From the NCBI GenBank assembly GCA_035873375.1, contig JAYWMQ010000043.1, positions 1 through 64,000 of the forward strand: a DNA stretch of 64,000 bases, given 5' to 3'. Origin of the DNA: Nitrospirota bacterium. Lineage in GTDB: Bacteria > Nitrospirota > Thermodesulfovibrionia > Thermodesulfovibrionales > JdFR-85. The notes beneath the pieces were generated by a model. It ran no database searches. It was given only the letters and a program-made list of their open reading frames with translations, and had not been told where the DNA came from. Below are positions 1 through 64,000 of this stretch, in pieces. The translations under genes and the position numbers were made by a program. Each line of letters opens with the position of its first letter. The first letter of the stretch is position 1.

Positions 1-138
1 AAGTCTTTTTAAGGCTTAGGAGGAGAGGTACGTTTGAATCCTTACAGGGTTCTGCAACTATATGATTCTAAAAGATATTTCTTGAAATGTATTTTTTTAC
101 TTGACAGGGGATATAGGATGTCCCTTAAGAGAGCTTTC
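1..138 (+). promoter_or_regulatory. Probable CRISPR leader (partly outside window)
   Basis: This non-coding stretch sits directly 5' of the first repeat, on the side from which the array should be transcribed, because the repeats end in ATTGAAAC on the + strand (the usual 3' end that yields the 8-nt crRNA handle). It is AT-rich from about 60 to 100 and has a TTGACA at 101-106 without a convincing -10 box. Its role as leader is inferred from position and repeat orientation; the cas genes must lie elsewhere. Confidence 0.4.
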
Positions 139-831
139 CTTTTAATTGAACCAATATGGAATTGAAACGGGCCTGCCCTGTTGCCTTTTGCTGTAAGTCC
201 TCGCTTTTAATTGAACCAATATGGAATTGAAACGAGCTTGAAAGGCTCAACAGCGACTTCCCGCCAGACACTTTTAATTGAACCAATATGGAATTGAAAC
301 GACGCTGCTCCACCTTGTTGCCGTAATCAATGATGTCTTTTAATTGAACCAATATGGAATTGAAACGATCTTGTAACGCTATGGATAAGACAGCTATCAT
401 TTCTTTTAATTGAACCAATATGGAATTGAAACAAAGTTGACCCATAGTTCAGTCGTGAACGCCCCACCACTTTTAATTGAACCAATATGGAATTGAAACA
501 AGGCAAAAATAAAGTAATCCCAATATTGTAGTTCCCTTTTAATTGAACCAATATGGAATTGAAACAAAGTTGTAACTCCGCTATATATTGTATTCATTTT
601 TACTTTTAATTGAACCAATATGGAATTGAAACCATGTCAAGCAAAATCGTATGTTATTTTAACTTACACTTTTAATTGAACCAATATGGAATTGAAACAG
701 TTGATAGGTAACAAGTATATTAGCGTTTTTACCAACTTTTAATTGAACCAATATGGAATTGAAACTCACTATTTCCCATGCCGTCAAATTCTTAGTACCT
801 ACTTTTAATTGAACCAATATGGAATTGAAAC
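139..831 (+). CRISPR. CRISPR array, 11 repeats and 10 spacers
   Basis: Eleven copies of a 30-bp repeat start at 139, 204, 271, 337, 403, 470, 536, 603, 669, 736 and 802. Each begins CTTTTAATTG and ends GGAATTGAAAC. All copies read identical, including the last one. The ten spacers are 35-37 bp and all different. The repeat contains AATTGAA twice as an internal direct repeat and has little dyad symmetry. The ATTGAAAC end is typical of type I-B and type III repeats, so those are the likely subtypes, but no cas gene lies in the window. Transcription is most likely left to right. Short open frames across the array merely translate the repeat and are not genes. Confidence 0.98.
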
Positions 832-1068
832 GTGCAGGAAGAACATGTCTGCATGGATGTTATTAAGGAGGAAAATAAAAAACAGGGTTTTGCAGGATAA
901 ATATTTGGTGCCGGCAAATAAGTTTCTCTGAATTGTGATCAGATTAGTAACAGTAGCAGGAAACAAGAAGAGGCACACACCCCATCATCCCCTCTTGATA
1001 GAGGGGAAATTCTTTGACCCGCCCGGCCAACGGGTTGGGTTGCTGTGAGCAGAATAGCCGGGAAGCCT
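832..1068. other. Non-coding flank between CRISPR and mscS-like gene
   Basis: No gene is seen here. There is a short hairpin at 989-1006 (CCCCTC, 6-nt loop, GAGGGG) followed by a GC-rich patch with an ACCCG/CGGGT inverted repeat around 1018-1038. The hairpin resembles another at 17073-17089, so both may be copies of one short dispersed repeat. No T-tract follows on the minus strand, so it is not a clear terminator for the leftward gene at 1069. Confidence 0.5.
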
Positions 1069-1770
1069 CTAAAGATGTTTTAACTCGTCTTCCTTTTCGG
1101 CCTCTCCCTTAAACTTCTTCTCCAGATATTCCTTTGCCACATCCTTTCCCCCAAGGCCGAAGGCAAGCGAGAGGGCAAATACAATTCCTCCGAAAATTAC
1201 CGTGAAGGCAACGATTACTGTATCGTGGCCTATGCCGAGCTGTTCAAGGGACATTGTGAAGGCAAGCAAAAAGAGTATGGTTTTGACGGTTTTGCTTAAT
1301 AATCCCGAGAATTTTATACCTGAATTTACAGAGGCTATCAGTGTTGCCCTTCCAGCAAAGTTGCTGAGTATGTAACCGACTATAATAAGCAGCGCAGAGA
1401 CAAAAACATTGGGGAGATAGAGAAAGAATTTCTCGAGGAGGTCCTCAATTGCCGGGATTTTCAGGGTGTAAAGTGACATTATAAAGAAAATTATTACCAC
1501 AAACCAATAGGATATCTGGCTCAGAAGTTTTGAGGGGGGTGTCTTTATTCCACCCTTTTCAAGTACCTGGGTTATTCCCATTCTTTTGCAGAACCGGTCT
1601 GTATTTAATATCCCGAGTACCTTCTGGATTATACTCTTGATAATCCATCCGGAGAGGAATCCTAAAATGAATATAACAAGAGAACTGAGAAGGTTTGGCA
1701 AGAATTCGATAAGCTTCTGGAAACAGTCCATCATAGGTGCTGTTACGATTTTATCGAATAAGTTTTCCAT
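1069..1770 (-). CDS. Small membrane protein of the mechanosensitive channel TM-helix family
   Basis: A 233-residue integral membrane protein with about five hydrophobic segments (roughly residues 22-48, 85-103, 113-137, 158-176, 183-206). The segments carry the pattern of the conserved TM helix repeat found in MscS-related and CmpX-type proteins, with glycine-rich helices such as IFGGIVFALSLAFGLGGKD near the end. It lacks the cytoplasmic beta and alpha/beta cage domain of full-length MscS, so gating by tension is not assured. The tail is short and charged. The ATG at 1770 is preceded by GGAGG at a good distance. It is transcribed leftward towards the CRISPR flank, probably alone. Family assignment is fairly firm; function as an osmotic release channel is inference. 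Confidence 0.8.
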   Translation of the reverse strand: MENLFDKIVTAPMMDCFQKLIEFLPNLLSSLVIFILGFLSGWIIKSIIQKVLGILNTDRFCKRMGITQVLEKGGIKTPPSKLLSQISYWFVVIIFFIMSLYTLKIPAIEDLLEKFFLYLPNVFVSALLIIVGYILSNFAGRATLIASVNSGIKFSGLLSKTVKTILFLLAFTMSLEQLGIGHDTVIVAFTVIFGGIVFALSLAFGLGGKDVAKEYLEKKFKGEAEKEDELKHL

Positions 1771-1837
1771 TAAAAACCCTCCTTGAATTAATCATTCGTT
1801 AATGGTCATTGCCTATTGACCGTTGACCGGCTCAAAC

Positions 1838-3115
1838 TCACTCTTCTTCCTCCTCAAACCATCTCTCAACAAGATAGGGCTTTCCCTTTTCAAAGGCTAT
1901 ACAGAGTTCTTCAAGCCTCTGCTCTACCTCGGCAGCTGTGCTTTCCCACGTCTCTATCACAAAAGAGGCTACCTTGCCAAGATATAGAGGTGTAAGCGAC
2001 TTTATTATATGTTCCCGGCTCATCAATTTTCTGTGACACGCCAAGGCAAAATTATATACGATCTCCACCCATACATTGTCGGGAATGGAGAATTTCTCTT
2101 TTGGCTTGTCTCCCACGGTTGCGAGAAACCACATTAATTCCCCGGGTAGAAATGATTCGTACATGACCGAGAGTTCTTTCACTCCAAGCCTGAATTTATC
2201 TATCATGGCATCAAGATTGACCTTGATGGGTTCAAGGCCAACCGAATATACAAAGCCGAATGTAGGAACAGGTTTCGACCCCTTTATATCCTTCCATATT
2301 GTGACATATTCTTCCATAAGATTAAAGACGGAGATTACCACCTGGTGGAGCATTGCACTGAGGTCGGATCCCGGTTCCTTGGGGTCGTGAATCTTTGCCC
2401 CCAGAAATGCCTGACATACCTTGAAGGAATTTGCCACAGCGGTTGTGGTCATCCAGATGTCAATGCCGAAACGGGCTACGTCTGTCTCCCATACGTTTTT
2501 TGTCAGATAAAAAGTTGCAAGCTTGCCGGAGAGCCCGAAGTCTCCCCCTATGGGCTGACGGATTCTGTGCCCGTACAGTGCCCTGGTCATCGGGTAGACA
2601 ATGGTATTAGTGATGGTGCCGTCATATTTGTGTCTGTGATAATAGGGGGCAACGTAATCATACCCTGCATTGAGAACCGGTCTGATCAGGAGTTCGATCC
2701 ATTCAGGGGTTATGCTTCTGAGGTCGGAATCCACCACCGCGCAGGCCTTTACATTAAGGGTTTTTGCTATCTCAAAGATGGTTCTGAAGGCACTCCCTTT
2801 TCCGGGAATCCCATGATAGGGGGTGATAATCTTGTGGAGGTTTCCCACCCTGTGATGAAGCAGTATGGAGTCAAAATCAACAGTGGTCTCCCTGACAACA
2901 TCCATGGTTCCATCAGTTGATCCCCCGTCGGAATTTACAAGTACTGACTTGGCGTCAGGGAAGTATTTTGAAAGTCCAGCCTGAACAGCCCTCACAACAT
3001 GTCCGATGGTCTTGGCATTGTTATAACTTGGAATGCCGACAACTATATCGGCCTCTCCAAGCTCATTAATCTTTTCCTGAACATCCTTTCTCAGGGCTAT
3101 CGTGTTTTCAGGCAT
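1838..3115 (-). CDS. GT-A fold glycosyltransferase (GT2/GT81-like)
   Basis: A 425-residue soluble glycosyltransferase. The N-terminus has the nucleotide-sugar binding strand VVGIPSYNNAKTIG (about residues 24-37), then NSDGGSTDGT (about 62-71), and a DSDLRS metal-binding DXD-type motif near residue 130. GKGSAFR (about residue 105) and GGDFGLSG (about 193) resemble motifs of glucosyl-3-phosphoglycerate and mannosylglycerate synthases, which make compatible solutes or glycolipid heads. The long C-terminal half is helical and family specific. No membrane segment is seen. There is no clear Shine-Dalgarno before the ATG at 3115. It stands alone between the mscS-like gene and a rightward operon. The GT-A call is strong; substrate is unknown. 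Confidence 0.75.
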   Translation of the reverse strand: MPENTIALRKDVQEKINELGEADIVVGIPSYNNAKTIGHVVRAVQAGLSKYFPDAKSVLVNSDGGSTDGTMDVVRETTVDFDSILLHHRVGNLHKIITPYHGIPGKGSAFRTIFEIAKTLNVKACAVVDSDLRSITPEWIELLIRPVLNAGYDYVAPYYHRHKYDGTITNTIVYPMTRALYGHRIRQPIGGDFGLSGKLATFYLTKNVWETDVARFGIDIWMTTTAVANSFKVCQAFLGAKIHDPKEPGSDLSAMLHQVVISVFNLMEEYVTIWKDIKGSKPVPTFGFVYSVGLEPIKVNLDAMIDKFRLGVKELSVMYESFLPGELMWFLATVGDKPKEKFSIPDNVWVEIVYNFALACHRKLMSREHIIKSLTPLYLGKVASFVIETWESTAAEVEQRLEELCIAFEKGKPYLVERWFEEEEE

Positions 3116-3290
3116 AGTTGTAGTATTCGGTCAGGATATTAGGTTTATGCAAAACACATGCAAGTCCGTTATTCACCAGGTTCGCTCCGTACTGAGACCT
3201 GTGCAGATTTGTGCTGATGATATCTTTACCTGTTGTTTGTTGCCTGCTTCAAATTGCGAGTAACAGCTATGCCTTGTGACTTGAAAAATG

Positions 3291-3320
3291 TTGACTAAGC
3301 AATCGAAATAATGGTTAAAT
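3291..3320 (+). promoter_or_regulatory. Possible sigma70 promoter for greA operon
   Basis: TTGACT at 3291-3296 and TTAAAT at 3315-3320 are separated by 18 bp, about 65 bp upstream of greA in an AT-rich intergenic region. This is a consensus match only. Confidence 0.3.
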
Positions 3321-3389
3321 TATTACTGTATCAACATTATATCATTCAGGTGTATGATGATACAACCTTTATGATTTTGGGAGGGCATG

Positions 3390-3863
3390 ATGAAGAGAAT
3401 CCCCATGACAGAGCAGGGTTTTCGTAAAATGAAAGAGGAACTGGAGCGTCTTCTCAGGGTTGAGAGGCCCAGAAATATAAAGGATATTGAAGAGGCAAGG
3501 TCGCATGGTGATTTAAGCGAGAATGCAGAATATCATGCTGCCAAAGAGAGACAATCCTTTATTGAAGGCCGCATACAGGAGCTGCAGTCCAAGACAGCGC
3601 TGGCCCAGGTTATTGACACTTCAAAAATCAAAAGTGACAGGGTTACTTTTGGTGCAAAGGTGAAGGTTTATGACCTTGCAACAGAAGAGGAGAGGCTGTT
3701 TCAGCTTGTCGGGCCTGATGAGGCGGATGTTACCAATGGCAGGATATCGATCACCTCTCCTGTTGGCAGGGGGCTGATGAGTAAAGAGGTTGGAGATACA
3801 GTAGTTGTCAACGCCCCGGCAAAAACCATAGAGTATGAGATTATAGAGATCAGTTTTGAGTAG
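3390..3863 (+). CDS. greA: Transcription elongation factor GreA
   Basis: GreA rescues backtracked RNA polymerase by stimulating cleavage of the 3' end of the transcript. The protein has the usual size (157 residues). The N-terminal coiled-coil hairpin (about 1-75) carries the acidic tip in SHGDLSENAEYHAAKE, whose D and E reach the polymerase active site. The C-terminal FKBP-like domain has the familiar GRISITSPVGRGLM segment. Two ATGs are adjacent at 3387 and 3390. GGGAGG at 3379-3384 is 5 nt from the second and only 2 nt from the first, so I prefer 3390. It leads an operon: the stop codon overlaps the start of pyrK by 8 nt. Confidence 0.97.
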   Translation: MKRIPMTEQGFRKMKEELERLLRVERPRNIKDIEEARSHGDLSENAEYHAAKERQSFIEGRIQELQSKTALAQVIDTSKIKSDRVTFGAKVKVYDLATEEERLFQLVGPDEADVTNGRISITSPVGRGLMSKEVGDTVVVNAPAKTIEYEIIEISFE

Positions 3864-4620
3864 GTTTTTCCAGGCAGAGGTTTCAGGAAATATTCACCTG
3901 TCTCAAACCCATAATATTCTTAAGCTTGCCCCGCTGCAACCCCATGTCAGGCCTGCTGCAGGACAGTTTTATCTGCTGAGGGCATCTGAAACCCTTGATC
4001 CCCTTCTGAGAAGACCCTTCAGTATCTTAAGATGGGATGATATGCATCTGGAGTTCCTTGTTAGGTTGAAGGGCAGGGGGACTCTCCTGTTGAGAAATAT
4101 GAGGCCCGGAGACAGCATCGACATGCTGGGTCCCCTTGGTAACGGCTATCCTGAACCCCTAAAAGATGAGACCCCGATACTTGTTGCCGGAGGTGTCGGG
4201 ATAGCGTCTGTCTTTCCCCTGATAGGGAGCGTACATGCGGGAACCCGTCTCTTCTATGGCGCTGTGAACTCCACGGAGCTATATCTCCTCGATGATATAA
4301 AGAAACTCACAGGGCACATCTATATAAGCACGGATGACGGCAGCATGGGGTTTAAGGGCAATGCGGTTGAGAGATTGATTGAATCCCTAAATGACCTTGC
4401 CATTGCAAACCCCGCTGTATATGCGTGCGGCCCTGAAGGGATGATAGCGGCTCTCCTGAAGTTCCTGAATGAGAGGGGCATTCCGGGTTATATCTCCTTT
4501 GAGGAAAAAATGGCCTGCGGTATTGGCGCCTGCCTCGGGTGTGTAATCAAGACAGGGCAGGGGTATAAGAGGGTTTGCAAGGAAGGGCCGGTTTTTGATG
4601 TAAGGGAGATAGTGTGCTGA
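3856..4620 (+). CDS. pyrK: Dihydroorotate dehydrogenase electron transfer subunit PyrK
   Basis: PyrK is the FAD and [2Fe-2S] subunit that passes electrons from PyrD to NAD+ in pyrimidine synthesis. The 254-residue protein has an FAD-binding RRPFSIL motif (about 52-58), an NAD-binding VAGGVGIAS stretch (about 110-118), the CGPEGM segment near 195, and a C-terminal cysteine set [11 protein letters not shown] followed by a fourth Cys in RVC that binds the cluster. The start is TTG at 3856-3858, overlapping the end of greA; no ATG suits the N-terminal beta barrel. It overlaps pyrD by 7 nt, indicating translational coupling. The pair defines a type 1B enzyme. Confidence 0.95.
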
Positions 4621-5546
4621 ACATGAACCTGTCAGTCAACATAGGAAAACTTGGACTGAAAAATCCTGTTATGACCGCCTCGGGGACATTTGGTTACGGG
4701 GAAGAGTATGCTGAGTTTGTTGATCTTGGCAGCCTTGGTGCAATTGTGGTAAAGGGGCTCTCGCTTTTACCCAGGGAGGGCAATCCTCCTCCGCGCATTG
4801 TGGAGACCCCCGCGGGGATGCTTAATGCCATAGGGCTTCAGAACATCGGTGTGGAGAGTTTTATAAAGGAAAAACTCCCGTTTCTGAGGCGGTTTAATGT
4901 GCCTGTAATAGCCAACTTTTTCGGTGACTCCGTAGATGAGTATGTGGGAGCGGCAGAGAGATTAAGCGATGTGCAGGGCATAGACGGCCTTGAGATGAAT
5001 ATATCATGCCCCAACAAACAGGCTGGCTGGCTTGTCTTTGGTACAGACCCTGAGGTCACCTCTGAGGTTGTCAGTGCAGTGAGAAAGGTAACGGACCTTC
5101 CTCTTATCGTTAAACTCTCACCGAATGTGACGGACATTGCACTCATGGCAAGGGTTGCAGAGGATGCAGGGGCTGATGCAGTATCTCTGATAAATACGGT
5201 TTCAGGCATGGCTATTGATATAAAGACGAGAAGACCGAAGCTGGCAAACATTACAGGGGGGCTGTCAGGTCCTGCCATCAAGCCCATAGGGATAAGGATG
5301 GTTTGGGATGTGTTCAGGGCGGTCAGTATCCCGATTATAGGTTCGGGCGGGATAATGGACGGAGGGGATGCAATCGAATATATGCTTGCCGGTGCTGCTG
5401 CCGTGGCAGTGGGAACTGCAAACTTTGTGAATCCAACTGCAACAATGGATATATTATCAGGGATAAAGGATTATATGACCACAAATGGAATCCAGGACAT
5501 TTCCACTATTAAAGGAGGCTTGATATGGGAGCGAGAAGACCTTTGA
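4614..5546 (+). CDS. pyrD: Dihydroorotate dehydrogenase, catalytic subunit (type 1B)
   Basis: PyrD oxidises dihydroorotate to orotate using FMN. The 310-residue TIM barrel has the N-terminal [13 protein letters not shown], the active-site loop NISCPN whose cysteine is the catalytic base of class 1 enzymes (about residue 128), KLSPNVTDI (about 163), and the phosphate-binding [11 protein letters not shown] near 245. The GTG at 4614 has GGGAG 5 nt upstream; an ATG at 4623 is the alternative. The presence of pyrK immediately upstream shows it is the NAD-linked heterotetrameric 1B form. The 3' end overlaps the next gene by 22 bp. Confidence 0.96.
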
Positions 5547-6328
5547 TTACACTAACCTCTGATTTTGGAACGAAAGACCCTTTTGTGGGACAAATGAAGG
5601 GTGTTATTCTTAATACCAATCCTGACGTTGAGATGGTGGATATCACTCACAATATCTCACCCCATAACATAAGGGAAGGGGCTGTCCTTACGGGCCTGAG
5701 TTATCAGTATTTCCCTGTCAGGACAATTCATCTCGTGGTGGTGGACCCGGGGGTGGGCTCAAGCAGGAGACCGATTGTTGTGACAACACAAAACCATTAC
5801 TTTGTCGGGCCTGACAATGGTCTTTTCTCGATGGTATATAAAAAGGAGAAGGACGCCTTCAGTGTTACTCATATAACCTCCGAGCATTATTTCCTCAAGA
5901 AAGACTCTTCAACGTTTCACGGCAGGGATATTTTCTCCCCTGTGGCAGCGTGGCTCTCAAAGGGTATTCCTGTCAGTCACTTTGGTGAGGAGATAGACGA
6001 TTTTATGAATATCCATATGCCCGAGCCAGGAATGCCTTCCAGGAATACAATCGAAGGCGAAGTGGTATATATTGACCATTTCGGCAATGCAATAACCAAC
6101 ATATCTTCAGACCTTCTCTCGGATTCCCTCAACGGAGGTGAAAGATTGAGGATTGTATTGAAGGGCAATGTGGTTCCATTCAAGAACTGCTATTCAGAAG
6201 TGGAAGATAAAGATCTTTACTGTCTTATTAACAGTAGTGGTCTTCTCGAGTTTTTCATTTGCAGGGGCAATGCAGCAGAAAGTTTCGGGATCAGGATAGG
6301 AGACATTGTAGGCATTATAAAGAGCTAA
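5525..6328 (+). CDS. SAM hydroxide adenosyltransferase (DUF62/SAM-dependent halogenase family)
   Basis: A 267-residue member of the family that includes fluorinase and chlorinase, most members of which hydrolyse S-adenosylmethionine to adenosine and methionine. The N-terminal [19 protein letters not shown] is the SAM-binding signature. [11 protein letters not shown] supplies the conserved Asp and Arg and [10 protein letters not shown] supplies the His of the hydroxide-activating triad, which points to hydrolase rather than halogenase activity. The C-terminal barrel includes [20 protein letters not shown] at 5513-5518 lies 6 nt before the ATG, inside the end of pyrD. Its stop overlaps that of the convergent M16 peptidase. 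Confidence 0.9.
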
Positions 6329-7557
6329 ATTGAGGCATTCTTTACAGGTCCGAGAACCGTAAGTGCGAATTTCCTGTCACTGAAGAGTCTGTCAGAGAGC
6401 TCCCTTACCTCAGAGAAGCGGACCCCGTCAATGGCCTTCATAATCTCTGATGGAGATATATACTTTCCATAATAGATTTCCTGGCGGGCAAGGTTATTCA
6501 TCCTTCCTGATGTGGATTCAAGGGCAAGAACAAGGTTTCCCTTGAGCTGTTTTTTGGCCCTTGTCAGTTCATCTTCAGATACTGTATCCTTGAAATTGAC
6601 GAGTTCATCCCTTATTATGTCTATTACCTGCTGGTATTTTTTTCTGCCTGTTCCCACGTATACACCGAAAAGCCCCGAATCATGATAAGAGGAAGTAAAG
6701 GAATATACAGAGTAGGCAAGTCCCCTCTCTTCCCTGATCTCCTGAAAGAGCCTTGAACTGACCCCGGCCCCGATAACGGTATTCAGCAATAACATTGCAT
6801 ATCGTTCCGGACTTCCCTGGGCAATACCCTCCGCTCCGATACAGAGATGTACTTCAGCGCACTCTTTTGTTACCACTTTTGTTCCATGATGAAATTCCGG
6901 TTTTGAGTAAGTGTGGGGTTGGGAGGTGTTGCTGATTGTTCCGATGGAGCTGTTAAGTCCCTTTAAAACCTCTTCATGCTCAATATTGCCAGCACATGAT
7001 ATGACAATATTGTTGATGCTGTAATGCTTTTTTATATGTTCGGTCAGGTCTTTTTTCGTGAAGGACCTGACTGTTTTTTTAGTGCCGAGGATGCCCAGAC
7101 CAATGCCTTCCCTGTTCCAGACATATTCACTGAACAGGTCGTGGATGTAATCATCAGGGGTATCTTCCACCATCTTTATCTCTTCAATCACAATACCTTT
7201 TTCCTTTTCTATCTCGTCTTCAGGCAGCCGGGAGTGTAGAAAAATATCCATGAGCAGGTCAGTGCCCTTTTCAAGATAATCATCGAGCAGCTTTATGTAG
7301 AATGTTGTTGTTTCCTTGGATGTGTAGGCATTGAGGTCTCCGCCAAGGGAGTCTATTTCAACGGCTATCTCTTTTTGTGAACGTTTTTTGGTCCCTTTAA
7401 AGAGCATGTGTTCAAGGAAGTGGGATATCCCGTTTTTCTGCTTTGTCTCATATCTTGAGCCCACCTTTACCCAGATGCCAAGGCATACAGAGCGGACACC
7501 CTTTATGCGTTCCAGCAGGACGGGTATTTTGTTATCGAGATATTCTTTTTTGAACAT
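6325..7557 (-). CDS. M16 family zinc peptidase
   Basis: A 410-residue insulinase/mitochondrial-processing-peptidase-like protein. The inverted zinc motif is visible as H46-F-L-E49-H50 in SHFLEHMLFKGT, with the distal Glu supplied by the following helix EKGIVIEEI (about 123-131). The C-terminal half is the second M16 domain with the R/Y-type motif GLAYSVYSF. No signal peptide is seen, so it is probably cytoplasmic, like Bacillus YmxG, which is also encoded next to pnp. It lies downstream of rpsO-pnp on the same strand after 188 bp. GGAG stands 8 nt before the ATG at 7557. Confidence 0.93.
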   Translation of the reverse strand: MFKKEYLDNKIPVLLERIKGVRSVCLGIWVKVGSRYETKQKNGISHFLEHMLFKGTKKRSQKEIAVEIDSLGGDLNAYTSKETTTFYIKLLDDYLEKGTDLLMDIFLHSRLPEDEIEKEKGIVIEEIKMVEDTPDDYIHDLFSEYVWNREGIGLGILGTKKTVRSFTKKDLTEHIKKHYSINNIVISCAGNIEHEEVLKGLNSSIGTISNTSQPHTYSKPEFHHGTKVVTKECAEVHLCIGAEGIAQGSPERYAMLLLNTVIGAGVSSRLFQEIREERGLAYSVYSFTSSYHDSGLFGVYVGTGRKKYQQVIDIIRDELVNFKDTVSEDELTRAKKQLKGNLVLALESTSGRMNNLARQEIYYGKYISPSEIMKAIDGVRFSEVRELSDRLFSDRKFALTVLGPVKNASI

Positions 7558-7698
7558 GGTCTTTGCTCCAAATGGTTTCTGTAAATTAATATTGTTTTTA
7601 CCTTTCCCCGGTGTCTGCCTGTGTGTTGCCTGCAGACAGGGAATGGGACAGGGGAGCTAAAATTGAAGAAATAAAGTATAGGTTTAAGGGCAGATCTC

Positions 7699-7724
7699 AG
7701 AGGCCTGCCTTTATGCAGGCCTCT
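7699..7724 (-). terminator. Stem-loop downstream of pnp
   Basis: AGAGGCCTGC (7699-7708) and GCAGGCCTCT (7715-7724) form a perfect 10-bp GC-rich stem with a 6-nt loop, 22 bp past the pnp stop codon. No strong T-run follows on the minus strand, so it may be an attenuator or an RNA end-protecting hairpin rather than a full intrinsic terminator. Confidence 0.5.
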
Positions 7725-7730
7725 AAAACG

Positions 7731-7744
7731 CAGAGCATGCTCTG
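7731..7744. repeat. 14-bp perfect palindrome after pnp stop
   Basis: CAGAGCATGCTCTG is its own reverse complement and ends one base before the pnp stop codon (7746-7748). Together with the stem-loop at 7699-7724 it forms a tandem of symmetrical sequences in the pnp 3' region. Function unknown. Confidence 0.5.
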
Positions 7745-7745
7745 T

Positions 7746-9863
7746 CTATCCCTTTGTCTTTCCTTCGGCCTCTTCCCGAAGGGCTTCTTTTCTGCTTAAT
7801 TTGAGTCTTCCCATATCATCAATCTCTATGACCTTGACCGGGAATTCATCACCGTAATTAATCACGTCTGTAACCTTTGCAACACGTTCATCTGATATCT
7901 GGGAAATATGTAAAAGCCCTTCCACTCCGGGCAGTACTTCAACAAAGGCACCGAAGTCTACAACTTTTTTGACCTTTCCCATGTATATCCTGCCAACCTC
8001 TACATCCTGTACAATCCCCTCTATAATCTCTTTTGCCTTCATGGCGGATGCCTCGTCAGCAGAGGCAATGTTAATAAGACCTGTATCGTCTATGTCTATC
8101 TTTACGCCTGTCTGCTCGGTTATTCCCCTTATCACCTTACCCCCTACGCCGATTACATCCCTTATCTTTTCCGGCTTGATCTGCAGGGTATATATCCTTG
8201 GTGCATTGGGAGCAAGATTCTTCCGGGGCTCAGGCAGTGTCTCATTCATCTTCTCCAGTATGTGGAATCTTCCCGCTCTTGCCTGCTCGAGGGCCGACTC
8301 CATTATCTCTCTGGTTATACCGCTTATCTTCACATCCATCTGAAAGGCGGTTACGCCTTTTTTTGTTCCGGTAACCTTGAAGTCCATATCTCCGAGGTGG
8401 TCTTCAAGACCAAGTATGTCCGAGAGTATTACGGTCTTGTCACTCTCATGTATGAGTCCCATGGCGATACCTGCCACAGGTGTTTCAATGGGGACACCGG
8501 CGTCCATGAGTGCAAGGGTTGCACCACAAACAGTTGCCATTGATGAGGAGCCATTTGATTCCAGAATGTCTGAGACTATCCGTATGGTATACGGGAACTT
8601 TTCCTTTGATGGTATCACAGGCTTCAGAGCCTTCTCGGCAAGTGCGCCGTGCCCGATCTCTCTCCTGCCGGTGAATCCCAGTCTCTTTACCTCACCAACA
8701 CTGAAGGGCGGGAAGTTGTAGTGGAGCATAAAGGATTTAAATGTTTCACCTTCAAGGGCGTCTATCCTCTGCTCATCCGCTGATGTACCAAGGGTTACCG
8801 CCACAAGCGCCTGGGTCTCGCCCCTGACAAAGAGGGCTGAACCATGCACTTTTGGCAGGAAACCAACCCTGCCGTAGATGTGCCTTATATCCTCAGGCTT
8901 TCTCCCGTCGGTCCTCACACCTTCGTCTATGATCATCCTTCTTACGAGGTCCTTTTCAATGTCATGGAATAGCCCGGATATCTCTTTTGCCCTGTCATCT
9001 TCTTCAGAGGCAAACGTTTCAAGGGTCTCCTCAAGCAGAAGGTCCAACGCCTCCTGTCTCTTCATCTTTGAGGGTATTCTCACGGCCTCTTTCATCCTGT
9101 CAATTACATAGGACCTGACCTCTTCTTTAAGTGCCTCATCAATCACGGTCGGATTGATCTGCCTCTTGGGTTTGCCGCATACCTCTGCAAGCCTTCTCTG
9201 AATTACATTTATCTTTTTTATCTCTTCATGGGCAACATCTATTGCCTCCAGGACAATATCCTCTGATACCTCGATTGCGCTCCCTTCAACCATCATGACG
9301 GCATCATCCGTTCCGGCTACAACAAAATTCAGCTCCATATTGTCGAGTTCTTCCAAAGAGGGTAATACCACAAACTCTCCGTCGATCCTTCCAACCCTTA
9401 CTGCTGATACAGGGCCGTCAAAAGGTATATCCGATAACATAAGGGCAGTGGAGATTCCGATTATGCCAAGGATATCCGATACGTTTTCGTCTCCAAACGA
9501 TATGACCGATGCTATACCCTGCGTTTCTGAACGGAAACCGTCGGGGAAGAGTGGTCTGATGGGTCTGTCGATCAGGCGGGATGCAAGCACTTCTTTCTCG
9601 GAAGGTTTCCCTTCCCTTTTAAAAAACCCCCCGGGAATCTTACCCGCTGAGTATGCCTTTTCCTGATAATCAATTGTTAATGGAAAGAAATCAAGGTCTT
9701 TCCTTTCCCTCTTTGAAGCTACTGCTGTGGCAAGCACCACAGTGTCACCATAACTTATTAAAGCCGAGCCATCAGATTGTTTTGCAAGCTCTCCAGTCTC
9801 AATTATAAGCTGATGTTCTCTGATCTCATGTTTTTCTCTGTGTGGAGCGTCAATTTCCGACAT
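7746..9863 (-). CDS. pnp: Polyribonucleotide nucleotidyltransferase (PNPase)
   Basis: PNPase degrades RNA 3' to 5' by phosphorolysis and is part of the degradosome. The order is standard: first RNase PH domain (about 10-145), helical linker, second RNase PH domain (about 310-545) with GETQALVAVTLGT and the catalytic region FKVTGTKKGVTAFQMDVK, KH domain near 550-610 (IGVGGKVIRGITEQTG), and S1 domain near 620-690 (GRIYMGKVKKVVDFGAFVEV). An ATG at 9863 has AGAGGTG 9 nt upstream, which overlaps the rpsO stop. A GTG at 9875 would be in frame but lies inside that ribosome binding site. rpsO-pnp is the classic conserved pair. Confidence 0.98.
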   Translation of the reverse strand: MSEIDAPHREKHEIREHQLIIETGELAKQSDGSALISYGDTVVLATAVASKRERKDLDFFPLTIDYQEKAYSAGKIPGGFFKREGKPSEKEVLASRLIDRPIRPLFPDGFRSETQGIASVISFGDENVSDILGIIGISTALMLSDIPFDGPVSAVRVGRIDGEFVVLPSLEELDNMELNFVVAGTDDAVMMVEGSAIEVSEDIVLEAIDVAHEEIKKINVIQRRLAEVCGKPKRQINPTVIDEALKEEVRSYVIDRMKEAVRIPSKMKRQEALDLLLEETLETFASEEDDRAKEISGLFHDIEKDLVRRMIIDEGVRTDGRKPEDIRHIYGRVGFLPKVHGSALFVRGETQALVAVTLGTSADEQRIDALEGETFKSFMLHYNFPPFSVGEVKRLGFTGRREIGHGALAEKALKPVIPSKEKFPYTIRIVSDILESNGSSSMATVCGATLALMDAGVPIETPVAGIAMGLIHESDKTVILSDILGLEDHLGDMDFKVTGTKKGVTAFQMDVKISGITREIMESALEQARAGRFHILEKMNETLPEPRKNLAPNAPRIYTLQIKPEKIRDVIGVGGKVIRGITEQTGVKIDIDDTGLINIASADEASAMKAKEIIEGIVQDVEVGRIYMGKVKKVVDFGAFVEVLPGVEGLLHISQISDERVAKVTDVINYGDEFPVKVIEIDDMGRLKLSRKEALREEAEGKTKG

Positions 9864-9877
9864 GTAAGTTGTCACCT

Positions 9878-10150
9878 CTACTTTCTTAATCCTAAGCGCT
9901 CAATGAGCTTCTCATACCGCTGTTTGTCGCAGGTTTTCAGGTATTTAAGGAGTTTTCTCCTCTGGGACACCAGCTTCAGTAATCCCCGCCTTGAATGGTG
10001 GTCCTTTTTATGGACCTTGAAATGCTCTGTGAGATAAGTTATTCTCTCTGTAAGCAAGGCTACCTGAACCTCCGGTGAACCAGTATCCTTTGCGTGTACC
10101 TTGAATGCTTCGATAATGCCGTCTTTTTTCTCTTTTGTGAGAGGCACCAT
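9878..10150 (-). CDS. rpsO: 30S ribosomal protein S15
   Basis: S15 binds 16S rRNA at the platform and is a primary assembly protein. The 90 residues match the family length and carry [31 protein letters not shown] and [12 protein letters not shown], the conserved helical RNA-binding segments. It is the promoter-proximal gene of the rpsO-pnp operon, with the pnp ribosome binding site overlapping its stop. The 159 bp upstream to acs holds no gene. Confidence 0.99.
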
Positions 10151-10309
10151 ATCACCCCTTTCTTTAAATTATTAGAGAGCCGTGCATAAATTATGAGCAG
10201 AATAATTATATGACAGTCTCTTTATTGATTTTCGTTAACTTGCGTTAAATTAATCTGCCTTAAAGATTACCATAGTAACGCCTGAGATGTAAAGGAGACC
10301 AGTGGCATC

Positions 10310-12283
10310 CTAAACCCTGTTCCTCACAAGCTCCTCCACAACAGATGGATCAGCAAGTGTTGAAATATCTCCAAGGTCCTCGGTCTCTCCGCCTGCAATC
10401 TTTCTGAGTATCCTCCTCATTATCTTGCCGCTGCGGGTTTTTGGCAAGCCCGGGGTAAACTGTATCCTGTCAGGTTTTGCAATCGGGCCGATCAGTTTTC
10501 TTACATGGTTCTTGAGTGACTCTTTTAGGGCCTCATCAGACGGGACTCCCTCCTGCAGTACAACAAAGGCGTATATCCCCTCACCTTTTATCTCATGGGG
10601 GTACCCAACCACTGCAGCCTCTGCCACTTTCTCATGGCTTACAAGGGCTGACTCAAGCTCTGCTGTGCCTATTCTGTGGCCTGAGACGTTCAGTACATCG
10701 TCTATCCTGCCCATCAGCCAGAAATCGCCGTCTTCGTCAATCCTTGCACCGTCACCTGTAAAATATCTGCCCGGGAATCTGCTGAAGTAAACCTCCTTGA
10801 ATCTCTTTCCTTCAGTATCTCCGAACATACCCCTGAGTATACCGGGCCAGGGTTTTTCAATGACAAGATACCCCCCTTCGTTTGCCTCGGCAGGTGTACC
10901 GTCTTCTTTAACTATGCTCGGCACCACTCCGGGGAAGGGCCTGTTTGCAGAGCCGGGTTTCAGGGTCATGGCTCCGGGCAGGGGTGTTATAAGAATTCCG
11001 CCCGTTTCTGTCTGCCACCATGTGTCCACAATGGGAAGCTTCTCCTTACCCACATGGGTGTGATACCACATCCATGCCTCGGGGTTTATCGGTTCTCCAA
11101 CTGTACCAAGGAGCCTGAGACTCGAGAGATCATGCTGGTGTACCCACTGCTCTCCCTCCCTCATCAACGCCCTTATTACAGTGGGTGCAGTATAGAGTAT
11201 ATTTACCTGGTGTTTATCCACTATATCCCAGAATCTGCCCGGGTCAGGGTAGTTTGGAACCCCTTCGAACATAAGAGATGTAGCCCCGGCAGAGAGGGGG
11301 CCATAGACAATGTAGCTGTGGCCTGTTATCCATCCGATGTCTGCCGTGCAGAAATGAATGTCTTCATCATGGTAGTCGAATATCCATTTAAAAGTGAGGT
11401 TTGTATATAAAAGGTAGCCGCCTGTTGTATGCAGGACACCCTTTGGTTTTCCTGTTGACCCGGAGGTGTAGAGTATAAAGAGTGGATCCTCAGCATCCAT
11501 CTGCTCAGGTTCACAGTAGTTGGATATATCCTTTGCCGCCATTTCTTCATGCCACCAGTAGTCCCTTCCGGCCTCCATGTTCACATCCCCGGAGGACCTT
11601 CTGACGACTATTGCCTTCTCGACAGTTGGACACTCAAGTAATGCCTCATCAGCGTTTGCCTTCAGGGGCACCTTTTTCCCGGCCCTTATCCCCTCGTCTG
11701 CGGTGATGACGAGTTTTGCCTCACAGTCGTTTATCCTGTCCCTGAGGGATTGGGACGAGAAACCGCCAAACACGATACTATGAATGGCCCCGATCCTTGC
11801 ACAGGCAAGCATGGCTATTGCCAGCTCGGGTACCATGGACAGGTAGATCGTTACCCTGTCGCCCCTGCCGATTCCGTGCTTTTTCAGGACATTGGCGAAC
11901 CTGTTGACTTCATGGTAAAGCTGCTGGTATGTGTAGGTCCTGTAATGGCCTTCATCCGACTCCCATATAATGGCTGCCTTATTCCTCAGCGGGGTGCTGA
12001 TGTACCTGTCAAGACAGTTGTATGAGGCGTTCAGTTTTCCGCCGGCAAACCATTTTACAAAGGGTTTCTCAAAGTCATACTCAAGCACCCTGTCCCATTT
12101 CCTGAACCAGGAGAGATTCTTCTCTGCCATCTCTGCCCAGAATCCCTCGGGGTCTTCCACAGAGCGGCGATAGATCGCCTCATATTCAGCCATACTCTTG
12201 ATATGGGCCTTACGTGAAAACTCCTCAGATGGTGGAAAGCTTCTCTGTTCCTGAAGTAAGACAGAAATCCCCTTTTCTGACAT
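10310..12283 (-). CDS. acs: Acetyl-CoA synthetase
   Basis: Acs activates acetate to acetyl-CoA through acetyl-AMP. The 657-residue enzyme has the N-terminal ACAS domain, the AMP-binding P-loop [11 protein letters not shown] (about 268-278), the substrate-pocket [10 protein letters not shown], the hinge [13 protein letters not shown] (about 530) and the C-terminal catalytic lysine in [11 protein letters not shown], the site normally controlled by acetylation. AGGAGG precedes the ATG at 12283 by 5 nt. It is monocistronic and divergent from the HD-GYP regulator at 12611. T-tracts around 12369-12410 become A-tracts upstream of the acs promoter on its strand. Confidence 0.97.
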
Positions 12284-12463
12284 TGTGACCTCCTTGTTTA
12301 GAAAATCCGAGATATACTTTTAAATACTTTAGCAGAAATTAACGTTTAGTTCCTCTATTTTATAGGATGGATTTGTTTTTTTTCTCGTTTTTTTTTGATT
12401 TTTTATGATAGAATTTTTCTGTGGTAGCTGTTACAGCAACCATTTATCGCTGGATTCGGGTTA

Positions 12464-12492
12464 TGGAAAGGCGTAACAGGCTGTGATATAAT
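12464..12492 (+). promoter_or_regulatory. Promoter in the acs/HD-GYP divergent region
   Basis: The 327-bp gap 12284-12610 has no gene. A perfect TATAAT at 12487-12492 has TGGAAA at 12464-12469 with 17 bp between, pointing rightward to the response regulator and giving a leader of about 110 nt. The rest of the gap is T-rich near acs. Confidence 0.55.
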
Positions 12493-12610
12493 CGGATTCT
12501 GTTTTGTGAGAGTCTTCTCCGGAGGGGGCACAGGGAAGGAGATCACACTCGTGGTCATCTGTGAATGCGGTCAAAAAGATAAGGAACTGTAAGAGATCCT
12601 GGGGGGTAGA

Positions 12611-13735
12611 ATGAATAATGGATTGAATCACAAGAAAAAAGTCTTCAAAATCCTTATTGTTGATGGTGATGAAAAAGAGATAAGGCTCTTAAGGTCGTTT
12701 TGTGAAGGCCACGGGTATGAAACGATAGTAGCCAGGAACGGCCATGAGGCGGTGGAGCAGACGCTTCAGCACTTACCGGACCTTATACTTATGGATGAGA
12801 TGAAGCCTGAAATGAAAGGGGTTGAGATTGCGGAGAAACTCAAGTCCCATGAGCTTACCGCGCATATCCCCATTGTTATACTCACAGCCCCTGACCCATC
12901 ACCGGAATTCAGTGCAGGTATTGCCGGAGGGATTGACGATTTTCTTGTAAAGCCCGTCGATGCAGTTGAGTTCACCCTGAGGGTGAGGAACCTCTTAAAA
13001 CTCAAGGAGTGCCGTGATTTCTTAAGACAGCATAAGCAGATACTTGAGGAGCAGGTGGCAGCGAAGATAAAGGCTTTTGAGGGGGCATTTGAAAGACTTG
13101 AAAAGGTATACAGGAGGATCAGGACAGGGTATGCTGAGACAGTTTACCGGCTCACCCTTGCCTCTGAGTACAAGGATGAGGATTCCGGAGCGCATATAAA
13201 GAGGATCAGTTTGTATACAAAGGTGCTCGCATCTGCTCTGGGTATGAGCAAGGAGTATATAGAGACTATTTATTATGCCTCGCCAATGCATGATATCGGA
13301 AAGGTAGGTATTCCAGAGAGAGTTCTTCTTAAAAAGGGTGGTCTCACTTCTGAAGAATGGGAGATTGTGAAGACGCACACCACTATTGGTGCCAAAATTC
13401 TCAGGAATTCAAACTCACCCTACCTGAAGATGGCTGAGGAGATTGCACTTACCCATCACGAAAAGTGGGACGGTGCCGGTTATCCAAAAGGGCTAAAGGG
13501 TGAAAATATTCCGGTATCAGGGAGGATAATGAATATAGTTGACCAGTATGATGCATTGAGGAGCAGAAGGCCCTATAAACCGGTAATGGACCATGAGAGC
13601 GTTGTAAATATCCTTACTGACGGGGATGTCAAAAGCATGCCGAAACATTTTGATCCACAGGTTTTTGAGGCCTTCATGAGGTCCTCCGAAATGTTCAGGG
13701 AGATTTATGAGGCACGGAGGAATGATATTGGCTAA
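12611..13735 (+). CDS. Response regulator with HD-GYP phosphodiesterase domain (RpfG-like)
   Basis: A 374-residue two-domain regulator. The receiver domain (about 12-128) has the phosphoacceptor D62 in LILMDEMKP and the Lys in FLVKPVD. A coiled linker leads to an HD-GYP domain (about 165-365) with the metal-binding HDIGKVGIP and the canonical HHEKWDGAGYPKGLKGE, then DQYDALRSRRPYK. HD-GYP enzymes hydrolyse cyclic di-GMP, so phosphorylation would lower c-di-GMP. No kinase is next to it. GGGGGG before the ATG serves as ribosome binding site. Confidence 0.95.
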   Translation: MNNGLNHKKKVFKILIVDGDEKEIRLLRSFCEGHGYETIVARNGHEAVEQTLQHLPDLILMDEMKPEMKGVEIAEKLKSHELTAHIPIVILTAPDPSPEFSAGIAGGIDDFLVKPVDAVEFTLRVRNLLKLKECRDFLRQHKQILEEQVAAKIKAFEGAFERLEKVYRRIRTGYAETVYRLTLASEYKDEDSGAHIKRISLYTKVLASALGMSKEYIETIYYASPMHDIGKVGIPERVLLKKGGLTSEEWEIVKTHTTIGAKILRNSNSPYLKMAEEIALTHHEKWDGAGYPKGLKGENIPVSGRIMNIVDQYDALRSRRPYKPVMDHESVVNILTDGDVKSMPKHFDPQVFEAFMRSSEMFREIYEARRNDIG

Positions 13736-13797
13736 AGCAGGAAGTCTGAACCGGTCATCTGTATATGATATAAATCATGGGCCTTTTGCCTTTATCC

Positions 13798-13806
13798 TGG
13801 TATAAT
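13798..13806 (+). promoter_or_regulatory. Extended -10 promoter directly abutting the zinc-ribbon gene
   Basis: TGGTATAAT at 13798-13806 is an extended -10 box. The expected transcription start, about 7 nt downstream, falls on the A of the ATG at 13813, so the mRNA may be leaderless. There is no properly spaced Shine-Dalgarno. Confidence 0.5.
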
Positions 13807-13812
13807 TAAGGT

Positions 13813-14064
13813 ATGAGTAACTTTAAAGAAGGATGTCCCGGCAGCACAGAGATAAAGAGCCCCTTTCCAGAGGAGATAATCTGCGTTTTTTGCGGCAGTA
13901 AGGTTGAGATATGGTCAGATGAGACCGAGGCTGTGTGTGGTAAGTGTGGAAAGGTTGTTGCAAGGGAGATGAGGCCGACCTGTATTGACTGGTGTCCTGC
14001 TGCAAAGGAGTGTGTAGGGGCGGAAAAGTATGAACGGCTTATGAAAAAGAAGAAAGGCGAGTAA
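13813..14064 (+). CDS. Small zinc-ribbon protein
   Basis: An 83-residue cytoplasmic protein with two CxxC knuckles, CVFCG (about residues 24-28) and CGKCG (about 42-46), that form a zinc ribbon, followed by a second cysteine group CIDWC and a Cys in KECVG that could hold another metal. The basic tail ends KKKKGE. Similar small proteins are sometimes annotated as phosphohydrolases because they can be fused to HD domains, but no enzymatic domain exists here. It follows the HD-GYP gene by 77 bp but has its own promoter. Function unknown. Confidence 0.75.
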   Translation: MSNFKEGCPGSTEIKSPFPEEIICVFCGSKVEIWSDETEAVCGKCGKVVAREMRPTCIDWCPAAKECVGAEKYERLMKKKKGE

Positions 14065-14096
14065 GGTTTCTCTTTTACAGGCAGATATCCCCTGTC

Positions 14097-14696
14097 TCAG
14101 GACCTCTCTTTTAACTCTCTTATTGCCTGTTTTACCTGCGGGGTATCAGAGGCATCAGGAGAGAGTTCAAGATATGCCTCAAACTCGGTAATTGCCTCCC
14201 TTGTTCTGCCCAGGTCATAAGCCAGCACAATGCCGAGATTTCTATGCGCGTAAGGGTTTTTTGGGTCATAACCCAAAGCCTTTCTGTATTCCTCTGTGGC
14301 CCTTTCAGGGTCTCCTGAATTCCTGTAGCATGTGCCCAGATCTACTCTTACGTCTACATTGTCCGGGTTTGTCTCAAGTATTTTTTTATAAACCTCTATT
14401 GCCTCCCTGAACCTGCCGCTATCCATAAGGAGGTTGCCAAGCTCGATCCAGGCATTAAGGTCGGAAGGCTTTTCACTCACGATCTCCCGTAGCTTCTTTA
14501 TGTCTGAGTCAACACTGACGGGTGAATGACTGAGTCCTTCCAGTGGAGGAGTTTCGGTGGGTGTGTCAGACTTTTCTTTACAGGAAGATAAAAACAGGAT
14601 GATGACAAGGATGATTAGGATAGGGAAACCCCTGTAGCGCAAACATCCTTGCGCAGAAAACGGGACAGTAAGATTTCTAAGATCATTTTTACGCAT
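14097..14696 (-). CDS. TPR lipoprotein
   Basis: A 199-residue protein with a hydrophobic segment (about 24-38) that ends in the lipobox LFLSSC, so it is probably lipidated and anchored in the envelope. The unusually long N-terminal stretch before it suggests the true start may be internal. From residue 75 on there are three TPR units (WIELGNLLMDSGRFREAIEVY, VDLGTCYRNSGDPERATEEY, RNLGIVLAYDLGRTREAI) that bind proteins. It ends convergently with the zinc-ribbon gene. Partner unknown. Confidence 0.8.
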   Translation of the reverse strand: MRKNDLRNLTVPFSAQGCLRYRGFPILIILVIILFLSSCKEKSDTPTETPPLEGLSHSPVSVDSDIKKLREIVSEKPSDLNAWIELGNLLMDSGRFREAIEVYKKILETNPDNVDVRVDLGTCYRNSGDPERATEEYRKALGYDPKNPYAHRNLGIVLAYDLGRTREAITEFEAYLELSPDASDTPQVKQAIRELKERS

Positions 14697-14795
14697 TGGC
14701 GAAATATTATAACACAGAAAATTGTATTGCGGCTATTCAGGCGGATTTCTCAATCATCCAGCCAGGAGTTTCCTTTGTTTTATTTTGTTTTGGGG

Positions 14796-14801
14796 TATAA
14801 T
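14796..14801 (+). promoter_or_regulatory. -10 box for luxR
   Basis: A perfect TATAAT lies 53 bp upstream of the luxR start. The T-rich sequence upstream has no good -35 match, so the promoter may need an activator or an UP element. Confidence 0.45.
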
Positions 14802-14854
14802 TGTTATATAGAGCAGTTTCTTTGGGGGTGAGTCTTGATTCAGGGGGGGGAGAG

Positions 14855-15610
14855 ATGAATCGGTGTTTTGCACACTGCTTATCCAGGGAAGATGCCATTT
14901 ATCTTCTTGAGCTGATCCACAAAAGTCTTTCCTGTAATACAAAAGAGGAACTGGCGGAACTAATGAAGAAGCTGAAACGTCTGGTTCCGTATGACTTTGC
15001 CATTTGCCTGCTTGGTAAAAAGGAGGTTGGCGGTATGGTAAAGATCTATAATCCTGTAAACATAAACTATCCTGTTGAATGGATTGAGCTTTACTTTGAG
15101 AGAAATTTCCAGGAGATTGACCCTGTTGCCAAAGAAAACTTTACTCATTTCAGGTTGCAGAGATGGTCTGATACGTATAAAGTACATGGCCCCCCTCCGG
15201 AATTCCTCTCACTTGCTGAAGATTTTGGACTTAATGAAGGCTACACACACGGAGCGAGGAATTTCAATGCAACCGAGGGGAGTCTGTTTTCGCTGTCCGG
15301 CAAATCCATAGAACATAATAATCGCACTGATACTATATTGAAACTCATTGTGCCACACTTTCATCAGGTCCTCGTACGTATTGTAGACCAGGATAAGAGA
15401 AAGAACAGGATTACGCTTTCTCCAAGAGAAAGAGAAGTGCTCAGCTGGATAAAAGAGGGGAAAAGCACGTGGGAAATATCAATAATTCTTGGTGTGAGTG
15501 AACGAACGGTAAAGTTTCATATCTGTAATGTTATGCGAAAACTCGATGCTGTGACCAGGACGCACGCTGTTGCCATTGCAATTGAGCAACGGTTGATTGA
15601 TATTGAGTAA
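14855..15610 (+). CDS. LuxR-type quorum-sensing transcription factor
   Basis: A 251-residue regulator with an N-terminal autoinducer-binding domain and a C-terminal GerE helix-turn-helix. The acyl-homoserine-lactone pocket residues are all present: W76, Y80, D89, P90 and W104, each exactly 19 positions after TraR W57, Y61, D70, P71 and W85. The DNA-binding part has the typical SPREREVLSWIKEGKSTWEIS and SERTVKFH. I chose ATG 14855, preceded by GGGGGGAGAG; an in-frame GTG or TTG further up lacks one. It converges on the luxI homologue and the two coding regions overlap by 80 bp at their 3' ends. A lux-box-like operator upstream of luxI fits activation by this protein. Confidence 0.95.
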   Translation: MNRCFAHCLSREDAIYLLELIHKSLSCNTKEELAELMKKLKRLVPYDFAICLLGKKEVGGMVKIYNPVNINYPVEWIELYFERNFQEIDPVAKENFTHFRLQRWSDTYKVHGPPPEFLSLAEDFGLNEGYTHGARNFNATEGSLFSLSGKSIEHNNRTDTILKLIVPHFHQVLVRIVDQDKRKNRITLSPREREVLSWIKEGKSTWEISIILGVSERTVKFHICNVMRKLDAVTRTHAVAIAIEQRLIDIE

Positions 15611-16199
15611 ACCATCTCATCATTTCCGGCCGTTTTACTGAACTTAATATTTCAAATTCTCGCCAGTCCATTATTACTGCCATGGCAGTAACCCCGTCAG
15701 GCATTGTTGTTGGGCTGCCTATCAATCTGTATGGAAACCCCTTTGTACAAAATAGCCTGAAGACCTTTTCTTCTGTAACTGCGTAAAGATATCGTATGCC
15801 ATTTTTAATACACCAGTGATAGATGCCCTTAAAGAGAAACATGGAAATGCCGTAGGTGCCGTAATTGCCTGTAACCTTGGCATTTCTGGCTTCAGGTGCT
15901 ACGCAGAGTCTCGAGATTTCCGCCCTGTTGCTTTCCTTCCTGATTTTATGTTCCGGCCCAACGAGCGATAGAAATTCCTTCTCCAGCATGAAAGGCTTTT
16001 CAGACATTATTAGTCTCAGATATGCCAATAGTCTGTTCTCTCTGTCAAGTACACCAAAGAAAACTGCATGGTTATCATATTCATCGATTTCCAGGAGTAC
16101 TTCACTTTCACTTACCCACCTTAACTCCTGACAAAATATCCTGTATCGTAAGTGATGTGCCTGGATTTTCTCTCTCTCATATTCCAGGTTTTTGACAAT
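15531..16199 (-). CDS. LuxI-type acyl-homoserine lactone synthase homologue, apparent ATT start
   Basis: Translated from ATT at 16199, this 222-residue protein has every LuxI active-site residue at matching spacing: R18, F22, W28, D39, D42, R62, F76, E94, R97 (LuxI R25, F29, W35, D46, D49, R70, F84, E101, R104). Key segments are LRYRIFCQELRW, EIDEYD, AYLRL and RAEISRLCV. It should make an acyl-homoserine lactone from SAM and an acyl donor; relatedness to exosortase-associated N-acyl amino acid synthases is possible. The frame is open from a TGA near 16296, but there is no ATG, GTG or TTG before codon 58 (TTG 16028), which lies beyond five catalytic residues. GAGGGGG at 16205-16211 points to ATT 16199 or 16202. 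The 3' end overlaps luxR by 80 bp. Confidence 0.88.
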   Translation of the reverse strand: MVKNLEYEREKIQAHHLRYRIFCQELRWVSESEVLLEIDEYDNHAVFFGVLDRENRLLAYLRLIMSEKPFMLEKEFLSLVGPEHKIRKESNRAEISRLCVAPEARNAKVTGNYGTYGISMFLFKGIYHWCIKNGIRYLYAVTEEKVFRLFCTKGFPYRLIGSPTTMPDGVTAMAVIMDWREFEILSSVKRPEMMRWFTQYQSTVAQLQWQQRASWSQHRVFA

Positions 16200-16204
16200 A
16201 ATAT

Positions 16205-16211
16205 CCCCCTC
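16205..16211 (-). promoter_or_regulatory. Shine-Dalgarno deciding the ATT start of luxI
   Basis: GAGGGGG on the minus strand ends 5 nt before ATT 16199 and 2 nt before ATT 16202. No other plausible ribosome binding site precedes the conserved N-terminus. Confidence 0.6.
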
Positions 16212-16304
16212 GCAGATTAAGATAAAAGAGTCAACAGGGTCCCTGGTGTTGTTCCAGCTGTTGCTTTTAACCGGTACTATTTCTCCGCCCCCTCACCTTT
16301 ATTG

Positions 16305-16310
16305 AGTATG
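16305..16310 (-). promoter_or_regulatory. Candidate -10 box for luxI
   Basis: CATACT on the minus strand. A start site about 7 nt further (near 16298) would put the centre of the lux-box-like operator at about -41, as in LuxR-activated promoters. Inference from spacing. Confidence 0.3.
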
Positions 16311-16328
16311 AATGGGGGAATAAAAGTC

Positions 16329-16348
16329 ACCTGTCCTTTTGGGCAGGT
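16329..16348. promoter_or_regulatory. lux-box-like operator between luxI and the SRPBCC gene
   Basis: A 20-bp dyad, ACCTGT-N8-GCAGGT, matches 11 of 12 outer positions of the Vibrio lux box (ACCTGT-N8-ACAGGT). It is the core of a longer inverted repeat 16320-16357: 17-bp arms with one mismatch and a TTTT centre. It lies between two divergent starts, where a terminator would make no sense. On the + strand TATATC at 16370-16375 would place its centre near -43 for the SRPBCC gene, and CATACT at 16310-16305 near -41 for luxI. Confidence 0.7.
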
Positions 16349-16369
16349 GACTTTTATGGTAAAACGTGG

Positions 16370-16375
16370 TATATC
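16370..16375 (+). promoter_or_regulatory. Candidate -10 box for the SRPBCC gene
   Basis: TATATC on the + strand gives a predicted start near 16382, with the operator centred about 43 bp upstream over the -35 region. There is no separate -35 match, consistent with an activator-dependent promoter. Confidence 0.35.
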
Positions 16376-16408
16376 TTAGGGTAGCGCTGTAAAGGGGGGG
16401 CAAAAAGC

Positions 16409-16876
16409 ATGGGGGAGGAATTTTCCATATCAAAATCTGTAGTTGTTAATGCAAGCACAGATTCGGTTTGGCGGGTTGTGGCAGATCCATTAAATGCGGC
16501 TATTTACCTTGACCCGGTAATCAGTGTTGAAAAAGTAAAAGATAATCTATATATGGTGAGAGAAGTTGCTGCCCCTGAAAAAGAGGGGAACTGGACAATG
16601 AATGAATATATGATGGAGGTAGTTGAGTATGAAGAGAAGAAGAGTCTCATGTTCCGCATTTACGTTGATTCTGTCAGACAGAAGGAGTTTGGTTTCAGGT
16701 TGGAGCCAGAGGGGAAAGAAAAGACAAATCTTACCTGTAGGATTAAGACGAACTTTGTGATGGTAAAGAACGGAGAAATCGGCAGGGAGATTGATTCAAT
16801 AATAGATAAAATTGCAAAGATGGCGATGAAAAAGCCTCCCTCTCGCAGGGTTTCAAGATATGAAGGGACCTTCTAA
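16409..16876 (+). CDS. SRPBCC-fold ligand-binding protein
   Basis: A 155-residue protein of the START/polyketide-cyclase-like superfamily. The N-terminus KSVVVNASTDSVWRVVADPLNAAIYLD is the usual first strand and helix pair, followed by a seven-strand sheet and a long C-terminal helix (about 120-145). Such folds bind hydrophobic ligands in a cavity; the ligand and any enzyme activity cannot be read from sequence. No signal peptide. GGGGGGG precedes the ATG. It is divergent from luxI across the lux-box-like operator and therefore a likely quorum-controlled target. Confidence 0.8.
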   Translation: MGEEFSISKSVVVNASTDSVWRVVADPLNAAIYLDPVISVEKVKDNLYMVREVAAPEKEGNWTMNEYMMEVVEYEEKKSLMFRIYVDSVRQKEFGFRLEPEGKEKTNLTCRIKTNFVMVKNGEIGREIDSIIDKIAKMAMKKPPSRRVSRYEGTF

Positions 16877-17167
16877 CCTGCAGTACGTTCCTGCAATTGG
16901 ACTTCTATCTGGATTTTACCGTAAATAGTACAAACACAGGACTGATTTTGAGGACGAGTCTTTTGTATATACACTGTTTTTTTTCAAGGGGGATTTGCAC
17001 ACTTCTTGCTATCTTGCACATCACTCCTTCCCTTGTTCCATTTCTCTGATAAGGCGTGGATATCAAGGTTTCCCCCTATCAGTGAGGGGATTAAGGGAGG
17101 AGTTCCTCTTATAAAAAAATTGTGAACCAGAAGATGGAGGTTTTGAGGAAGTAAGGGCTGGAGTGTA
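16877..17167. other. Non-coding region between the SRPBCC gene and tRNA-Asp
   Basis: No gene is seen. A short hairpin CCCCT/AGGGG at 17073-17089, read on the minus strand, resembles the one at 989-1006 (shared ATCCCCTC ... GGGGAAA). A T-run at about 16976-16984 lies past the SRPBCC gene, but without a strong stem. Confidence 0.5.
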
Positions 17168-17244
<77 letters not shown>

Positions 17245-17338
17245 TGAATCCTTAAGAAAACATTTAAGTAATATTTAAAAACGTACCAGTCAGGGTTGTC
17301 TATTGTATATGTAAAGATTTGTTTCTTGAAGCAGGTTT

Positions 17339-17415
<77 letters not shown>

Positions 17416-17457
17416 GAATATTATCATATCTTAACGGGGCTTTTATTGTCAAACGAT

Positions 17458-18900
17458 CTATCCCTTTACCACCCCCAGTGGTCTCAACTTTGCCACCTTC
17501 CTGGAAATGCCAGCCCTGTGTACCACATCCACTACATTTGATACATCTTTATATGCCTCTGACATCTCCTCGGCAAGGGTTCGTTTCCCTGCACTCATGA
17601 CCACTATGCCTGCATCCTCCATCTCCCGCCATATGGCACGGCCCTTTGCCTGCTTTATCGCCTGATGTCTGGACATCACCCTGCCTGCCCCATGACAGGT
17701 GGATCCAAAAGTCTCTTCCATGGCCTTTTCAGTGCCTGTGAGGACAAAAGAGGCCCTGCCCATATCACCGGGAATCAATACAGGCTGGCCCAGCTCCCTG
17801 TAGACCTCCGGAAGCTCGGGATGCCCTGGGGGAAAGGCCCGTGTGGCCCCCTTTCTGTGGACGATGAGTCTCTTTTTAACGCCGTTGACGGTATGCTCCT
17901 CTATCTTTGCTATGTTATGGGCAACATCATAGACGAGTTTCAGCCCCAGCTCTTCCGGGGATGCCGACATTACCTTCATCAGTGCCTCTCTCGTCCAGTG
18001 CATTATGCACTGTCTGTTGGCCCATGCATAATTTGCTGCGGCCTTCATTGCTGCAAGATAATCCCGTGCCTCCGGACTTTTTACAGGCGCACAGGCAAGC
18101 TCCTTGTCCGGCAATGTTATGCCATACTTCCCGACAGCCCTCTCCATTACCTCGAGATAATCCGTGCAGACCTGATGTCCAAACCCCCTTGAACCGGTGT
18201 GGATCATTATTGTTATCTGCTCTGGAAATAGTCCGAGAATATTGGCAGCCTTTTCATCGTATATCTCTGCCACGTACTGTATTTCAAGGAAGTGATTTCC
18301 GGACCCCAGGGTCCCCTGCTGTGCCCTGCCGCGTTCGAATGCCCTGTCACTTATCAGAGACGGGTCTGCGCCCTCCATGGCCCCTCCGGATTCAGTCCTT
18401 TCAAGGTCTTCTTCCCTGCCATAGCCCCGTTCAACAGCCCAGCGGGCCCCCTTCAGGAGGAGCGATTTTTGATCCTCCTTTGTCAGCCTGAGTTTGCCCT
18501 TTGAGCCGACTCCTGAAGGGACTTCATTGTAGAGCTTCACGACAAGGTCCTTCATTCCGGGGAGGACCTCCTCGCGTGTCAGGTTGCTCCTCAGCAGACG
18601 GACCCCGCAGTTTATGTCATAACCTACCCCTCCAGGTGATATAATCCCGTTCTCAAGGTCAAAGGCCGCAACCCCGCCGATTGCAAAGCCGTATCCTGTG
18701 TGTATGTCCGGCATTGCAAGGGATTTCTTTACTATGCCCGGAAGCGTGGCCACATTGGCGACCTGTTTTATTGCCCCTTCTTCAAGGAATGCCTCAAGCT
18801 CCTTATCAACATAGATTATGCCACCCACGCGCATCCCGTCAGTATATCCTTTGGGGACCTCAAGACGGGTTTCGTCTATTCTTTTCAGTCCTTCTGCCAT
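17458..18900 (-). CDS. rtcB: RNA-splicing ligase RtcB
   Basis: RtcB joins 2',3'-cyclic phosphate or 3'-phosphate RNA ends to 5'-OH ends with GTP and Mn2+, for RNA repair. The 480-residue protein has all hallmarks: MPDIHTGYGFAIGGVAAF, the metal-binding DINCGVR (about 95), GSGNHFLEIQ, HTGSRGFGHQV (about 235) and the guanylylated histidine in TCHGAGRVMSR near residue 405. GGAG lies 7 nt before the ATG. It is the second gene after archease on the same strand, with 204 bp between them containing a palindromic element, and the two tRNA genes follow downstream. Confidence 0.97.
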   Translation of the reverse strand: MAEGLKRIDETRLEVPKGYTDGMRVGGIIYVDKELEAFLEEGAIKQVANVATLPGIVKKSLAMPDIHTGYGFAIGGVAAFDLENGIISPGGVGYDINCGVRLLRSNLTREEVLPGMKDLVVKLYNEVPSGVGSKGKLRLTKEDQKSLLLKGARWAVERGYGREEDLERTESGGAMEGADPSLISDRAFERGRAQQGTLGSGNHFLEIQYVAEIYDEKAANILGLFPEQITIMIHTGSRGFGHQVCTDYLEVMERAVGKYGITLPDKELACAPVKSPEARDYLAAMKAAANYAWANRQCIMHWTREALMKVMSASPEELGLKLVYDVAHNIAKIEEHTVNGVKKRLIVHRKGATRAFPPGHPELPEVYRELGQPVLIPGDMGRASFVLTGTEKAMEETFGSTCHGAGRVMSRHQAIKQAKGRAIWREMEDAGIVVMSAGKRTLAEEMSEAYKDVSNVVDVVHRAGISRKVAKLRPLGVVKG

Positions 18901-18977
18901 ATAATCACTCCTGTTTATGTAAGGATGTTACTGCAGTCATTGGTCTTTCCGGCAATAAAGGGATTCAATCAAGTGAA

Positions 18978-19085
18978 GGGAGCGGTATGATAGAGTCTGA
19001 ACGGTTTTTTTCGCTGAAAGCGAAAACCTCGGAGACAGGCAGTATGCCTGTCGAGAATGAGTGAAGACTCTATCATACCGCTCCC
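18978..19085 (+). repeat. Palindromic structured element, copy A
   Basis: A 108-bp element bounded by 21-bp perfect inverted repeats (18978-18998 and 19065-19085, starting GGGAGCGG). Inside are two hairpins: TTTTCGC/GCGAAAA (19008-19026) and GACAGGCA/TGCCTGTC (19034-19052). The segments between are GAACGGTTTT, ACCTCGGAGA and TCGAGAATGAGTGAAGA. The same segments, with different but still pairing stems, recur at 36019-36150. It lies in the archease-rtcB gap, oriented against that operon. Confidence 0.85.
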
Positions 19086-19104
19086 GGCAACTATTGTAAT
19101 AATT

Positions 19105-19524
19105 CTATATGTCAAGAACCACCTCGGCAGTCCAGATACCATCTTTTTCTTCAATCCTGAGGTTGTGGTATGTGGCAGCTTTTACAAGAAGCCCCCTTTC
19201 GTGTCTCTCAGGGTCAAATTCCTCACCTTTTATTCCTGCCTCAACCCTGTTTTCGTTGATGTTTTTAATCCCGACTTCCTTGCCAATAAAACCGTAGGTA
19301 TCAAACCGGAAGATTAATTCATTGAGCCATCCGACAAGGAGACCATCAAGTGATTCCCTGCTGACCTTTATATCAACCGACTCTGCGGGCTCAACGCCTG
19401 AGAGGTCAGTGATAAGACTGTAAAGACCGAGCGCGCTGTTGATAAAGAGTTCTTCGAGACTCCGGCCATAGACCCTGAGGCCCACATCTCCGGATATATC
19501 AAGAATTTCAAACCCTCTGTTCAT
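19105..19524 (-). CDS. Archease, RtcB activator
   Basis: Archease speeds RtcB guanylylation and broadens its nucleotide use. From ATG 19524 the protein has 139 residues, the usual length, and starts MNRGFEILDISGDVGLRVYG, which matches the family N-terminus (an acidic residue in DISGDVG binds metal). Other signs are ESLDGLLVGWLNELIF and the C-terminal VKAATYHNLRIEE. A longer frame to ATG 19587 exists but adds residues not typical of the family. It is upstream of rtcB on the same strand, the expected pairing. Confidence 0.9.
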   Translation of the reverse strand: MNRGFEILDISGDVGLRVYGRSLEELFINSALGLYSLITDLSGVEPAESVDIKVSRESLDGLLVGWLNELIFRFDTYGFIGKEVGIKNINENRVEAGIKGEEFDPERHERGLLVKAATYHNLRIEEKDGIWTAEVVLDI

Positions 19525-19639
19525 GGAACCCTGTTTAACTTTTTTAGAATCTACCCACATATTAACACTGACCTTTAAAGATGTCAATCGGGAATCTCTT
19601 CCTGCTGCAAACAGAATCCTTCACATGCTATTATATTTC

Positions 19640-20107
19640 ATGCCCTGTTTTGTTGTACACGAACATCACTCAAGGCGCCTTCATTATGACTTCAGACTTG
19701 AGATGGCCGGAGTGCTGAAGTCCTGGGCAGTCCCAAAGGGGCCTTCAATGTGTCCAAAGGACAAGAGACTCGCAATAATGGTTGATGACCATCCGCTTGA
19801 GTACGGAACATTTGAGGGTATAATCCCTGAAGGTCATTATGGCGCAGGGCCTGTACTCATATGGGATTCGGGTGAGTATGAGCTTGTTGGTGGGAGTCTG
19901 GAGGAGGGGCGGCTGGAGTTTATCCTTAAGGGGAGAAAACTGAGAGGAAACTTTGTCCTGACAAGACTGAAGGGGCGGGAGAATCAGTGGCTCCTGATAA
20001 AGAAAAAGGACGAATATGCCCTCTCCGTATATGTTGTGAAGCCTGAACTTACAAAGGAGCGGCTGGAGAGATTGAAAGAGAAGATACCACCGTGTGAGAC
20101 GGAGTGA
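19640..20107 (+). CDS. Stand-alone LigD-type 3'-phosphoesterase domain protein
   Basis: The 155-residue product, started at ATG 19640, begins MPCFVVHEHHSRRLHYDFRL, the diagnostic start of the PE domain of DNA ligase D, with its catalytic His, Asp and Arg. VDDHPLEYGTFEGIIPEGHYGAG supplies the second active-site His and Tyr. In LigD this domain removes 3'-phosphates and terminal ribonucleotides at breaks. No ligase or polymerase domain is attached and no Ku gene is visible. The frame extends upstream to 19523 but those residues are not conserved in type. It is divergent from archease and convergent with ksgA. Confidence 0.9.
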   Translation: MPCFVVHEHHSRRLHYDFRLEMAGVLKSWAVPKGPSMCPKDKRLAIMVDDHPLEYGTFEGIIPEGHYGAGPVLIWDSGEYELVGGSLEEGRLEFILKGRKLRGNFVLTRLKGRENQWLLIKKKDEYALSVYVVKPELTKERLERLKEKIPPCETE

Positions 20108-20135
20108 TGGAGGATTGGAGTGATTCCCGAACTTC

Positions 20136-20909
20136 TCAGTTCTTTTTATGCGCAGATATTGCTTCGGCGATCCCGGCAAACTCTTCCATGCTCAGGGTTT
20201 CAGGTCTCCTTCGAGGGTCTATCCCTGCAGCAGACAGGATATCCTTTATATCTTCAGCCAGGGGTTTTAAAGAGTTCGAGAGGGTCTTTCTCCTCTGCGA
20301 GAATGCTGTCTTGATTACCCTGAAGAATAGCCTTTCATCGGGGACAGAGATGCGCGGTTCAGCTAATATCCTGAGATGAACCACGGCAGAGTCTACCTTC
20401 GGTGGAGGTTTAAATGCCTCTTTCGGTATGAAAAAGGCTATGTTGGTATCAGCATAATACTGGACCATGAGTGAGAGCACCCCGTAATCCTTTCCGCCCG
20501 GCGGGGCTACTATCCTTTCCGCCACCTCTTTTTGAACTGTAAGGGTTGCAGATATAAGCCTGTCCCTGTGGGCAAGGAGCCTGAAGATTATCGGTGTTGT
20601 TATGTAGTAGGGGATATTGGCCACCACCTTAAAAGGGGGGAGCGTGTGATAGGGGTATTTCAGGGCATCAACACAGAAGAGATTTATGTTCCTTATTGCC
20701 GAGACCTTTTTTTTAAGATGTTCGCAGAGATATGGGTCAAGCTCTATGGCCACAACCTCTCTTGCTTCTTCAGATAACATGAGGGTGAGGATACCCTTGC
20801 CGGGGCCTATCTCTACCACTGTGTCCTCAGGTGCGAGGTCTGCAGCCTCAATCAGTCTCTTTAGTATGGCTGTGTCAAAGAGATAATGTTGTCCGAGTTT
20901 GCGTTTCAG
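20136..20909 (-). CDS. rsmA: 16S rRNA dimethyladenosine transferase RsmA, apparent CTG start
   Basis: KsgA/RsmA dimethylates two adenines in helix 45 of 16S rRNA. From CTG 20909 the protein has 257 residues and reads (M)KRKLGQHYLFD, the standard family start, followed by the SAM site VVEIGPGKGILT, IELDPYL, and the catalytic NIPYYIT. The nearest ATG/GTG/TTG is a GTG at 20819 that would delete the conserved GQHYL block. AAGGAG at 20915-20920 is exactly 5 nt before CTG, so CTG initiation is well supported. It converges with the phosphoesterase gene. Confidence 0.95.
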   Translation of the reverse strand: MKRKLGQHYLFDTAILKRLIEAADLAPEDTVVEIGPGKGILTLMLSEEAREVVAIELDPYLCEHLKKKVSAIRNINLFCVDALKYPYHTLPPFKVVANIPYYITTPIIFRLLAHRDRLISATLTVQKEVAERIVAPPGGKDYGVLSLMVQYYADTNIAFFIPKEAFKPPPKVDSAVVHLRILAEPRISVPDERLFFRVIKTAFSQRRKTLSNSLKPLAEDIKDILSAAGIDPRRRPETLSMEEFAGIAEAISAHKKN

Positions 20910-20914
20910 GATAA

Positions 20915-20920
20915 CTCCTT
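20915..20920 (-). promoter_or_regulatory. Shine-Dalgarno deciding the CTG start of rsmA
   Basis: AAGGAG on the minus strand, 5 nt from CTG 20909 (an ATC at 20912 is the only other near choice). Confidence 0.65.
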
Positions 20921-21109
20921 AAATTCTTGAATTAATATGCCCTACATTATACCTTATACATTAAAAAACGGGCCTTCTATTTCGATTTGACACCATTTGT
21001 ATCAAACTGATATTATTCAAATCACTTGCTTGGCTTGCAGTCATAGCAAAAAATCAAAATTTAACTGAGGAATTCACGGAGAAAAAACAGTGACAAAAAA
21101 AGGGAAACT

Positions 21110-21823
21110 ATGGGTGTAGGGGATATACTAAAAGAAAGCCTTGGACTAACCAGGAAGCATACCATCGTAATTGTGCCTCCTGTGCTCGTCTCTTTTTTCA
21201 TTGGTTGTCTCTCGATCGTGGTAATCGGAATGCAAATGACGGCAATGGAGCCTGATGCTGTGGGTGAACTCGGGAAAGGGATGACAGACCTTATATTGGC
21301 AAAATCAGTCCTGTCCGTAGTGGGATGGATATTTTACAGTTTTGCTCAGGGGATGGTAGCCTCCATGATGGTTGAGTTGGAAGACAAAGGAGAGACGTCA
21401 CTCGGTTCCGGGTTTGGCCGTGCCAACGAAATGATCGTCAGCCTTATGGTTGCCGGGTTTGTTCTTGGTGTTCTGTTGCTTCTGGGATTTATGTTATTTA
21501 TTATTCCGGGATTAATTGTTGCGTTTGTTTTCAGCTTCACTTTTGTGGTTATAATGCTTGAAAAAAGAGGCCCTATTGATGCGATGAAGAGGAGTGTTCA
21601 GATTGTAAGGAGCAACCTCTCCGTTACCTTCAAGCTATTTGCTGCCATTATAGGAATAGGGTTTCTTCTGATGGTTTCCAGCGTGATATTAAGCAAGCTG
21701 TCTCTTATAGGGCTTTTGGCATCAATGGCCCTTACCGGCGCTTATATGGGATATACCTACGTGGTTTTTATAAAGACTTATCAGAAGTTTAAAGAAGAGG
21801 GGGCAGGTTTTCCCCGCGGTTAG
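21110..21823 (+). CDS. Multi-pass membrane protein of unknown function
   Basis: A 237-residue hydrophobic protein with about six membrane segments (roughly 20-42, 62-85, 108-135, 133-150, 176-198, 199-220). The stretch FIIPGLIVAFVFSFTFVVIMLEKRGPIDAMKRSVQIVR, seen here as a hydrophobic helix followed by a basic amphipathic helix, is typical of the DUF975/UPF0259-like membrane proteins. No catalytic motif is seen. AGGGA lies just before the ATG. It precedes apgM by 30 bp and may share its transcript. Function unknown. Confidence 0.7.
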   Translation: MGVGDILKESLGLTRKHTIVIVPPVLVSFFIGCLSIVVIGMQMTAMEPDAVGELGKGMTDLILAKSVLSVVGWIFYSFAQGMVASMMVELEDKGETSLGSGFGRANEMIVSLMVAGFVLGVLLLLGFMLFIIPGLIVAFVFSFTFVVIMLEKRGPIDAMKRSVQIVRSNLSVTFKLFAAIIGIGFLLMVSSVILSKLSLIGLLASMALTGAYMGYTYVVFIKTYQKFKEEGAGFPRG

Positions 21824-21853
21824 TCTTTAGGGGATAGGGGAGGGAATATTACC

Positions 21854-23062
21854 ATGCAGGAGATAATTAAAAGTCTTGTACAGAAAAACAATACAAAGAT
21901 ATTCATGATCGTCCTTGACGGGCTTGGGGGCCTTCCTTTTGATGGACGTACCGAACTCGAGACTGCAAGGATTCCCAATCTTGATGCCCTTGCAAAGACC
22001 TCAGCAACAGGGTTGCATGTGCCGGTTGCGTATGGCATTACTCCAGGGAGTGGCCCTGGACATCTCGGTATCTTTGGTTATGATCCTTTTGATTGGCAGA
22101 TAGGCAGGGGAGTGCTTGAAGCTCTTGGTCTCGGTGTTGAACTGAAGAGTACGGATGTCGCAGTGAGGTGTAATTATGCCACTATCCAGGAGGGACTGAT
22201 AAAGGACAGAAGGGCCGGCAGGATACCCACTGAGAGAGGCAGAAAATTAACGGAGAGACTGCAGAAGGAGATAAAGCAGATAGACGAGGCAGAAATTATC
22301 TTCACTCACGGGGTGGACTACAGGTTTGCCGTGGTTTTTCGATTCCCGGAACCGCTTGAGGAAGGTTCAGCCGAGGTTAGTGATACCGACCCCCAGAAGG
22401 CCGGCAAACCCCCGCTGAAGCCGGTGCCTGCAAACCACCAGTCTGACAGGGTAGCGAGGATTGCAGAGAAACTTGTCGAGAGGGCGAGGGAAATACTCAA
22501 GGACGAAGATGCTGCAAACTTTATACTTATGAGGGGAATTGCACAGGTGCCGTCAATTCCAACCTTTGAAGAGGTTTTCGGCCTTAAGTCCCTTGCAATT
22601 GCCATATATCCCATGTACCGGGGGCTGGCAAGGCTTATAGGTATGGAAACACCCCCTGTTAATGGCGACATAAAAGAAGAGATAGAATTTATGAAGGAGA
22701 ATCTTGAGGATTATGACTTCTTTTTCGTTCATGTAAAGAAGGTGGATTCATATGGAGAGGATGGAGATTTCGAGGGAAAGGCAGGGAAGCTTGAGGATTT
22801 TGATGCCTTTCTTCCCGGCATACTTGAGCTGAAACCGGATGTCCTGATTATCACAGGAGACCACTCAACCCCATCCGTAATGAAGTCACACAGCTGGCAC
22901 CCTGTGCCGGTAATTTTAAATTCCCCCTATGTCTTTGGCGGACTGAGCCAGGCATTTACCGAGAGGGAATGCCTCAGGGGAGAGCTTGGAATATTCCCTG
23001 CCATCCAGATCCTTCCCCTTGCACTCGCCAATACGGGCAGACTCAAAAAGTTCGGTGCTTAA
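21854..23062 (+). CDS. apgM: 2,3-bisphosphoglycerate-independent phosphoglycerate mutase, archaeal type
   Basis: ApgM interconverts 3- and 2-phosphoglycerate in glycolysis and gluconeogenesis. The 402-residue protein belongs to the alkaline-phosphatase superfamily: VLDGLGGLP (metal Asp), TPGSGPGHLGIFGYDP with the nucleophilic Ser, FFFVHVKKVDSYGEDGDFEGK, and TGDHSTPSVMKSHSWHPVP, which binds the second metal. This class is archaeal in origin but is also found in Nitrospirota, Aquificota and deltaproteobacteria. A TatD-radical SAM fusion follows after 39 bp. Confidence 0.95.
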   Translation: MQEIIKSLVQKNNTKIFMIVLDGLGGLPFDGRTELETARIPNLDALAKTSATGLHVPVAYGITPGSGPGHLGIFGYDPFDWQIGRGVLEALGLGVELKSTDVAVRCNYATIQEGLIKDRRAGRIPTERGRKLTERLQKEIKQIDEAEIIFTHGVDYRFAVVFRFPEPLEEGSAEVSDTDPQKAGKPPLKPVPANHQSDRVARIAEKLVERAREILKDEDAANFILMRGIAQVPSIPTFEEVFGLKSLAIAIYPMYRGLARLIGMETPPVNGDIKEEIEFMKENLEDYDFFFVHVKKVDSYGEDGDFEGKAGKLEDFDAFLPGILELKPDVLIITGDHSTPSVMKSHSWHPVPVILNSPYVFGGLSQAFTERECLRGELGIFPAIQILPLALANTGRLKKFGA

Positions 23063-23101
23063 AGGGGAACGAAGATTGAGTATAGATTCCCGCAGAGAGC
23101 A

Positions 23102-24490
23102 ATGAGTTCTTCAATAGACAATCGTCAATCATTCATCGATACCCACTGTCACCTTGAGATGCCCGATTTCGACCCTGACAGGGATGAGGTTATAGCAAGG
23201 GCCAGGGATGCTGAAATAGCGGCTATTATTAGCATCGGCTCTGACCTCAGGGGCTCGGAAGGGGCAGTGAGGCTTGCAGGGGAATACGACTTTATATATG
23301 CAGCAGTCGGTATCCATCCCCATGATGCAAAGGACTACACCTCCGATACAGCAGACAAGATAAGAATATGGTCAGGGGAGAAGAAGGTTGTTGCAATTGG
23401 TGAAACCGGGCTTGATTACCACTACGACCACTCACCACGGGATGTGCAGCGGGAGGTCTTTGAGAGACATCTCGAACTTGCCCTGGAACTTAATCTTCCT
23501 GTGATTGTCCATTGCAGGGAGGCAAAGGCTGATACGTTGAATATCCTCTCCGGTTCTGGTATCAGCCGCGGTGTCCTTCACTGTTTCTCCGGGGATATGG
23601 ATATGGCGGAAAAGGTGATGGCAATGGGTTTGTATATCTCTTTTGCAGGTACGGTAACGTTTAAAAACGCTAAAAAACTTCAGGAGACAGCGGCAGGCAT
23701 ACCTGATGAGTACCTGCTTATTGAGACTGATGCCCCCTATCTCTCACCGGTTCCGTTGAGGGGCAGGAGAAATGAGCCTTCCTTTCTGTTGCATACGGCC
23801 CGGAAGCTTGCTGAACTCAGGGATGTGGATGTTGAGGATATTGCAAGGATAACCACCCTGAATGCAGGGAGACTCTTCGGGATAGGTGGGGGGGCTCCTG
23901 AGGGAAAGATTGCCTACAGGATCAGGGACTCCCTTTATCTTAATATCACCAACCGTTGCACGAATGCGTGCTCCTTCTGTATCAGGTTTCATTCCGACTA
24001 TGTAAAAGGACATAACCTCAGGCTTGACCATGAGCCCGGGATTGAGGAACTGAAGGAGGCAATAGGTGATCCTTCAGCTTATAAAGAGGTGGTATTCTGC
24101 GGATATGGCGAACCTCTGATGCGTCTTGATCTGGTCAAGGCCCTGGCCAGTTGGATAAAGGACAACGGCGGCAGGGTGAGGATAAATACCAACGGGCAGG
24201 GTAATCTGATCCATGGCAGAAATATTTTACCGGAACTTCAGGGAGTTGTTGATTCCATATCCATAAGTCTTGATGCGCAGGATGAGAAGACCTACAAAAC
24301 TATTTGCAGACCCTTTTTAAAGGGTGCCTACAAGAGTGTTGTCGCTTTTATAAAGGAGGCCGGAAAATATATACCGGATGTAACTGTTACGGTTGTTGAT
24401 GCGCCGGGGGTAGATGTGGAGAGGTGTAAGGAGATTGCGAGGGAATTAAATGTGAGATTCAGGCTCAGGCGGTATAATCTCGTGGGTTAA
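23102..24490 (+). CDS. TatD family metal-dependent hydrolase fused to a radical SAM domain
   Basis: A 462-residue two-domain protein. Residues about 12-265 are a TatD deoxyribonuclease: DTHCHLEMPDF, GIHPHDAKD, GETGLDYHYD, VIVHCREA, HCFSG and ETDAPYLSP give the complete metal ligands. Residues about 280-462 are a short radical SAM domain with the cluster motif CTNACSFC, then GYGEPLMR and the helix-strand pattern of half a TIM barrel. A radical SAM partner of TatD is a known association, sometimes fused. The substrate of the radical SAM part is unknown. The last 45 bp overlap the convergent HD-GYP gene. Confidence 0.93.
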   Translation: MSSSIDNRQSFIDTHCHLEMPDFDPDRDEVIARARDAEIAAIISIGSDLRGSEGAVRLAGEYDFIYAAVGIHPHDAKDYTSDTADKIRIWSGEKKVVAIGETGLDYHYDHSPRDVQREVFERHLELALELNLPVIVHCREAKADTLNILSGSGISRGVLHCFSGDMDMAEKVMAMGLYISFAGTVTFKNAKKLQETAAGIPDEYLLIETDAPYLSPVPLRGRRNEPSFLLHTARKLAELRDVDVEDIARITTLNAGRLFGIGGGAPEGKIAYRIRDSLYLNITNRCTNACSFCIRFHSDYVKGHNLRLDHEPGIEELKEAIGDPSAYKEVVFCGYGEPLMRLDLVKALASWIKDNGGRVRINTNGQGNLIHGRNILPELQGVVDSISISLDAQDEKTYKTICRPFLKGAYKSVVAFIKEAGKYIPDVTVTVVDAPGVDVERCKEIARELNVRFRLRRYNLVG

Positions 24491-25579
24491 TCTAACCCAC
24501 GAGATACAGGCCTGAACAACTTTTGGATCAAACTGTTTGCCTGCACAGGTTGTGATCTCCCCGACGGTCTCTTCAATAGTCTTCTTTTTTCTGTAGGGCC
24601 GGTCGGACATCATGGCATCAAAGGCATCAGCTACTGCTAAAATTCTTGCCATAAGCGGTATCTCCTCTCCGCAAAGACCATGAATGCCTGTTCCGTCGTA
24701 ATGCTCATGGTGGTACCTTATACATTCGATGACCTCTTTAAAGCTGCTGAGCCCTGAAAGTATCTCTGCTCCAACTATTGGATGGCGCCTGATTTCAGAC
24801 CACTCTGCTTTGTTTAACTTGCCGTTTTTGTTTAATATCTCCTTGGGAGTGGCAATCTTTCCGATATCATGCAAAAGGCTGCTGACCCTCAGTTTTTCGA
24901 TCTCCTGACCATCAAGATCGAGCAGTTCAGCAATTGACAGCGCATAACGTGTCACCCTTTCGGTATGTCCTGCAGTCCACAGGGATGATGCCTCAAGGGC
25001 CTTTACAAATGACCTGATGGTCTCTATCAGGAATACCTGCATTTCCTGTGTGAGAAGGGCGTTCTCAATAAAAAGGGCTGCCTGGGAGGCAATAGTGGTC
25101 AGTAACTTTATATCTCCTGAATAGAATTCCCTGCCGTCTGTCTTGTCAGCCACCATAAGGACGCCGATGATCTGTTTTTTACCGGCCAGAGGGGTTATGA
25201 GAAGTGAGTTGCATTTGATTTTGTTCAGTCTTTCTTCGTGGGTATTGTGGTTACATACAGCAATTGCCTTGTTTGAACGAATTGCTCTCCACAGAATATT
25301 GTTCCCTTTCTTGAAGGCCGTGTCCGCATCCCAGTCACCGATATATGCCTGTGTATACAATTCTCCGGAATCTTCATTCAGAAATAGTACGACTCCGGTT
25401 CTAACACTTAGTGATGATGCGGCCTTTTTTAAAAGCAGATAACAGATTCCATCGACCCCGAGCCCTGAAAATTCCTCGGAAAGCATGTAGAGGAGGGATA
25501 ATTCCTCATAGGTATCGCTTAATTCGGTTACCGTGGCCTTCAGGTCTTCTTTAAGCCTATCTGTTTCCAAGTTGTTCAA
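24446..25579 (-). CDS. GAF and HD-GYP domain protein with altered GYP motif
   Basis: A 377-residue protein: coiled coil (1-30), GAF sensor domain (about 35-175), and HD-GYP domain (about 185-365). The HD part is intact (LLHDIGKIATP, HPIVGAEIL) but the GYP motif reads HHEHYDGTGIHG, with Ile-His in place of Tyr-Pro, so activity or specificity towards cyclic dinucleotides may differ. ADAFDAMMSDRPYRKKK is normal. The start is TTG 25579, with GGAG 7 nt upstream, inside the end of the receiver gene (23-bp overlap). It forms an operon with the receiver protein and the histidine kinase. Confidence 0.93.
   Translation of the reverse strand: MNNLETDRLKEDLKATVTELSDTYEELSLLYMLSEEFSGLGVDGICYLLLKKAASSLSVRTGVVLFLNEDSGELYTQAYIGDWDADTAFKKGNNILWRAIRSNKAIAVCNHNTHEERLNKIKCNSLLITPLAGKKQIIGVLMVADKTDGREFYSGDIKLLTTIASQAALFIENALLTQEMQVFLIETIRSFVKALEASSLWTAGHTERVTRYALSIAELLDLDGQEIEKLRVSSLLHDIGKIATPKEILNKNGKLNKAEWSEIRRHPIVGAEILSGLSSFKEVIECIRYHHEHYDGTGIHGLCGEEIPLMARILAVADAFDAMMSDRPYRKKKTIEETVGEITTCAGKQFDPKVVQACISWVRLTHEIIPPEPESHI
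24477..24505. terminator. Perfect stem-loop over two convergent gene ends
   Basis: A 13-bp perfect stem (24477-24489 with 24493-24505, starting ATCTCGTGGG) with a 3-nt loop. It spans the stop codon of the TatD-radical SAM gene and lies inside the last codons of the HD-GYP gene. No T-run follows, so it could be an RNA-stabilising or bidirectional transcription-arrest hairpin. Confidence 0.5.
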
Positions 25580-25925
25580 GTACCAACTCCAAAAGGATTC
25601 GGGGGCTGAAAGGTTTTGTTATGTAGCGGTCAACTCCGCACTTGATTCCCAACTTTTCATCATCCTCCTGTCCTTTTGCCGTTAACATGAAAACCGGTAT
25701 GTTTGCAAGGTCAGGGTCGGTCTTTATTGTTTTGCAGATGCTTATCCCGCTGATCTCCGGCATCATCCAGTCAAGGATGATCAAGTCGGGCATCTCCCTG
25801 CGTATTACATCAACAGCGTTTTTGCTCTCCCTGAGAGTAACAACCTCGAGCCCTCCACGTCTCAACTTGTCCTCTATCATCATCAATATAAAGGGTTCAT
25901 CATCAATTACCATCACTTTAGGCAT
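25557..25925 (-). CDS. Single-domain response regulator
   Basis: A 122-residue receiver domain only. D8/D9 in VIDDEP form the acidic pocket, D52 in LIILDWMMP is the phosphoacceptor, T in MLTAKG and K in YITKPFS complete the switch. With no output domain it probably acts by protein contact or as a phosphorelay step. Its start overlaps the histidine kinase end by 8 bp and its end overlaps the HD-GYP gene by 23 bp, so the three are coupled: kinase to receiver to cyclic-dinucleotide turnover is a reasonable but unproven path. Confidence 0.96.
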   Translation of the reverse strand: MPKVMVIDDEPFILMMIEDKLRRGGLEVVTLRESKNAVDVIRREMPDLIILDWMMPEISGISICKTIKTDPDLANIPVFMLTAKGQEDDEKLGIKCGVDRYITKPFSPRILLELVLEQLGNR

Positions 25926-28900
25926 CTTTCATTCTCCTGTAAGGCAGGGTGATAATAACGCTTGTTCCTTTATTTAATCTACTCCTGATATCGATGTTTC
26001 CGTGGTGTATCCTTACTATCTCTTTACAAAGGGCAAGCCCGAGTCCGGTGCCTTTGGTCCTTTCTCCGTGTGCTCCCCTGTAGAAGTGTTTACTCAGGTT
26101 TGCAATATCATTCTCGGGAATGCCCCATCCCGTGTCAGACACTTCCAGTATAACATATTCACCGGAATATCTTACTCTCAGATTTATGTAACAGCCAGGG
26201 TCAGAGTACTTGATGGCATTATCAAGGAGATTGAGAAGGAGTTGTCTCAGTTTTTCCCTGTCACCATAAAACCCTTTTATGTCAGGGTCTACCTCGGTCA
26301 AGAGGGAAATGTTCTTGTTTGCGACGGGGGTATTAAGAACTCTCTTTATGGATTCAACAATTTCTGAAAAATCAATAATACTGAATCTTATGGGTTCTTT
26401 ACCGCTTTCAATTTTTGAAATACTCAGCAGGTCTGAAACCATCTCAGTGAGTCTCATCCCTTCTTCATAAATGGTCAAAAGATATTCCCGGGCTCTCGCA
26501 CCTGCAATCTCTCCATCCATGAGCATTTCAGTTAATCCAACAATTGCCGACAGGGGAGTCCTGAACTCATGGGAGACGGAACGAATAATGTCTGTCTTCA
26601 TCCTGTCTATCTCTTTTTCTCTGGTAATATCCCTGAAGACCTGTACTGCCCCGTAAATCCTGTTGGCAGAATCCATGAGAGGAAGTGAGCTTACATGGAT
26701 TACATTTCCTTTCCCTTTTTCCGGTATAAACTCTGCTGATGCCGTCTCTCCTTTGAGAGACTTTACTATAGGGCACGCATTCCCTTCTATGGGCTCACTG
26801 AAAATCTCCGTGTAGTCCCTTCCAACAAGATTGGTGGCCGGTATCCCCAATATTCTCTCTGCAGAACGGTTCACTGATATAATCACTCCATTGGTATCTA
26901 CAGTGCAGACACCTTCAGACATGGTGTTCAGAATAGCTTCAGCCAGACCATGGTCAATTCTCCTCTTTTCATAAATCTGGCTCCTCTCAAGGGCTACTCC
27001 GAAGATGCTTGAAATGATGCGGAGAAAATGTATTTCATCATCACGATACTCCCGTGATGTCCTGGTCATGGCTGTAAAGACTCCAAGGACATTTTCTCCA
27101 ACTACTACAGGCATTGACAATGCCGACCTGAATCCCAGGCTCTTGAGGTCTTCTGTAAAAAGGAAACGCTCATCAGTATTTATATCATAAACACTTATGT
27201 GTGTGCCTTTGGCAGTAGCATAAGTCTCTGTTGATGGTACATCCATTTTAAGTGTGGCGGTTTGTGGTTGCATCCCGTCAAAATATCTGAGGACAAGTGA
27301 GTTGTTGTCTCTTTTTTCCCAGAAGAATATCGCATCAGAGGCGAGAAACTCCTTTATCAGAGAGGATGTGCAATGGATGACCTCATCCATATCTCTTGCA
27401 GATGTGAGTTCCGAGGATAACTCAAGGAGGTCCCGCTGTTCCTGAAAGCGGCGGTTTTTCTGAGTCTCAAACATCTCTTTCATCTTTTCGTAAAACCTGA
27501 TATTTTCAAGGGCCAGTCCGGTCATCTCACCAACCGCTCTCAACAGCCGCTCCTCTTCCATGGTAAAAAAGTGCTCTTTGGACTTAAAGAGGCAATAGAC
27601 ACCAAGCACGCGGTCTTTACCTTTTACAGGGATGCAACAGTAGCCCTTTATGCCCGTATCTTTAAATGCAGATAGGGTGATTCTGCTGTCAGAACTCAGG
27701 TCTGAGGATGTCATTACCTCACCTGTTACAGCGACTCTTCCAGGTATATCATCACCAAGTTTTATCCTGACAGCGGTTGAAGTGCATTGCTCAGCGATTC
27801 CCATGTGACAGGAACATACAAGCGTGCGGGTCTCCTCGTCGAGAATGAATATACAGCCGCCATCCATATCGAGAGCCCCTCTGAGTCTGTCAAGCACATT
27901 AGAGAAAATCTCCTCCGCCTTTAGGGATTGATTTATAATAGAGGCGATGGAATTCAGGAGGACGAGTTCCCTGTTTCTCCTGTTAATCTCATCCATGTGC
28001 TTCACACGTTCTGTTACGTCTCTCATGATTTCGAGTGCCTCAACGACCTTGCCTTCAGAATTCCTGACAGGAGAGGCTATGACTTCTACATAACACTTGC
28101 TTCCCCCCTCGTCATAATGTTCATGGATGGTTCTCCAGGTTCCACCATTGGTAAAGACCCCCTGAATAGGACAGTCCTCACCTTCCATCCAGCAGGGTCT
28201 GGAAGAATTGTGAGTGATTTCATGACATTTTTTTTCGGTAATGTTATTTCCATACCTGGTGAGGGCAGCAACATTGGCCTTCAGTATCCTGTAATCGTTA
28301 TTGATAATCAGTATCGAGTCTTCAATACTATTCATTATCGTTTCGAGATAGTCTCTTGATTCCTTAAGTTCCTTTACCAGTTTGGTTTGCTCCCTGAAGT
28401 CTTTTATAATTCCTATCTTGCCGACGACCTCGCCATCCCTGATTATGGGAGCGCCAGTTATAAGTACGGGTATCTGAGAGCCATTTTTGGCAATAATGTT
28501 AATCTCATAAGTGGAATGCTCTCCCTTGTGTCTCTTCAGGCCGAGTTCCTTTTTCATTATCATTGCATTTTCCGTGTCGAGAAAATCATATATTGATGAT
28601 CCGATCACCTGATTGCGCTCATAACCGAACATCTTTGTAAAGGCCGGGTTTATGTCAACTATTATATCGTTTAAATCGACCACCCACAGTGCATCCATCA
28701 TTGTCTTGACATAGGTATCCTTGTTCTGTAATTCTTCCGTCTTGGTCTTGAGATTTGTTAACATTTCATTGAATATCGTTGTGACCTCGCCGAGTTCGTC
28801 CGCCGAATAGACAGGTATTTTTACGTCAAGATTTCCCCCCTTTACGGCTTCTGCACCGGCATAAAGGGCCTTGATGGGTTTAAGAAACCTCCTTGAAGAA

Positions 28901-29151
28901 AAGATGGAAAGTATAAAGGCAAGGAAAAAGGCATAAAAGGAGATGCTCATAAGGTGCGTGAATATCTCTTTAAAGAATTCATCCTGAATAGCACGGGTAT
29001 CCTTGAGCTTGCCTTTCTCTACAAGAACCTCTACATTTGCAAACATCCCTTTCAGGTCTTTACGCAAAGAGAAGGAAAGGGGCAGTATAAGGGCAATTGA
29101 GAAGATGAGGAAGTTTATAAGGAATCTATATATGAGCTTTGTCTTAAACAT
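25918..29151 (-). CDS. Membrane histidine kinase with HAMP, PAS and GAF domains
   Basis: A 1077-residue sensor kinase. Two membrane helices (about 8-28 and 66-86) bracket a short periplasmic segment; then HAMP (about 88-140), PAS (about 145-260), PAS (about 268-385, with PCWMEGEDCPI cysteines), GAF (about 400-555), GAF (about 580-735), PAS (about 745-860), HisKA with the phospho-His in SVSHEFRTPLS (about 880) and a HATPase with LLDNAIKYS, DTGWGIP and GTGLGLAL. The many small-molecule domains suggest integration of redox, gas or metabolite signals. Its ATG overlaps the upstream YeiH-family stop (TAATG), so it is coupled to that transporter. Confidence 0.96.
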   Translation of the reverse strand: MFKTKLIYRFLINFLIFSIALILPLSFSLRKDLKGMFANVEVLVEKGKLKDTRAIQDEFFKEIFTHLMSISFYAFFLAFILSIFSSRRFLKPIKALYAGAEAVKGGNLDVKIPVYSADELGEVTTIFNEMLTNLKTKTEELQNKDTYVKTMMDALWVVDLNDIIVDINPAFTKMFGYERNQVIGSSIYDFLDTENAMIMKKELGLKRHKGEHSTYEINIIAKNGSQIPVLITGAPIIRDGEVVGKIGIIKDFREQTKLVKELKESRDYLETIMNSIEDSILIINNDYRILKANVAALTRYGNNITEKKCHEITHNSSRPCWMEGEDCPIQGVFTNGGTWRTIHEHYDEGGSKCYVEVIASPVRNSEGKVVEALEIMRDVTERVKHMDEINRRNRELVLLNSIASIINQSLKAEEIFSNVLDRLRGALDMDGGCIFILDEETRTLVCSCHMGIAEQCTSTAVRIKLGDDIPGRVAVTGEVMTSSDLSSDSRITLSAFKDTGIKGYCCIPVKGKDRVLGVYCLFKSKEHFFTMEEERLLRAVGEMTGLALENIRFYEKMKEMFETQKNRRFQEQRDLLELSSELTSARDMDEVIHCTSSLIKEFLASDAIFFWEKRDNNSLVLRYFDGMQPQTATLKMDVPSTETYATAKGTHISVYDINTDERFLFTEDLKSLGFRSALSMPVVVGENVLGVFTAMTRTSREYRDDEIHFLRIISSIFGVALERSQIYEKRRIDHGLAEAILNTMSEGVCTVDTNGVIISVNRSAERILGIPATNLVGRDYTEIFSEPIEGNACPIVKSLKGETASAEFIPEKGKGNVIHVSSLPLMDSANRIYGAVQVFRDITREKEIDRMKTDIIRSVSHEFRTPLSAIVGLTEMLMDGEIAGARAREYLLTIYEEGMRLTEMVSDLLSISKIESGKEPIRFSIIDFSEIVESIKRVLNTPVANKNISLLTEVDPDIKGFYGDREKLRQLLLNLLDNAIKYSDPGCYINLRVRYSGEYVILEVSDTGWGIPENDIANLSKHFYRGAHGERTKGTGLGLALCKEIVRIHHGNIDIRSRLNKGTSVIITLPYRRMKDA

Positions 29152-30089
29152 TATATTAAGTAGAAGAGGAGGAATTGGGCTACTAAAATGATAATAATCG
29201 ATAAGACCACGATTATGAGTGGTTTAATCCCTTCCTCTGTAATAGATTCGAAATCCACCGACAGTCCGATTGCGGCCAGTGCGGTAGCGAGGGAAAAACG
29301 GCTGATGGGTGCAGAGATGTCTGAGAGCCAGCCGAGCTTGAAGATGTTTACCACAACGGCAAGGAGGACAAAGACGGCTATGAACCAGGGGATATAGATG
29401 CGCCTGTCTTCTTTCCTGGAGAGGAAGACGGTCAGGGTTACAAGGAAGACGAGAAAAGACATTCTGAGGAGTTTATACTTGAGGGCTGTTGTTACACATT
29501 CGCTCCCGTATGTGGATGCCGCTACCTTTATCTGTCCGATCATCGGCAGCGTTGTGCCGGTAATAAAGGCAAATTCCTTCACCCCTATATCAAAGAAGTT
29601 TGCAAATATAGGATAGGCTATCATCCCAAAAAGACCGTAGATCATCACGACAATCAGAGAGATGGAAGTCTCTTCACTGTCTGATTTTATCAGGGGGGAG
29701 ACAATTGCAATTGCTGATGCCCCGCAGATTGACATGCCCGTGGCAAGCAGTATCCGGATATTTTTTCTTACCCCAAACCATTTTGAGATGAAGTAGACAA
29801 GGGTAAATATTGCAACAAAAGTGGGAAAGACCAGAGGGGTCATGGCAGGGTCAATCTCTCTTATCGAGAGCTGTGCCCCATAAAGGGCTATCCCAACAGG
29901 GAGGAATATCTTGATTGCGAGATTAATTCCGTCATTCAGAAAGTTTCTGTCCTCCAGGATGTTGGAGAATAACATTCCAAGGATTATCGAGATTGCCAGG
30001 GCATCAAAAGTGGGATGAATATAGGAGAGAATAAAGGCAATAACAGCAATAACGAGAGATATTATCAGACCAGACAGTTTCTTTACCAT
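29151..30089 (-). CDS. YeiH/UPF0324 family membrane transporter (putative sulfate exporter)
   Basis: A 312-residue protein with about ten membrane helices. Family signs are HPTFDALAISIILGMLFSN, IALYGAQLS, GMSICGASAIAIVSP (the hallmark loop, about residues 128-142) and TTLPMIGQIKVA. YeiH-type proteins are annotated as putative sulfate exporters, on limited evidence. I start at ATG 30089, just before the first helix; a TTG at 30149 would add a charged tail and has no ribosome binding site. Its stop shares bases with the kinase start, suggesting that the kinase responds to or controls what this protein moves. Confidence 0.88.
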   Translation of the reverse strand: MVKKLSGLIISLVIAVIAFILSYIHPTFDALAISIILGMLFSNILEDRNFLNDGINLAIKIFLPVGIALYGAQLSIREIDPAMTPLVFPTFVAIFTLVYFISKWFGVRKNIRILLATGMSICGASAIAIVSPLIKSDSEETSISLIVVMIYGLFGMIAYPIFANFFDIGVKEFAFITGTTLPMIGQIKVAASTYGSECVTTALKYKLLRMSFLVFLVTLTVFLSRKEDRRIYIPWFIAVFVLLAVVVNIFKLGWLSDISAPISRFSLATALAAIGLSVDFESITEEGIKPLIIVVLSIIIILVAQFLLFYLI

Positions 30090-30214
30090 TACTTTAAACT
30101 TACCATAAAGGATCTTTTTTTTCAAGCTGACATTAGTATATCTCTTCAATAGCGCAGCTCTTTTTTACAGAAATTCTTTTTTGCCTTAAAGTACCGCAGT
30201 AGCCGGAGCCCAAA

Positions 30215-31999
30215 ATGAGTTATAATATTTTGATGGCAAGAGGGTTAATCATCATAGGTCTTTTGGGTGTGTTGGCAGGTGTCTTCTCAGGGGTTGTCTT
30301 TTGGAGCCTCTCTGACCTGCCAAAGATTGAGGCCCTTGAGGAGTATAACCCTATTGAGGCATCAAAAGTCTATTCCTCCTCAGGTGACGTTATTGCCGAG
30401 TATTATGTTGAGAGGCGTACCTTTGTCCCGTTTTACAGAATCCCGGGGTATGTGAGGAATGCATTTGTGGCAATTGAGGATGAGAGGTTTTACAGTCATC
30501 ATGGTATTGATTTGATCGGTATAGCAAGGGCCCTGGTTTATGACATCAAGGCAGGCAGGATTGTTCAGGGTGGCAGCACTATAACGCAACAGCTTGCAAA
30601 ACTGCTCTTTCTCAAGCCCGAGAGGAATATTTCAAGAAAGATAAAGGAGGCGGCACTATCCATACAGATTGAGAAGAGGTATACAAAGGACGAAATAATG
30701 GGGCTTTACCTGAACCAGGCATATTTCGGCACCAAGGCATACGGAATTGAGGCTGCATCCCATACGTATTTTAATAAATCCACGGAAGAGCTGACACTTG
30801 CAGAGGCTGCCCTTCTGGCAGCCATCCCGAGGGCGCCTTCATATTACTCGCCATTCAAGAATCCGGAGAAGGCACTTAAGAGGCGGAACCTTGTTCTCAG
30901 AAAGATGTTAAGCCTTGGATATATAACTGAAGAGGAGTATAATGCGGCAATAGAAGAACCCCTGCCCGACAAGGTACACAGGAGACGTTACAAGGCCCCG
31001 TATTTTATTGAGTATCTGAGGGATATACTTGAACGCAGATACTCGGACAGTCTCTACACTGCGGGTCTGAGGATATATTCAACCCTTGACATGCATATGC
31101 AGGAGGTTGCAGAGAAGGCCGTAACCAAAGGTGTGCAGGCACTTGACAAGAGGATTGACCCTGGAGTGCAGGCTGCCCTGCTTGCCGTGGATCTGGAGAC
31201 AGGAGAGGTCAAGGCTATGGTGGGGGGGACGGACTTCTGGCAGACCCAGTTCAACAGGGTAACCCAGGCATACAGACAACCCGGCTCTGCATTCAAACCG
31301 TTTGTATACCTGGCAGCACTGGAGAAGGGGTTTATCCCTGAAGACGTGATTGTGGATACCGAGGTGGGGTATCCAACCCCGGATAACAAGGATGTCTGGT
31401 CTCCGCGGAATTATGAAAAACAATATAATGGCGAGGTAACGCTCAGATATGCACTCGCACACAGTCTGAACTCGGCAACAGTATGTCTTGCTGATACGAT
31501 AGGGATTAGAAGTGTTGTCAGGACGGCAAGGGAGGTAGGGATACGCCGTAAGGTCAAACCCTACCTTTCATCGGCAATCGGGGCATCAGAGGCGACACTT
31601 AAGGATATGGTCTATGGTTATGCAACCCTTGCACGGGGGTACAGGCTGAAACCACTCTTTATCGACAGGGTTACAGACCGAGACGGGCTGACCCTGGAGG
31701 AGAATTACCCGGGGGCCGACAGGGTCATTGATGAGGCAGTGGTGGATGAAATCAGGGATATGCTCCGCTCCGTTATCCTTCAGGGTACCGGAAGGATGGC
31801 GAGGGTAATCAAGCGGCCTGTTTATGGAAAGACAGGTACAACCAATGACTACACCGATGCATGGTTTGTCGGTTTTGATGACAGGGTGGCCGTGGGAGTA
31901 TGGGTTGGAAGGGATGACCATACCCCTATCGGTGACAAGGAGACAGGGGCAAGGGCGGCCCTTCCGATATGGATAGATTTTATGAAGAACTACCGATGA
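30215..31999 (+). CDS. Class A penicillin-binding protein 1A
   Basis: A bifunctional peptidoglycan synthase of 594 residues, short for the class. One N-terminal anchor helix (about 8-30) is followed by a GT51 glycosyltransferase (about 60-235) with [12 protein letters not shown] and [11 protein letters not shown]. The transpeptidase domain (about 310-590) has the active Ser in [12 protein letters not shown] (SxN) and YGKTGTT (KTG). The short length reflects missing extra domains between and after the catalytic modules. GGAG lies 6 nt before ATG 30215. An ATG at 30233 follows a TATAAT and is less likely. It converges with a protease gene. Confidence 0.96.
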
Positions 32000-32003
32000 C
32001 GCG

Positions 32004-32852
32004 TTAATTCTTTTCAGATTTCTGGTTTGTCGGCCCCCTGAATCGTGGTATGGGCAGGTATTCAACCGATGGTTGCTGTCTTACGGGTTGCGGATAGAGG
32101 CTCATCAACTGGTAGAATTCAGGGGGAATTTTGTTGCTCACATTAAGGCCGAGTGTATTTACCTCTTCATATGTTATGGGATAGTCATGTGTCCACCTGC
32201 CTTCTGAAAGGATTGTTGCAAGTTCTTCGGCCTTGTCAGGAGGATACTTGCCTTCGAGAAGTGAACCGACCTGTTTCTTCAACTGTTTCATCGCCTTTTT
32301 CCCGATATCTGCAAGCAGCCACGTCCTGTCATCAATCTCCGAGAGAGGCTTTGTCTCAACCAGCTTAACAAGAGATGCTGCAGGATACTCGCCAATCTGG
32401 GGATCGACAGGGCCAAGGACTGCGTGCTCTCCCATCACTATCTCATCAGCAGAGAGGGCTATAAGAGTGCCTCCGGACATTGCATAATGGGGCACAAATA
32501 CCGTTACCTTTCCACGATGCCTTTTTATTGCATGAGCAATCTGGTAGGATGCAAGCACAAGCCCCCCGGGTGTATGAAGTACCAGATCAAGGGGCATCTC
32601 GGGGTCGGTCATATGGATGGCCCTGATTACCTCCTCGGAGTCATTGATATTGATATACCTGAGGATGGGAAAGCCGAGGAGGCTCATTGTCTCCTGCCTG
32701 TGTGCAAGCAGGATTACCCTTGAACTGCGTTTTTTCTCGATTTTGGCAATAAGCTTCTGTCTCGATGCCTCAAGGAGCCGCTGTTTAAGGACAGGCTGAA
32801 GTGCGGTAAGCATAAAGAAGAGCCAGAATATGCTGAATATGTCGACGTTCAT
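32004..32852 (-). CDS. Membrane-bound SppA/SDH-type serine protease
   Basis: A 282-residue protein of the Clp-protease/crotonase superfamily, in the group named after serine dehydrogenase proteinase. One N-terminal helix (about 4-20) anchors it. LVLHTPGGLVLASYQIA forms the oxyanion region and HYAMSGGTLIALSADEIVMGEHAVLGPVDPQIG carries the nucleophilic Ser in MSGGT. A later Lys in the helix around 185-195 may be the base. Such enzymes likely degrade membrane proteins or signal peptides. GGAGG stands before the ATG. It follows the rhomboid gene on the same strand after 21 bp. Confidence 0.88.
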   Translation of the reverse strand: MNVDIFSIFWLFFMLTALQPVLKQRLLEASRQKLIAKIEKKRSSRVILLAHRQETMSLLGFPILRYININDSEEVIRAIHMTDPEMPLDLVLHTPGGLVLASYQIAHAIKRHRGKVTVFVPHYAMSGGTLIALSADEIVMGEHAVLGPVDPQIGEYPAASLVKLVETKPLSEIDDRTWLLADIGKKAMKQLKKQVGSLLEGKYPPDKAEELATILSEGRWTHDYPITYEEVNTLGLNVSNKIPPEFYQLMSLYPQPVRQQPSVEYLPIPRFRGPTNQKSEKN

Positions 32853-32873
32853 ATACCCTCCTTTGGGTCTTTT

Positions 32874-33602
32874 TTATTTATAGAGATTGGAATATATCTC
32901 GTCAGGAAAATATCTGCGATAAGAGCGCTTCTTCTTCCTGAAGACGGGTAAGAGCACGATGCCTGCAATAAAGCCCCCGATATGCGCCCACCACGCTATC
33001 CCCCCGCCGGTTTTAGGTGTAAGCAGGGAGAACGTACCTGAAAATACCTGTGATGCGAACCAGACACCGAGATACAGGAAGGCCGGTATTTCGATGAAGA
33101 ACGGCAGAAAGAAGATCGGTATCAGCGTAATAACCCGTGCAGTGGGAAACATTACAAAGTAAGCACCCATTACACCTGCAATTGCACCTGAGGCGCCAAT
33201 AGCCGGAACGGTTGAGTGCATATCAAAGATAAAGTATGTAATGCTGGCTGCAATACCTGAGAGCAGATAGAATACAAGGAATCTGCCATGGCCCATTCTG
33301 TCCTCTACGTTATCGCCAAAGAGATAGAGCATCCACATGTTACCTATAATATGTATCCAACCACCGTGGAGGAACATGTTTGTTATAAAAGGCCAGTAGT
33401 CGTCGAGGGGGAGTCCAAACAGAACCGCCCAATCCGGATGGGAATACCTTGCAGGTACTACGCCGAAGAGATAGAAGAGTTGTTTGAGACTGTCTTCGGG
33501 AAGGGATATTTCGAAAAGAAAGACTATCCCATTTATCAGGATTATCATCCATGTAATATACGGGAATTCCCTGCGCGGTACTGTATCCTTGACCGGAAAC
33601 AT
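32874..33602 (-). CDS. Rhomboid family intramembrane serine protease
   Basis: A 242-residue protein with six or seven membrane helices. The rhomboid signs are complete: WIHIIGNMWMLYLFGDNVEDRMGHGRF (L1 loop and Asn/His-rich helix 2), the catalytic Ser in GASGAIAGVMGAYFV (about residue 137) and the catalytic His in WWAHIGGFIAG (about 207). Rhomboids cut transmembrane segments of client proteins. The ATG at 33602 has AGGG just upstream. It probably forms an operon with the SppA-like protease downstream, a pairing that suggests membrane protein quality control. Confidence 0.95.
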   Translation of the reverse strand: MFPVKDTVPRREFPYITWMIILINGIVFLFEISLPEDSLKQLFYLFGVVPARYSHPDWAVLFGLPLDDYWPFITNMFLHGGWIHIIGNMWMLYLFGDNVEDRMGHGRFLVFYLLSGIAASITYFIFDMHSTVPAIGASGAIAGVMGAYFVMFPTARVITLIPIFFLPFFIEIPAFLYLGVWFASQVFSGTFSLLTPKTGGGIAWWAHIGGFIAGIVLLPVFRKKKRSYRRYFPDEIYSNLYK

Positions 33603-33739
33603 AAAACCCTGACAACCCCCCTGCTCAATGATACTGGAAATGAATACGGCAATGGATTATTTATAAATGGCTTTTCAATTTATGATATAAGTATAATATA
33701 TTTTAACAACAAACGGTGAATTTTTCAGGCTACCGGCCA

Positions 33740-33745
33740 GGGAGG
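33740..33745 (+). promoter_or_regulatory. Shine-Dalgarno pointing to an ATA start
   Basis: GGGAGG lies exactly 6 nt upstream of ATA 33752, the codon where the conserved N-terminus of the NYN protein begins. Neither the in-frame GTG at 33716 nor the TTG at 33761 has a suitable site. Confidence 0.5.
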
Positions 33746-33751
33746 TTTAAA

Positions 33752-34282
33752 ATATCCCACTTGATTATTGATGGGTATAATCTCATCGGAATACAGCACA
33801 GGGATCTTGAGTCCGAGAGGAACGAACTCGTCAAAAGGCTGATTAGATACAGGGGAGTTCTGGGGCATGATATAACCGTAGTCTTTGATGGTCATGGCGG
33901 CGTTTCATCCAGGGAGACGGTAAGGGTCGATGGCGGAGTCAGGATAATATTTTCGAGGATAGCGAAGAAGGCGGATGATGTGATAAAGGAGATGCTTGTC
34001 AGGGAGAAGAAGTTCTTTATCGTGGTCAGCTCGGACAGGGATGTGGCTGATTTTACCTGGGCTCATGGGTCTGTGCCGGTTGGTTCCGCTGATTTCCTCG
34101 GAAAGCTCAGTCGTGCGTTAAGAGAGAAAGAGTTTGCAGGTGGTGAAGATATGATGGATGAATTAACAGGGAAGATGCCTGGTGATGAAGATGAAGAAGA
34201 TGAGTGGTCAGTCAGGAAGGGCTCTTCACACAGACTCTCAAAACGTCAGAAGGCCGTAACGAGGGCCTTGAACAAGTTGTAA
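33752..34282 (+). CDS. YacP-like NYN domain protein (putative RNase), apparent ATA start
   Basis: From ATA 33752 the 176-residue product reads (M)SHLIIDGYNLIG, the standard start of YacP/NYN family proteins, whose first Asp binds metal. Further acidic residues appear in VVFDGHGG and VVSSDRDVADF, giving the PIN-like active site. Family members such as Rae1/YacP cut RNA at ribosomes. The C-terminus is acidic (DEDEEDEW) then basic. GTG 33716 (188 residues) is the conventional alternative but adds an unconserved peptide and has no ribosome binding site. Its TAA overlaps the ATG of the PAP2 gene. Confidence 0.85.
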   Translation: MSHLIIDGYNLIGIQHRDLESERNELVKRLIRYRGVLGHDITVVFDGHGGVSSRETVRVDGGVRIIFSRIAKKADDVIKEMLVREKKFFIVVSSDRDVADFTWAHGSVPVGSADFLGKLSRALREKEFAGGEDMMDELTGKMPGDEDEEDEWSVRKGSSHRLSKRQKAVTRALNKL

Positions 34283-35151
34283 TGGGGCTGAATTCCGGCA
34301 GGGTAAGGCCTGCAGACGCTATTACTGTAATCTTTGTCGCGCTCTTTGCCCTGTTGACCGTGATTTATTATGGCTCTATTGAATCTGCCGATAAACTGCT
34401 TGTTACATATATCTCGTTGCTCTCCATTCAATTGATCCTTATCTGGTATTCTCCTGAACGCGGGTTCTGGAAATTATTTCATGACATTGTCTTTCCAGTG
34501 ATAGCCGTATTTCTTGTATTTGACAGCATGACAGAGCTCGTGCCGGGCGTAAACCCCGGGGACATTGATTACCTGCTCATACGGGCGGATTACTGGTTGT
34601 TGGGGGGCTACCCCACGGTCTGGCTTGAAAGGGTGGTGAATCCCTATCTTACGGAGATACTGCAGTTGGCCTATACAAGTTATTATTTTCTTCCGGTTAT
34701 TCTCGGGATCGTCCTCAGGATAAAGAAGAAAGAGACCGAGTTTAATGACGGTCTGGTCTTTATACTCCTCTGCTTTTATCTGTCCTACGTCGGATACGTA
34801 CTCTTTCCTGCCCTTGGCCCGAGGTATACCATGAACCACCTCCAGTCAATTCCCCTTGAGGGTAAGCTGCTTTTTGAGAAGATATACGGCATACTCAATA
34901 GTATTGAAGGTATAAAGAGGGACGCCTTTCCAAGTGGTCACACAGCAATAACCCTGGTGGTTCTGCACCTTGCATTCCGTTATGAAAAGAGGCTTTTTTA
35001 TATCTACCTGCCGATAACTCTCCTCCTCTTGTTTGCTACTGTCTATTGCCGCTATCACTATGTTGTGGATGTACTGGGGGGTATTGTACTATATGTGATA
35101 ACCATGATAGCCGGGCAATGGTTTATCAGGCCCTTCCGTAAATTCAGTTAA
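34282..35151 (+). CDS. PAP2 superfamily membrane phosphatase/phosphotransferase
   Basis: A 289-residue protein with about six to seven membrane helices. The phosphatase motifs are FPSGHTAI (about residues 217-224) and CRYHYVVDVLGG (about 258-269), which supply the two catalytic histidines and an Asp; the first motif (KX6RP) is modified, as in the inositolphosphotransferase-like PAP2_3 branch. It may act on lipid phosphates or transfer phospho-head groups. The start ATG 34282 overlaps the NYN stop (TAATG). A longer frame from 34204 lies within the NYN gene and is unlikely. Confidence 0.88.
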   Translation: MGLNSGRVRPADAITVIFVALFALLTVIYYGSIESADKLLVTYISLLSIQLILIWYSPERGFWKLFHDIVFPVIAVFLVFDSMTELVPGVNPGDIDYLLIRADYWLLGGYPTVWLERVVNPYLTEILQLAYTSYYFLPVILGIVLRIKKKETEFNDGLVFILLCFYLSYVGYVLFPALGPRYTMNHLQSIPLEGKLLFEKIYGILNSIEGIKRDAFPSGHTAITLVVLHLAFRYEKRLFYIYLPITLLLLFATVYCRYHYVVDVLGGIVLYVITMIAGQWFIRPFRKFS

Positions 35152-35261
35152 TTCCCTGCATTGTTTTACATCTTTGCATGGTTCAGGTTAATATATATGT
35201 CCGTGTTTATTTGAAGATGTACAATTTGTCATTCAAATGAGGAGCAAACAGGTTTAGCATA

Positions 35262-35987
35262 ATGGAAGAACGAATTCAAAAGATACTCGCAAAAATGGGC
35301 ATTGCCTCAAGGCGCAAGGCGGAAGAACTCATCCTCGAGGGCAGGGTGGTTGTAAACGGAAAGACAGCCGTCCTCGGGATGAAGGCGGACCCTGAAAGGG
35401 ACCATATCAGGGTTGACGGCAAGCTTTTGCGCGGGTCTGAGCCAAAGGTCTACATCATACTTAACAAACCTCCCGGTGTTCTTACAACCCTTGAGGACCC
35501 CGAAGGCAGGCCGACTGTACAGCAACTTCTCGGAAAGCTGAAGTTCAGGGTATACCCTGTTGGAAGGCTTGATTTCAATTCAGAGGGCCTGCTGCTGCTG
35601 ACAAATGACGGAGACCTTGCTTACAGGATAATCCATCCTTCCCACAAGATACCCAAGACGTATCTTGTAAAGGTAAAAGGGGTGATAGAGGAGAAAGACA
35701 TCAGTAAGCTGCACAAGGGCATAATGCTTGATGACGGCATGACTGCACCCGCAAAGATAAAGAGGGTCCGGGCGCCCAGGGCAGAGAAGAACTCATGGCT
35801 TGAAGTAACGATTTACGAAGGCAGGAAGAGGCAGATAAGGAGGATGTTTGAGCGGGTGGGGCATACTGTGCTGAAACTCAGGAGGATCAGGATTGATGGT
35901 CTTGGTCTTGGAGATCTCAGGACAGGACAGTGGAGATATCTGGATGAGGTTGAGGTGAAGAAACTGAAGAAAAGCCTTAAAATGTAA
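35262..35987 (+). CDS. 23S rRNA pseudouridine synthase of the RsuA/RluB/E/F family
   Basis: A 241-residue enzyme with an N-terminal S4 RNA-binding domain (about 1-60, ERIQKILAKMGIASRRKAEELI) and the catalytic domain with the Asp in GRLDFNSEGLLLLTNDG (about residue 107). ILNKPPGVLTT and KRQIRRMFERVGH are further family marks. RluB, which modifies 23S rRNA near position 2605, is the best match by overall pattern, though RsuA cannot be excluded. The palindromic element copy B follows 31 bp after the stop, then aspS. Confidence 0.93.
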   Translation: MEERIQKILAKMGIASRRKAEELILEGRVVVNGKTAVLGMKADPERDHIRVDGKLLRGSEPKVYIILNKPPGVLTTLEDPEGRPTVQQLLGKLKFRVYPVGRLDFNSEGLLLLTNDGDLAYRIIHPSHKIPKTYLVKVKGVIEEKDISKLHKGIMLDDGMTAPAKIKRVRAPRAEKNSWLEVTIYEGRKRQIRRMFERVGHTVLKLRRIRIDGLGLGDLRTGQWRYLDEVEVKKLKKSLKM

Positions 35988-36018
35988 AGTGAAAACCGAA
36001 TCCAGATAAAAGGTTGTT

Positions 36019-36150
36019 GGAAGCAATATGATAGATTCTTCACTCATTCTCGATGGACATCGTGTCCATCTCCGAGGTAATTTCGCAATTCACCATCCAG
36101 GTGAATTTGCTGCGAAATTAAAACCGTTCAGACTCCATCATATCGCTTCC
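36019..36150 (-). repeat. Palindromic structured element, copy B
   Basis: A 132-bp element related to copy A at 18978-19085. Read on the minus strand, the ends are 21-bp inverted repeats (GGAAGCGA...), the conserved segments GAACGGTTTT, ACCTCGGAGA and TCGAGAATGAGTGAAGA are identical, and the hairpins differ. The second stem is GATGGACA/TGTCCATC instead of GACAGGCA/TGCCTGTC: three base pairs changed on both sides. The first stem is longer (AATTTCGCA/TGCGAAATT, with an inner AATTCACC/GGTGAATT). It lies against the direction of the flanking genes, as in copy A. Confidence 0.85.
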
Positions 36151-36203
36151 TTTCCTTGCCGGAGCCTTTTTGTTGCTGGATGTGGGTAAAACATAACCGG
36201 AGT

Positions 36204-36266
36204 TATGGAGTGCTGGAGAATTGGATTTTTCAATGCTCCATTACCCCAATGCTCCATTACTCCATA
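36204..36266 (+). promoter_or_regulatory. Long imperfect hairpin in the aspS leader
   Basis: Arms 36204-36224 and 36246-36266 (starting TATGGAGTG) match at 18 of 21 positions when one is reversed. The loop repeats part of the right arm (CAATGCTCCATTAC occurs twice, offset 15 bp), so two alternative foldings are possible. The right arm ends 7 bp before the aspS Shine-Dalgarno (AGGAGG, 36274-36279). It could regulate aspS, or be a simple repeat. Confidence 0.45.
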
Positions 36267-36283
36267 AAGACTCAGGAGGTGTC

Positions 36284-38065
36284 ATGTATAGAGACAGGAA
36301 TTGCGGAGAGGTTGGAGAGGCTGATATTGGTGAGGAACTTACCCTTTCGGGATGGGTCTTCAGGAGACGTGACCATGGGGGGCTGATATTTGTTGACCTG
36401 AGGGACAGGAGCGGCCTTGTGCAGGTGGTATTCAGTCCGGATGTCTCTTCAGAGGCCCATGAGTCAGCCCATCTGCTCCGCTCTGAGTTTGTTATAAAGG
36501 TGAGGGGTAAGGTGAGCAGAAGACCTGATGGTACGGAGAACCCTGATATCCCGACCGGTGCAGTTGAGCTCTATGCCGGGGAGTTGAATATATTGAGCAG
36601 GTCCGAGACACTTCCTTTTGTGCTGGAAGAGGCAGCAGAGGTATCCGAGTCCCTGAGATTTAAATACCGCTACCTTGATCTCAGGAGACAGGAGATGCAG
36701 GGGAACCTTGTATTCAGGCACAGGGTTACAAAGCTCATGCGTGACTATCTTGACAGAGAGGGTTTTATAGAGATAGAGACCCCCATGCTTACAAAGTCAA
36801 CCCCTGAGGGCGCAAGGGACTATCTGGTGCCGAGCCGTCTCAATCCGGGCCAGTTCTACGCCCTGCCGCAGTCCCCTCAACTCTTCAAGCAGATACTGAT
36901 GATGTCGGGGCTTGAAAGGTATTTTCAGGTCGTAAAATGTTTCAGGGACGAAGACCTGAGGGCGGACCGTCAGCCCGAGTTTACGCAGGTTGATATGGAG
37001 ATGTCATTTGTTGAGCCCGATGATGTGATCTCCACGATTGAAGGGATGTTGTCCCACCTCTTTAAGGAGACCCTTGGGGTTGAGATAGAGACCCCCATGC
37101 AGCGTCTCTCCTACAGGGATGCAATGGAGCGTTTCGGTTCCGACAAACCTGACCTCAGGTTTGGCCTGGAACTCAGGGAGATGGGTGACCTTGCCAGGGA
37201 GGGCAGCTTTAAGGTTTTTCTGTCCGCCCTTGAATCAGGCGGCCGGGTAAAGGCCGTGTGCGGCAAGGGGATGGCCGGGCTTTCAAGAAAAGAGATGGAC
37301 CTGCTGACGGAAGAGGTCCGGTCTTTTGGAGCAAAGGGGCTGGCATGGATAAAGATCAAGAACGGGTTTGAATCGCCTATAGCGAAGTTTTTCCCTGAAA
37401 ATGTCCTGAATGAGATGGCACTGAGGCTCGAGGCAGAGGAGGGCGATATAATGCTCTTTGTTGCAGACAGGGAGGACGTGGTGCTTGATGTCCTTGGCAG
37501 GCTGAGGCTTGAGATAGCAAGGAGACAGGGCCTTGTCTCTGATGGTTTCAGGTTCCTCTGGGTTGTCGACTACCCACTGCTTGAATGGGATGAGGAAGGA
37601 AACAGGTTTCAGGCAATGCACCATCCCTTTACGTCACCCGCAGATGCTGATATGGAGAGGATGCTCGGAGGGGATATGAATGACCGCAACGGGCCGGCCT
37701 CTCTAAGGGCAAAGGCCTATGATATAGTGCTTAACGGTAATGAGATCGGTGGTGGCAGTATACGTATTCACAACCCGGAGGTCCAGAGCAGGATGTTTGA
37801 TATCCTCGGGATATCCGCGGAAGAGGCAAGGATGAAATTCGGTTTTCTCCTTGATGCACTCCGCTTCGGCGCTCCTCCTCACGGTGGTATTGCCCTGGGA
37901 CTTGACAGGCTTGTAATGCTCATGGTTGGCGCAAGCTCCATCAGGGACGTTATAGCCTTTCCCAAGACACAGAAGGCCGTCTGTCTGCTCAGTGGGGCCC
38001 CCTCACCAGTGGATGAGAGGCAATTAAAAGACCTTCATATCAGGCTGGATACAGTCGTGGAGTAA
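36284..38065 (+). CDS. aspS: Aspartyl-tRNA synthetase
   Basis: A 593-residue bacterial-type AspRS. The N-terminal OB-fold anticodon domain has [25 protein letters not shown]. The class II catalytic core has motif 2 [17 protein letters not shown], the GAD insertion domain (about 285-420) and motif 3 [23 protein letters not shown] near the end. Whether it also charges tRNA-Asn cannot be decided from sequence alone. ATG 36284 has AGGAGG 4-5 nt upstream; an ATG at 36221 is in frame but lies in the leader hairpin. Confidence 0.97.
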
Positions 38066-38153
38066 ATCAGTCTGTCCTTTTAGATATTTTTGCTTCCAGG
38101 ATTCTTTCAGCAATTTCCTTTCGTGGTTCTGAACTGCTTTACTCTTTTTACCC

Positions 38154-38192
38154 TTGATTTTTTTTCAAACATATGTTTTAATTGAACGTATG
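38154..38192 (+). promoter_or_regulatory. Promoter with candidate TetR operator
   Basis: TTGATT (38154-38159) and TTTAAT (38177-38182) are 17 bp apart. An imperfect dyad CATATGTT...GAACGTATG at 38170-38192 covers the -10 box, the classic arrangement for autorepression by the TetR protein encoded 18 bp further. Confidence 0.4.
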
Positions 38193-38209
38193 ATTGTCTG
38201 GAATGAGTC

Positions 38210-38842
38210 ATGAGTCTTCCCGAGACCAAAGAAAGAATCCTTGACTCTGCTGAATACCTCTTTGCCCGGAAAGGATTCCACAATACCTCCCTCAGGGCCA
38301 TTACCGGTCGTGCCGGAGTGAATCTGGCTGCTGTTAATTATCACTTTGGTTCCAAGGAGGCGCTCCTTGAGGCGGTTTTTGAAAGGCGTCTCGTGCCGTT
38401 GAACAATATCCGCCGGGAGAATCTTGAAGCGGTTCGTGAAACGGCACGGCAGGAGAGAAGGCTCCCCGGGGTGGAAGAGTCCCTGCGGGCATTTATTGAG
38501 CCAACGCTTGCCTTTCGTAAATCCGGGACAGGGGCGGAAGATTTCATCACCCTCGTGGGGCGGGCCATGTCCGACCCTGATGATACAGTAAGAAATGTCT
38601 TTATCCGTCACATTGCGCCGTTGTTTTATTTTCTCTTTGACATACTGTGCGAGGCATTGCCGGAGCTCTCCCCCGACATCCTCTTCTGGCGGCTTCAGTT
38701 TGCCATTGGGGCCATGGGGCATGCCATATGCATGGCAGGGAAAAATTATTCCCTGCCTGAGGGGCTCACACCCGTCAGTGATGTGGAGTCACTGACAGCC
38801 ATGCTCCTTGACTTTGCTGTAGCAGGGATGGAGAGACCATGA
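38210..38842 (+). CDS. TetR family transcriptional regulator
   Basis: A 210-residue repressor. The N-terminal helix-turn-helix (about 8-55) reads RILDSAEYLFARKGFHNTSLRAITGRAGVNLAAVNYHFGSKEALL, closely patterned on the CecR/CerR-like group with the DUF1956-type C-terminal ligand domain. Its stop overlaps the ATG of the outer membrane efflux gene (ATGA), so it is the first gene of the efflux operon and probably its autoregulated local repressor. Arginine codons are mostly CGN here, unlike the genes before it, which fits acquisition of the operon by transfer. Confidence 0.93.
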   Translation: MSLPETKERILDSAEYLFARKGFHNTSLRAITGRAGVNLAAVNYHFGSKEALLEAVFERRLVPLNNIRRENLEAVRETARQERRLPGVEESLRAFIEPTLAFRKSGTGAEDFITLVGRAMSDPDDTVRNVFIRHIAPLFYFLFDILCEALPELSPDILFWRLQFAIGAMGHAICMAGKNYSLPEGLTPVSDVESLTAMLLDFAVAGMERP

Positions 38843-40266
38843 GGGTATGGAGTATAAAGACACCTCTTTTTGTTTTTATTATAATGCTGTCAGCAGGTTG
38901 CGCTGTGCACAGTCCTCAGACTGTAGCGCCCCCGCTTCCTGTTCCGGCATCGTTCAGTGAACAAAACAGCCCGGGTGTTCCGGTGGAGCGCTGGTGGGAA
39001 GCCTTTGGGGATGCAGACCTGAATCTCCTTATGGAGGAGGCCTTTTCCGGCAATCCCGACCTGGTGCAGGCGTATGAGCGTTTTGAGCAGAGCCGGGCCA
39101 TATACCGCAGCACCGCAGCTGCCCGGAAGCCCTCGGTTGACCTTCAGGGGCAGTGGAGCAGGGAGGATACACCAAGTTTTTTCGGTAACAATACCGGCAA
39201 CAGTTACATCCTGTCCCTTGCTGCAGGCTTTGAGCTGGACCTCTGGCAAAAGCTCAAATCCCGTACCATGGCTGCCGGTCTTGACGTGGAGGCACTCCGC
39301 GAAGAGATCAAGACCCTCTATATCAGCCTTTCGGCCCGTATTGCCGACCTTTATTATCTGGCGGCAGAGCAGCGTGCCCAGCTAAAACTTACGGAACAGA
39401 CCATTAACTCCTATACAGATATCCTTTCATTGGTAGAAGAGCGTTACCGGGAGGGGTTGGTACCTGCACTTGATGTTTACCAGGCTCGGCAGAACCTCTC
39501 CAGGGTCAAGGCCCGTAGAGCTATCCTTGAGTCTACACTGAGGGTGACGGAGCATGCCCTTTCTGTTGCCATGGGCCATTATCCCGGCAGTGAAATGGTG
39601 GGTAAGCTGGTTGAATTGCCGGAGACTCCTGCTGCCTTCCCCGCCGGTCTCCCCTCAGAGGTCCTTTCACGGCGTCCTGATGTCCGCGCAGCCCTTCTGC
39701 GCCTCAAGGCGAGCGATGCCAGGGTAGCGGTGGCTATTGCCGATCGTTTTCCCTCTTTTAACCTGCTTGGCAGTTACGGCACATCAAGCTTTGTTTTCAG
39801 TACAGGTGACATTGTCGGGAATTTCTGGAAAATTCTGATAAACCTGTCACAGCCGTTACTGGACGGTGGCAGGCGCAGCGCAGAGGTGGATCGTTCAAGG
39901 GCCGTGTTTCGTGAAAACCTTGCCCTCTACCATAAGACTGTCCTGAACGCCTTTCAGGAAGTGGAGGATGCCCTGGTAAGGAACCGCACTTCTGAAGAGC
40001 GTATCACGCAGTTGCAGGAGCTGACAGAAGCAGCAGGGTCGGCACTGCGCATTTCACAGGAGCGCTACATGCAGGGTCTTTCCGGATATCTTCCGGTACT
40101 GATTGCCCAGACACTCTATTTTGATGCTCAGGGTCAGCTCCTGACGGCCCGCCGCCAGCTTGTATCCGACCGTGTCACCCTGGCAAGGGCGCTCGGAGGG
40201 GAATGGATGGAACATGAAATACAAGAGCGCCTGACCGTCAATAATCATAAAGGAGGGGGCTCATGA
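38839..40266 (+). CDS. Outer membrane efflux lipoprotein, NodT/TolC family
   Basis: A 475-residue TolC-like channel. The signal peptide ends in the lipobox LSAGC (Cys about residue 21), so it is lipid-anchored like OprM and NodT. It has two repeated efflux domains (about 60-250 and 265-455) with VERWWEAFGDADLNLLMEEA, the DVEALREEIKTLYISLSARIADLYYLAA hairpin helix and RRPDVRAALLRLKASDARV. It would form the outer-membrane exit duct of the tripartite pump encoded by the next two genes. Genes overlap by 4 bp. Confidence 0.95.
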   Translation: MRVWSIKTPLFVFIIMLSAGCAVHSPQTVAPPLPVPASFSEQNSPGVPVERWWEAFGDADLNLLMEEAFSGNPDLVQAYERFEQSRAIYRSTAAARKPSVDLQGQWSREDTPSFFGNNTGNSYILSLAAGFELDLWQKLKSRTMAAGLDVEALREEIKTLYISLSARIADLYYLAAEQRAQLKLTEQTINSYTDILSLVEERYREGLVPALDVYQARQNLSRVKARRAILESTLRVTEHALSVAMGHYPGSEMVGKLVELPETPAAFPAGLPSEVLSRRPDVRAALLRLKASDARVAVAIADRFPSFNLLGSYGTSSFVFSTGDIVGNFWKILINLSQPLLDGGRRSAEVDRSRAVFRENLALYHKTVLNAFQEVEDALVRNRTSEERITQLQELTEAAGSALRISQERYMQGLSGYLPVLIAQTLYFDAQGQLLTARRQLVSDRVTLARALGGEWMEHEIQERLTVNNHKGGGS

Positions 40267-41465
40267 GTTTCAGGAGTAAACTGTTCAGGATAGTCATTCC
40301 GGTTATTATACTGACAGCAGGCTTTGTTGTTATGCGGCTGCTGGTGCTGTCCCGTCCTGCCCCGCAGAAGGAGGTCAGGAGTAATCCAGGCGCACTGGTT
40401 GAGGTCCTGACGGTCAGCAGTAAGGACCATCAGGTTCAGGTCATTGGAACGGGTACGGTGCAGGCGAGGAGGGAGGCAAGTATTACTCCCCGCGTGAGCG
40501 GCCGTATCAAGTATATTGCCCCTGCATTTATTGCCGGAGGTTTTTTTGCCGGTGGAGATATCCTCTTTGAGATAGAGGGGGTTGACTACCAGTTGGCTGT
40601 AGTCCGTGCACGGGCTGTCCTGGCGCAGGCCGAACTTGAGCTTGCCAAGGTGGAGAGCAGCGCCCTTGTTGCCCGCCGGGAGTGGGAAGGACTGGTAATG
40701 AATAATCCGGTAACGGATAAGAACAAAAAACCCAATCCCCTGGTCCTCTATGAGCCTCAGATAAAAAAGGCCAGGGCTGATGCGGCAGCGGCCGGGGCTG
40801 CTCTAAAGCAGGCTGAACTTGATCTGCAACGTACACGTATCTACGCACCCTTTGATTGCCGGGTTCGTTCTGAGTCGGTCGAGGCCGGACAGTATGTGCG
40901 TGCCGGCAGCAGTGTTGCGGTGGTGGCCGGGACTGAAACTGCCGAGGTCGTTGTTCCCCTCTCCCTGGAGGATTTGCAGTGGTTGCGTGTTCCCCGTCAG
41001 GGTTCTGAGGATAAGGGTTCCCCTGCTATAGTGAAAATTACCGTTGGAAGGCAATCCTTCAGCTGGCAGGGCCGGTTGGTCCGTTCACTGGGTGAGGTTG
41101 ACCCCAAAGGGCGTATGGCACGGGTTGTGGTGGCTGTGGATGATCCCTATTACCTGAATACCCGGAGAAACAATGAAGAGCCTGACCTGGAGATGGGCAT
41201 GTTTGTGGAGGTCACATTCCACGGTAAAGTATTGCCCGGTGTATTTCCCGTTCCGGCAAATGCCCTTCGCGAAAATAATACAGTATGGGTTGTAAACAAA
41301 GAGGACAGACTCAATATCCGGCCGGTGACCGTGGTGCGGCGGGAGCAGGAGAGAGTGATTATCAGTGATGGCCTGAAGGAGGGGGAACGCCTGGTCCTCA
41401 CAACCATTTCAGGTGCGGCTGAGGGCATGAAACTGCGGCTCATAGATAAGGCGGCGGGACGATGA
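40263..41465 (+). CDS. RND efflux periplasmic adaptor (MFP)
   Basis: A 400-residue adaptor with one N-terminal membrane helix (about 8-30). VIGTGTVQARREASITPRVSGRIKYI starts the biotinyl-lipoyl-like domain, an alpha hairpin runs about 100-180, and LDLQRTRIYAPFDCRVRSESVEAGQYVRAGSSVAVV closes the domain, followed by the beta barrel. The C-terminal VFPVPANALRENNTVWVV is typical of the membrane-proximal domain. It bridges the pump and the outer-membrane channel. GGAGGG lies before the ATG, which overlaps the previous stop. Confidence 0.95.
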   Translation: MSFRSKLFRIVIPVIILTAGFVVMRLLVLSRPAPQKEVRSNPGALVEVLTVSSKDHQVQVIGTGTVQARREASITPRVSGRIKYIAPAFIAGGFFAGGDILFEIEGVDYQLAVVRARAVLAQAELELAKVESSALVARREWEGLVMNNPVTDKNKKPNPLVLYEPQIKKARADAAAAGAALKQAELDLQRTRIYAPFDCRVRSESVEAGQYVRAGSSVAVVAGTETAEVVVPLSLEDLQWLRVPRQGSEDKGSPAIVKITVGRQSFSWQGRLVRSLGEVDPKGRMARVVVAVDDPYYLNTRRNNEEPDLEMGMFVEVTFHGKVLPGVFPVPANALRENNTVWVVNKEDRLNIRPVTVVRREQERVIISDGLKEGERLVLTTISGAAEGMKLRLIDKAAGR

Positions 41466-44400
41466 GAGGAGCAGTCAAGTGGATGGCCAGCAATCATGTG
41501 GCCGCCAACCTTCTCATGATAATCCTGGTGGTCGGTGGTCTGATCAGGATTTCTTCGATCAAGCAGGAGGTCTTTCCCGAGATCAGCCTGGACACAATTC
41601 AGGTCACCGTGACTTATCCCGGTGCCGGCCCCGAGGAGGTGGAAGAAGGGATACTTCTTCAGATTGAAGAGAACCTTACGGGTGTGGAGGGGATCAAGGA
41701 GATCAGGTCTGTGGCCAAGGAGGGGGTTGGTACGGTTAGGGCCGAGCTTCTGCCAGGGGAGGACCCTGATCTGAAGCTTCAGGAGATAAAGAGCGAGGTG
41801 GACCGGATTATCACCTTTCCGGTGGATGCCGAGAAACCCGTGATTACCAAGCTCCTTAACCGCTTTGAAGTGATTTCGGTTGTGGTCTACGGTGACGCCT
41901 CGGACAGGACACTGAGGGAGCAGGCCGAGATTATCCGTGAAGAACTGCTTGCACATCCGGAGATTACCCAGGTTGAACTCAGTGGTGTGCGGCCTTACGA
42001 GATTGCCGTTGAGATCCCGGAGGAAAACCTTCGGCGCTACAATGTAACAATGGAGCAGGTGGCTCAACAGGTGAGACTGGCTTCCATTGACCTGCCGGGA
42101 GGTACAATCAAGACCCGGGGTTCCGAGATCCTTCTGCGCACAAAGGGACGCCGTCATTACGGGCCTGAATATGCCGATATAATCGTGCTCACGAGGCCTG
42201 ACGGCACGAGGGTAAGGCTTGGGGATATAGCAAAAGTAAAGGATGCCTTTGCCGATACCGGGATGTTTGCCAGGTTTGACGGTAAACCTGCAGCCATGGT
42301 GAAGGTTTTTCGGGTAGGGGAGCAGAAACCGATCAGGATCTCCGAGGTTGTAAAGAAGTATGTGGAGCAGAAGAGAGGCTTCCTGCCCGATTCTTTGAAG
42401 ATTGCCACCTGGAACGACACCTCGGAACTGCTGCACAGCCGCATGAACCTGCTGGAAAAAAACGCCTTTCTCGGTCTGACCCTGGTGATTATTATTCTCG
42501 GGCTCTTTCTCGAGATCCGGCTGGCCCTGTGGGTCATGCTCGGCATTCCCATATCCTTTCTCGGAGCTTTGCTCCTCTTTCCTTACATGGACGTATCCAT
42601 AAATATGATATCCCTGTTTGCCTTTATCCTGGCACTGGGAATCCTGGTGGATGATGCCATCATAGTAGGAGAAAATATATATGAGCAGCGTCAGAAGGGC
42701 AAGCCCTATCTTCAGGCAGCGATAGACGGTGCCCTTGAAGTGGCTGTTCCTGTAACGTTTTCGGTCCTGACCACTGTGGCGGCCTTTCTCCCCCTGGTCT
42801 TTGTCAGCGGCATGATGGGGAAGTTTATCAGGGTTATTCCTCTGGTGGTGATCTCGCTGATGCTCCTGTCGCTTATAGAATCCCTTTTTGTGCTGCCGGC
42901 CCATCTGGCCATGGGAGGACCACGTCCGGTGTCGCGCGGCCTGATCGGTGCTATCGACCGGGTCCGTACCGGCTTTGGCAGGAAGCTTGACAGGTTTATA
43001 GCCGGTCCATACCAGCGTTTTCTGAGTCTCTGCCTGAGAAACCGTTATACCACTATAGCGGCAGGTATTGCCGTCCTGCTGTTAACCGTGGGAATTGTCA
43101 AGGGGGGGATTCTGAAGTTCCATTTCATGCCTGTTGTGGATGGTGATGTGATTACCGTTTCGTTGAAGATGTCTCCCGGAACACCTGTAGAGGAGACTGC
43201 GAGGGTGCAGAAATTCCTTGAAGAGAAGGCCATGGAGGTGGTGGCTGAGTATGACAGGGAACGTCCCGGGGGCGACTCCATTCTGCGGGATGTCTATGCC
43301 GTGGTGGGGGGCACCATGATTGAGGCAGGAAATGTGGGGTCAAGTGTTGACTCCAGGACTCATCTCTCTGATATGGCCCTTTTTCTGAAACAGAGCGAGG
43401 AGCGGGGCATTCCAGCGGTAGAGATTGCAAATCGGTGGCGCACAAAGGTGGGTGAGGTTCCGGGTGTGGAATCGATTGTGTTTACGTCCAATGTGGTTCG
43501 GATGGGCGCCAATATTGATATACAGCTTGCCCACGAGGACTTTGGAGTCCTGGACCTCGCCTCGGAGCGGATTAAAGAGGCCCTGGCCCAATACCCGGGT
43601 GTCGGAGATATAGGGGACAATTATTTTAAGGGGAAACGGGAACTCAAGTTCCGCCTTACCCCTGAGGCCCGTACCCTCGGGGTTACGGAGGAGGACCTGG
43701 GCCGGCAGGTCCGGGGGGCCTTTTACGGGGCCGAGGCCCTGAGATTCCAGCGCGGGCGCAATGAGGTCAAGGTCGTTGTCCGATACCCTGAAGAGGATCG
43801 AAAGAGCCTTTGGGACCTGAAGTCAATGAGGATCCGGACTCCGGATGGAGGGGAGCTTCCTCTGACCAGGGCAGCCTATATTACGGAGGGACGGGGCTTC
43901 AGTGAAATCAACCGGACAGACAGGAAACGTGTAATCAATGTCACGGCAAGCGTGGATGATAAGACAGCCAATGCCGAGGAGATACTTTTTGACCTCAAAC
44001 AGGGCATTCTCAGCAAGATGGCCAATGATTATCCGGGCCTGACTTTTGATATGGGAGGAGAGGAAAAGGAGCGGATAGAATCCATGGGGAGTATGGTGCA
44101 GGGGTTTATGCTTGCCCTGCTCGGCATGTATGCCCTGCTTGCCATCCCTTTTAAAAGTTACAGCCAGCCCCTGCTGATAATGGCGGCTATTCCTTTCGGT
44201 ATGGTGGGCGCTGTTGCCGGGCACCTGATAATGGGGTTCAAGCTGAGCATCCTCAGCATTTTTGGTATCGTTGCCCTTTCAGGGGTTGTTGTCAATGATT
44301 CTCTCCTTCTGATTGACAAGGTGAACAGGAACCGGCAGGAAGGTGCTGAACTCTTTCAGGCCGTGGTTGATGGCTGCAAGCGGAGGTTCCGGCCGATCCT

Positions 44401-44650
44401 CCTGACGTCTCTAACAACATTTTTCGGACTGATGCCCATGATACTGGAGACGAGCGTGCAGGCCCAGTTCCTTATCCCCATGGCCATCAGCCTTGCCTTC
44501 GGGATATTGTTTGCTACAGGGATTACACTGCTGCTTATCCCTTCTCTTTATCTTGTCCTGGAAGATGTGCATAAACTCTTCAGGCTGCGCTCCATTCATA
44601 CAGCTTCCCGTGATGAAATTGAAGAGAGTGAAGGTGCTCCCCGGTCATGA
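41462..44650 (+). CDS. RND family efflux pump permease (AcrB/HAE-type)
   Basis: A 1062-residue inner-membrane antiporter. It has 12 membrane helices in two halves with two large periplasmic loops. TYPGAGPEEVEEGILLQIEE is the N-terminal loop signature. FAFILALGILVDDAIIVGENIYE in helix 4 carries the proton-relay Asp pair and VALSGVVVNDSLLLIDKVN is the matching helix 10 motif. The pattern is close to the hydrophobe/amphiphile group, with a less specific match to MdtB/C. It is the last gene of the tetR-omf-mfp-rnd operon. Substrate unknown. CGN-rich codon use sets it apart from neighbours. Confidence 0.96.
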   Translation: MRGAVKWMASNHVAANLLMIILVVGGLIRISSIKQEVFPEISLDTIQVTVTYPGAGPEEVEEGILLQIEENLTGVEGIKEIRSVAKEGVGTVRAELLPGEDPDLKLQEIKSEVDRIITFPVDAEKPVITKLLNRFEVISVVVYGDASDRTLREQAEIIREELLAHPEITQVELSGVRPYEIAVEIPEENLRRYNVTMEQVAQQVRLASIDLPGGTIKTRGSEILLRTKGRRHYGPEYADIIVLTRPDGTRVRLGDIAKVKDAFADTGMFARFDGKPAAMVKVFRVGEQKPIRISEVVKKYVEQKRGFLPDSLKIATWNDTSELLHSRMNLLEKNAFLGLTLVIIILGLFLEIRLALWVMLGIPISFLGALLLFPYMDVSINMISLFAFILALGILVDDAIIVGENIYEQRQKGKPYLQAAIDGALEVAVPVTFSVLTTVAAFLPLVFVSGMMGKFIRVIPLVVISLMLLSLIESLFVLPAHLAMGGPRPVSRGLIGAIDRVRTGFGRKLDRFIAGPYQRFLSLCLRNRYTTIAAGIAVLLLTVGIVKGGILKFHFMPVVDGDVITVSLKMSPGTPVEETARVQKFLEEKAMEVVAEYDRERPGGDSILRDVYAVVGGTMIEAGNVGSSVDSRTHLSDMALFLKQSEERGIPAVEIANRWRTKVGEVPGVESIVFTSNVVRMGANIDIQLAHEDFGVLDLASERIKEALAQYPGVGDIGDNYFKGKRELKFRLTPEARTLGVTEEDLGRQVRGAFYGAEALRFQRGRNEVKVVVRYPEEDRKSLWDLKSMRIRTPDGGELPLTRAAYITEGRGFSEINRTDRKRVINVTASVDDKTANAEEILFDLKQGILSKMANDYPGLTFDMGGEEKERIESMGSMVQGFMLALLGMYALLAIPFKSYSQPLLIMAAIPFGMVGAVAGHLIMGFKLSILSIFGIVALSGVVVNDSLLLIDKVNRNRQEGAELFQAVVDGCKRRFRPILLTSLTTFFGLMPMILETSVQAQFLIPMAISLAFGILFATGITLLLIPSLYLVLEDVHKLFRLRSIHTASRDEIEESEGAPRS

Positions 44651-45922
44651 TTCATCTGTCCCGGGAGTTGTAACCCTGTTGCAAGGATTTTTCCCTCTCG
44701 TAAACCTGTATACCCTGTTGCGGCCCCCGTTTTTTGCGCAATACAGGGCCCGGTCCGCTGCTTTTATCAGTTCGTCTTTCGTATCAGCGTCTTCCGGAAA
44801 AGAGGCTATTCCGATACTTATGGTTAGCGAGACGGGTTTGCCCTCTACGAAAAAGGGGTGGCTTGCCACTGAAGAGCGCAGTCTTTCCGCTACCAGTTCA
44901 GCCTGTTTTAATGGCGTATCAGGGAGAATTACAGTAAATTCCTCTCCCCCGTATCTTGCAGGTATATCTACACTTCGGACAAGGTTTCTGATAAGTCTTC
45001 CAATGGTTCTCAGGGCCTCATCCCCTGACATGTGACCGTAGGTATCATTGAATCGTTTGAAGTGGTCGATGTCTGTCATGAGGAGAGAAAGCGTTTTTGT
45101 GTATCGTTTTGCCCTCAGAAATTCGTGATCAAGGCGGTTGTGGAATTCCCTGTAGTTATATAGTCCGGTAAGGCCGTCGTGGGTGGCAAGTTCCTGCACC
45201 TTTTCATAAAGCCTGGCCTTTTCAATACGCAGTCCGAGGTAGTTCCCGATTGACGAGAAGATGTTAACATCAGAGGTGAGATGCAGATAACCAGGGGGGA
45301 CAAAATACAGATAAATGAGACCCAGAACCTTGTCCCCTGACTTCAGTGGAATGCTGACATGGGCATGGTCCTCCTCCTTGCAGGCCGGGAGCATTCCCCC
45401 GTGATGTGTTTCAGCCCGGCAGTAAGGGATTATATCGACTTCCCCGGATTGTGCAACCATGCCGCATATGCACTTACCCAGGGCTACCCTTCCCCTGCAG
45501 CCCAGGGCTTCAGGGGAAATTCCGGAGGATGTGAAGTGAACGAGTTCTTCAGTAGCTTCATCGATGAGGAATATGCCCCCGCTTATCTTCACCTCCCTGC
45601 CCACAGCCTTTTCCAGGGATTCAAGGGAGCTGATAATGACTTGAAGACTGTACTTAAGGATGTCCTTGATGCTGAGGTGCTTACTTGCTACTGCAATAAT
45701 TTCGTTAAAGGCCTTCAGTTCCCTTATCTCCAAACCCTTCTTCAGGATCACCTCTGACCTTTTGGAAAGTTCGTTGAGAAGTCTCTCCTGTTCCCTGATG
45801 CTGGATAGTAACAGCTTTTCGTTTATTTCCGTCAGTCTTTTAACTTCCTCGAGCTCGAGTTTCAGTCCTCTGATTTCCCGGTCTTTTCTTGTCAAGTCAT
45901 TATCTTTTCCGTGGTCTTTCAT
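44645..45922 (-). CDS. Diguanylate cyclase with GAF domain
   Basis: A 425-residue protein. A coiled coil (about 5-55) leads into a GAF domain (about 75-235), with cysteines in CRGRVALGKCICGM and CRAE that could bind metal or sense redox. The GGDEF domain (about 265-415) has DGLTGLYNYREF, the metal-binding DIDHFKRFNDTYGH and an active GGEEF site in ARYGGEEFTV, so it should make cyclic di-GMP. No RxxD inhibitory site was recognised with confidence. I start at ATG 45922 (AGGA upstream), just after the V4R gene's stop; a longer frame would overlap that gene. Its end overlaps the RND gene by 6 bp. Confidence 0.94.
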   Translation of the reverse strand: MKDHGKDNDLTRKDREIRGLKLELEEVKRLTEINEKLLLSSIREQERLLNELSKRSEVILKKGLEIRELKAFNEIIAVASKHLSIKDILKYSLQVIISSLESLEKAVGREVKISGGIFLIDEATEELVHFTSSGISPEALGCRGRVALGKCICGMVAQSGEVDIIPYCRAETHHGGMLPACKEEDHAHVSIPLKSGDKVLGLIYLYFVPPGYLHLTSDVNIFSSIGNYLGLRIEKARLYEKVQELATHDGLTGLYNYREFHNRLDHEFLRAKRYTKTLSLLMTDIDHFKRFNDTYGHMSGDEALRTIGRLIRNLVRSVDIPARYGGEEFTVILPDTPLKQAELVAERLRSSVASHPFFVEGKPVSLTISIGIASFPEDADTKDELIKAADRALYCAKNGGRNRVYRFTRGKNPCNRVTTPGTDES

Positions 45923-45941
45923 GGAATCCTGACATTCAGAT

Positions 45942-46397
45942 TCATAACAGATGGATCTGGAATTCGCAGTGGTCAAAGCCTGATGTATGGCTCTTGGTCT
46001 GAACACCCTTTGTGGGCCTTTTCAGTACCCTCTCCATGGCTCCCGCAATAATTCCCCCTTCAAAATGGCAGATCATCCTGCCAATATCGGGCAGGCCGGA
46101 GCAGGTTATGCATTCATCAACTCTCACAACAACTTTGTCGTCAGATGATTCCACAACCGTAAGAATGCCGATCTTCAGCTTTTTAAGGAGTGCGGCAAGT
46201 TCATCGGTCGTGTTTACGTCAAGCTCAACGCCGAGTTCTTTTCCGGCCAGATACAGGGTATAACCTGAGCCTTCGCCCAGGATGCTATACATTCCGATTA
46301 TTCTCAGCAGACGGAATACCTCAACCGGAACCTCATCGCCAAGAGTTGGCCTTTCTGTTTTACTGATATCCTCAAGTCTCACTTTTTTAATGTCCAT
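45942..46397 (-). CDS. V4R domain sensor protein
   Basis: A 151-residue protein of the V4R (4-vinyl reductase) domain family, which binds small hydrophobic ligands or cofactors in regulators and in bacteriochlorophyll enzymes. The hallmark pattern is CITCSGLPDIGRMICHFEGGIIAGAME (about 96-122), followed near the C-terminus by a Cys-containing HCEFQIH. AAGGTGA lies before the ATG. It is immediately upstream of the diguanylate cyclase on the same strand (19 bp), so it may sense a signal that controls cyclic di-GMP output. Confidence 0.85.
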   Translation of the reverse strand: MDIKKVRLEDISKTERPTLGDEVPVEVFRLLRIIGMYSILGEGSGYTLYLAGKELGVELDVNTTDELAALLKKLKIGILTVVESSDDKVVVRVDECITCSGLPDIGRMICHFEGGIIAGAMERVLKRPTKGVQTKSHTSGFDHCEFQIHLL

Positions 46398-46429
46398 CGT
46401 TCACCTTCTGTTTCTGAGTTTAAGTTGCA

Positions 46430-47320
46430 TTAGCTTTTCTTCCCAACCAATACCGGGCATTGACTGTGGCTGAGTATCCTTCTTGATACGCTGCCCATCA
46501 TTCCCTTTATTCCCTTAAGACCCCTGCACCCGACAGCAATCAGGTCCGCTCCAAATACACCCGCTGCGTTGAGTATCTCTATTGAGGGGTCTCCAATCTT
46601 TGTAATCCCCTCAATTTTTGAAAATCTCTTGTTCAGGTATGGCCGGGCTTGCTCAATAATTCCGGACGATTCCTCAAACTCCATTGTCCTGGCCTTTGCC
46701 ACTTCTTCCTTGATCTTATCATTTATTTCCATAATAAACCGTTCCGGTATATCAGAAATGGCTGAACGGATTACATTCATAATTATCAGCTCGGTATCAT
46801 CAGGGAACGGAATCGAGGCAAGAAATGCAGCAGTTGCATGAGCTGAATCAGAACCGTCCGTGGCAAGGAGGATTCTCATCCTTGCAGGTATCTCCCGGAG
46901 GGGAGGTTTGGTTACAAGGACGGGCTTTGGTGAATTTATTGCAACCGACCTGGTTACACTCCCAATGAAAAGCGATTTAACACCCTTTATTCCACGTGCA
47001 CCCATGACTATCAGGTCAACATCGGAAGCCACTGCTGCTTCGATAATTGCCTTGTCAGGAAAACCTTCGACCAGTGCCGTGCTGATTCTTGCTTCTGCGG
47101 GTTTTAAAATATCGATTGCTGAATCAAGGATTTTTGGGGCGATCTTCTCTTTAAAATATTTAATGCTTATATAGTAGGATTCCCTGTCATCATGATAGGG
47201 GCCCCAGCTTAATACATGGAGGACGATAATCTCATCATCTGACGATAAGTTGAGCCTGGATAAGAATCCTGCCGCACCTTCTGAACATGCCGACCCGTCT
47301 GTGGCTAGCAATATCTTCAT
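46430..47320 (-). CDS. Tandem universal stress protein
   Basis: A 296-residue protein made of two UspA domains (about 1-140 and 148-296). Each starts with an ILLATDGS strand (residues 3-10 and about 149-156) and ends with the ATP-binding G-x2-G-x9-G-S/T motif: GARGIKGVKSLFIGSVTRS and GCRGLKGIKGMMGSVSRR. Tandem Usps bind ATP and help in stress survival. AGGG precedes the ATG. It is followed by the V4R gene after 32 bp on the same strand, so Usp, V4R and diguanylate cyclase may share a transcript. Confidence 0.95.
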   Translation of the reverse strand: MKILLATDGSACSEGAAGFLSRLNLSSDDEIIVLHVLSWGPYHDDRESYYISIKYFKEKIAPKILDSAIDILKPAEARISTALVEGFPDKAIIEAAVASDVDLIVMGARGIKGVKSLFIGSVTRSVAINSPKPVLVTKPPLREIPARMRILLATDGSDSAHATAAFLASIPFPDDTELIIMNVIRSAISDIPERFIMEINDKIKEEVAKARTMEFEESSGIIEQARPYLNKRFSKIEGITKIGDPSIEILNAAGVFGADLIAVGCRGLKGIKGMMGSVSRRILSHSQCPVLVGKKS

Positions 47321-47594
47321 CTTTCCCTCCTGTTAACCTGTTTATCTATTTTAATCATAGCACACACTTTAGCTGATGACAAGAATACAGGTGATAAAAG
47401 GATATGGTATCATTATACTCCACGCTATATTTCGTTTCTGCTTGCCGGGGCAAGGTTATTGAACCGGCAAACAAATAAACAGTTTCAAGCGGGTCAAAAG
47501 TTTTTTGTACAAACAGAAAATAACGATATATGTCATTCTGAATTTATTTCAGAATCTCTATTGTCTGGTTACACCATAGAAAGAGGGTAGAAAA

Positions 47595-48650
47595 ATGGCA
47601 AAGGTAGTGGTTGGAATGAGCGGAGGAGTCGACTCCTCTGTTACGGCATATTTACTCAGGGAGCAGGGCCATGAAGTGGCAGGGGTAAGCTTTATGCTGT
47701 GGGAGGCCCGGGAGAGGACAGACTTCAGGACGTGTTGCTCACTTGAGGCGATAAATGGGGCTGCTGAGACAGCAAAGGCACTCGGGATTACTCACAGGGT
47801 GATTGATGTCAGGGGGGATTTTATAGATAAGGTCATAGAGCCCTTTGTCGATGGTTATCTGCACGGGATAACCCCAAATCCCTGTGTGCTCTGTAATCTC
47901 CATATCAAGTTTCCTTATCTTCTGAAAGAGGCCGGGAGTATCGGCGCTGAATTTATTTCCACAGGACATTATGCAAGGGTGGAGAGGGTTGACGGGCATT
48001 GTCTCCTGAAAAAAGGGGTTGATCCGGTCAAGGACCAGACGTATTTTCTCTATGTGCTGAATCAGGGTACCCTGTCCAGGCTGCTCTTCCCCCTGGGACT
48101 TTATACAAAAGAGCGTGTGAGGGATATTGCAAGGGGACTGAAACTGCCGGCTGCGCAAAGGCCCGAGAGTGTGGAGATATGCTTTATCCCGGAAGGTGAC
48201 TATCCATCTTTTATCAGTAATATCGTTCCTGAGGCAGTAAAACCAGGCCCGATTATAGGGCCTGACGGCAGTGTGCTGGGAACGCATAAAGGGATATTTA
48301 ATTATACCGTGGGACAGAGGCGGGGTCTTAATGTCTCTTCTGCCGATCCACTCTATGTGATAGGGATAGACCCTGGAAACAATGCAATTCATGTAGGGTC
48401 AAGGGCGATGGCGTTTAAAAGGGAGATGGAGGTAGGAGAGCTGAACTGGATTGCACCGCCTGTTAAGAGGGTTACGGCAAAGATTCGCTCCATGATGAGG
48501 GATGAGGCTGCAATGCTCTTAATGGAAGAGAGCGGGGATATTGTAAGACTGGTCTTTGACGAACCCCAATGGGCCCCTGCCCCCGGGCAGAATGCGGTTT
48601 TTTACGTGGGGGATGTGGTGCTTGGCGGGGGAATAATTCAGCGGGATTAA
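47595..48650 (+). CDS. mnmA: tRNA-specific 2-thiouridylase MnmA
   Basis: MnmA puts sulfur on U34 of tRNA-Glu, -Gln and -Lys. The 351-residue enzyme has the PP-loop GMSGGVDSSVTAYLL (about 8-22), the catalytic Cys in NPCVLCNLHIKF (about 97) and its partner in SVEICFIPEGDYPSFI (about 198), and the GQRRGL segment of the central domain. It stands alone between two leftward genes. The 274-bp upstream gap holds no gene and a 7-bp stem TTGCCGG/CCGGCAA at 47442-47470. Confidence 0.96.
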   Translation: MAKVVVGMSGGVDSSVTAYLLREQGHEVAGVSFMLWEARERTDFRTCCSLEAINGAAETAKALGITHRVIDVRGDFIDKVIEPFVDGYLHGITPNPCVLCNLHIKFPYLLKEAGSIGAEFISTGHYARVERVDGHCLLKKGVDPVKDQTYFLYVLNQGTLSRLLFPLGLYTKERVRDIARGLKLPAAQRPESVEICFIPEGDYPSFISNIVPEAVKPGPIIGPDGSVLGTHKGIFNYTVGQRRGLNVSSADPLYVIGIDPGNNAIHVGSRAMAFKREMEVGELNWIAPPVKRVTAKIRSMMRDEAAMLLMEESGDIVRLVFDEPQWAPAPGQNAVFYVGDVVLGGGIIQRD

Positions 48651-48660
48651 AGAAGAGAGC

Positions 48661-49371
48661 TTAATCTGTAAGCTCATCAATATCTTCAAACAGATCAGGG
48701 GATAACAGGAATGTATCCCCGTTTTCAGCTATCAGATTACCTGACACAAGCCTTTTTACAACTTTCGAGATTGATTCCCTTGACGCCCCGATTCTTTCAG
48801 CAATTTCCTTGTGAGTTCGTTTTTTGATCAGGTAGAAGCCGTTTTTTTTCTTTTTCCCCTCGTCTTTTATAAGCTTCATGAACAATTTGACCAATCTTTG
48901 ATGAACAGCAAGGAAGGCAAGGCTTTCCTCCCTTTCGGTTGCATTTCTCAGTCTCTGCACAAGAGACTTGAGGAGATCGATTGCAATCTCAGGGTCCTCT
49001 TTAATTGCATCAAGAAACCTGTTTCTCTCTAAAACTGCAAAGGTTGAATCCTCCTCTGCTATAACCGAAGCAGAGCGCGGATTGCCATCAATAAGGCTCA
49101 TTTCCCCAAAAAAATCACCCTGATTAAGGTCTGTCAGGACAAACTCATCACCTTCCTCACTCAATAAGGTTACTTTAACCTTGCCCTCGAGAATTATGTA
49201 CATATCGGTGCTCTTGTCAGTCTGATAGAATACGGTCTCTCCTGCATGAAAAGTGCGAATAGTGAAGTCATTAATTATCTGCTCCACACGTTTATCTGAA
49301 AGATTTCTGAATGCAGGAATTTCCTTCAGAAACTTCCCGACAAGAAGCTTGTCCTTTTCTTTTAAAATCAT
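48661..49371 (-). CDS. Crp/Fnr family transcription factor
   Basis: A 236-residue regulator with a cyclic-nucleotide-binding beta roll (about 20-140: AGETVFYQTDKSTDMYIILEGKVKV, GDFFGEMSLIDGNPRSASVIA) and a C-terminal winged helix (about 160-225) with THKEIAERIGASRESISKVVKRL. The phosphate-binding cassette resembles cAMP-binding Crp more than Fnr: FGEMSLIDGNPRSA has the Glu and Arg-Ser pattern and there is no N-terminal iron-sulfur cysteine set. A CHASE2 nucleotide cyclase is divergent from it, so that enzyme may supply its ligand. It converges on mnmA with a 10-bp gap. Confidence 0.94.
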   Translation of the reverse strand: MILKEKDKLLVGKFLKEIPAFRNLSDKRVEQIINDFTIRTFHAGETVFYQTDKSTDMYIILEGKVKVTLLSEEGDEFVLTDLNQGDFFGEMSLIDGNPRSASVIAEEDSTFAVLERNRFLDAIKEDPEIAIDLLKSLVQRLRNATEREESLAFLAVHQRLVKLFMKLIKDEGKKKKNGFYLIKKRTHKEIAERIGASRESISKVVKRLVSGNLIAENGDTFLLSPDLFEDIDELTD

Positions 49372-49483
49372 GGATTATACCTGCAATTTTTATTTGTATA
49401 TACCCAAATCCAGGGATAAATGCCTTTTGGAAGCGACATGTTCAAGACTTTTTATCGCTGGGGTCCCGGTACATAACGTGTCA

Positions 49484-49530
49484 GTTAATCTTAACAGGTT
49501 CTTGACATCAAAAATTCGATATGATACCTT
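49484..49530 (+). promoter_or_regulatory. Candidate promoter and palindrome upstream of the CHASE2 cyclase
   Basis: The 316-bp divergent gap 49372-49687 has no gene. A 12-bp palindrome GTTAA-TC-TTAAC at 49484-49495 lies just upstream of TTGACA (49502-49507), which is 17 bp from TACCTT (49525-49530). The palindrome could bind the divergent Crp/Fnr-type regulator. Consensus matching only. Confidence 0.35.
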
Positions 49531-49687
49531 ACATCTTAAAGATAAACTTGTTTTTTTACCATATATTGGAATTTGTTGCACAAACATAAAAAATAGCCGT
49601 ATCTCTAAAAATAAATCTATATAAGTATAGTATATCATATCGACTCTTCTATAATAGGGTTTAGGTCGTCAGAATAAAAAAATATAA

Positions 49688-51946
49688 ATGTCTAAATTAC
49701 TGAAATCGGTTATTCTTGGATTGGTTGCGGGTTTGCTGGGCATTGTTCTGAGCCTCACCTCTTTTGGACATGAACTGGAAGAAAATCTGGGGCTTGGCCT
49801 GCTCTTTAAACTGCGGGGGGAAAGAGATGCCCCTTCAGAAGTCGTAGTTGTCAATATTGACAAGGCATCGTCTGATGAGCTGACCCTGCCGAATCGTCCC
49901 GTTGACTGGCCCCGTGCGCTCCATGCCAGGCTCATTGAGAATTTGCTCAGGGAGGGAGCAGAGGTTATAGTCTTTGATGTAACCTTTGACAAGGAGAGCG
50001 ATCCGGTAAATGACCGTATTTTTGCAGAGGCAGTCCGCAAGGCCCGCAATATTGTCTTCTGTGAATTTCTCAAAAAAGAGATTGTCCCCTTTGGCAAATT
50101 GAACGGAGCTCCTTCCGGAAAACTGGATATTGAAGAGTTGGTTCCACCAATTCCCATCCTTGCAGGGAATGCTGCAGCCTTGGCACCTTTCCCCTTGCCC
50201 AAACTGCCCTTTCGTGTCAACCAGTACTGGACATTCAAGACGTCTGCCGGTGATACTCCCACCTTGCCGGTTGTGGCATTTCAGGTCTATGGCTTTCAGG
50301 TCTATAACGAATTTATTGAGCTGCTGAAAAAACACTATCCAGATGAAATAGATATACTTTCTCTTAAGAAGGATGAACTTGCAGCTTCCGGCAAGGTCGT
50401 TAAATTCATGATGACCCTGAGGGATATTTTTCGGAAAAATCCGGCTATGGCGGACAGGATGCTTGCAGAGTTACAAAGCTCGAAAACGTTCGCATCAGAA
50501 CTACGCAAAAGGCGGATACTGACTGCACTGATAAAAATGTACCAGAGTCCGGACAGCCAGTACCTCAACTTCTACGGCCCTTCCAGGACAATAACAACTG
50601 TGCCTTATCATCAGGTATTGTATCTGAATAACGATATGAGGGGCGGCACAAAGGAGGTTGATTTCAGGGGTAAAGTCGTATTTGTAGGACAGGCAGAGAC
50701 TCAACCGTATTTACAGAAAGACGGTTTTTACACAGTTTTCACCACTCCTGATGGGTTGGATCTTAATGGAGTCGAGATTGCTGCCACAGCTTTTGCAAAT
50801 ATTCTTGAATATCTGCCTGTCAGACCCCTTAACATGTCTTCACATACTGTCTTGATCCTGATTTTTGGATTGTTCCTGGGATTGGCTGCCTTTCTCCTAC
50901 CTTCCATCCCGGCGGTTATAATCATAATAGGCATGAATGCATTATATCTATACCTTGCTCTTTATCAGTTCAGGACTGCCGGTCTCTGGTATCCCCTTGT
51001 GGTGCCGTGCCTGTTACAATCACCTGCATCTTTTTTTGGTGCCGTTGTCTGGAAATATGTTGATACAGGCAGGGAGCGTCAAAAAATAAGAAAGGCCTTC
51101 AGCTACTACCTGCCTGAAGATATAGTTGACACGTTAATCAGGAATATTGGCGATATCAGGGCAAGCACGCAGGTCGTAAACGGGACATGTCTCTATACCG
51201 ATCTTGAGCAATACACTTCACTTTCTGAAAAAATGGAGCCGGAAGAGCTGAGCAACTTTATCAAGCAATATTATGAGACTATTTTCGGCCCGGTAAAACG
51301 ATATGGTGGTGTTGTCTCCAATGTTGTTGCTGATTCAATGCTGGCATTGTGGATAACAGCCCTGCCCGATGATCAGCAAAGGAAGAATGCCTGTCTTGCA
51401 GCTCTTGATTTGGCAGAGGAGGTTCAAAGGTTTAATCAAGCCTCCACTGATGTAAAGATACCAACGAGAGTAGGTTTAAATTTTGGCCGTTTTTTACTTG
51501 GAAATATCGGTGCCATTGATCACTATGAATACCGACCTATCGGGGATATCGTTAACACAACAGCACGGATAGAGGGTCTTAATAAACACCTCGGCACATA
51601 TCTGCTGGCATCCGAAGAGACCATTGAAGGAATCGAAGGGATTCTTACGAGAGAACTCGGGGAGTTTCTCTTGTATGGGAAGGCAAAACCTATAAGAGTA
51701 TTTGAATTGATATGCCGTGCTGATAAAATGACAGAGGAACAAAAAGGGCTGTGTTTAAGTTTTTCCGATGCCCTTGACGCCTTCAGGCGTCAGCTATGGG
51801 AAGATGCAGCAGAGACATTCCATGATATAATAAACAAATACGGAGAAGACGGTCCGTCTCAATATTATCTGAAGTTGATTTCTCATTACATGGAAGAGCC
51901 TCCGGGTAAATCATGGGATGGAGTTATTTGTGTGGAAAAAAAATAG
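49688..51946 (+). CDS. CHASE2-domain class III nucleotide cyclase
   Basis: A 752-residue membrane enzyme. One N-terminal helix (about 5-25), an extracytoplasmic CHASE2 sensor (about 40-375), three membrane helices (about 378-465), then a class III cyclase domain (about 490-680). CLYTDLEQYTSLSE supplies the first metal Asp, VVADSMLALW the second, and GDIVNTTARIEG the transition-state Asn and Arg. The purine-selecting Lys is replaced (GGVVSN instead of GGxxxK), a variation common in the CHASE2 cyclase subfamily. No good Shine-Dalgarno precedes the ATG. It is followed by the FecR-TPR-barrel gene after 101 bp and divergent from the Crp-like gene. Confidence 0.93.
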   Translation: MSKLLKSVILGLVAGLLGIVLSLTSFGHELEENLGLGLLFKLRGERDAPSEVVVVNIDKASSDELTLPNRPVDWPRALHARLIENLLREGAEVIVFDVTFDKESDPVNDRIFAEAVRKARNIVFCEFLKKEIVPFGKLNGAPSGKLDIEELVPPIPILAGNAAALAPFPLPKLPFRVNQYWTFKTSAGDTPTLPVVAFQVYGFQVYNEFIELLKKHYPDEIDILSLKKDELAASGKVVKFMMTLRDIFRKNPAMADRMLAELQSSKTFASELRKRRILTALIKMYQSPDSQYLNFYGPSRTITTVPYHQVLYLNNDMRGGTKEVDFRGKVVFVGQAETQPYLQKDGFYTVFTTPDGLDLNGVEIAATAFANILEYLPVRPLNMSSHTVLILIFGLFLGLAAFLLPSIPAVIIIIGMNALYLYLALYQFRTAGLWYPLVVPCLLQSPASFFGAVVWKYVDTGRERQKIRKAFSYYLPEDIVDTLIRNIGDIRASTQVVNGTCLYTDLEQYTSLSEKMEPEELSNFIKQYYETIFGPVKRYGGVVSNVVADSMLALWITALPDDQQRKNACLAALDLAEEVQRFNQASTDVKIPTRVGLNFGRFLLGNIGAIDHYEYRPIGDIVNTTARIEGLNKHLGTYLLASEETIEGIEGILTRELGEFLLYGKAKPIRVFELICRADKMTEEQKGLCLSFSDALDAFRRQLWEDAAETFHDIINKYGEDGPSQYYLKLISHYMEEPPGKSWDGVICVEKK

Positions 51947-52047
51947 ATATAGTATGTAATATAAAAGTATTGGTTAATCGTTCTTACATGCAAGAGTTAC
52001 AAGTAAGTCCAGTTGGCAGGTTTTGAAAATTTCCTTTTAAGGAGGAT

Positions 52048-55000
52048 ATGTATTTGAGACTGATACTGACTCGTCTTCTCATTCCATCAACGCTTCTCTT
52101 TTTACTTCCGGTATTTATTTCCTCAAATTCCATGGCTGCAGAAAGATGTGAGGTTTTGGTAGCCAAAGTGGTTTCTGTTCAGGGCATAGCTGAGGTCAGG
52201 CTAACAGGGGATGTTGAATGGAGACCCATTAAATTGAACAGCACGTTCTGCCCCGGGGATATGCTCCGTCTTATGGAAAACAGCCGGGCTGCTATTGTTC
52301 TGAGCAATGAAACCATTATCCGTCTCGACCAGAATACGACGATAATGTTCAGTGGTATAGAAAAGAAAGAGACATCCCTGCTTGACCTTATCAGAGGCGC
52401 CATTCATTTTCTGAGCCGTGTTCCCAGAACTCTCAAGGTTATCACCCCATATGTGAACGCTTCAGTAGAGGGAACAGAATTCCTGGTTAGAGTAGATAAA
52501 GGTCAAACCTTTGTGTCGGTCTTTGAAGGCAAGGTCCTGGCCTCAAACAATTCGGGGAGCCTGACATTGACAGAAGGTCAATCGGCTGTTGCAGAAGAGG
52601 GGAAGGCTCCGGTACTGAAAGTTGTAGTTAACCCCAGGGATGCAGTCCAGTGGGCGCTCTATTATCCTCCTGTTATGGAGTATCCCGGGGAACTGACTGA
52701 AGACGAAACGGATCCGTTGTACCTCACTTACCGAGCCTCGTTGATGCTCTCTGTAGGCCGTGTTGAAGAGGCGCTCAGATATATAGAACGGGCACTGTCT
52801 TTTGCTCCTGATTACGCTCAGGCCATTGCACTTCAGTCTGTTATTTTTGTTGTGCAAAATGACAAGGAACGTGCCCTTGTGCTTGCACGGAAGGCTGTTA
52901 ATGCCGATCCCTCATCAGCTGCAGCACTTATCGCCCTTTCTTATGCACAGCAGGCAAACTTTGATCTTAAGGGGGCCCTGAGAAGCCTCAGGAAGGCAGT
53001 GAGAGCCGAGCCGGAAAACAGCCTTGCCTGGGCACGTTTGTCCGAGATGTGGCTGTCGTTCGGATATCTCGACAAGGCCCTTGTTACAGCACATAAAGCC
53101 GTTGATCTGAATCCTGACCTGTCACGTACGCAAACAGTTCTTGGCTTTGCATACCTTGCACAGGTAAAGGTGCGGGAGGCCAGGGATGCCTTTGAAAAGG
53201 CAATTGAACTGGATCAGGCTGATCCACTTGCGCGTCTTGGTCTGGGACTGGCAAAAATCCGTCAGGGATATCTCCGGGAAGGACGCCGGGAGATAGAGAT
53301 TGCTGTAAGCCTGGATACAAACCAGTCTATTATCAGGAGCTATCTCGGTAAGGCATACTATGAAGAAAAACGGGAGAAGTTTTCGAAAGACCAGTATGGT
53401 ATAGCCAGGGAACTTGACCCCCTTGATCCTACTCCTTTTTTCTATGATGCGATTCTGAAACAGAGCATCAACCGTCCGGTAGAGGCATTACACGATATGC
53501 AGAAAGCAATAGAGTTGAATGATAACCGGGGGGTATACCGTTCCAAACTCCTGCTTGATGACGACCTTGCAGCACGCAGTGCCAGCATTGCCCGGATTTA
53601 CAGTGATCTTGGCTTTCAGCGGCTTGCGCTTGTAGAGGGATGGAAATCGGTTAATACCGATCCAAAGAACTATTCAGCACACAGGCTGCTGGCCGATACA
53701 TATGCCTCTCAGCCACGCCATGAGATAGCACGAGTCAGCGAACTCCTCCAGTCCCAGCTACTTCAGCCGCTCAACATCACCCCTGTTCAACCCCAGCTTG
53801 CCGAGAGCAATCTCTTTATTTTTGACCGGGCCGGGCCGGGAGACTTGTCATTTAATGAATTCAATTCCCTCTTCAACCGGAACCGGTTGGCTTTGCAGTT
53901 AAGTGGAGTTTACGGTGGAAATGCTACATTCGGCAACGAAATTGTCGCATCAGGAGTATATGACAGGTTTTCTTTAAGCACAGGGCAGTTCCACTACGAG
54001 ACCGACGGTTTTAGGGAAAACAACGATCTTCGTGAGGATATCTACAATATATTTACCCAGTACAATATTTCCTACAAAACAAGTATCCAGGCTGAATATC
54101 GGTACAAAAACAAGGAAAACGGCAATTTATCACTCAACTTTGACCCCGATGCCTTCTTTCCTGCCAGGAGAGAAGAAGACCATTCTCAGTCAATTCGTTT
54201 GGGATTTCGTCACAGTATTACTCCAAACTCGGAAATAATAGCCTCTGCCATTCATCAGAGTGTTAAATATAATTTCTTTGTTTCCACTCCTGATATTGTT
54301 CCCGGAGTGCCAAGCACAAGGGAAGTTGAACTTAACGCTAAAGAGAGTGGCTACCTTGGGGAAATCCAGCACCTTTATAATGCAGAGCGGTTGCACATTA
54401 TCAGCGGTTTTGGTCACTTCACTTCCGATGTTGAAAGTGAAACAACGACTACTGTTATAATACCGCCTCTTCCTGCGATCACTTCTCCTCCGGCACTTGA
54501 GGAAAACGACGTGCGCCACACCAACCTTTATGTCTATACACATATCAACTATCCTGATGCCCTAATGTGGACAGTTGGGGGAAGCGCTGATTTTTTTGAT
54601 AACGAAACTATAGATAAAAACCAGTTTAATCCAAAGATTGGTCTGACCTGGACCCTTCCGACCAACACGACCCTCCGGGGTGCTGTATTCAGGACATTGA
54701 AAAGACAGCTTATTTCGAACCAGACGATTGAGCCAACTCAGGTGGCAGGGTTCAATCAGTTCTTTGATGATGCCAATGGCACAGATGCATGGAGATACGG
54801 TATTGCGATAGATCAGAAATTCACACAGAATCTCTTCAGTGGTGCAGAGTTCTCCAGGCGTAAAATGGATGTGCCGTTTAAGAAGCTGACAATCTTACCA
54901 CCACCCTCCGGACCCGTCACTGAAAATAAAGTGACGGATTGGGAAGAAGACTTGTTTCGGGTATATCTTTACTGGTCACCACTGTCGTGGCTGGCTCTGA

Positions 55001-55377
55001 GTGAAGAATATCAATATGAAAAATTTGACAGAGAAGATTTCTTCGTTGATGACATAAAAAAACTGGAGACTACCAGAATCCCAATAAAAGTTTCCCTTTT
55101 CTTCCCCCTCGGATTGATTGCCCATATAAAGACTACATATGTTGATCAGACGGGAGAGTTTTTTAATCCAATCCTTTTGACAACAGTTGAAGACAGCGAT
55201 AGTTTCTGGGTAGTTGATGCCTCTATCAGGTATAGATTGCCTAAACGCTACGGCATGGTTTCAATAGAAGCTCGAAACTTATTCGATGAAAAATTCAAGT
55301 TCCAGGATACCGATTCTACAAATCCATCCATTTATCCGGAGCGACTGATCCTGGCTAAAGTTACATTGGCATTTTGA
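52048..55377 (+). CDS. FecR-TPR-outer membrane beta-barrel fusion protein
   Basis: An 1109-residue exported protein. After a signal peptide (about 1-31, ending SMA-AE) come a FecR-type domain (about 38-195: GDMLRLMENSRAAIVLSNETIIRLDQNT and VEGTEFLVRV), at least eight TPR units (about 225-570), and a C-terminal region (about 600-1109) with alternating amphipathic beta strands like a TonB-dependent receptor barrel, ending in the outer-membrane signature TLAF. No TonB box or plug domain is visible. The ribosome binding site AAGGAGG is 2 nt from ATG 52048 but 8 nt from TTG 52054, so TTG may be used. It probably sits in the outer membrane with TPRs in the periplasm. Function unknown. Confidence 0.85.
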   Translation: MYLRLILTRLLIPSTLLFLLPVFISSNSMAAERCEVLVAKVVSVQGIAEVRLTGDVEWRPIKLNSTFCPGDMLRLMENSRAAIVLSNETIIRLDQNTTIMFSGIEKKETSLLDLIRGAIHFLSRVPRTLKVITPYVNASVEGTEFLVRVDKGQTFVSVFEGKVLASNNSGSLTLTEGQSAVAEEGKAPVLKVVVNPRDAVQWALYYPPVMEYPGELTEDETDPLYLTYRASLMLSVGRVEEALRYIERALSFAPDYAQAIALQSVIFVVQNDKERALVLARKAVNADPSSAAALIALSYAQQANFDLKGALRSLRKAVRAEPENSLAWARLSEMWLSFGYLDKALVTAHKAVDLNPDLSRTQTVLGFAYLAQVKVREARDAFEKAIELDQADPLARLGLGLAKIRQGYLREGRREIEIAVSLDTNQSIIRSYLGKAYYEEKREKFSKDQYGIARELDPLDPTPFFYDAILKQSINRPVEALHDMQKAIELNDNRGVYRSKLLLDDDLAARSASIARIYSDLGFQRLALVEGWKSVNTDPKNYSAHRLLADTYASQPRHEIARVSELLQSQLLQPLNITPVQPQLAESNLFIFDRAGPGDLSFNEFNSLFNRNRLALQLSGVYGGNATFGNEIVASGVYDRFSLSTGQFHYETDGFRENNDLREDIYNIFTQYNISYKTSIQAEYRYKNKENGNLSLNFDPDAFFPARREEDHSQSIRLGFRHSITPNSEIIASAIHQSVKYNFFVSTPDIVPGVPSTREVELNAKESGYLGEIQHLYNAERLHIISGFGHFTSDVESETTTTVIIPPLPAITSPPALEENDVRHTNLYVYTHINYPDALMWTVGGSADFFDNETIDKNQFNPKIGLTWTLPTNTTLRGAVFRTLKRQLISNQTIEPTQVAGFNQFFDDANGTDAWRYGIAIDQKFTQNLFSGAEFSRRKMDVPFKKLTILPPPSGPVTENKVTDWEEDLFRVYLYWSPLSWLALSEEYQYEKFDREDFFVDDIKKLETTRIPIKVSLFFPLGLIAHIKTTYVDQTGEFFNPILLTTVEDSDSFWVVDASIRYRLPKRYGMVSIEARNLFDEKFKFQDTDSTNPSIYPERLILAKVTLAF

Positions 55378-55458
55378 CTCGGTTTTAATAAGCCATGTTT
55401 TTTTCAATTGCCGGGTTCTTGAGAACCTGAAGATCATTTCCATCAAGGGAGGTAAGCA

Positions 55459-55674
55459 ATGGCAAAGGTAGTTATGAGATTAGCAGTAATGGATAACGGG
55501 AATATTAAAGTAGAAAAAGGAGACATGAAAGCACCAAAAAAAATGACAAAGACTGAATTCAAGAAGAGCCTTGTCGGAAAGAAGATGAAGAATGCCGAAA
55601 GCATCACGGTTCTTCAGAGCAATCCGTGTATCTGGGTAAAAGCAATCGGTACATGGTATTGGATCTGCTGGTAG
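55459..55674 (+). CDS. 71-residue basic peptide with aromatic C-terminus
   Basis: A small protein not recognised. Its first 50 residues are rich in Lys (KAPKKMTKTEFKKSLVGKKMKN) and its last 15 are hydrophobic and aromatic with two cysteines (PCIWVKAIGTWYWICW). A strong GGGAGG lies 6 nt before the ATG and a strong terminator follows, so it is a real gene. It sits 81 bp after the FecR-TPR-barrel gene. It has no signal peptide. It could be a leader-core peptide handled by the upstream system, a small regulator, or a toxin-like peptide; none is shown. Confidence 0.8.
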   Translation: MAKVVMRLAVMDNGNIKVEKGDMKAPKKMTKTEFKKSLVGKKMKNAESITVLQSNPCIWVKAIGTWYWICW

Positions 55675-55727
55675 TAATGAGTCTGGTTTCGATTTAAACT
55701 TTCTATATTAATTCTTATCCAAAAGAT

Positions 55728-55760
55728 AAAAAAAGCCGGCCTCTTGGCCGGCTTTTTTTT
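55728..55760 (+). terminator. Strong intrinsic terminator
   Basis: GCCGGCC (55735-55741), loop TCTT, GGCCGGC (55746-55752), then eight T residues; a run of seven A precedes the stem, so it can work in both directions. It ends the CHASE2/FecR/peptide region. Confidence 0.93.
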
Positions 55761-55929
55761 GCCATATGACACCATGGCGGATTCTTTTTAAGCAGGATTG
55801 CCATAAATTTCTCTATCGATTCCGCTTATCTGATAGCCTCCCTCAATTATCATTATTTAAGTTAATCAATATTTCTGCCAATGTGAATTTTACCTTTACT
55901 ACTCCAGCAGATAATGTTAAATTTATTTC

Positions 55930-56262
55930 ATGAACGAAGACATAAAACTAAATTGCTGGGAATTCATGAGATGCGGGAGAGAACCCGGGGGGGTGCATGC
56001 AGAAGAACTCGGGGTCTGTCCGGTTACCACGGAAGTTTCTGCAAATGGTTTAAACGGTGGGGTCAACGGGGGAAGGGTCTGTTGGGTTATTGAAGATAAT
56101 TGTTGTCGAGATGCACTTGAAAAGATTGGCAGGCGTAAGAAATCTTCCTGTATGAGATGTGAATTCCATCTTCGCGTTAAATCCGAGGAAGGTATCTTGG
56201 ATTTATGTAACACAGTTGGAAAATATCTGACCGAGATTTATCCTGTTGAAGCCGTTTATTAG
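55930..56262 (+). CDS. Two-CW domain protein
   Basis: A 110-residue cysteine-rich protein. Residues about 8-75 fit the two-CW pattern: NCWEFMRCGREPGG ... GVCPV ... GGRVCWVIEDNCC, then a CMRCEFH segment. Such domains occur in putative redox or metal-binding sensors, often beside signalling proteins. No signal peptide or membrane segment. No clear ribosome binding site lies before the ATG, and the 255-bp gap upstream contains only the terminator. A hairpin terminator follows. Function unknown. Confidence 0.85.
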   Translation: MNEDIKLNCWEFMRCGREPGGVHAEELGVCPVTTEVSANGLNGGVNGGRVCWVIEDNCCRDALEKIGRRKKSSCMRCEFHLRVKSEEGILDLCNTVGKYLTEIYPVEAVY

Positions 56263-56266
56263 ATCG

Positions 56267-56295
56267 AAAAAGAGGATAGGATCCATCCTCTTTTT
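56267..56295 (+). terminator. Intrinsic terminator after the two-CW gene
   Basis: AAAAAGAGGAT (56267-56277) and ATCCTCTTTTT (56285-56295) form an 11-bp stem with a 7-nt loop; the T-run is part of the 3' arm. It works in either direction by symmetry. Confidence 0.85.
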
Positions 56296-56383
56296 GACTA
56301 TGAGTTATAAATCTGCCTGATTTTAATGTCCCACTTCCAGGACTTAATCCCTCTTTGTACCTGAAGTCATCTAATCGCGGAGA

Positions 56384-56411
56384 GTGAAAAAGTGCACTGT
56401 TCTGGTATAAT
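56384..56411 (+). promoter_or_regulatory. Extended -10 promoter for dapL-folK
   Basis: TGGTATAAT at 56403-56411 is an extended -10 box; GTGAAA at 56384-56389 is 16 bp upstream of TATAAT. Predicted start near 56418 gives a leader of about 67 nt. Confidence 0.55.
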
Positions 56412-56484
56412 AATCCTTTTTTGAATGTAGATTATGAGATTGCGGGTTAGACTCGCAATATGCAATTCAAATTAAGGAGGTACG

Positions 56485-57654
56485 ATGTCTATCAGAATTG
56501 AACTTGCCGACAGGATAAAGAATCTTCCGCCTTATCTCTTTGCAAGGATTGACGGCATGAAGACAGAGGCGAGAAACAGGGGAGTTGATCTCATAGATAT
56601 GAGCATTGGTGACCCTGATATGCCGACCCCTCAACATATTGTGGAGGCGATGAAGGTGGCTGTTGAAAAGCCGGAGCATCATAAGTATCCGTCTTATGAC
56701 GGGATGCCCTCCTATAGAGAGGCTGTGTCGAGGTGGTATACCAGGAGGTTCAAAATCTCCATTGACCCTGCGCAGGAAGTCCTTTCCCTTATTGGTTCAA
56801 AGGAAGGTATAGGTCATATACCGCTTGCCTTTGTAAATCCGGGGGATGTTGTGCTCTGTCCCTCTCCCGGGTATCCTGTTTACTCGATAGCAACACTGTT
56901 TGCAGGAGGCGAGCCTTACTTTATGCCTTTGACAGAGGAAAACGGATTTCTTCCTGATTTTTCGTCCATACCTGAGGAGGTTTTTAAGAGGACAAAGATT
57001 ATGTTCCTTAACTATCCCAACAACCCGACCAGTGCCACTGCAGACAAGGACTTCTTCAGTGAGGCCATTACCCTGGCACATAAATATAATATTATTATCT
57101 GTCACGATGCTGCTTACTCCGAGATTTACTATGACAACAGGATGCCCGTAAGCTTTATGGAGGTCGAGGGTGCAAAGGAAGTGGGGATAGAGTTCCACTC
57201 CCTCTCCAAGACCTATAATATGACAGGTTGGAGGATAGGGTTTGCCGTGGGCAACAGTGGAGTAATTGCAGGGCTTGGCAAGATAAAGACCAATCTGGAC
57301 TCCGGTGTCTTTCAGGCAATACAGGAGGCATCCATAGTTGCCCTTGATACGGATGATAATCTGCTGTCTTCAATAAGGTCAACTTATCAGGCAAGAAGGG
57401 ATGTGCTGTTTGGCGGGCTCACGGAGATGGGTTTAAATGTAATCAGACCTGATGCCACCTTTTACCTCTGGGCCAGGGTGCCTCAGGGCTTTACCTCAGA
57501 GGATTTTGTTGTGCATCTCCTTGACAGGACAGGGGTTCTCGGCACGCCTGGTAATGGCTTTGGTGATCCTGGGGCGGGATATATCAGGTTTGCCCTTACC
57601 GTGTCTGTGGAAAGGATTGAAGAGGCGGTTGAACGGATAAAAAAGGTGATATGA
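56485..57654 (+). CDS. dapL: LL-diaminopimelate aminotransferase
   Basis: DapL converts tetrahydrodipicolinate directly to LL-diaminopimelate for lysine and cell-wall synthesis. The 389-residue fold-type I PLP enzyme has DMSIGDPDMPTP, SKEGIGHIPLAFVNPGD, NYPNNPTSA, and the Schiff-base Lys in SLSKTYNMTGWRIGF (about residue 236). The match is to the DapL2-type branch found in bacteria such as Nitrospirota, chloroflexi and deltaproteobacteria. AGGAGG stands before the ATG. Its stop overlaps folK (ATGA). Confidence 0.94.
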   Translation: MSIRIELADRIKNLPPYLFARIDGMKTEARNRGVDLIDMSIGDPDMPTPQHIVEAMKVAVEKPEHHKYPSYDGMPSYREAVSRWYTRRFKISIDPAQEVLSLIGSKEGIGHIPLAFVNPGDVVLCPSPGYPVYSIATLFAGGEPYFMPLTEENGFLPDFSSIPEEVFKRTKIMFLNYPNNPTSATADKDFFSEAITLAHKYNIIICHDAAYSEIYYDNRMPVSFMEVEGAKEVGIEFHSLSKTYNMTGWRIGFAVGNSGVIAGLGKIKTNLDSGVFQAIQEASIVALDTDDNLLSSIRSTYQARRDVLFGGLTEMGLNVIRPDATFYLWARVPQGFTSEDFVVHLLDRTGVLGTPGNGFGDPGAGYIRFALTVSVERIEEAVERIKKVI

Positions 57655-58103
57655 CAACCATTTACATGGGTATCGGATCAAACCTTGGGGATCGTGAAGG
57701 AGCTTGTCTTAAGGCCCTGGAAGAACTGGAGAAGAGGGGGATAAAGGTTACAAAAAAGTCTTCCCAATATGAGACAGAGCCCTGGGGAGTAAAGAATCAG
57801 CCAAAATTTATAAATATGGCTGCAGAGGCAGATACAGACCTGACGCCTGGAGAAGTTTTAAGGGTAATTCAGGAGATAGAGAAGAATCTCGGCAGGAAAG
57901 AAACCCTAAGGTGGGGGCCAAGGACAGTTGACATTGATATCCTGCTCTATGATGCCCTCATTGTAGATGAACCCGACCTCAGAATCCCCCATCCACATAT
58001 GCATGAGAGGGATTTTGTCCTTAAACCCCTCTCAGAGATAGCCCCTGAGGCGATACATCCTTTATTGAAGAAGACAGTCAGGGAGATGTTGTCAGAGGTT
58101 TAG
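57651..58103 (+). CDS. folK: 2-amino-4-hydroxy-6-hydroxymethyldihydropteridine pyrophosphokinase
   Basis: FolK (HPPK) activates the pterin in folate synthesis with ATP. The 150-residue protein has GIGSNLGDREG at the N-terminus, SSQYETEPWGV and FINMAAEADT for pterin contacts, and the metal-binding RTVDIDILLYD (about 98-108), then IPHPHMHERDFVLKPL. It overlaps dapL by 4 bp and converges with hisH with a 4-bp gap. Confidence 0.96.
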   Translation: MTTIYMGIGSNLGDREGACLKALEELEKRGIKVTKKSSQYETEPWGVKNQPKFINMAAEADTDLTPGEVLRVIQEIEKNLGRKETLRWGPRTVDIDILLYDALIVDEPDLRIPHPHMHERDFVLKPLSEIAPEAIHPLLKKTVREMLSEV

Positions 58104-58107
58104 GCAT

Positions 58108-58722
58108 TTATGCCCTTTTTTCGAATTCACCAAACCCCTTCAAAACCCTGAGCCCGAGTTGCTGACTCTTTTCAGGGTGAAACTGGGTGGCGATGATATT
58201 GTCTTTCCAGATCATGGAGGTAAACTCTATCCCGTACATGGTGGTACCAGCAATAAACTCGTCTTTGTCCGGGGCCACATGGTAGGAGTGGACAAAGTAG
58301 AAATAGCTCTCATCCTCTATGCCGTCAAATATGGGAGGGGTTTTCCTTAACTTTACAGTATTCCATCCCATATGGGGTATCTTCAGCCCCATCTGGGGGA
58401 ACCTTACCACCTTGCCTTTAATTACACCGAGTCCCCTGCAAAGGCCAAATTCCATGGATTCAGTAAAAAGTATCTGCAGACCAAGACAGATGCCAAGATA
58501 TGGCTTGCCTTTCTCTATTGACCTGAGCACAGGGGCAAGAAGGTTCAGATTGTCGAGATTCTTCATACAGTCACGGAATGCCCCGACTCCGGGCAGTACT
58601 ACGGCTGAAGCATCTTCAATATCAAGGGGGCTGGATGTAACCTTTGCATCTACCCCGACTTTCAGAAAGGCCTTTTCAACACTGCGGAGATTTCCCATTC
58701 CATAATCAACTATTACAATCAA
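58108..58722 (-). CDS. hisH: Imidazole glycerol phosphate synthase subunit HisH
   Basis: HisH is the glutaminase that feeds ammonia to HisF in histidine synthesis. The 204-residue class I amidotransferase has VDYGMGNLRSVEKAF, VLPGVGAF, the nucleophile Cys in GICLGLQIL (about residue 80) and the catalytic His and Glu in ATQFHPEKSQ. The start is TTG 58722, directly after the TAA of the upstream zinc-ribbon gene, with AGGA nearby. No other his gene is in the window. Confidence 0.96.
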   Translation of the reverse strand: MIVIVDYGMGNLRSVEKAFLKVGVDAKVTSSPLDIEDASAVVLPGVGAFRDCMKNLDNLNLLAPVLRSIEKGKPYLGICLGLQILFTESMEFGLCRGLGVIKGKVVRFPQMGLKIPHMGWNTVKLRKTPPIFDGIEDESYFYFVHSYHVAPDKDEFIAGTTMYGIEFTSMIWKDNIIATQFHPEKSQQLGLRVLKGFGEFEKRA

Positions 58723-59046
58723 TTAGTCCTGCTCCTCCCCTTTATCCTCCTCAACGATGCCACCCTTGAGCCCATCATGGGAGAAGACAGCAATGGTTTC
58801 CGTCAGGCCGTTATCAGGAAGACACATGAAACGGTATGAAGCTGACTTTCCATAGTTTTCTTTCATGTGTTCCCACCCCTTCACAAACAGGGAGCAGTCA
58901 TCGTTAAAGCATATCCAGAGGTAACTTACTCCCCATCCAAACCCCTCTCCAATACTATACGGCGGTGGCACTGTTTTGGTCGTCTTCTGCTTGCAGTGCG
59001 GACAGGTCGGGGCCTCTTTTATCTTGTATTTTTCAGTTGAAAACAT
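58723..59046 (-). CDS. Small zinc-binding protein of unknown function
   Basis: A 107-residue protein with a CPHC pair (about residues 15-18) and a second pair in CFNDDC (about 46-51), together suited to bind one zinc as in ogr/Delta-like fingers. IGEGFGWGVSYLWICFNDDCSLFVKGWEHMKENYGKSASYRFM is seen as a conserved-looking aromatic middle, and the end is acidic (EEDKGEEQD). It ends on the base before the hisH start codon, so the two are coupled. Function unknown; it may belong to a widespread uncharacterised family in deltaproteobacteria and Nitrospirota. Confidence 0.75.
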   Translation of the reverse strand: MFSTEKYKIKEAPTCPHCKQKTTKTVPPPYSIGEGFGWGVSYLWICFNDDCSLFVKGWEHMKENYGKSASYRFMCLPDNGLTETIAVFSHDGLKGGIVEEDKGEEQD

Positions 59047-59201
59047 GAAAACCTCCTTAAAATATTTTTTATATTATGACATATTCTGACTGAACAATGC
59101 TTTTGGAGCTAAGAGACCGAATGAAATGTGGATTTCTCTGTGCCTTTGTGTCTCTGTGGTTTGTTCTGTTTTATTTGTTTCCCTGCAAATTCCTGAAAAA
59201 T

Positions 59202-60374
59202 CTAAGATTTCAGCATTTTCATGACATCAATGAGTGAAAGACCTGTTTTTTCTGCGATCCTGCGGCAGTCCTCGTATTCAGGGACTGCCTTTCTGTAACC
59301 ATCGGTAGTGACGACCTTGAATCTGACAGGTCCGAACTCTGTATCTATTTTTTTTATCTTCCTTTTAAGGTATACCCTTTCCGTTTCGTGAAAACGTATC
59401 CCGAGGGTTGGCGTTTCTTCAAAGAGGATATTGATGAGCCTTTCCCTTGAGGCAGGATAAGCGAGTACCTGCAACAGAATTCCCGGTCTGCTTTTTTTCA
59501 TTATCACGGTGCTGAGAAAGACATCAAGGGCTCCTTCCTTGAAGAGTCTCTCCATCAGGTATTCATAAACCTGCGGGTTCATATCATCGATATTGGTCTC
59601 AATCACTGTTACCAGTTCATTCGATCCCCTTTTATGATGACCATTGTGTGGTTTTATTGTCTTGTCTCCTATGAATACCCTGAGTATATTGGGTTGTTCT
59701 TTCAGGCCATGACTGCCTGCCCCGGTTCCGGTGCTATCAATCGTCATTTCCGGAAAGTGACCAAAGGATGTGGCTGTTTCTGTAATTATGGCAGCACCTG
59801 TCGGGGTGGTCAGCTCCTTCTGTATGCCTGTAGAGAAGACGGGTTTGCCCTTCAGGAGCTGGCTTGTGGCAGGTGCAGGGACGGGCAATAGTCCATGTTC
59901 GCTTGAAACAGCTCCTCCACCAAGGTTCAGAGGGGAAGATATGACCTCTCTTATTCCGAGTATCTCCAGGCATATGAGTGTTCCTATAATGTCTACTATG
60001 CAGTCTGTTGCAGATAGCTCGTGGAGATGAAGGTCTTTTAGTCTTCCACCGTGAACCTTTCTCTCCGCCTGAAACAGTCTTCTGAACATTCTGAGCCCTC
60101 TCTTTTTAATGTTTGGAGGAAGGGCTGAGTCTTTAATTATGGTTAAGATGTCGTCAAGTCTACGGGTTGGCTCGTCTTTTTTGACAATGACTTCAATCCT
60201 TGTTGCTGAAATACCCCCACGTTTCACCTTCCGTCTTCTTATCTCATAAGAGACCATGTCCAGGGCATTCAGCCCCTCTCTCAGTTTCTGAAGAGGGACC
60301 CCTGCATCCACAAGGGCTCCAAGGCACATATCGCCGCTTATTCCCGAGAAACAATCAAAATAGGCAATTTTCAC
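59202..60374 (-). CDS. larC: Nickel-pincer cofactor insertion protein LarC
   Basis: LarC inserts nickel into the pyridinium-3,5-bisthiocarboxylate mononucleotide that serves lactate racemase and related enzymes, using CTP. The 390-residue single-chain protein has YFDCFSGISGDMCLGALVDAG at the start, DLHLHELSATDCIVDIIGT (about 125, metal His), VIETNIDDMNPQVYEYLMERLF (about 258) and TLGIRFHETERVYL. larB, larE and larA are not in the window, so the client enzyme is unknown. GGAGG precedes the ATG. Confidence 0.95.
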   Translation of the reverse strand: MKIAYFDCFSGISGDMCLGALVDAGVPLQKLREGLNALDMVSYEIRRRKVKRGGISATRIEVIVKKDEPTRRLDDILTIIKDSALPPNIKKRGLRMFRRLFQAERKVHGGRLKDLHLHELSATDCIVDIIGTLICLEILGIREVISSPLNLGGGAVSSEHGLLPVPAPATSQLLKGKPVFSTGIQKELTTPTGAAIITETATSFGHFPEMTIDSTGTGAGSHGLKEQPNILRVFIGDKTIKPHNGHHKRGSNELVTVIETNIDDMNPQVYEYLMERLFKEGALDVFLSTVIMKKSRPGILLQVLAYPASRERLINILFEETPTLGIRFHETERVYLKRKIKKIDTEFGPVRFKVVTTDGYRKAVPEYEDCRRIAEKTGLSLIDVMKMLKS

Positions 60375-60513
60375 GAAACCTCCTGATAAAAAACTATTTT
60401 ACATCATGGCCGTAAAAAAATCCATATTGTCTGCCCGGCCCAAAAAAACGGGCGTAATCTGTCTCCTCATAGAAGTTTTTTTTAAAGGGTTGCGGATTTC
60501 CTGCTCAAAGTTA

Positions 60514-60543
60514 TTGACATATAAGGATAATTATTGATACCTT
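60514..60543 (+). promoter_or_regulatory. Candidate promoter for the TPR gene
   Basis: TTGACA at 60514-60519 and TACCTT at 60538-60543, 18 bp apart, in the 216-bp divergent gap after larC. The same TTGACAT and GATACCTTA words occur upstream of the CHASE2 gene. Confidence 0.4.
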
Positions 60544-60590
60544 ATGTTTAGGGGCTGAGTTTAATGATCTTATGGTTAACGGTAGGATAA

Positions 60591-63047
60591 ATGACAGATA
60601 AGTCTGCAGTATTCAGAGAAGCACAGAGATTTCTTTCAAAAGGTCAGATAGATAAGGCTATCTGGATATGGCAGGAGTATGTCAACCAGAATCCGGATGG
60701 CAATATATATAATACCATAGGGGATCTCTGCCTTAAGAGCGGAAACCGTTCCAAGGCAATTGAATACTTCCATAAGGCAGCTGAGTATTTTAAAGAAGAA
60801 GGTTTTGTAACCAAGTCGCTGGCCCTCTATAAAAAGATTCTTAATATTGATTCCCTTGACCCGAAAGCTTTGTTCTTCATTGGCAGACTGAATGAGGAAA
60901 GGGGTCTGATTACCGATGCCATCAAATATTATCTTGCCTCTATTGATGCCTATATCAAACATGGAGTCAGGGATGAACTCATCCCCATATGTGAAAGAAT
61001 AATTAGTCTTGCCCCTTCCAACCTTTCCTTGAGGGTAAAGCTTGCGGAATATCTTCAGAAAGAAGGCTATATTGATGAGGCAGCCAGAAAATATTTGGAT
61101 GTAGGAAGGATATCTGACGAAAAAGGCGATGTTGCTAAAGCACGGGAGTATTATGAGAGGTCGTTAGAGCTATATCCACGACAGGAAAATATCTATAAAC
61201 GTTTGGCTGATTTTTATATTTCTCAGGGACTTACTGAAAATGCAAAAGAACTCCTCGCCAAGGGGATCGAGTTATATCCTGACAATATGCAAATACAGCT
61301 GCTTTATTCAGAGCTGCTCCTGAAGGAAGGAGACATTGCCACTGCAAAGGATCTGCTCCTCAAGATTCTCTCCACTTCTCCCTCAGGGTCAGGCGACGAG
61401 GTTGCTGTTGAGGCGAACAGGCTTCTTGGAGATCTCTATCTTAAAGAGGGTCAAAAAGAACTCGCCTGGCGTACCTATAAAACAGTGTTGGATGACTATC
61501 TGGAGAAAGGGTTGTATGAGGAGGCTGTAGGATTTCTGAAGAACTTCAGGGATATAGCCCCGCTTGAGTGCTCAGAAAAGCTTATCGAGGTTTACAATAA
61601 ACTCGGTAAAGAGGACGAACTCTTTGATGAACTCTTAACGCTTGCTGAGATGCAATCAGGGCAGGGGGCTTTAGAAGATGCGTTTAGCACTTACATTGAA
61701 GCGAAGAAGGTCAGGCCTGACTCTGAAGCTGTACTCTCCAGCATAGCGGACCTGGAAAAGAAACTTGGCATTGCTTTTCCATCTGAGATAGAAGAGAAGG
61801 CAACTGACGAGAAACTTGTTGATGTGGATATCTTTTTAAGATATGGCCTGATGGATGAGGCTGTGGATATCCTGGAGAAACTGAAGGTTGAAGAGCCTGA
61901 GAATATGGAAGTTCATAAAAGGTTAAAAAATATCTATCTGGAGATGAACGATAAAGAGGGAGTAGTGACTGAATGTCTTATCCTTGCCAGGATACATGAA
62001 AAAGAGGGTCGAATTGAACAAAGGGAGCAAGCACTGAAAGAGGCCTTTGAGATAGACCCGGAGGATCCACGACTATTGGAACTCTCCGCTGCCACTGAGA
62101 CAGTCAGCACTTCACCGTCTCCGGATTCCGAGTTCGAAGGGGTAGAGGTTATAGGATTTGAGGAGGAGACCGAGGCACCGAGAGCAGAGCCGGAGATGAC
62201 GGAGGTCTATGAGACTTCAGTAGGGACACCATCTATTGAGGATTTTAAAGACGACCTTTCAGAGGCAGAGTTTTATCTGCGTCAGGGGCTACATCAGGAA
62301 GCCCTTTCAGCATATACCCGGGTACTTGAGGCATTTCCTGACAATGAAGAGATTTTGGCAAAGGTTTCGGATATCAAAAGCAGGCTTTCTGCGGTAGAGC
62401 CTCCGGTTTCAACAAAGGCGGAGGATGATAGTAAGAGTTTCTCAGAGGATATGCCTCCTGATATTGCATCTGAAACCGGACCTGTCACAGGTGGAATCAT
62501 TACTGAAGAACCTGTTGAGGAGGATGTGCCTGAGCCAAGCCTTGATAGCGAGGTGCTTGAGATATTTGAAGAATTCAAGCGGGGGGTTTCCGAGGAACTT
62601 GAGGAGGAGGATTCGGAGACTCATTATAATCTCGGTATAGCCTATAAAGAGATGGGGCTTATTGATGATGCTATAAAGGAATTTCAGACTGCAAGGAGAG
62701 ATCCGAACAGAAGGGTGCAGGCTGCAAGCTTGCTAGGGCTTTGTTTTATGGAGAAGAAACTCTATCCCCTTGCCATTGATGCCTTGAGGGAGGCGCTGAA
62801 GAATATAGAAGAGAGGGACGAGGCCTATTGGAGTACAAAGTTTGAACTCGCAGAGGCATATGAAAAAAACGATGATATTGAACGAGCCCTGGAGATGTAT
62901 GTAGAGATTTACGGATGGGATTCGAAGTTCAGAAATATTGGCGAAAAGGTAACTGCCTTGAAAGAAAGGTTGGGTGTTGATAAATCGGAGGCTGCAGTAA
63001 TTGAGGATACTTTCAAACAGGGGAAAGACAGGATTTCATACTTGTAA
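60591..63047 (+). CDS. Large TPR scaffold protein
   Basis: An 818-residue soluble protein built of tetratricopeptide repeats: a first block of about ten units (about 8-400), a middle block (about 410-500), an acidic low-complexity linker (about 500-560 and 610-660), another TPR near 565-600, and a last block (about 680-780, THYNLGIAYKEMGLIDDAIKEFQ). No signal peptide is seen, so it is probably cytoplasmic. It may serve as a scaffold for pilus, secretion or polysaccharide machinery, as suggested by the ExeA-like ATPase 77 bp downstream. Confidence 0.85.
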   Translation: MTDKSAVFREAQRFLSKGQIDKAIWIWQEYVNQNPDGNIYNTIGDLCLKSGNRSKAIEYFHKAAEYFKEEGFVTKSLALYKKILNIDSLDPKALFFIGRLNEERGLITDAIKYYLASIDAYIKHGVRDELIPICERIISLAPSNLSLRVKLAEYLQKEGYIDEAARKYLDVGRISDEKGDVAKAREYYERSLELYPRQENIYKRLADFYISQGLTENAKELLAKGIELYPDNMQIQLLYSELLLKEGDIATAKDLLLKILSTSPSGSGDEVAVEANRLLGDLYLKEGQKELAWRTYKTVLDDYLEKGLYEEAVGFLKNFRDIAPLECSEKLIEVYNKLGKEDELFDELLTLAEMQSGQGALEDAFSTYIEAKKVRPDSEAVLSSIADLEKKLGIAFPSEIEEKATDEKLVDVDIFLRYGLMDEAVDILEKLKVEEPENMEVHKRLKNIYLEMNDKEGVVTECLILARIHEKEGRIEQREQALKEAFEIDPEDPRLLELSAATETVSTSPSPDSEFEGVEVIGFEEETEAPRAEPEMTEVYETSVGTPSIEDFKDDLSEAEFYLRQGLHQEALSAYTRVLEAFPDNEEILAKVSDIKSRLSAVEPPVSTKAEDDSKSFSEDMPPDIASETGPVTGGIITEEPVEEDVPEPSLDSEVLEIFEEFKRGVSEELEEEDSETHYNLGIAYKEMGLIDDAIKEFQTARRDPNRRVQAASLLGLCFMEKKLYPLAIDALREALKNIEERDEAYWSTKFELAEAYEKNDDIERALEMYVEIYGWDSKFRNIGEKVTALKERLGVDKSEAAVIEDTFKQGKDRISYL

Positions 63048-63124
63048 TTGGGATTAAGCAGCGTGTACTATAATAATATGGATCTTGATTGTATAGACTC
63101 AAAACCTTCTGAGAAATAAAGTAT

Positions 63125-63943
63125 ATGGATTATCTTAGATACTATAAGCTTAAAGAGCATCCCTTCTCAAATGTTGTGGACAACAAGTTTTACTATAACA
63201 GTGTCCAGCATGCCGATGCCCTTACCAAGTTAAAATATGCGATGGAGAGCAAGAAAGGGCTTGCGGTGGTTATAGGGGATATCGGGACGGGAAAGACCAC
63301 ACTTGCAAGAAGATTGCTTGAGGAACTCGACGAGGAACACTTTGAGGCAACCCTGCTTGTGGTGATTCATTCTGCTGTCAGCTCGGACTGGTTGCTCAAG
63401 AAGTTTGCAATACAGTTTGGAGTGGAAAAGGTGAAAGAAGATAAGGTGGAGGTGCTCGGCCAGATATACAGGCGTCTTCTGGAGATCAACGAGTCAGGAA
63501 GAAAAGCTGTGGTCTTGATTGATGAGGTTCAGATGTTGAATTCCGGGGAGATAATGGAGGAGTTCAGGGGGTTGCTGAATATGGAGATGGCTGATGGCAA
63601 GATGGCGAATTTTGTCTTTTTCGGTCTCCCGGAGCTTGAAGATGTGCTTGCACTGGATGAGCCCCTGAAACAGAGGGTCGCTATGAGGATCAGGCTTCAT
63701 TCCCTTTCTGAAAACAACACTATCGATTATATCCGTTACAGGCTTCATGTTGCCGGCGCTGACGATATATTCACTGATGAGGCCCTGTCCAGGGTCTATT
63801 ATTTCTCAAGGGGAATCCCGAGACTTATCAACACGATCTGTGACAATGCACTTCTTGAAGGTTATCTGATGAAGAGAGAAAAGATTGATGAAAGTATTAT
63901 GGATACCGTAGCAGTTGACCTTGGCTTGAAATCCGAAACATAA
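63125..63943 (+). CDS. ExeA/GspA-like AAA ATPase
   Basis: A 272-residue ATPase. The N-terminus YYKLKEHPFSNVVDNKFYYNSVQHADALTKLKYAME, the Walker A GDIGTGKTTLARR (about 55), Walker B VVLIDEVQML (about 133), and LRIPRLINTICDNALLEGYL-type ending (here GIPRLINTICDNALLEGYL) are those of the ExeA/TadA-like group found with type II secretion, type IV pili and exosortase-linked polysaccharide clusters. No membrane or peptidoglycan-binding domain follows. It likely continues a larger locus beyond the window. The final 57 bp of the window are non-coding. Confidence 0.92.
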   Translation: MDYLRYYKLKEHPFSNVVDNKFYYNSVQHADALTKLKYAMESKKGLAVVIGDIGTGKTTLARRLLEELDEEHFEATLLVVIHSAVSSDWLLKKFAIQFGVEKVKEDKVEVLGQIYRRLLEINESGRKAVVLIDEVQMLNSGEIMEEFRGLLNMEMADGKMANFVFFGLPELEDVLALDEPLKQRVAMRIRLHSLSENNTIDYIRYRLHVAGADDIFTDEALSRVYYFSRGIPRLINTICDNALLEGYLMKREKIDESIMDTVAVDLGLKSET

Positions 63944-64000
63944 TAACCAATAAAATATCTGAAGTTGATATATTTACCACTAATTATTGCTGAATTCGTG

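Follow-up and report, generated by a model that had tools for sequence, protein, structure and literature searches.

A 64,000-nucleotide stretch of a Nitrospirota contig (the window) very likely encodes a LuxI/LuxR circuit. One lux box would drive both luxI and, probably, a divergent SRPBCC gene, and luxI is likely translated from an AUA start. In the proposed circuit, LuxI would make an AHL, and AHL-bound LuxR would occupy the single lux box at 16329-16348. From this box LuxR would activate luxI leftward, giving positive feedback, and SRPBCC rightward. The AUA codon (AUC in sister species), placed behind a good Shine-Dalgarno (SD) sequence, probably throttles luxI translation and holds synthase output low. 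We read the domains, key residues, operator conservation, gene layout and protein-level constraint upstream of the ordinary start codons directly from the sequence; AHL production, LuxR binding, activation as opposed to repression and the exact luxI start codon are what we infer from them. Lux-box-linked LuxI/LuxR pairs are already known in Nitrospirota, and what seems unusual here is a predicted luxI start at the rare codons AUA/AUC in four related species.

In a profile search, LuxR matched PF03472 (76.3 bits) and PF00196 (71.4 bits), and LuxI matched PF00765 well over the cut-off (68.7 bits against 24) as the sole PF00765 match in the genome. The best solved relative of LuxR is CviR (3qp6; E = 1.2e-36). 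The initial annotation had placed five LuxR pocket residues at a constant offset of 19 from those of TraR, and all five are exact: W76, Y80, D89, P90 and W104 correspond to TraR W57, Y61, D70, P71 and W85. By sequence, then, LuxR has both the Pfam domains and the TraR pocket residues that mark a LuxR-type AHL receptor. AHL synthases are recognized by R24, F28, W34, D45, D48, an R69-type arginine and E-x-x-R. Alignment with TraI recovered all of these in LuxI, which has nine canonical residues, the number given previously (R45, F49, W55, D66, D69, R89, F97, E121 and R124, counting the ATA codon as 1). The NCBIfam TraI/AHL-synthase and SdiA/TraR models match LuxI and LuxR below their cut-offs; N. 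moscoviensis LuxI also falls under the equivalog cut-offs, and these models are narrow. The domains and family residues thus uphold, at the level of sequence, the earlier call of an AHL-type luxI/luxR pair. The further description of the module as complete calls for one qualification: the synthase lacks an ordinary start codon.

Table 1. Features of the luxR-luxI-SRPBCC locus, in window coordinates.
Feature	Position	Strand	Remarks
luxR	14855..15610	+	AHL-binding domain and LuxR-type HTH regulator, 251 aa, CviR-like
luxI	15531..16280	-	249-codon AHL synthase; predicted AUA start 16280-16278, TAA stop 15533-15531
luxI/luxR tail-to-tail overlap	15531..15610		80 bp, convergent 3' ends
Predicted non-canonical luxI start, ATA	16278..16280	-	
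Conserved SD block TGAGGGGGCGGAGAA	16281..16295	-	Precedes luxI; hardly varies among five genus members
Candidate luxI -10-like CATACT	16305..16310	-	Followed by conserved CAATAAA; fixed distance from box in five genus members
38-bp inverted repeat	16320..16357		17-nt arms, 4-nt centre, arms 94% complementary; holds lux box
Predicted lux-box-like operator ACCTGTCCTTTTGGGCAGGT	16329..16348		20 bp, common to luxI and SRPBCC
Candidate SRPBCC -10-like TATATC	16370..16375	+	In ACGTGGTAYATCT, conserved in window, L007 and L013
SRPBCC/Polyketide_cyc2 gene	16409..16876	+	155 aa, divergent from luxI; candidate target

The convergent overlap of luxI and luxR recurs at four other loci (L007, L008, L009 and L022). 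Upstream of luxI in the window lie tRNA-Asp and tRNA-Met (17168-17415, minus strand). A cluster at 17458-20107 contains a 480-aa minus-strand protein that we take to resemble RtcB RNA ligase, then an archease (PF01951) and a protein with a LigD-type 3'-phosphoesterase domain (PF13298). Two genes from luxR is a fusion of a response regulator with an HD-GYP-like HD domain (12611-13735). A similar protein occurs near luxI in L007, L008 and L009, which hints at a link to c-di-GMP.

The dyad ACCTGT-N8-GCAGGT, noted in the initial annotation within a 38-bp inverted repeat between luxI and the divergent SRPBCC gene, was found as described, and an exact ACCTGT-N8-RCAGGT occurs only there in the whole window. 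In sequence and conservation it corresponds to a lux box, a 20-bp dyad ACCTG-N10-CAGGT near -40, with its promoter positions being predicted ones. We scanned six genomes of the genus for CACCTGT-N8-ACAGGTG, allowing up to two mismatches in the window's genome. A perfect copy occurs once each in G001, G002, G004 and G005, always at luxI, and the copy in the window, also at luxI, has one mismatch. In G003, which is 84% complete, both luxI and a good box are missing. The window's genome has ten other sites, each with two mismatches. Nine of them fall within ORFs, and the tenth, C32:10630, overlaps the start predicted for a transporter-like ORF. Among the near-consensus sites of this genome, only the luxI box stands clearly at promoters, and because of the position of the other dyads we do not claim a wider regulon among near-consensus boxes.

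In five genus members the region upstream of luxI is assembled, and each of them has the box there, as do two further genera of the order (L009 and L010; LuxI ~58% identical). Both of these retain CACCTGT-N8-ACAGGTG, with inner bases that have changed yet are mostly complementary. By eye, less exact boxes also precede luxI in G029, G117, G042 and G093, and no clear dyad was found upstream of luxI in the Solidesulfovibrio loci L011 and L012. Across the genus, neither CTCAATA nor the SD block shifts in its distance from the box, as would be expected of an operator-promoter unit more than of a drifting terminator. If the candidate -10-like hexamers hold, the dyad is centred at about -41 for luxI and -43 for SRPBCC. 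Conservation of the hexamers between species favours this placement, which had been proposed earlier, and three species have kept GACTTTTATGRTAAAACGTGGTAYATCT on the SRPBCC side. However, a consensus promoter scan called neither CATACT nor TATATC, both of which are poor matches, so these candidates rest on inspection and interspecies conservation.

The SRPBCC protein matches PF10604 (35.7 bits; cut-off 27.4). Sequence comparison found no solved structural relative, and a structure model built from three sequences had a pLDDT of 36 and was set aside. SRPBCC homologues were found in 3 of 149 genomes of the order, each a member of this genus (this genome, G002 and G004), always beside the box, whereas G001 and G005 keep the box and luxI without SRPBCC. 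Since tRNA-Asp directly precedes the box in L008 and L057, the SRPBCC gene was gained or lost between the window and these loci. The gene is probably a direct quorum target in the window, as first suggested: its divergent position at the box supports this, although it is an accessory gene. In other lineages, the ORFs as read by eye give other divergent neighbours: L009 has a CheR-type methyltransferase, L022 an XRE-type regulator, and L016 and L018 a sensor kinase. The bidirectional box is stable, while its divergent partner can be SRPBCC, a CheR-type methyltransferase, a sensor kinase or GGDEF/EAL.

The initial annotation was silent on the luxI start, as it was on the overlap of luxI with luxR. 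Past a TGA adjoining the SD block, the luxI frame stays open, but it has no ATG, GTG or TTG before codon 85 (TTG), and a start there would lose R45, F49, W55, D66 and D69. The window and L007 have ATA as codon 1, L008 and L057 have ATC, and L009 and L010 have ATG. No gaps are needed to align the N-termini of the window, L007 and L009/L010; for the window, L007 and L009 this alignment covers 32 codons up to VKNL. L008 and L057 have one extra in-frame codon. Between the window and L008, the 31-codon N-terminal extension has a dS of 1.47 and a dN of 0.28 (Fisher P = 0.0009), and purifying selection on codons 33-85 is strong. These data indicate that luxI translation begins upstream of the ordinary starts. 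The predicted SD/anti-SD duplex (about -12 kcal/mol) ends ~5 nt before the ATA, as it does before the L009 ATG. This SD placement and the gap-free match to the L009/L010 ATG make AUA the likely initiation codon of luxI in the window. In L008 and L057, translation may instead begin at inner ordinary starts (GTG at codon 33 and TTG at codon 32, respectively); the protein would then lack the extension and probably also the fold's first strand. Sequencing error is an unlikely cause of the missing start because four separate genomes show it with two different codons. A literature search for non-AUG luxI starts found none.

AUA and AUC are very inefficient start codons in standard systems. ATA could become ATG by a single transition, yet it has been kept through speciation. 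We lean slightly toward the view that the conserved AUA/AUC acts as a brake on AHL signalling by holding luxI translation low, possibly tied to IF3 levels.

Other explanations of the luxI start bear on these same features. A GTG or ATG stands near 16296 on the minus strand, within the conserved block, in all five genus members, and luxI might be reached from this short upstream frame by a +1 frameshift or by reinitiation. We regard this as unlikely, as it requires an additional event, the end point of the short frame varies among species, and a plain ATG occupies the aligned codon in L009 and L010. That the genus has a decaying luxI which lost its start codon, and not a functional gene with a rare one, is extremely unlikely. 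Apart from the missing ATG/GTG/TTG, decay would account for the G002 luxI, which has no N-terminal half, but an open frame is kept in four species (split over two contigs in G001), purifying selection is strong, the LuxI residues are intact and the SD block is conserved. The G002 locus itself (L013 5937-6405; L071 6716-7794) has a frame running from the SD block into mid-protein; the C-terminus of the adjacent SRPBCC is also disrupted, and luxR and the box are retained. Either decay or misassembly would produce this arrangement.

The operator and the enzyme assignment can also be read differently. Instead of being a LuxR operator, the dyad could act chiefly at the RNA level, as a hairpin. Such a terminator or attenuator would shield luxI from transcription arriving from upstream, for example from tRNA-Asp. 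The hairpin is stable on both strands (-22 and -28 kcal/mol), seven T follow the stem in L009 and L010 (the only T tracts), and tRNA-Asp lies upstream in the luxI orientation in L008 and L057. Against this, the outer CACCTGT/ACAGGTG is nearly invariant while LuxI synonymous sites are saturated, within the genus neither the 20-bp lux spacing nor the distance to CAATAAA varies, no gene ends upstream of the dyad in the window, a terminator scan called none, and LuxR binds the counterpart box in Nitrospira (PMC8553950), leaving a primarily terminating role distinctly improbable. We rejected, as very improbable, the reading of LuxI as a non-AHL, PEP-CTERM/exosortase-associated N-acyltransferase with LuxR as an EpsA-like regulator. 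TIGR03694 scores slightly above the TraI models for LuxI, but its 67.6 bits are well under the curated cut-off of 111.95, and the match does not discriminate because LuxI of N. moscoviensis, a species reported to make C8-HSL (PMC8553950), also matches (52 bits). Likewise, EpsA TIGR03020 is the best NCBIfam match of LuxR at 101.5 bits, well under its curated cut-off of 170. The genome does encode one exosortase, but on a different contig from luxI, and the AHL pocket and synthase residues are intact, with luxR adjacent.

In a LuxI tree, the window LuxI groups with Nitrospirota sequences (support 92/91 for the whole group); deeper placement is unsure because TraI and GNAT-like proteins are on long branches. 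Nested inside this clade are sequences from Solidesulfovibrio magneticus (Thermodesulfobacteriota; L011 and L012) that are ~52% identical to the window LuxI, which suggests transfer between phyla. Other Nitrospirota families have a divergent PF00765/GNAT-like protein (L023, L024 and L026, around 1501-1968) that is not close to the window LuxI; its gene directly follows another reading frame and has no upstream lux box.

Taken as an AHL circuit, the locus carries operator-linked AHL signalling in Nitrospirota beyond Nitrospira, into an uncultured relative, with one bidirectional lux box kept while the divergent partner differs by lineage. Should the start codon prove real, pipelines restricted to ATG/GTG/TTG probably annotate the luxI of this genus in truncated form, and the gene lends itself to a simple test of start-codon control over signal output.

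Start codons disfavoured by IF3 have natural uses elsewhere: E. coli genes of the infC/pcnB type start at AUU. The predicted luxI start differs in being AUA/AUC and in lying on a quorum-signal synthase. For LuxR, the alignment with CviR of Chromobacterium spans nearly the full length, although the hosts belong to different phyla and the likeness is one of sequence.

The initial annotation had considered a canonical lux box unexpected in Nitrospirota. This is contradicted by NspI/NspR1 of Nitrospira, where a lux box between nspI and a divergent GGDEF/EAL gene was tested by reporter and gel shift (PMC8553950); AHLs have also been identified in N. japonica (PMC5767232), and LuxI homologues occur in about one third of surveyed Nitrospirales genomes (PMC12342949). 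C8-HSL-dependent reporter induction at the Nitrospira box was 14-fold and 197-fold, and the other 59 of 61 predicted Nitrospira promoters were inactive in that assay (PMC8553950). In NspI/NspR1, the shared box between nspI and the divergent GGDEF/EAL gene is ACCTGGCGGTTCCGCCAGGT. Upstream of luxI, the Nitrospira box reads GTCACCTG-N10-CAGGTGAC, N. moscoviensis has ACCTGGCGGATCAGCCAGGT, and the Nitrospira loci L016-L018 have GTCACCTGG-N8-CCAGGTGAC.

Like the window, the Nitrospira system thus has one ACCTG-N10-CAGGT box shared by luxI and a divergent gene, and the N. moscoviensis and UBA2082 loci also have convergent luxI/luxR. Lux boxes are few genome-wide in both cases, counted as active boxes in Nitrospira and as the near-consensus, promoter-placed box in the window's genome. 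The two differ in the partner gene, GGDEF/EAL in Nitrospira and SRPBCC in the window, and in the start of luxI, which is ATG in related Nitrospira genes and probably ATA here; the N. moscoviensis LuxI homologue is ~32% identical to that of the window. Closer parallels come from L009, L010 and L022 of other Nitrospirota, whose LuxI proteins belong to the same clade and whose luxI genes also have an upstream box (degenerate in L022). Where luxR was read (L009 and L022), it is convergent and overlapping with luxI as in the window, and the divergent partners there, assigned by eye as CheR-type and XRE-type, differ from SRPBCC. Unlike the window luxI, all three begin with an ordinary ATG.
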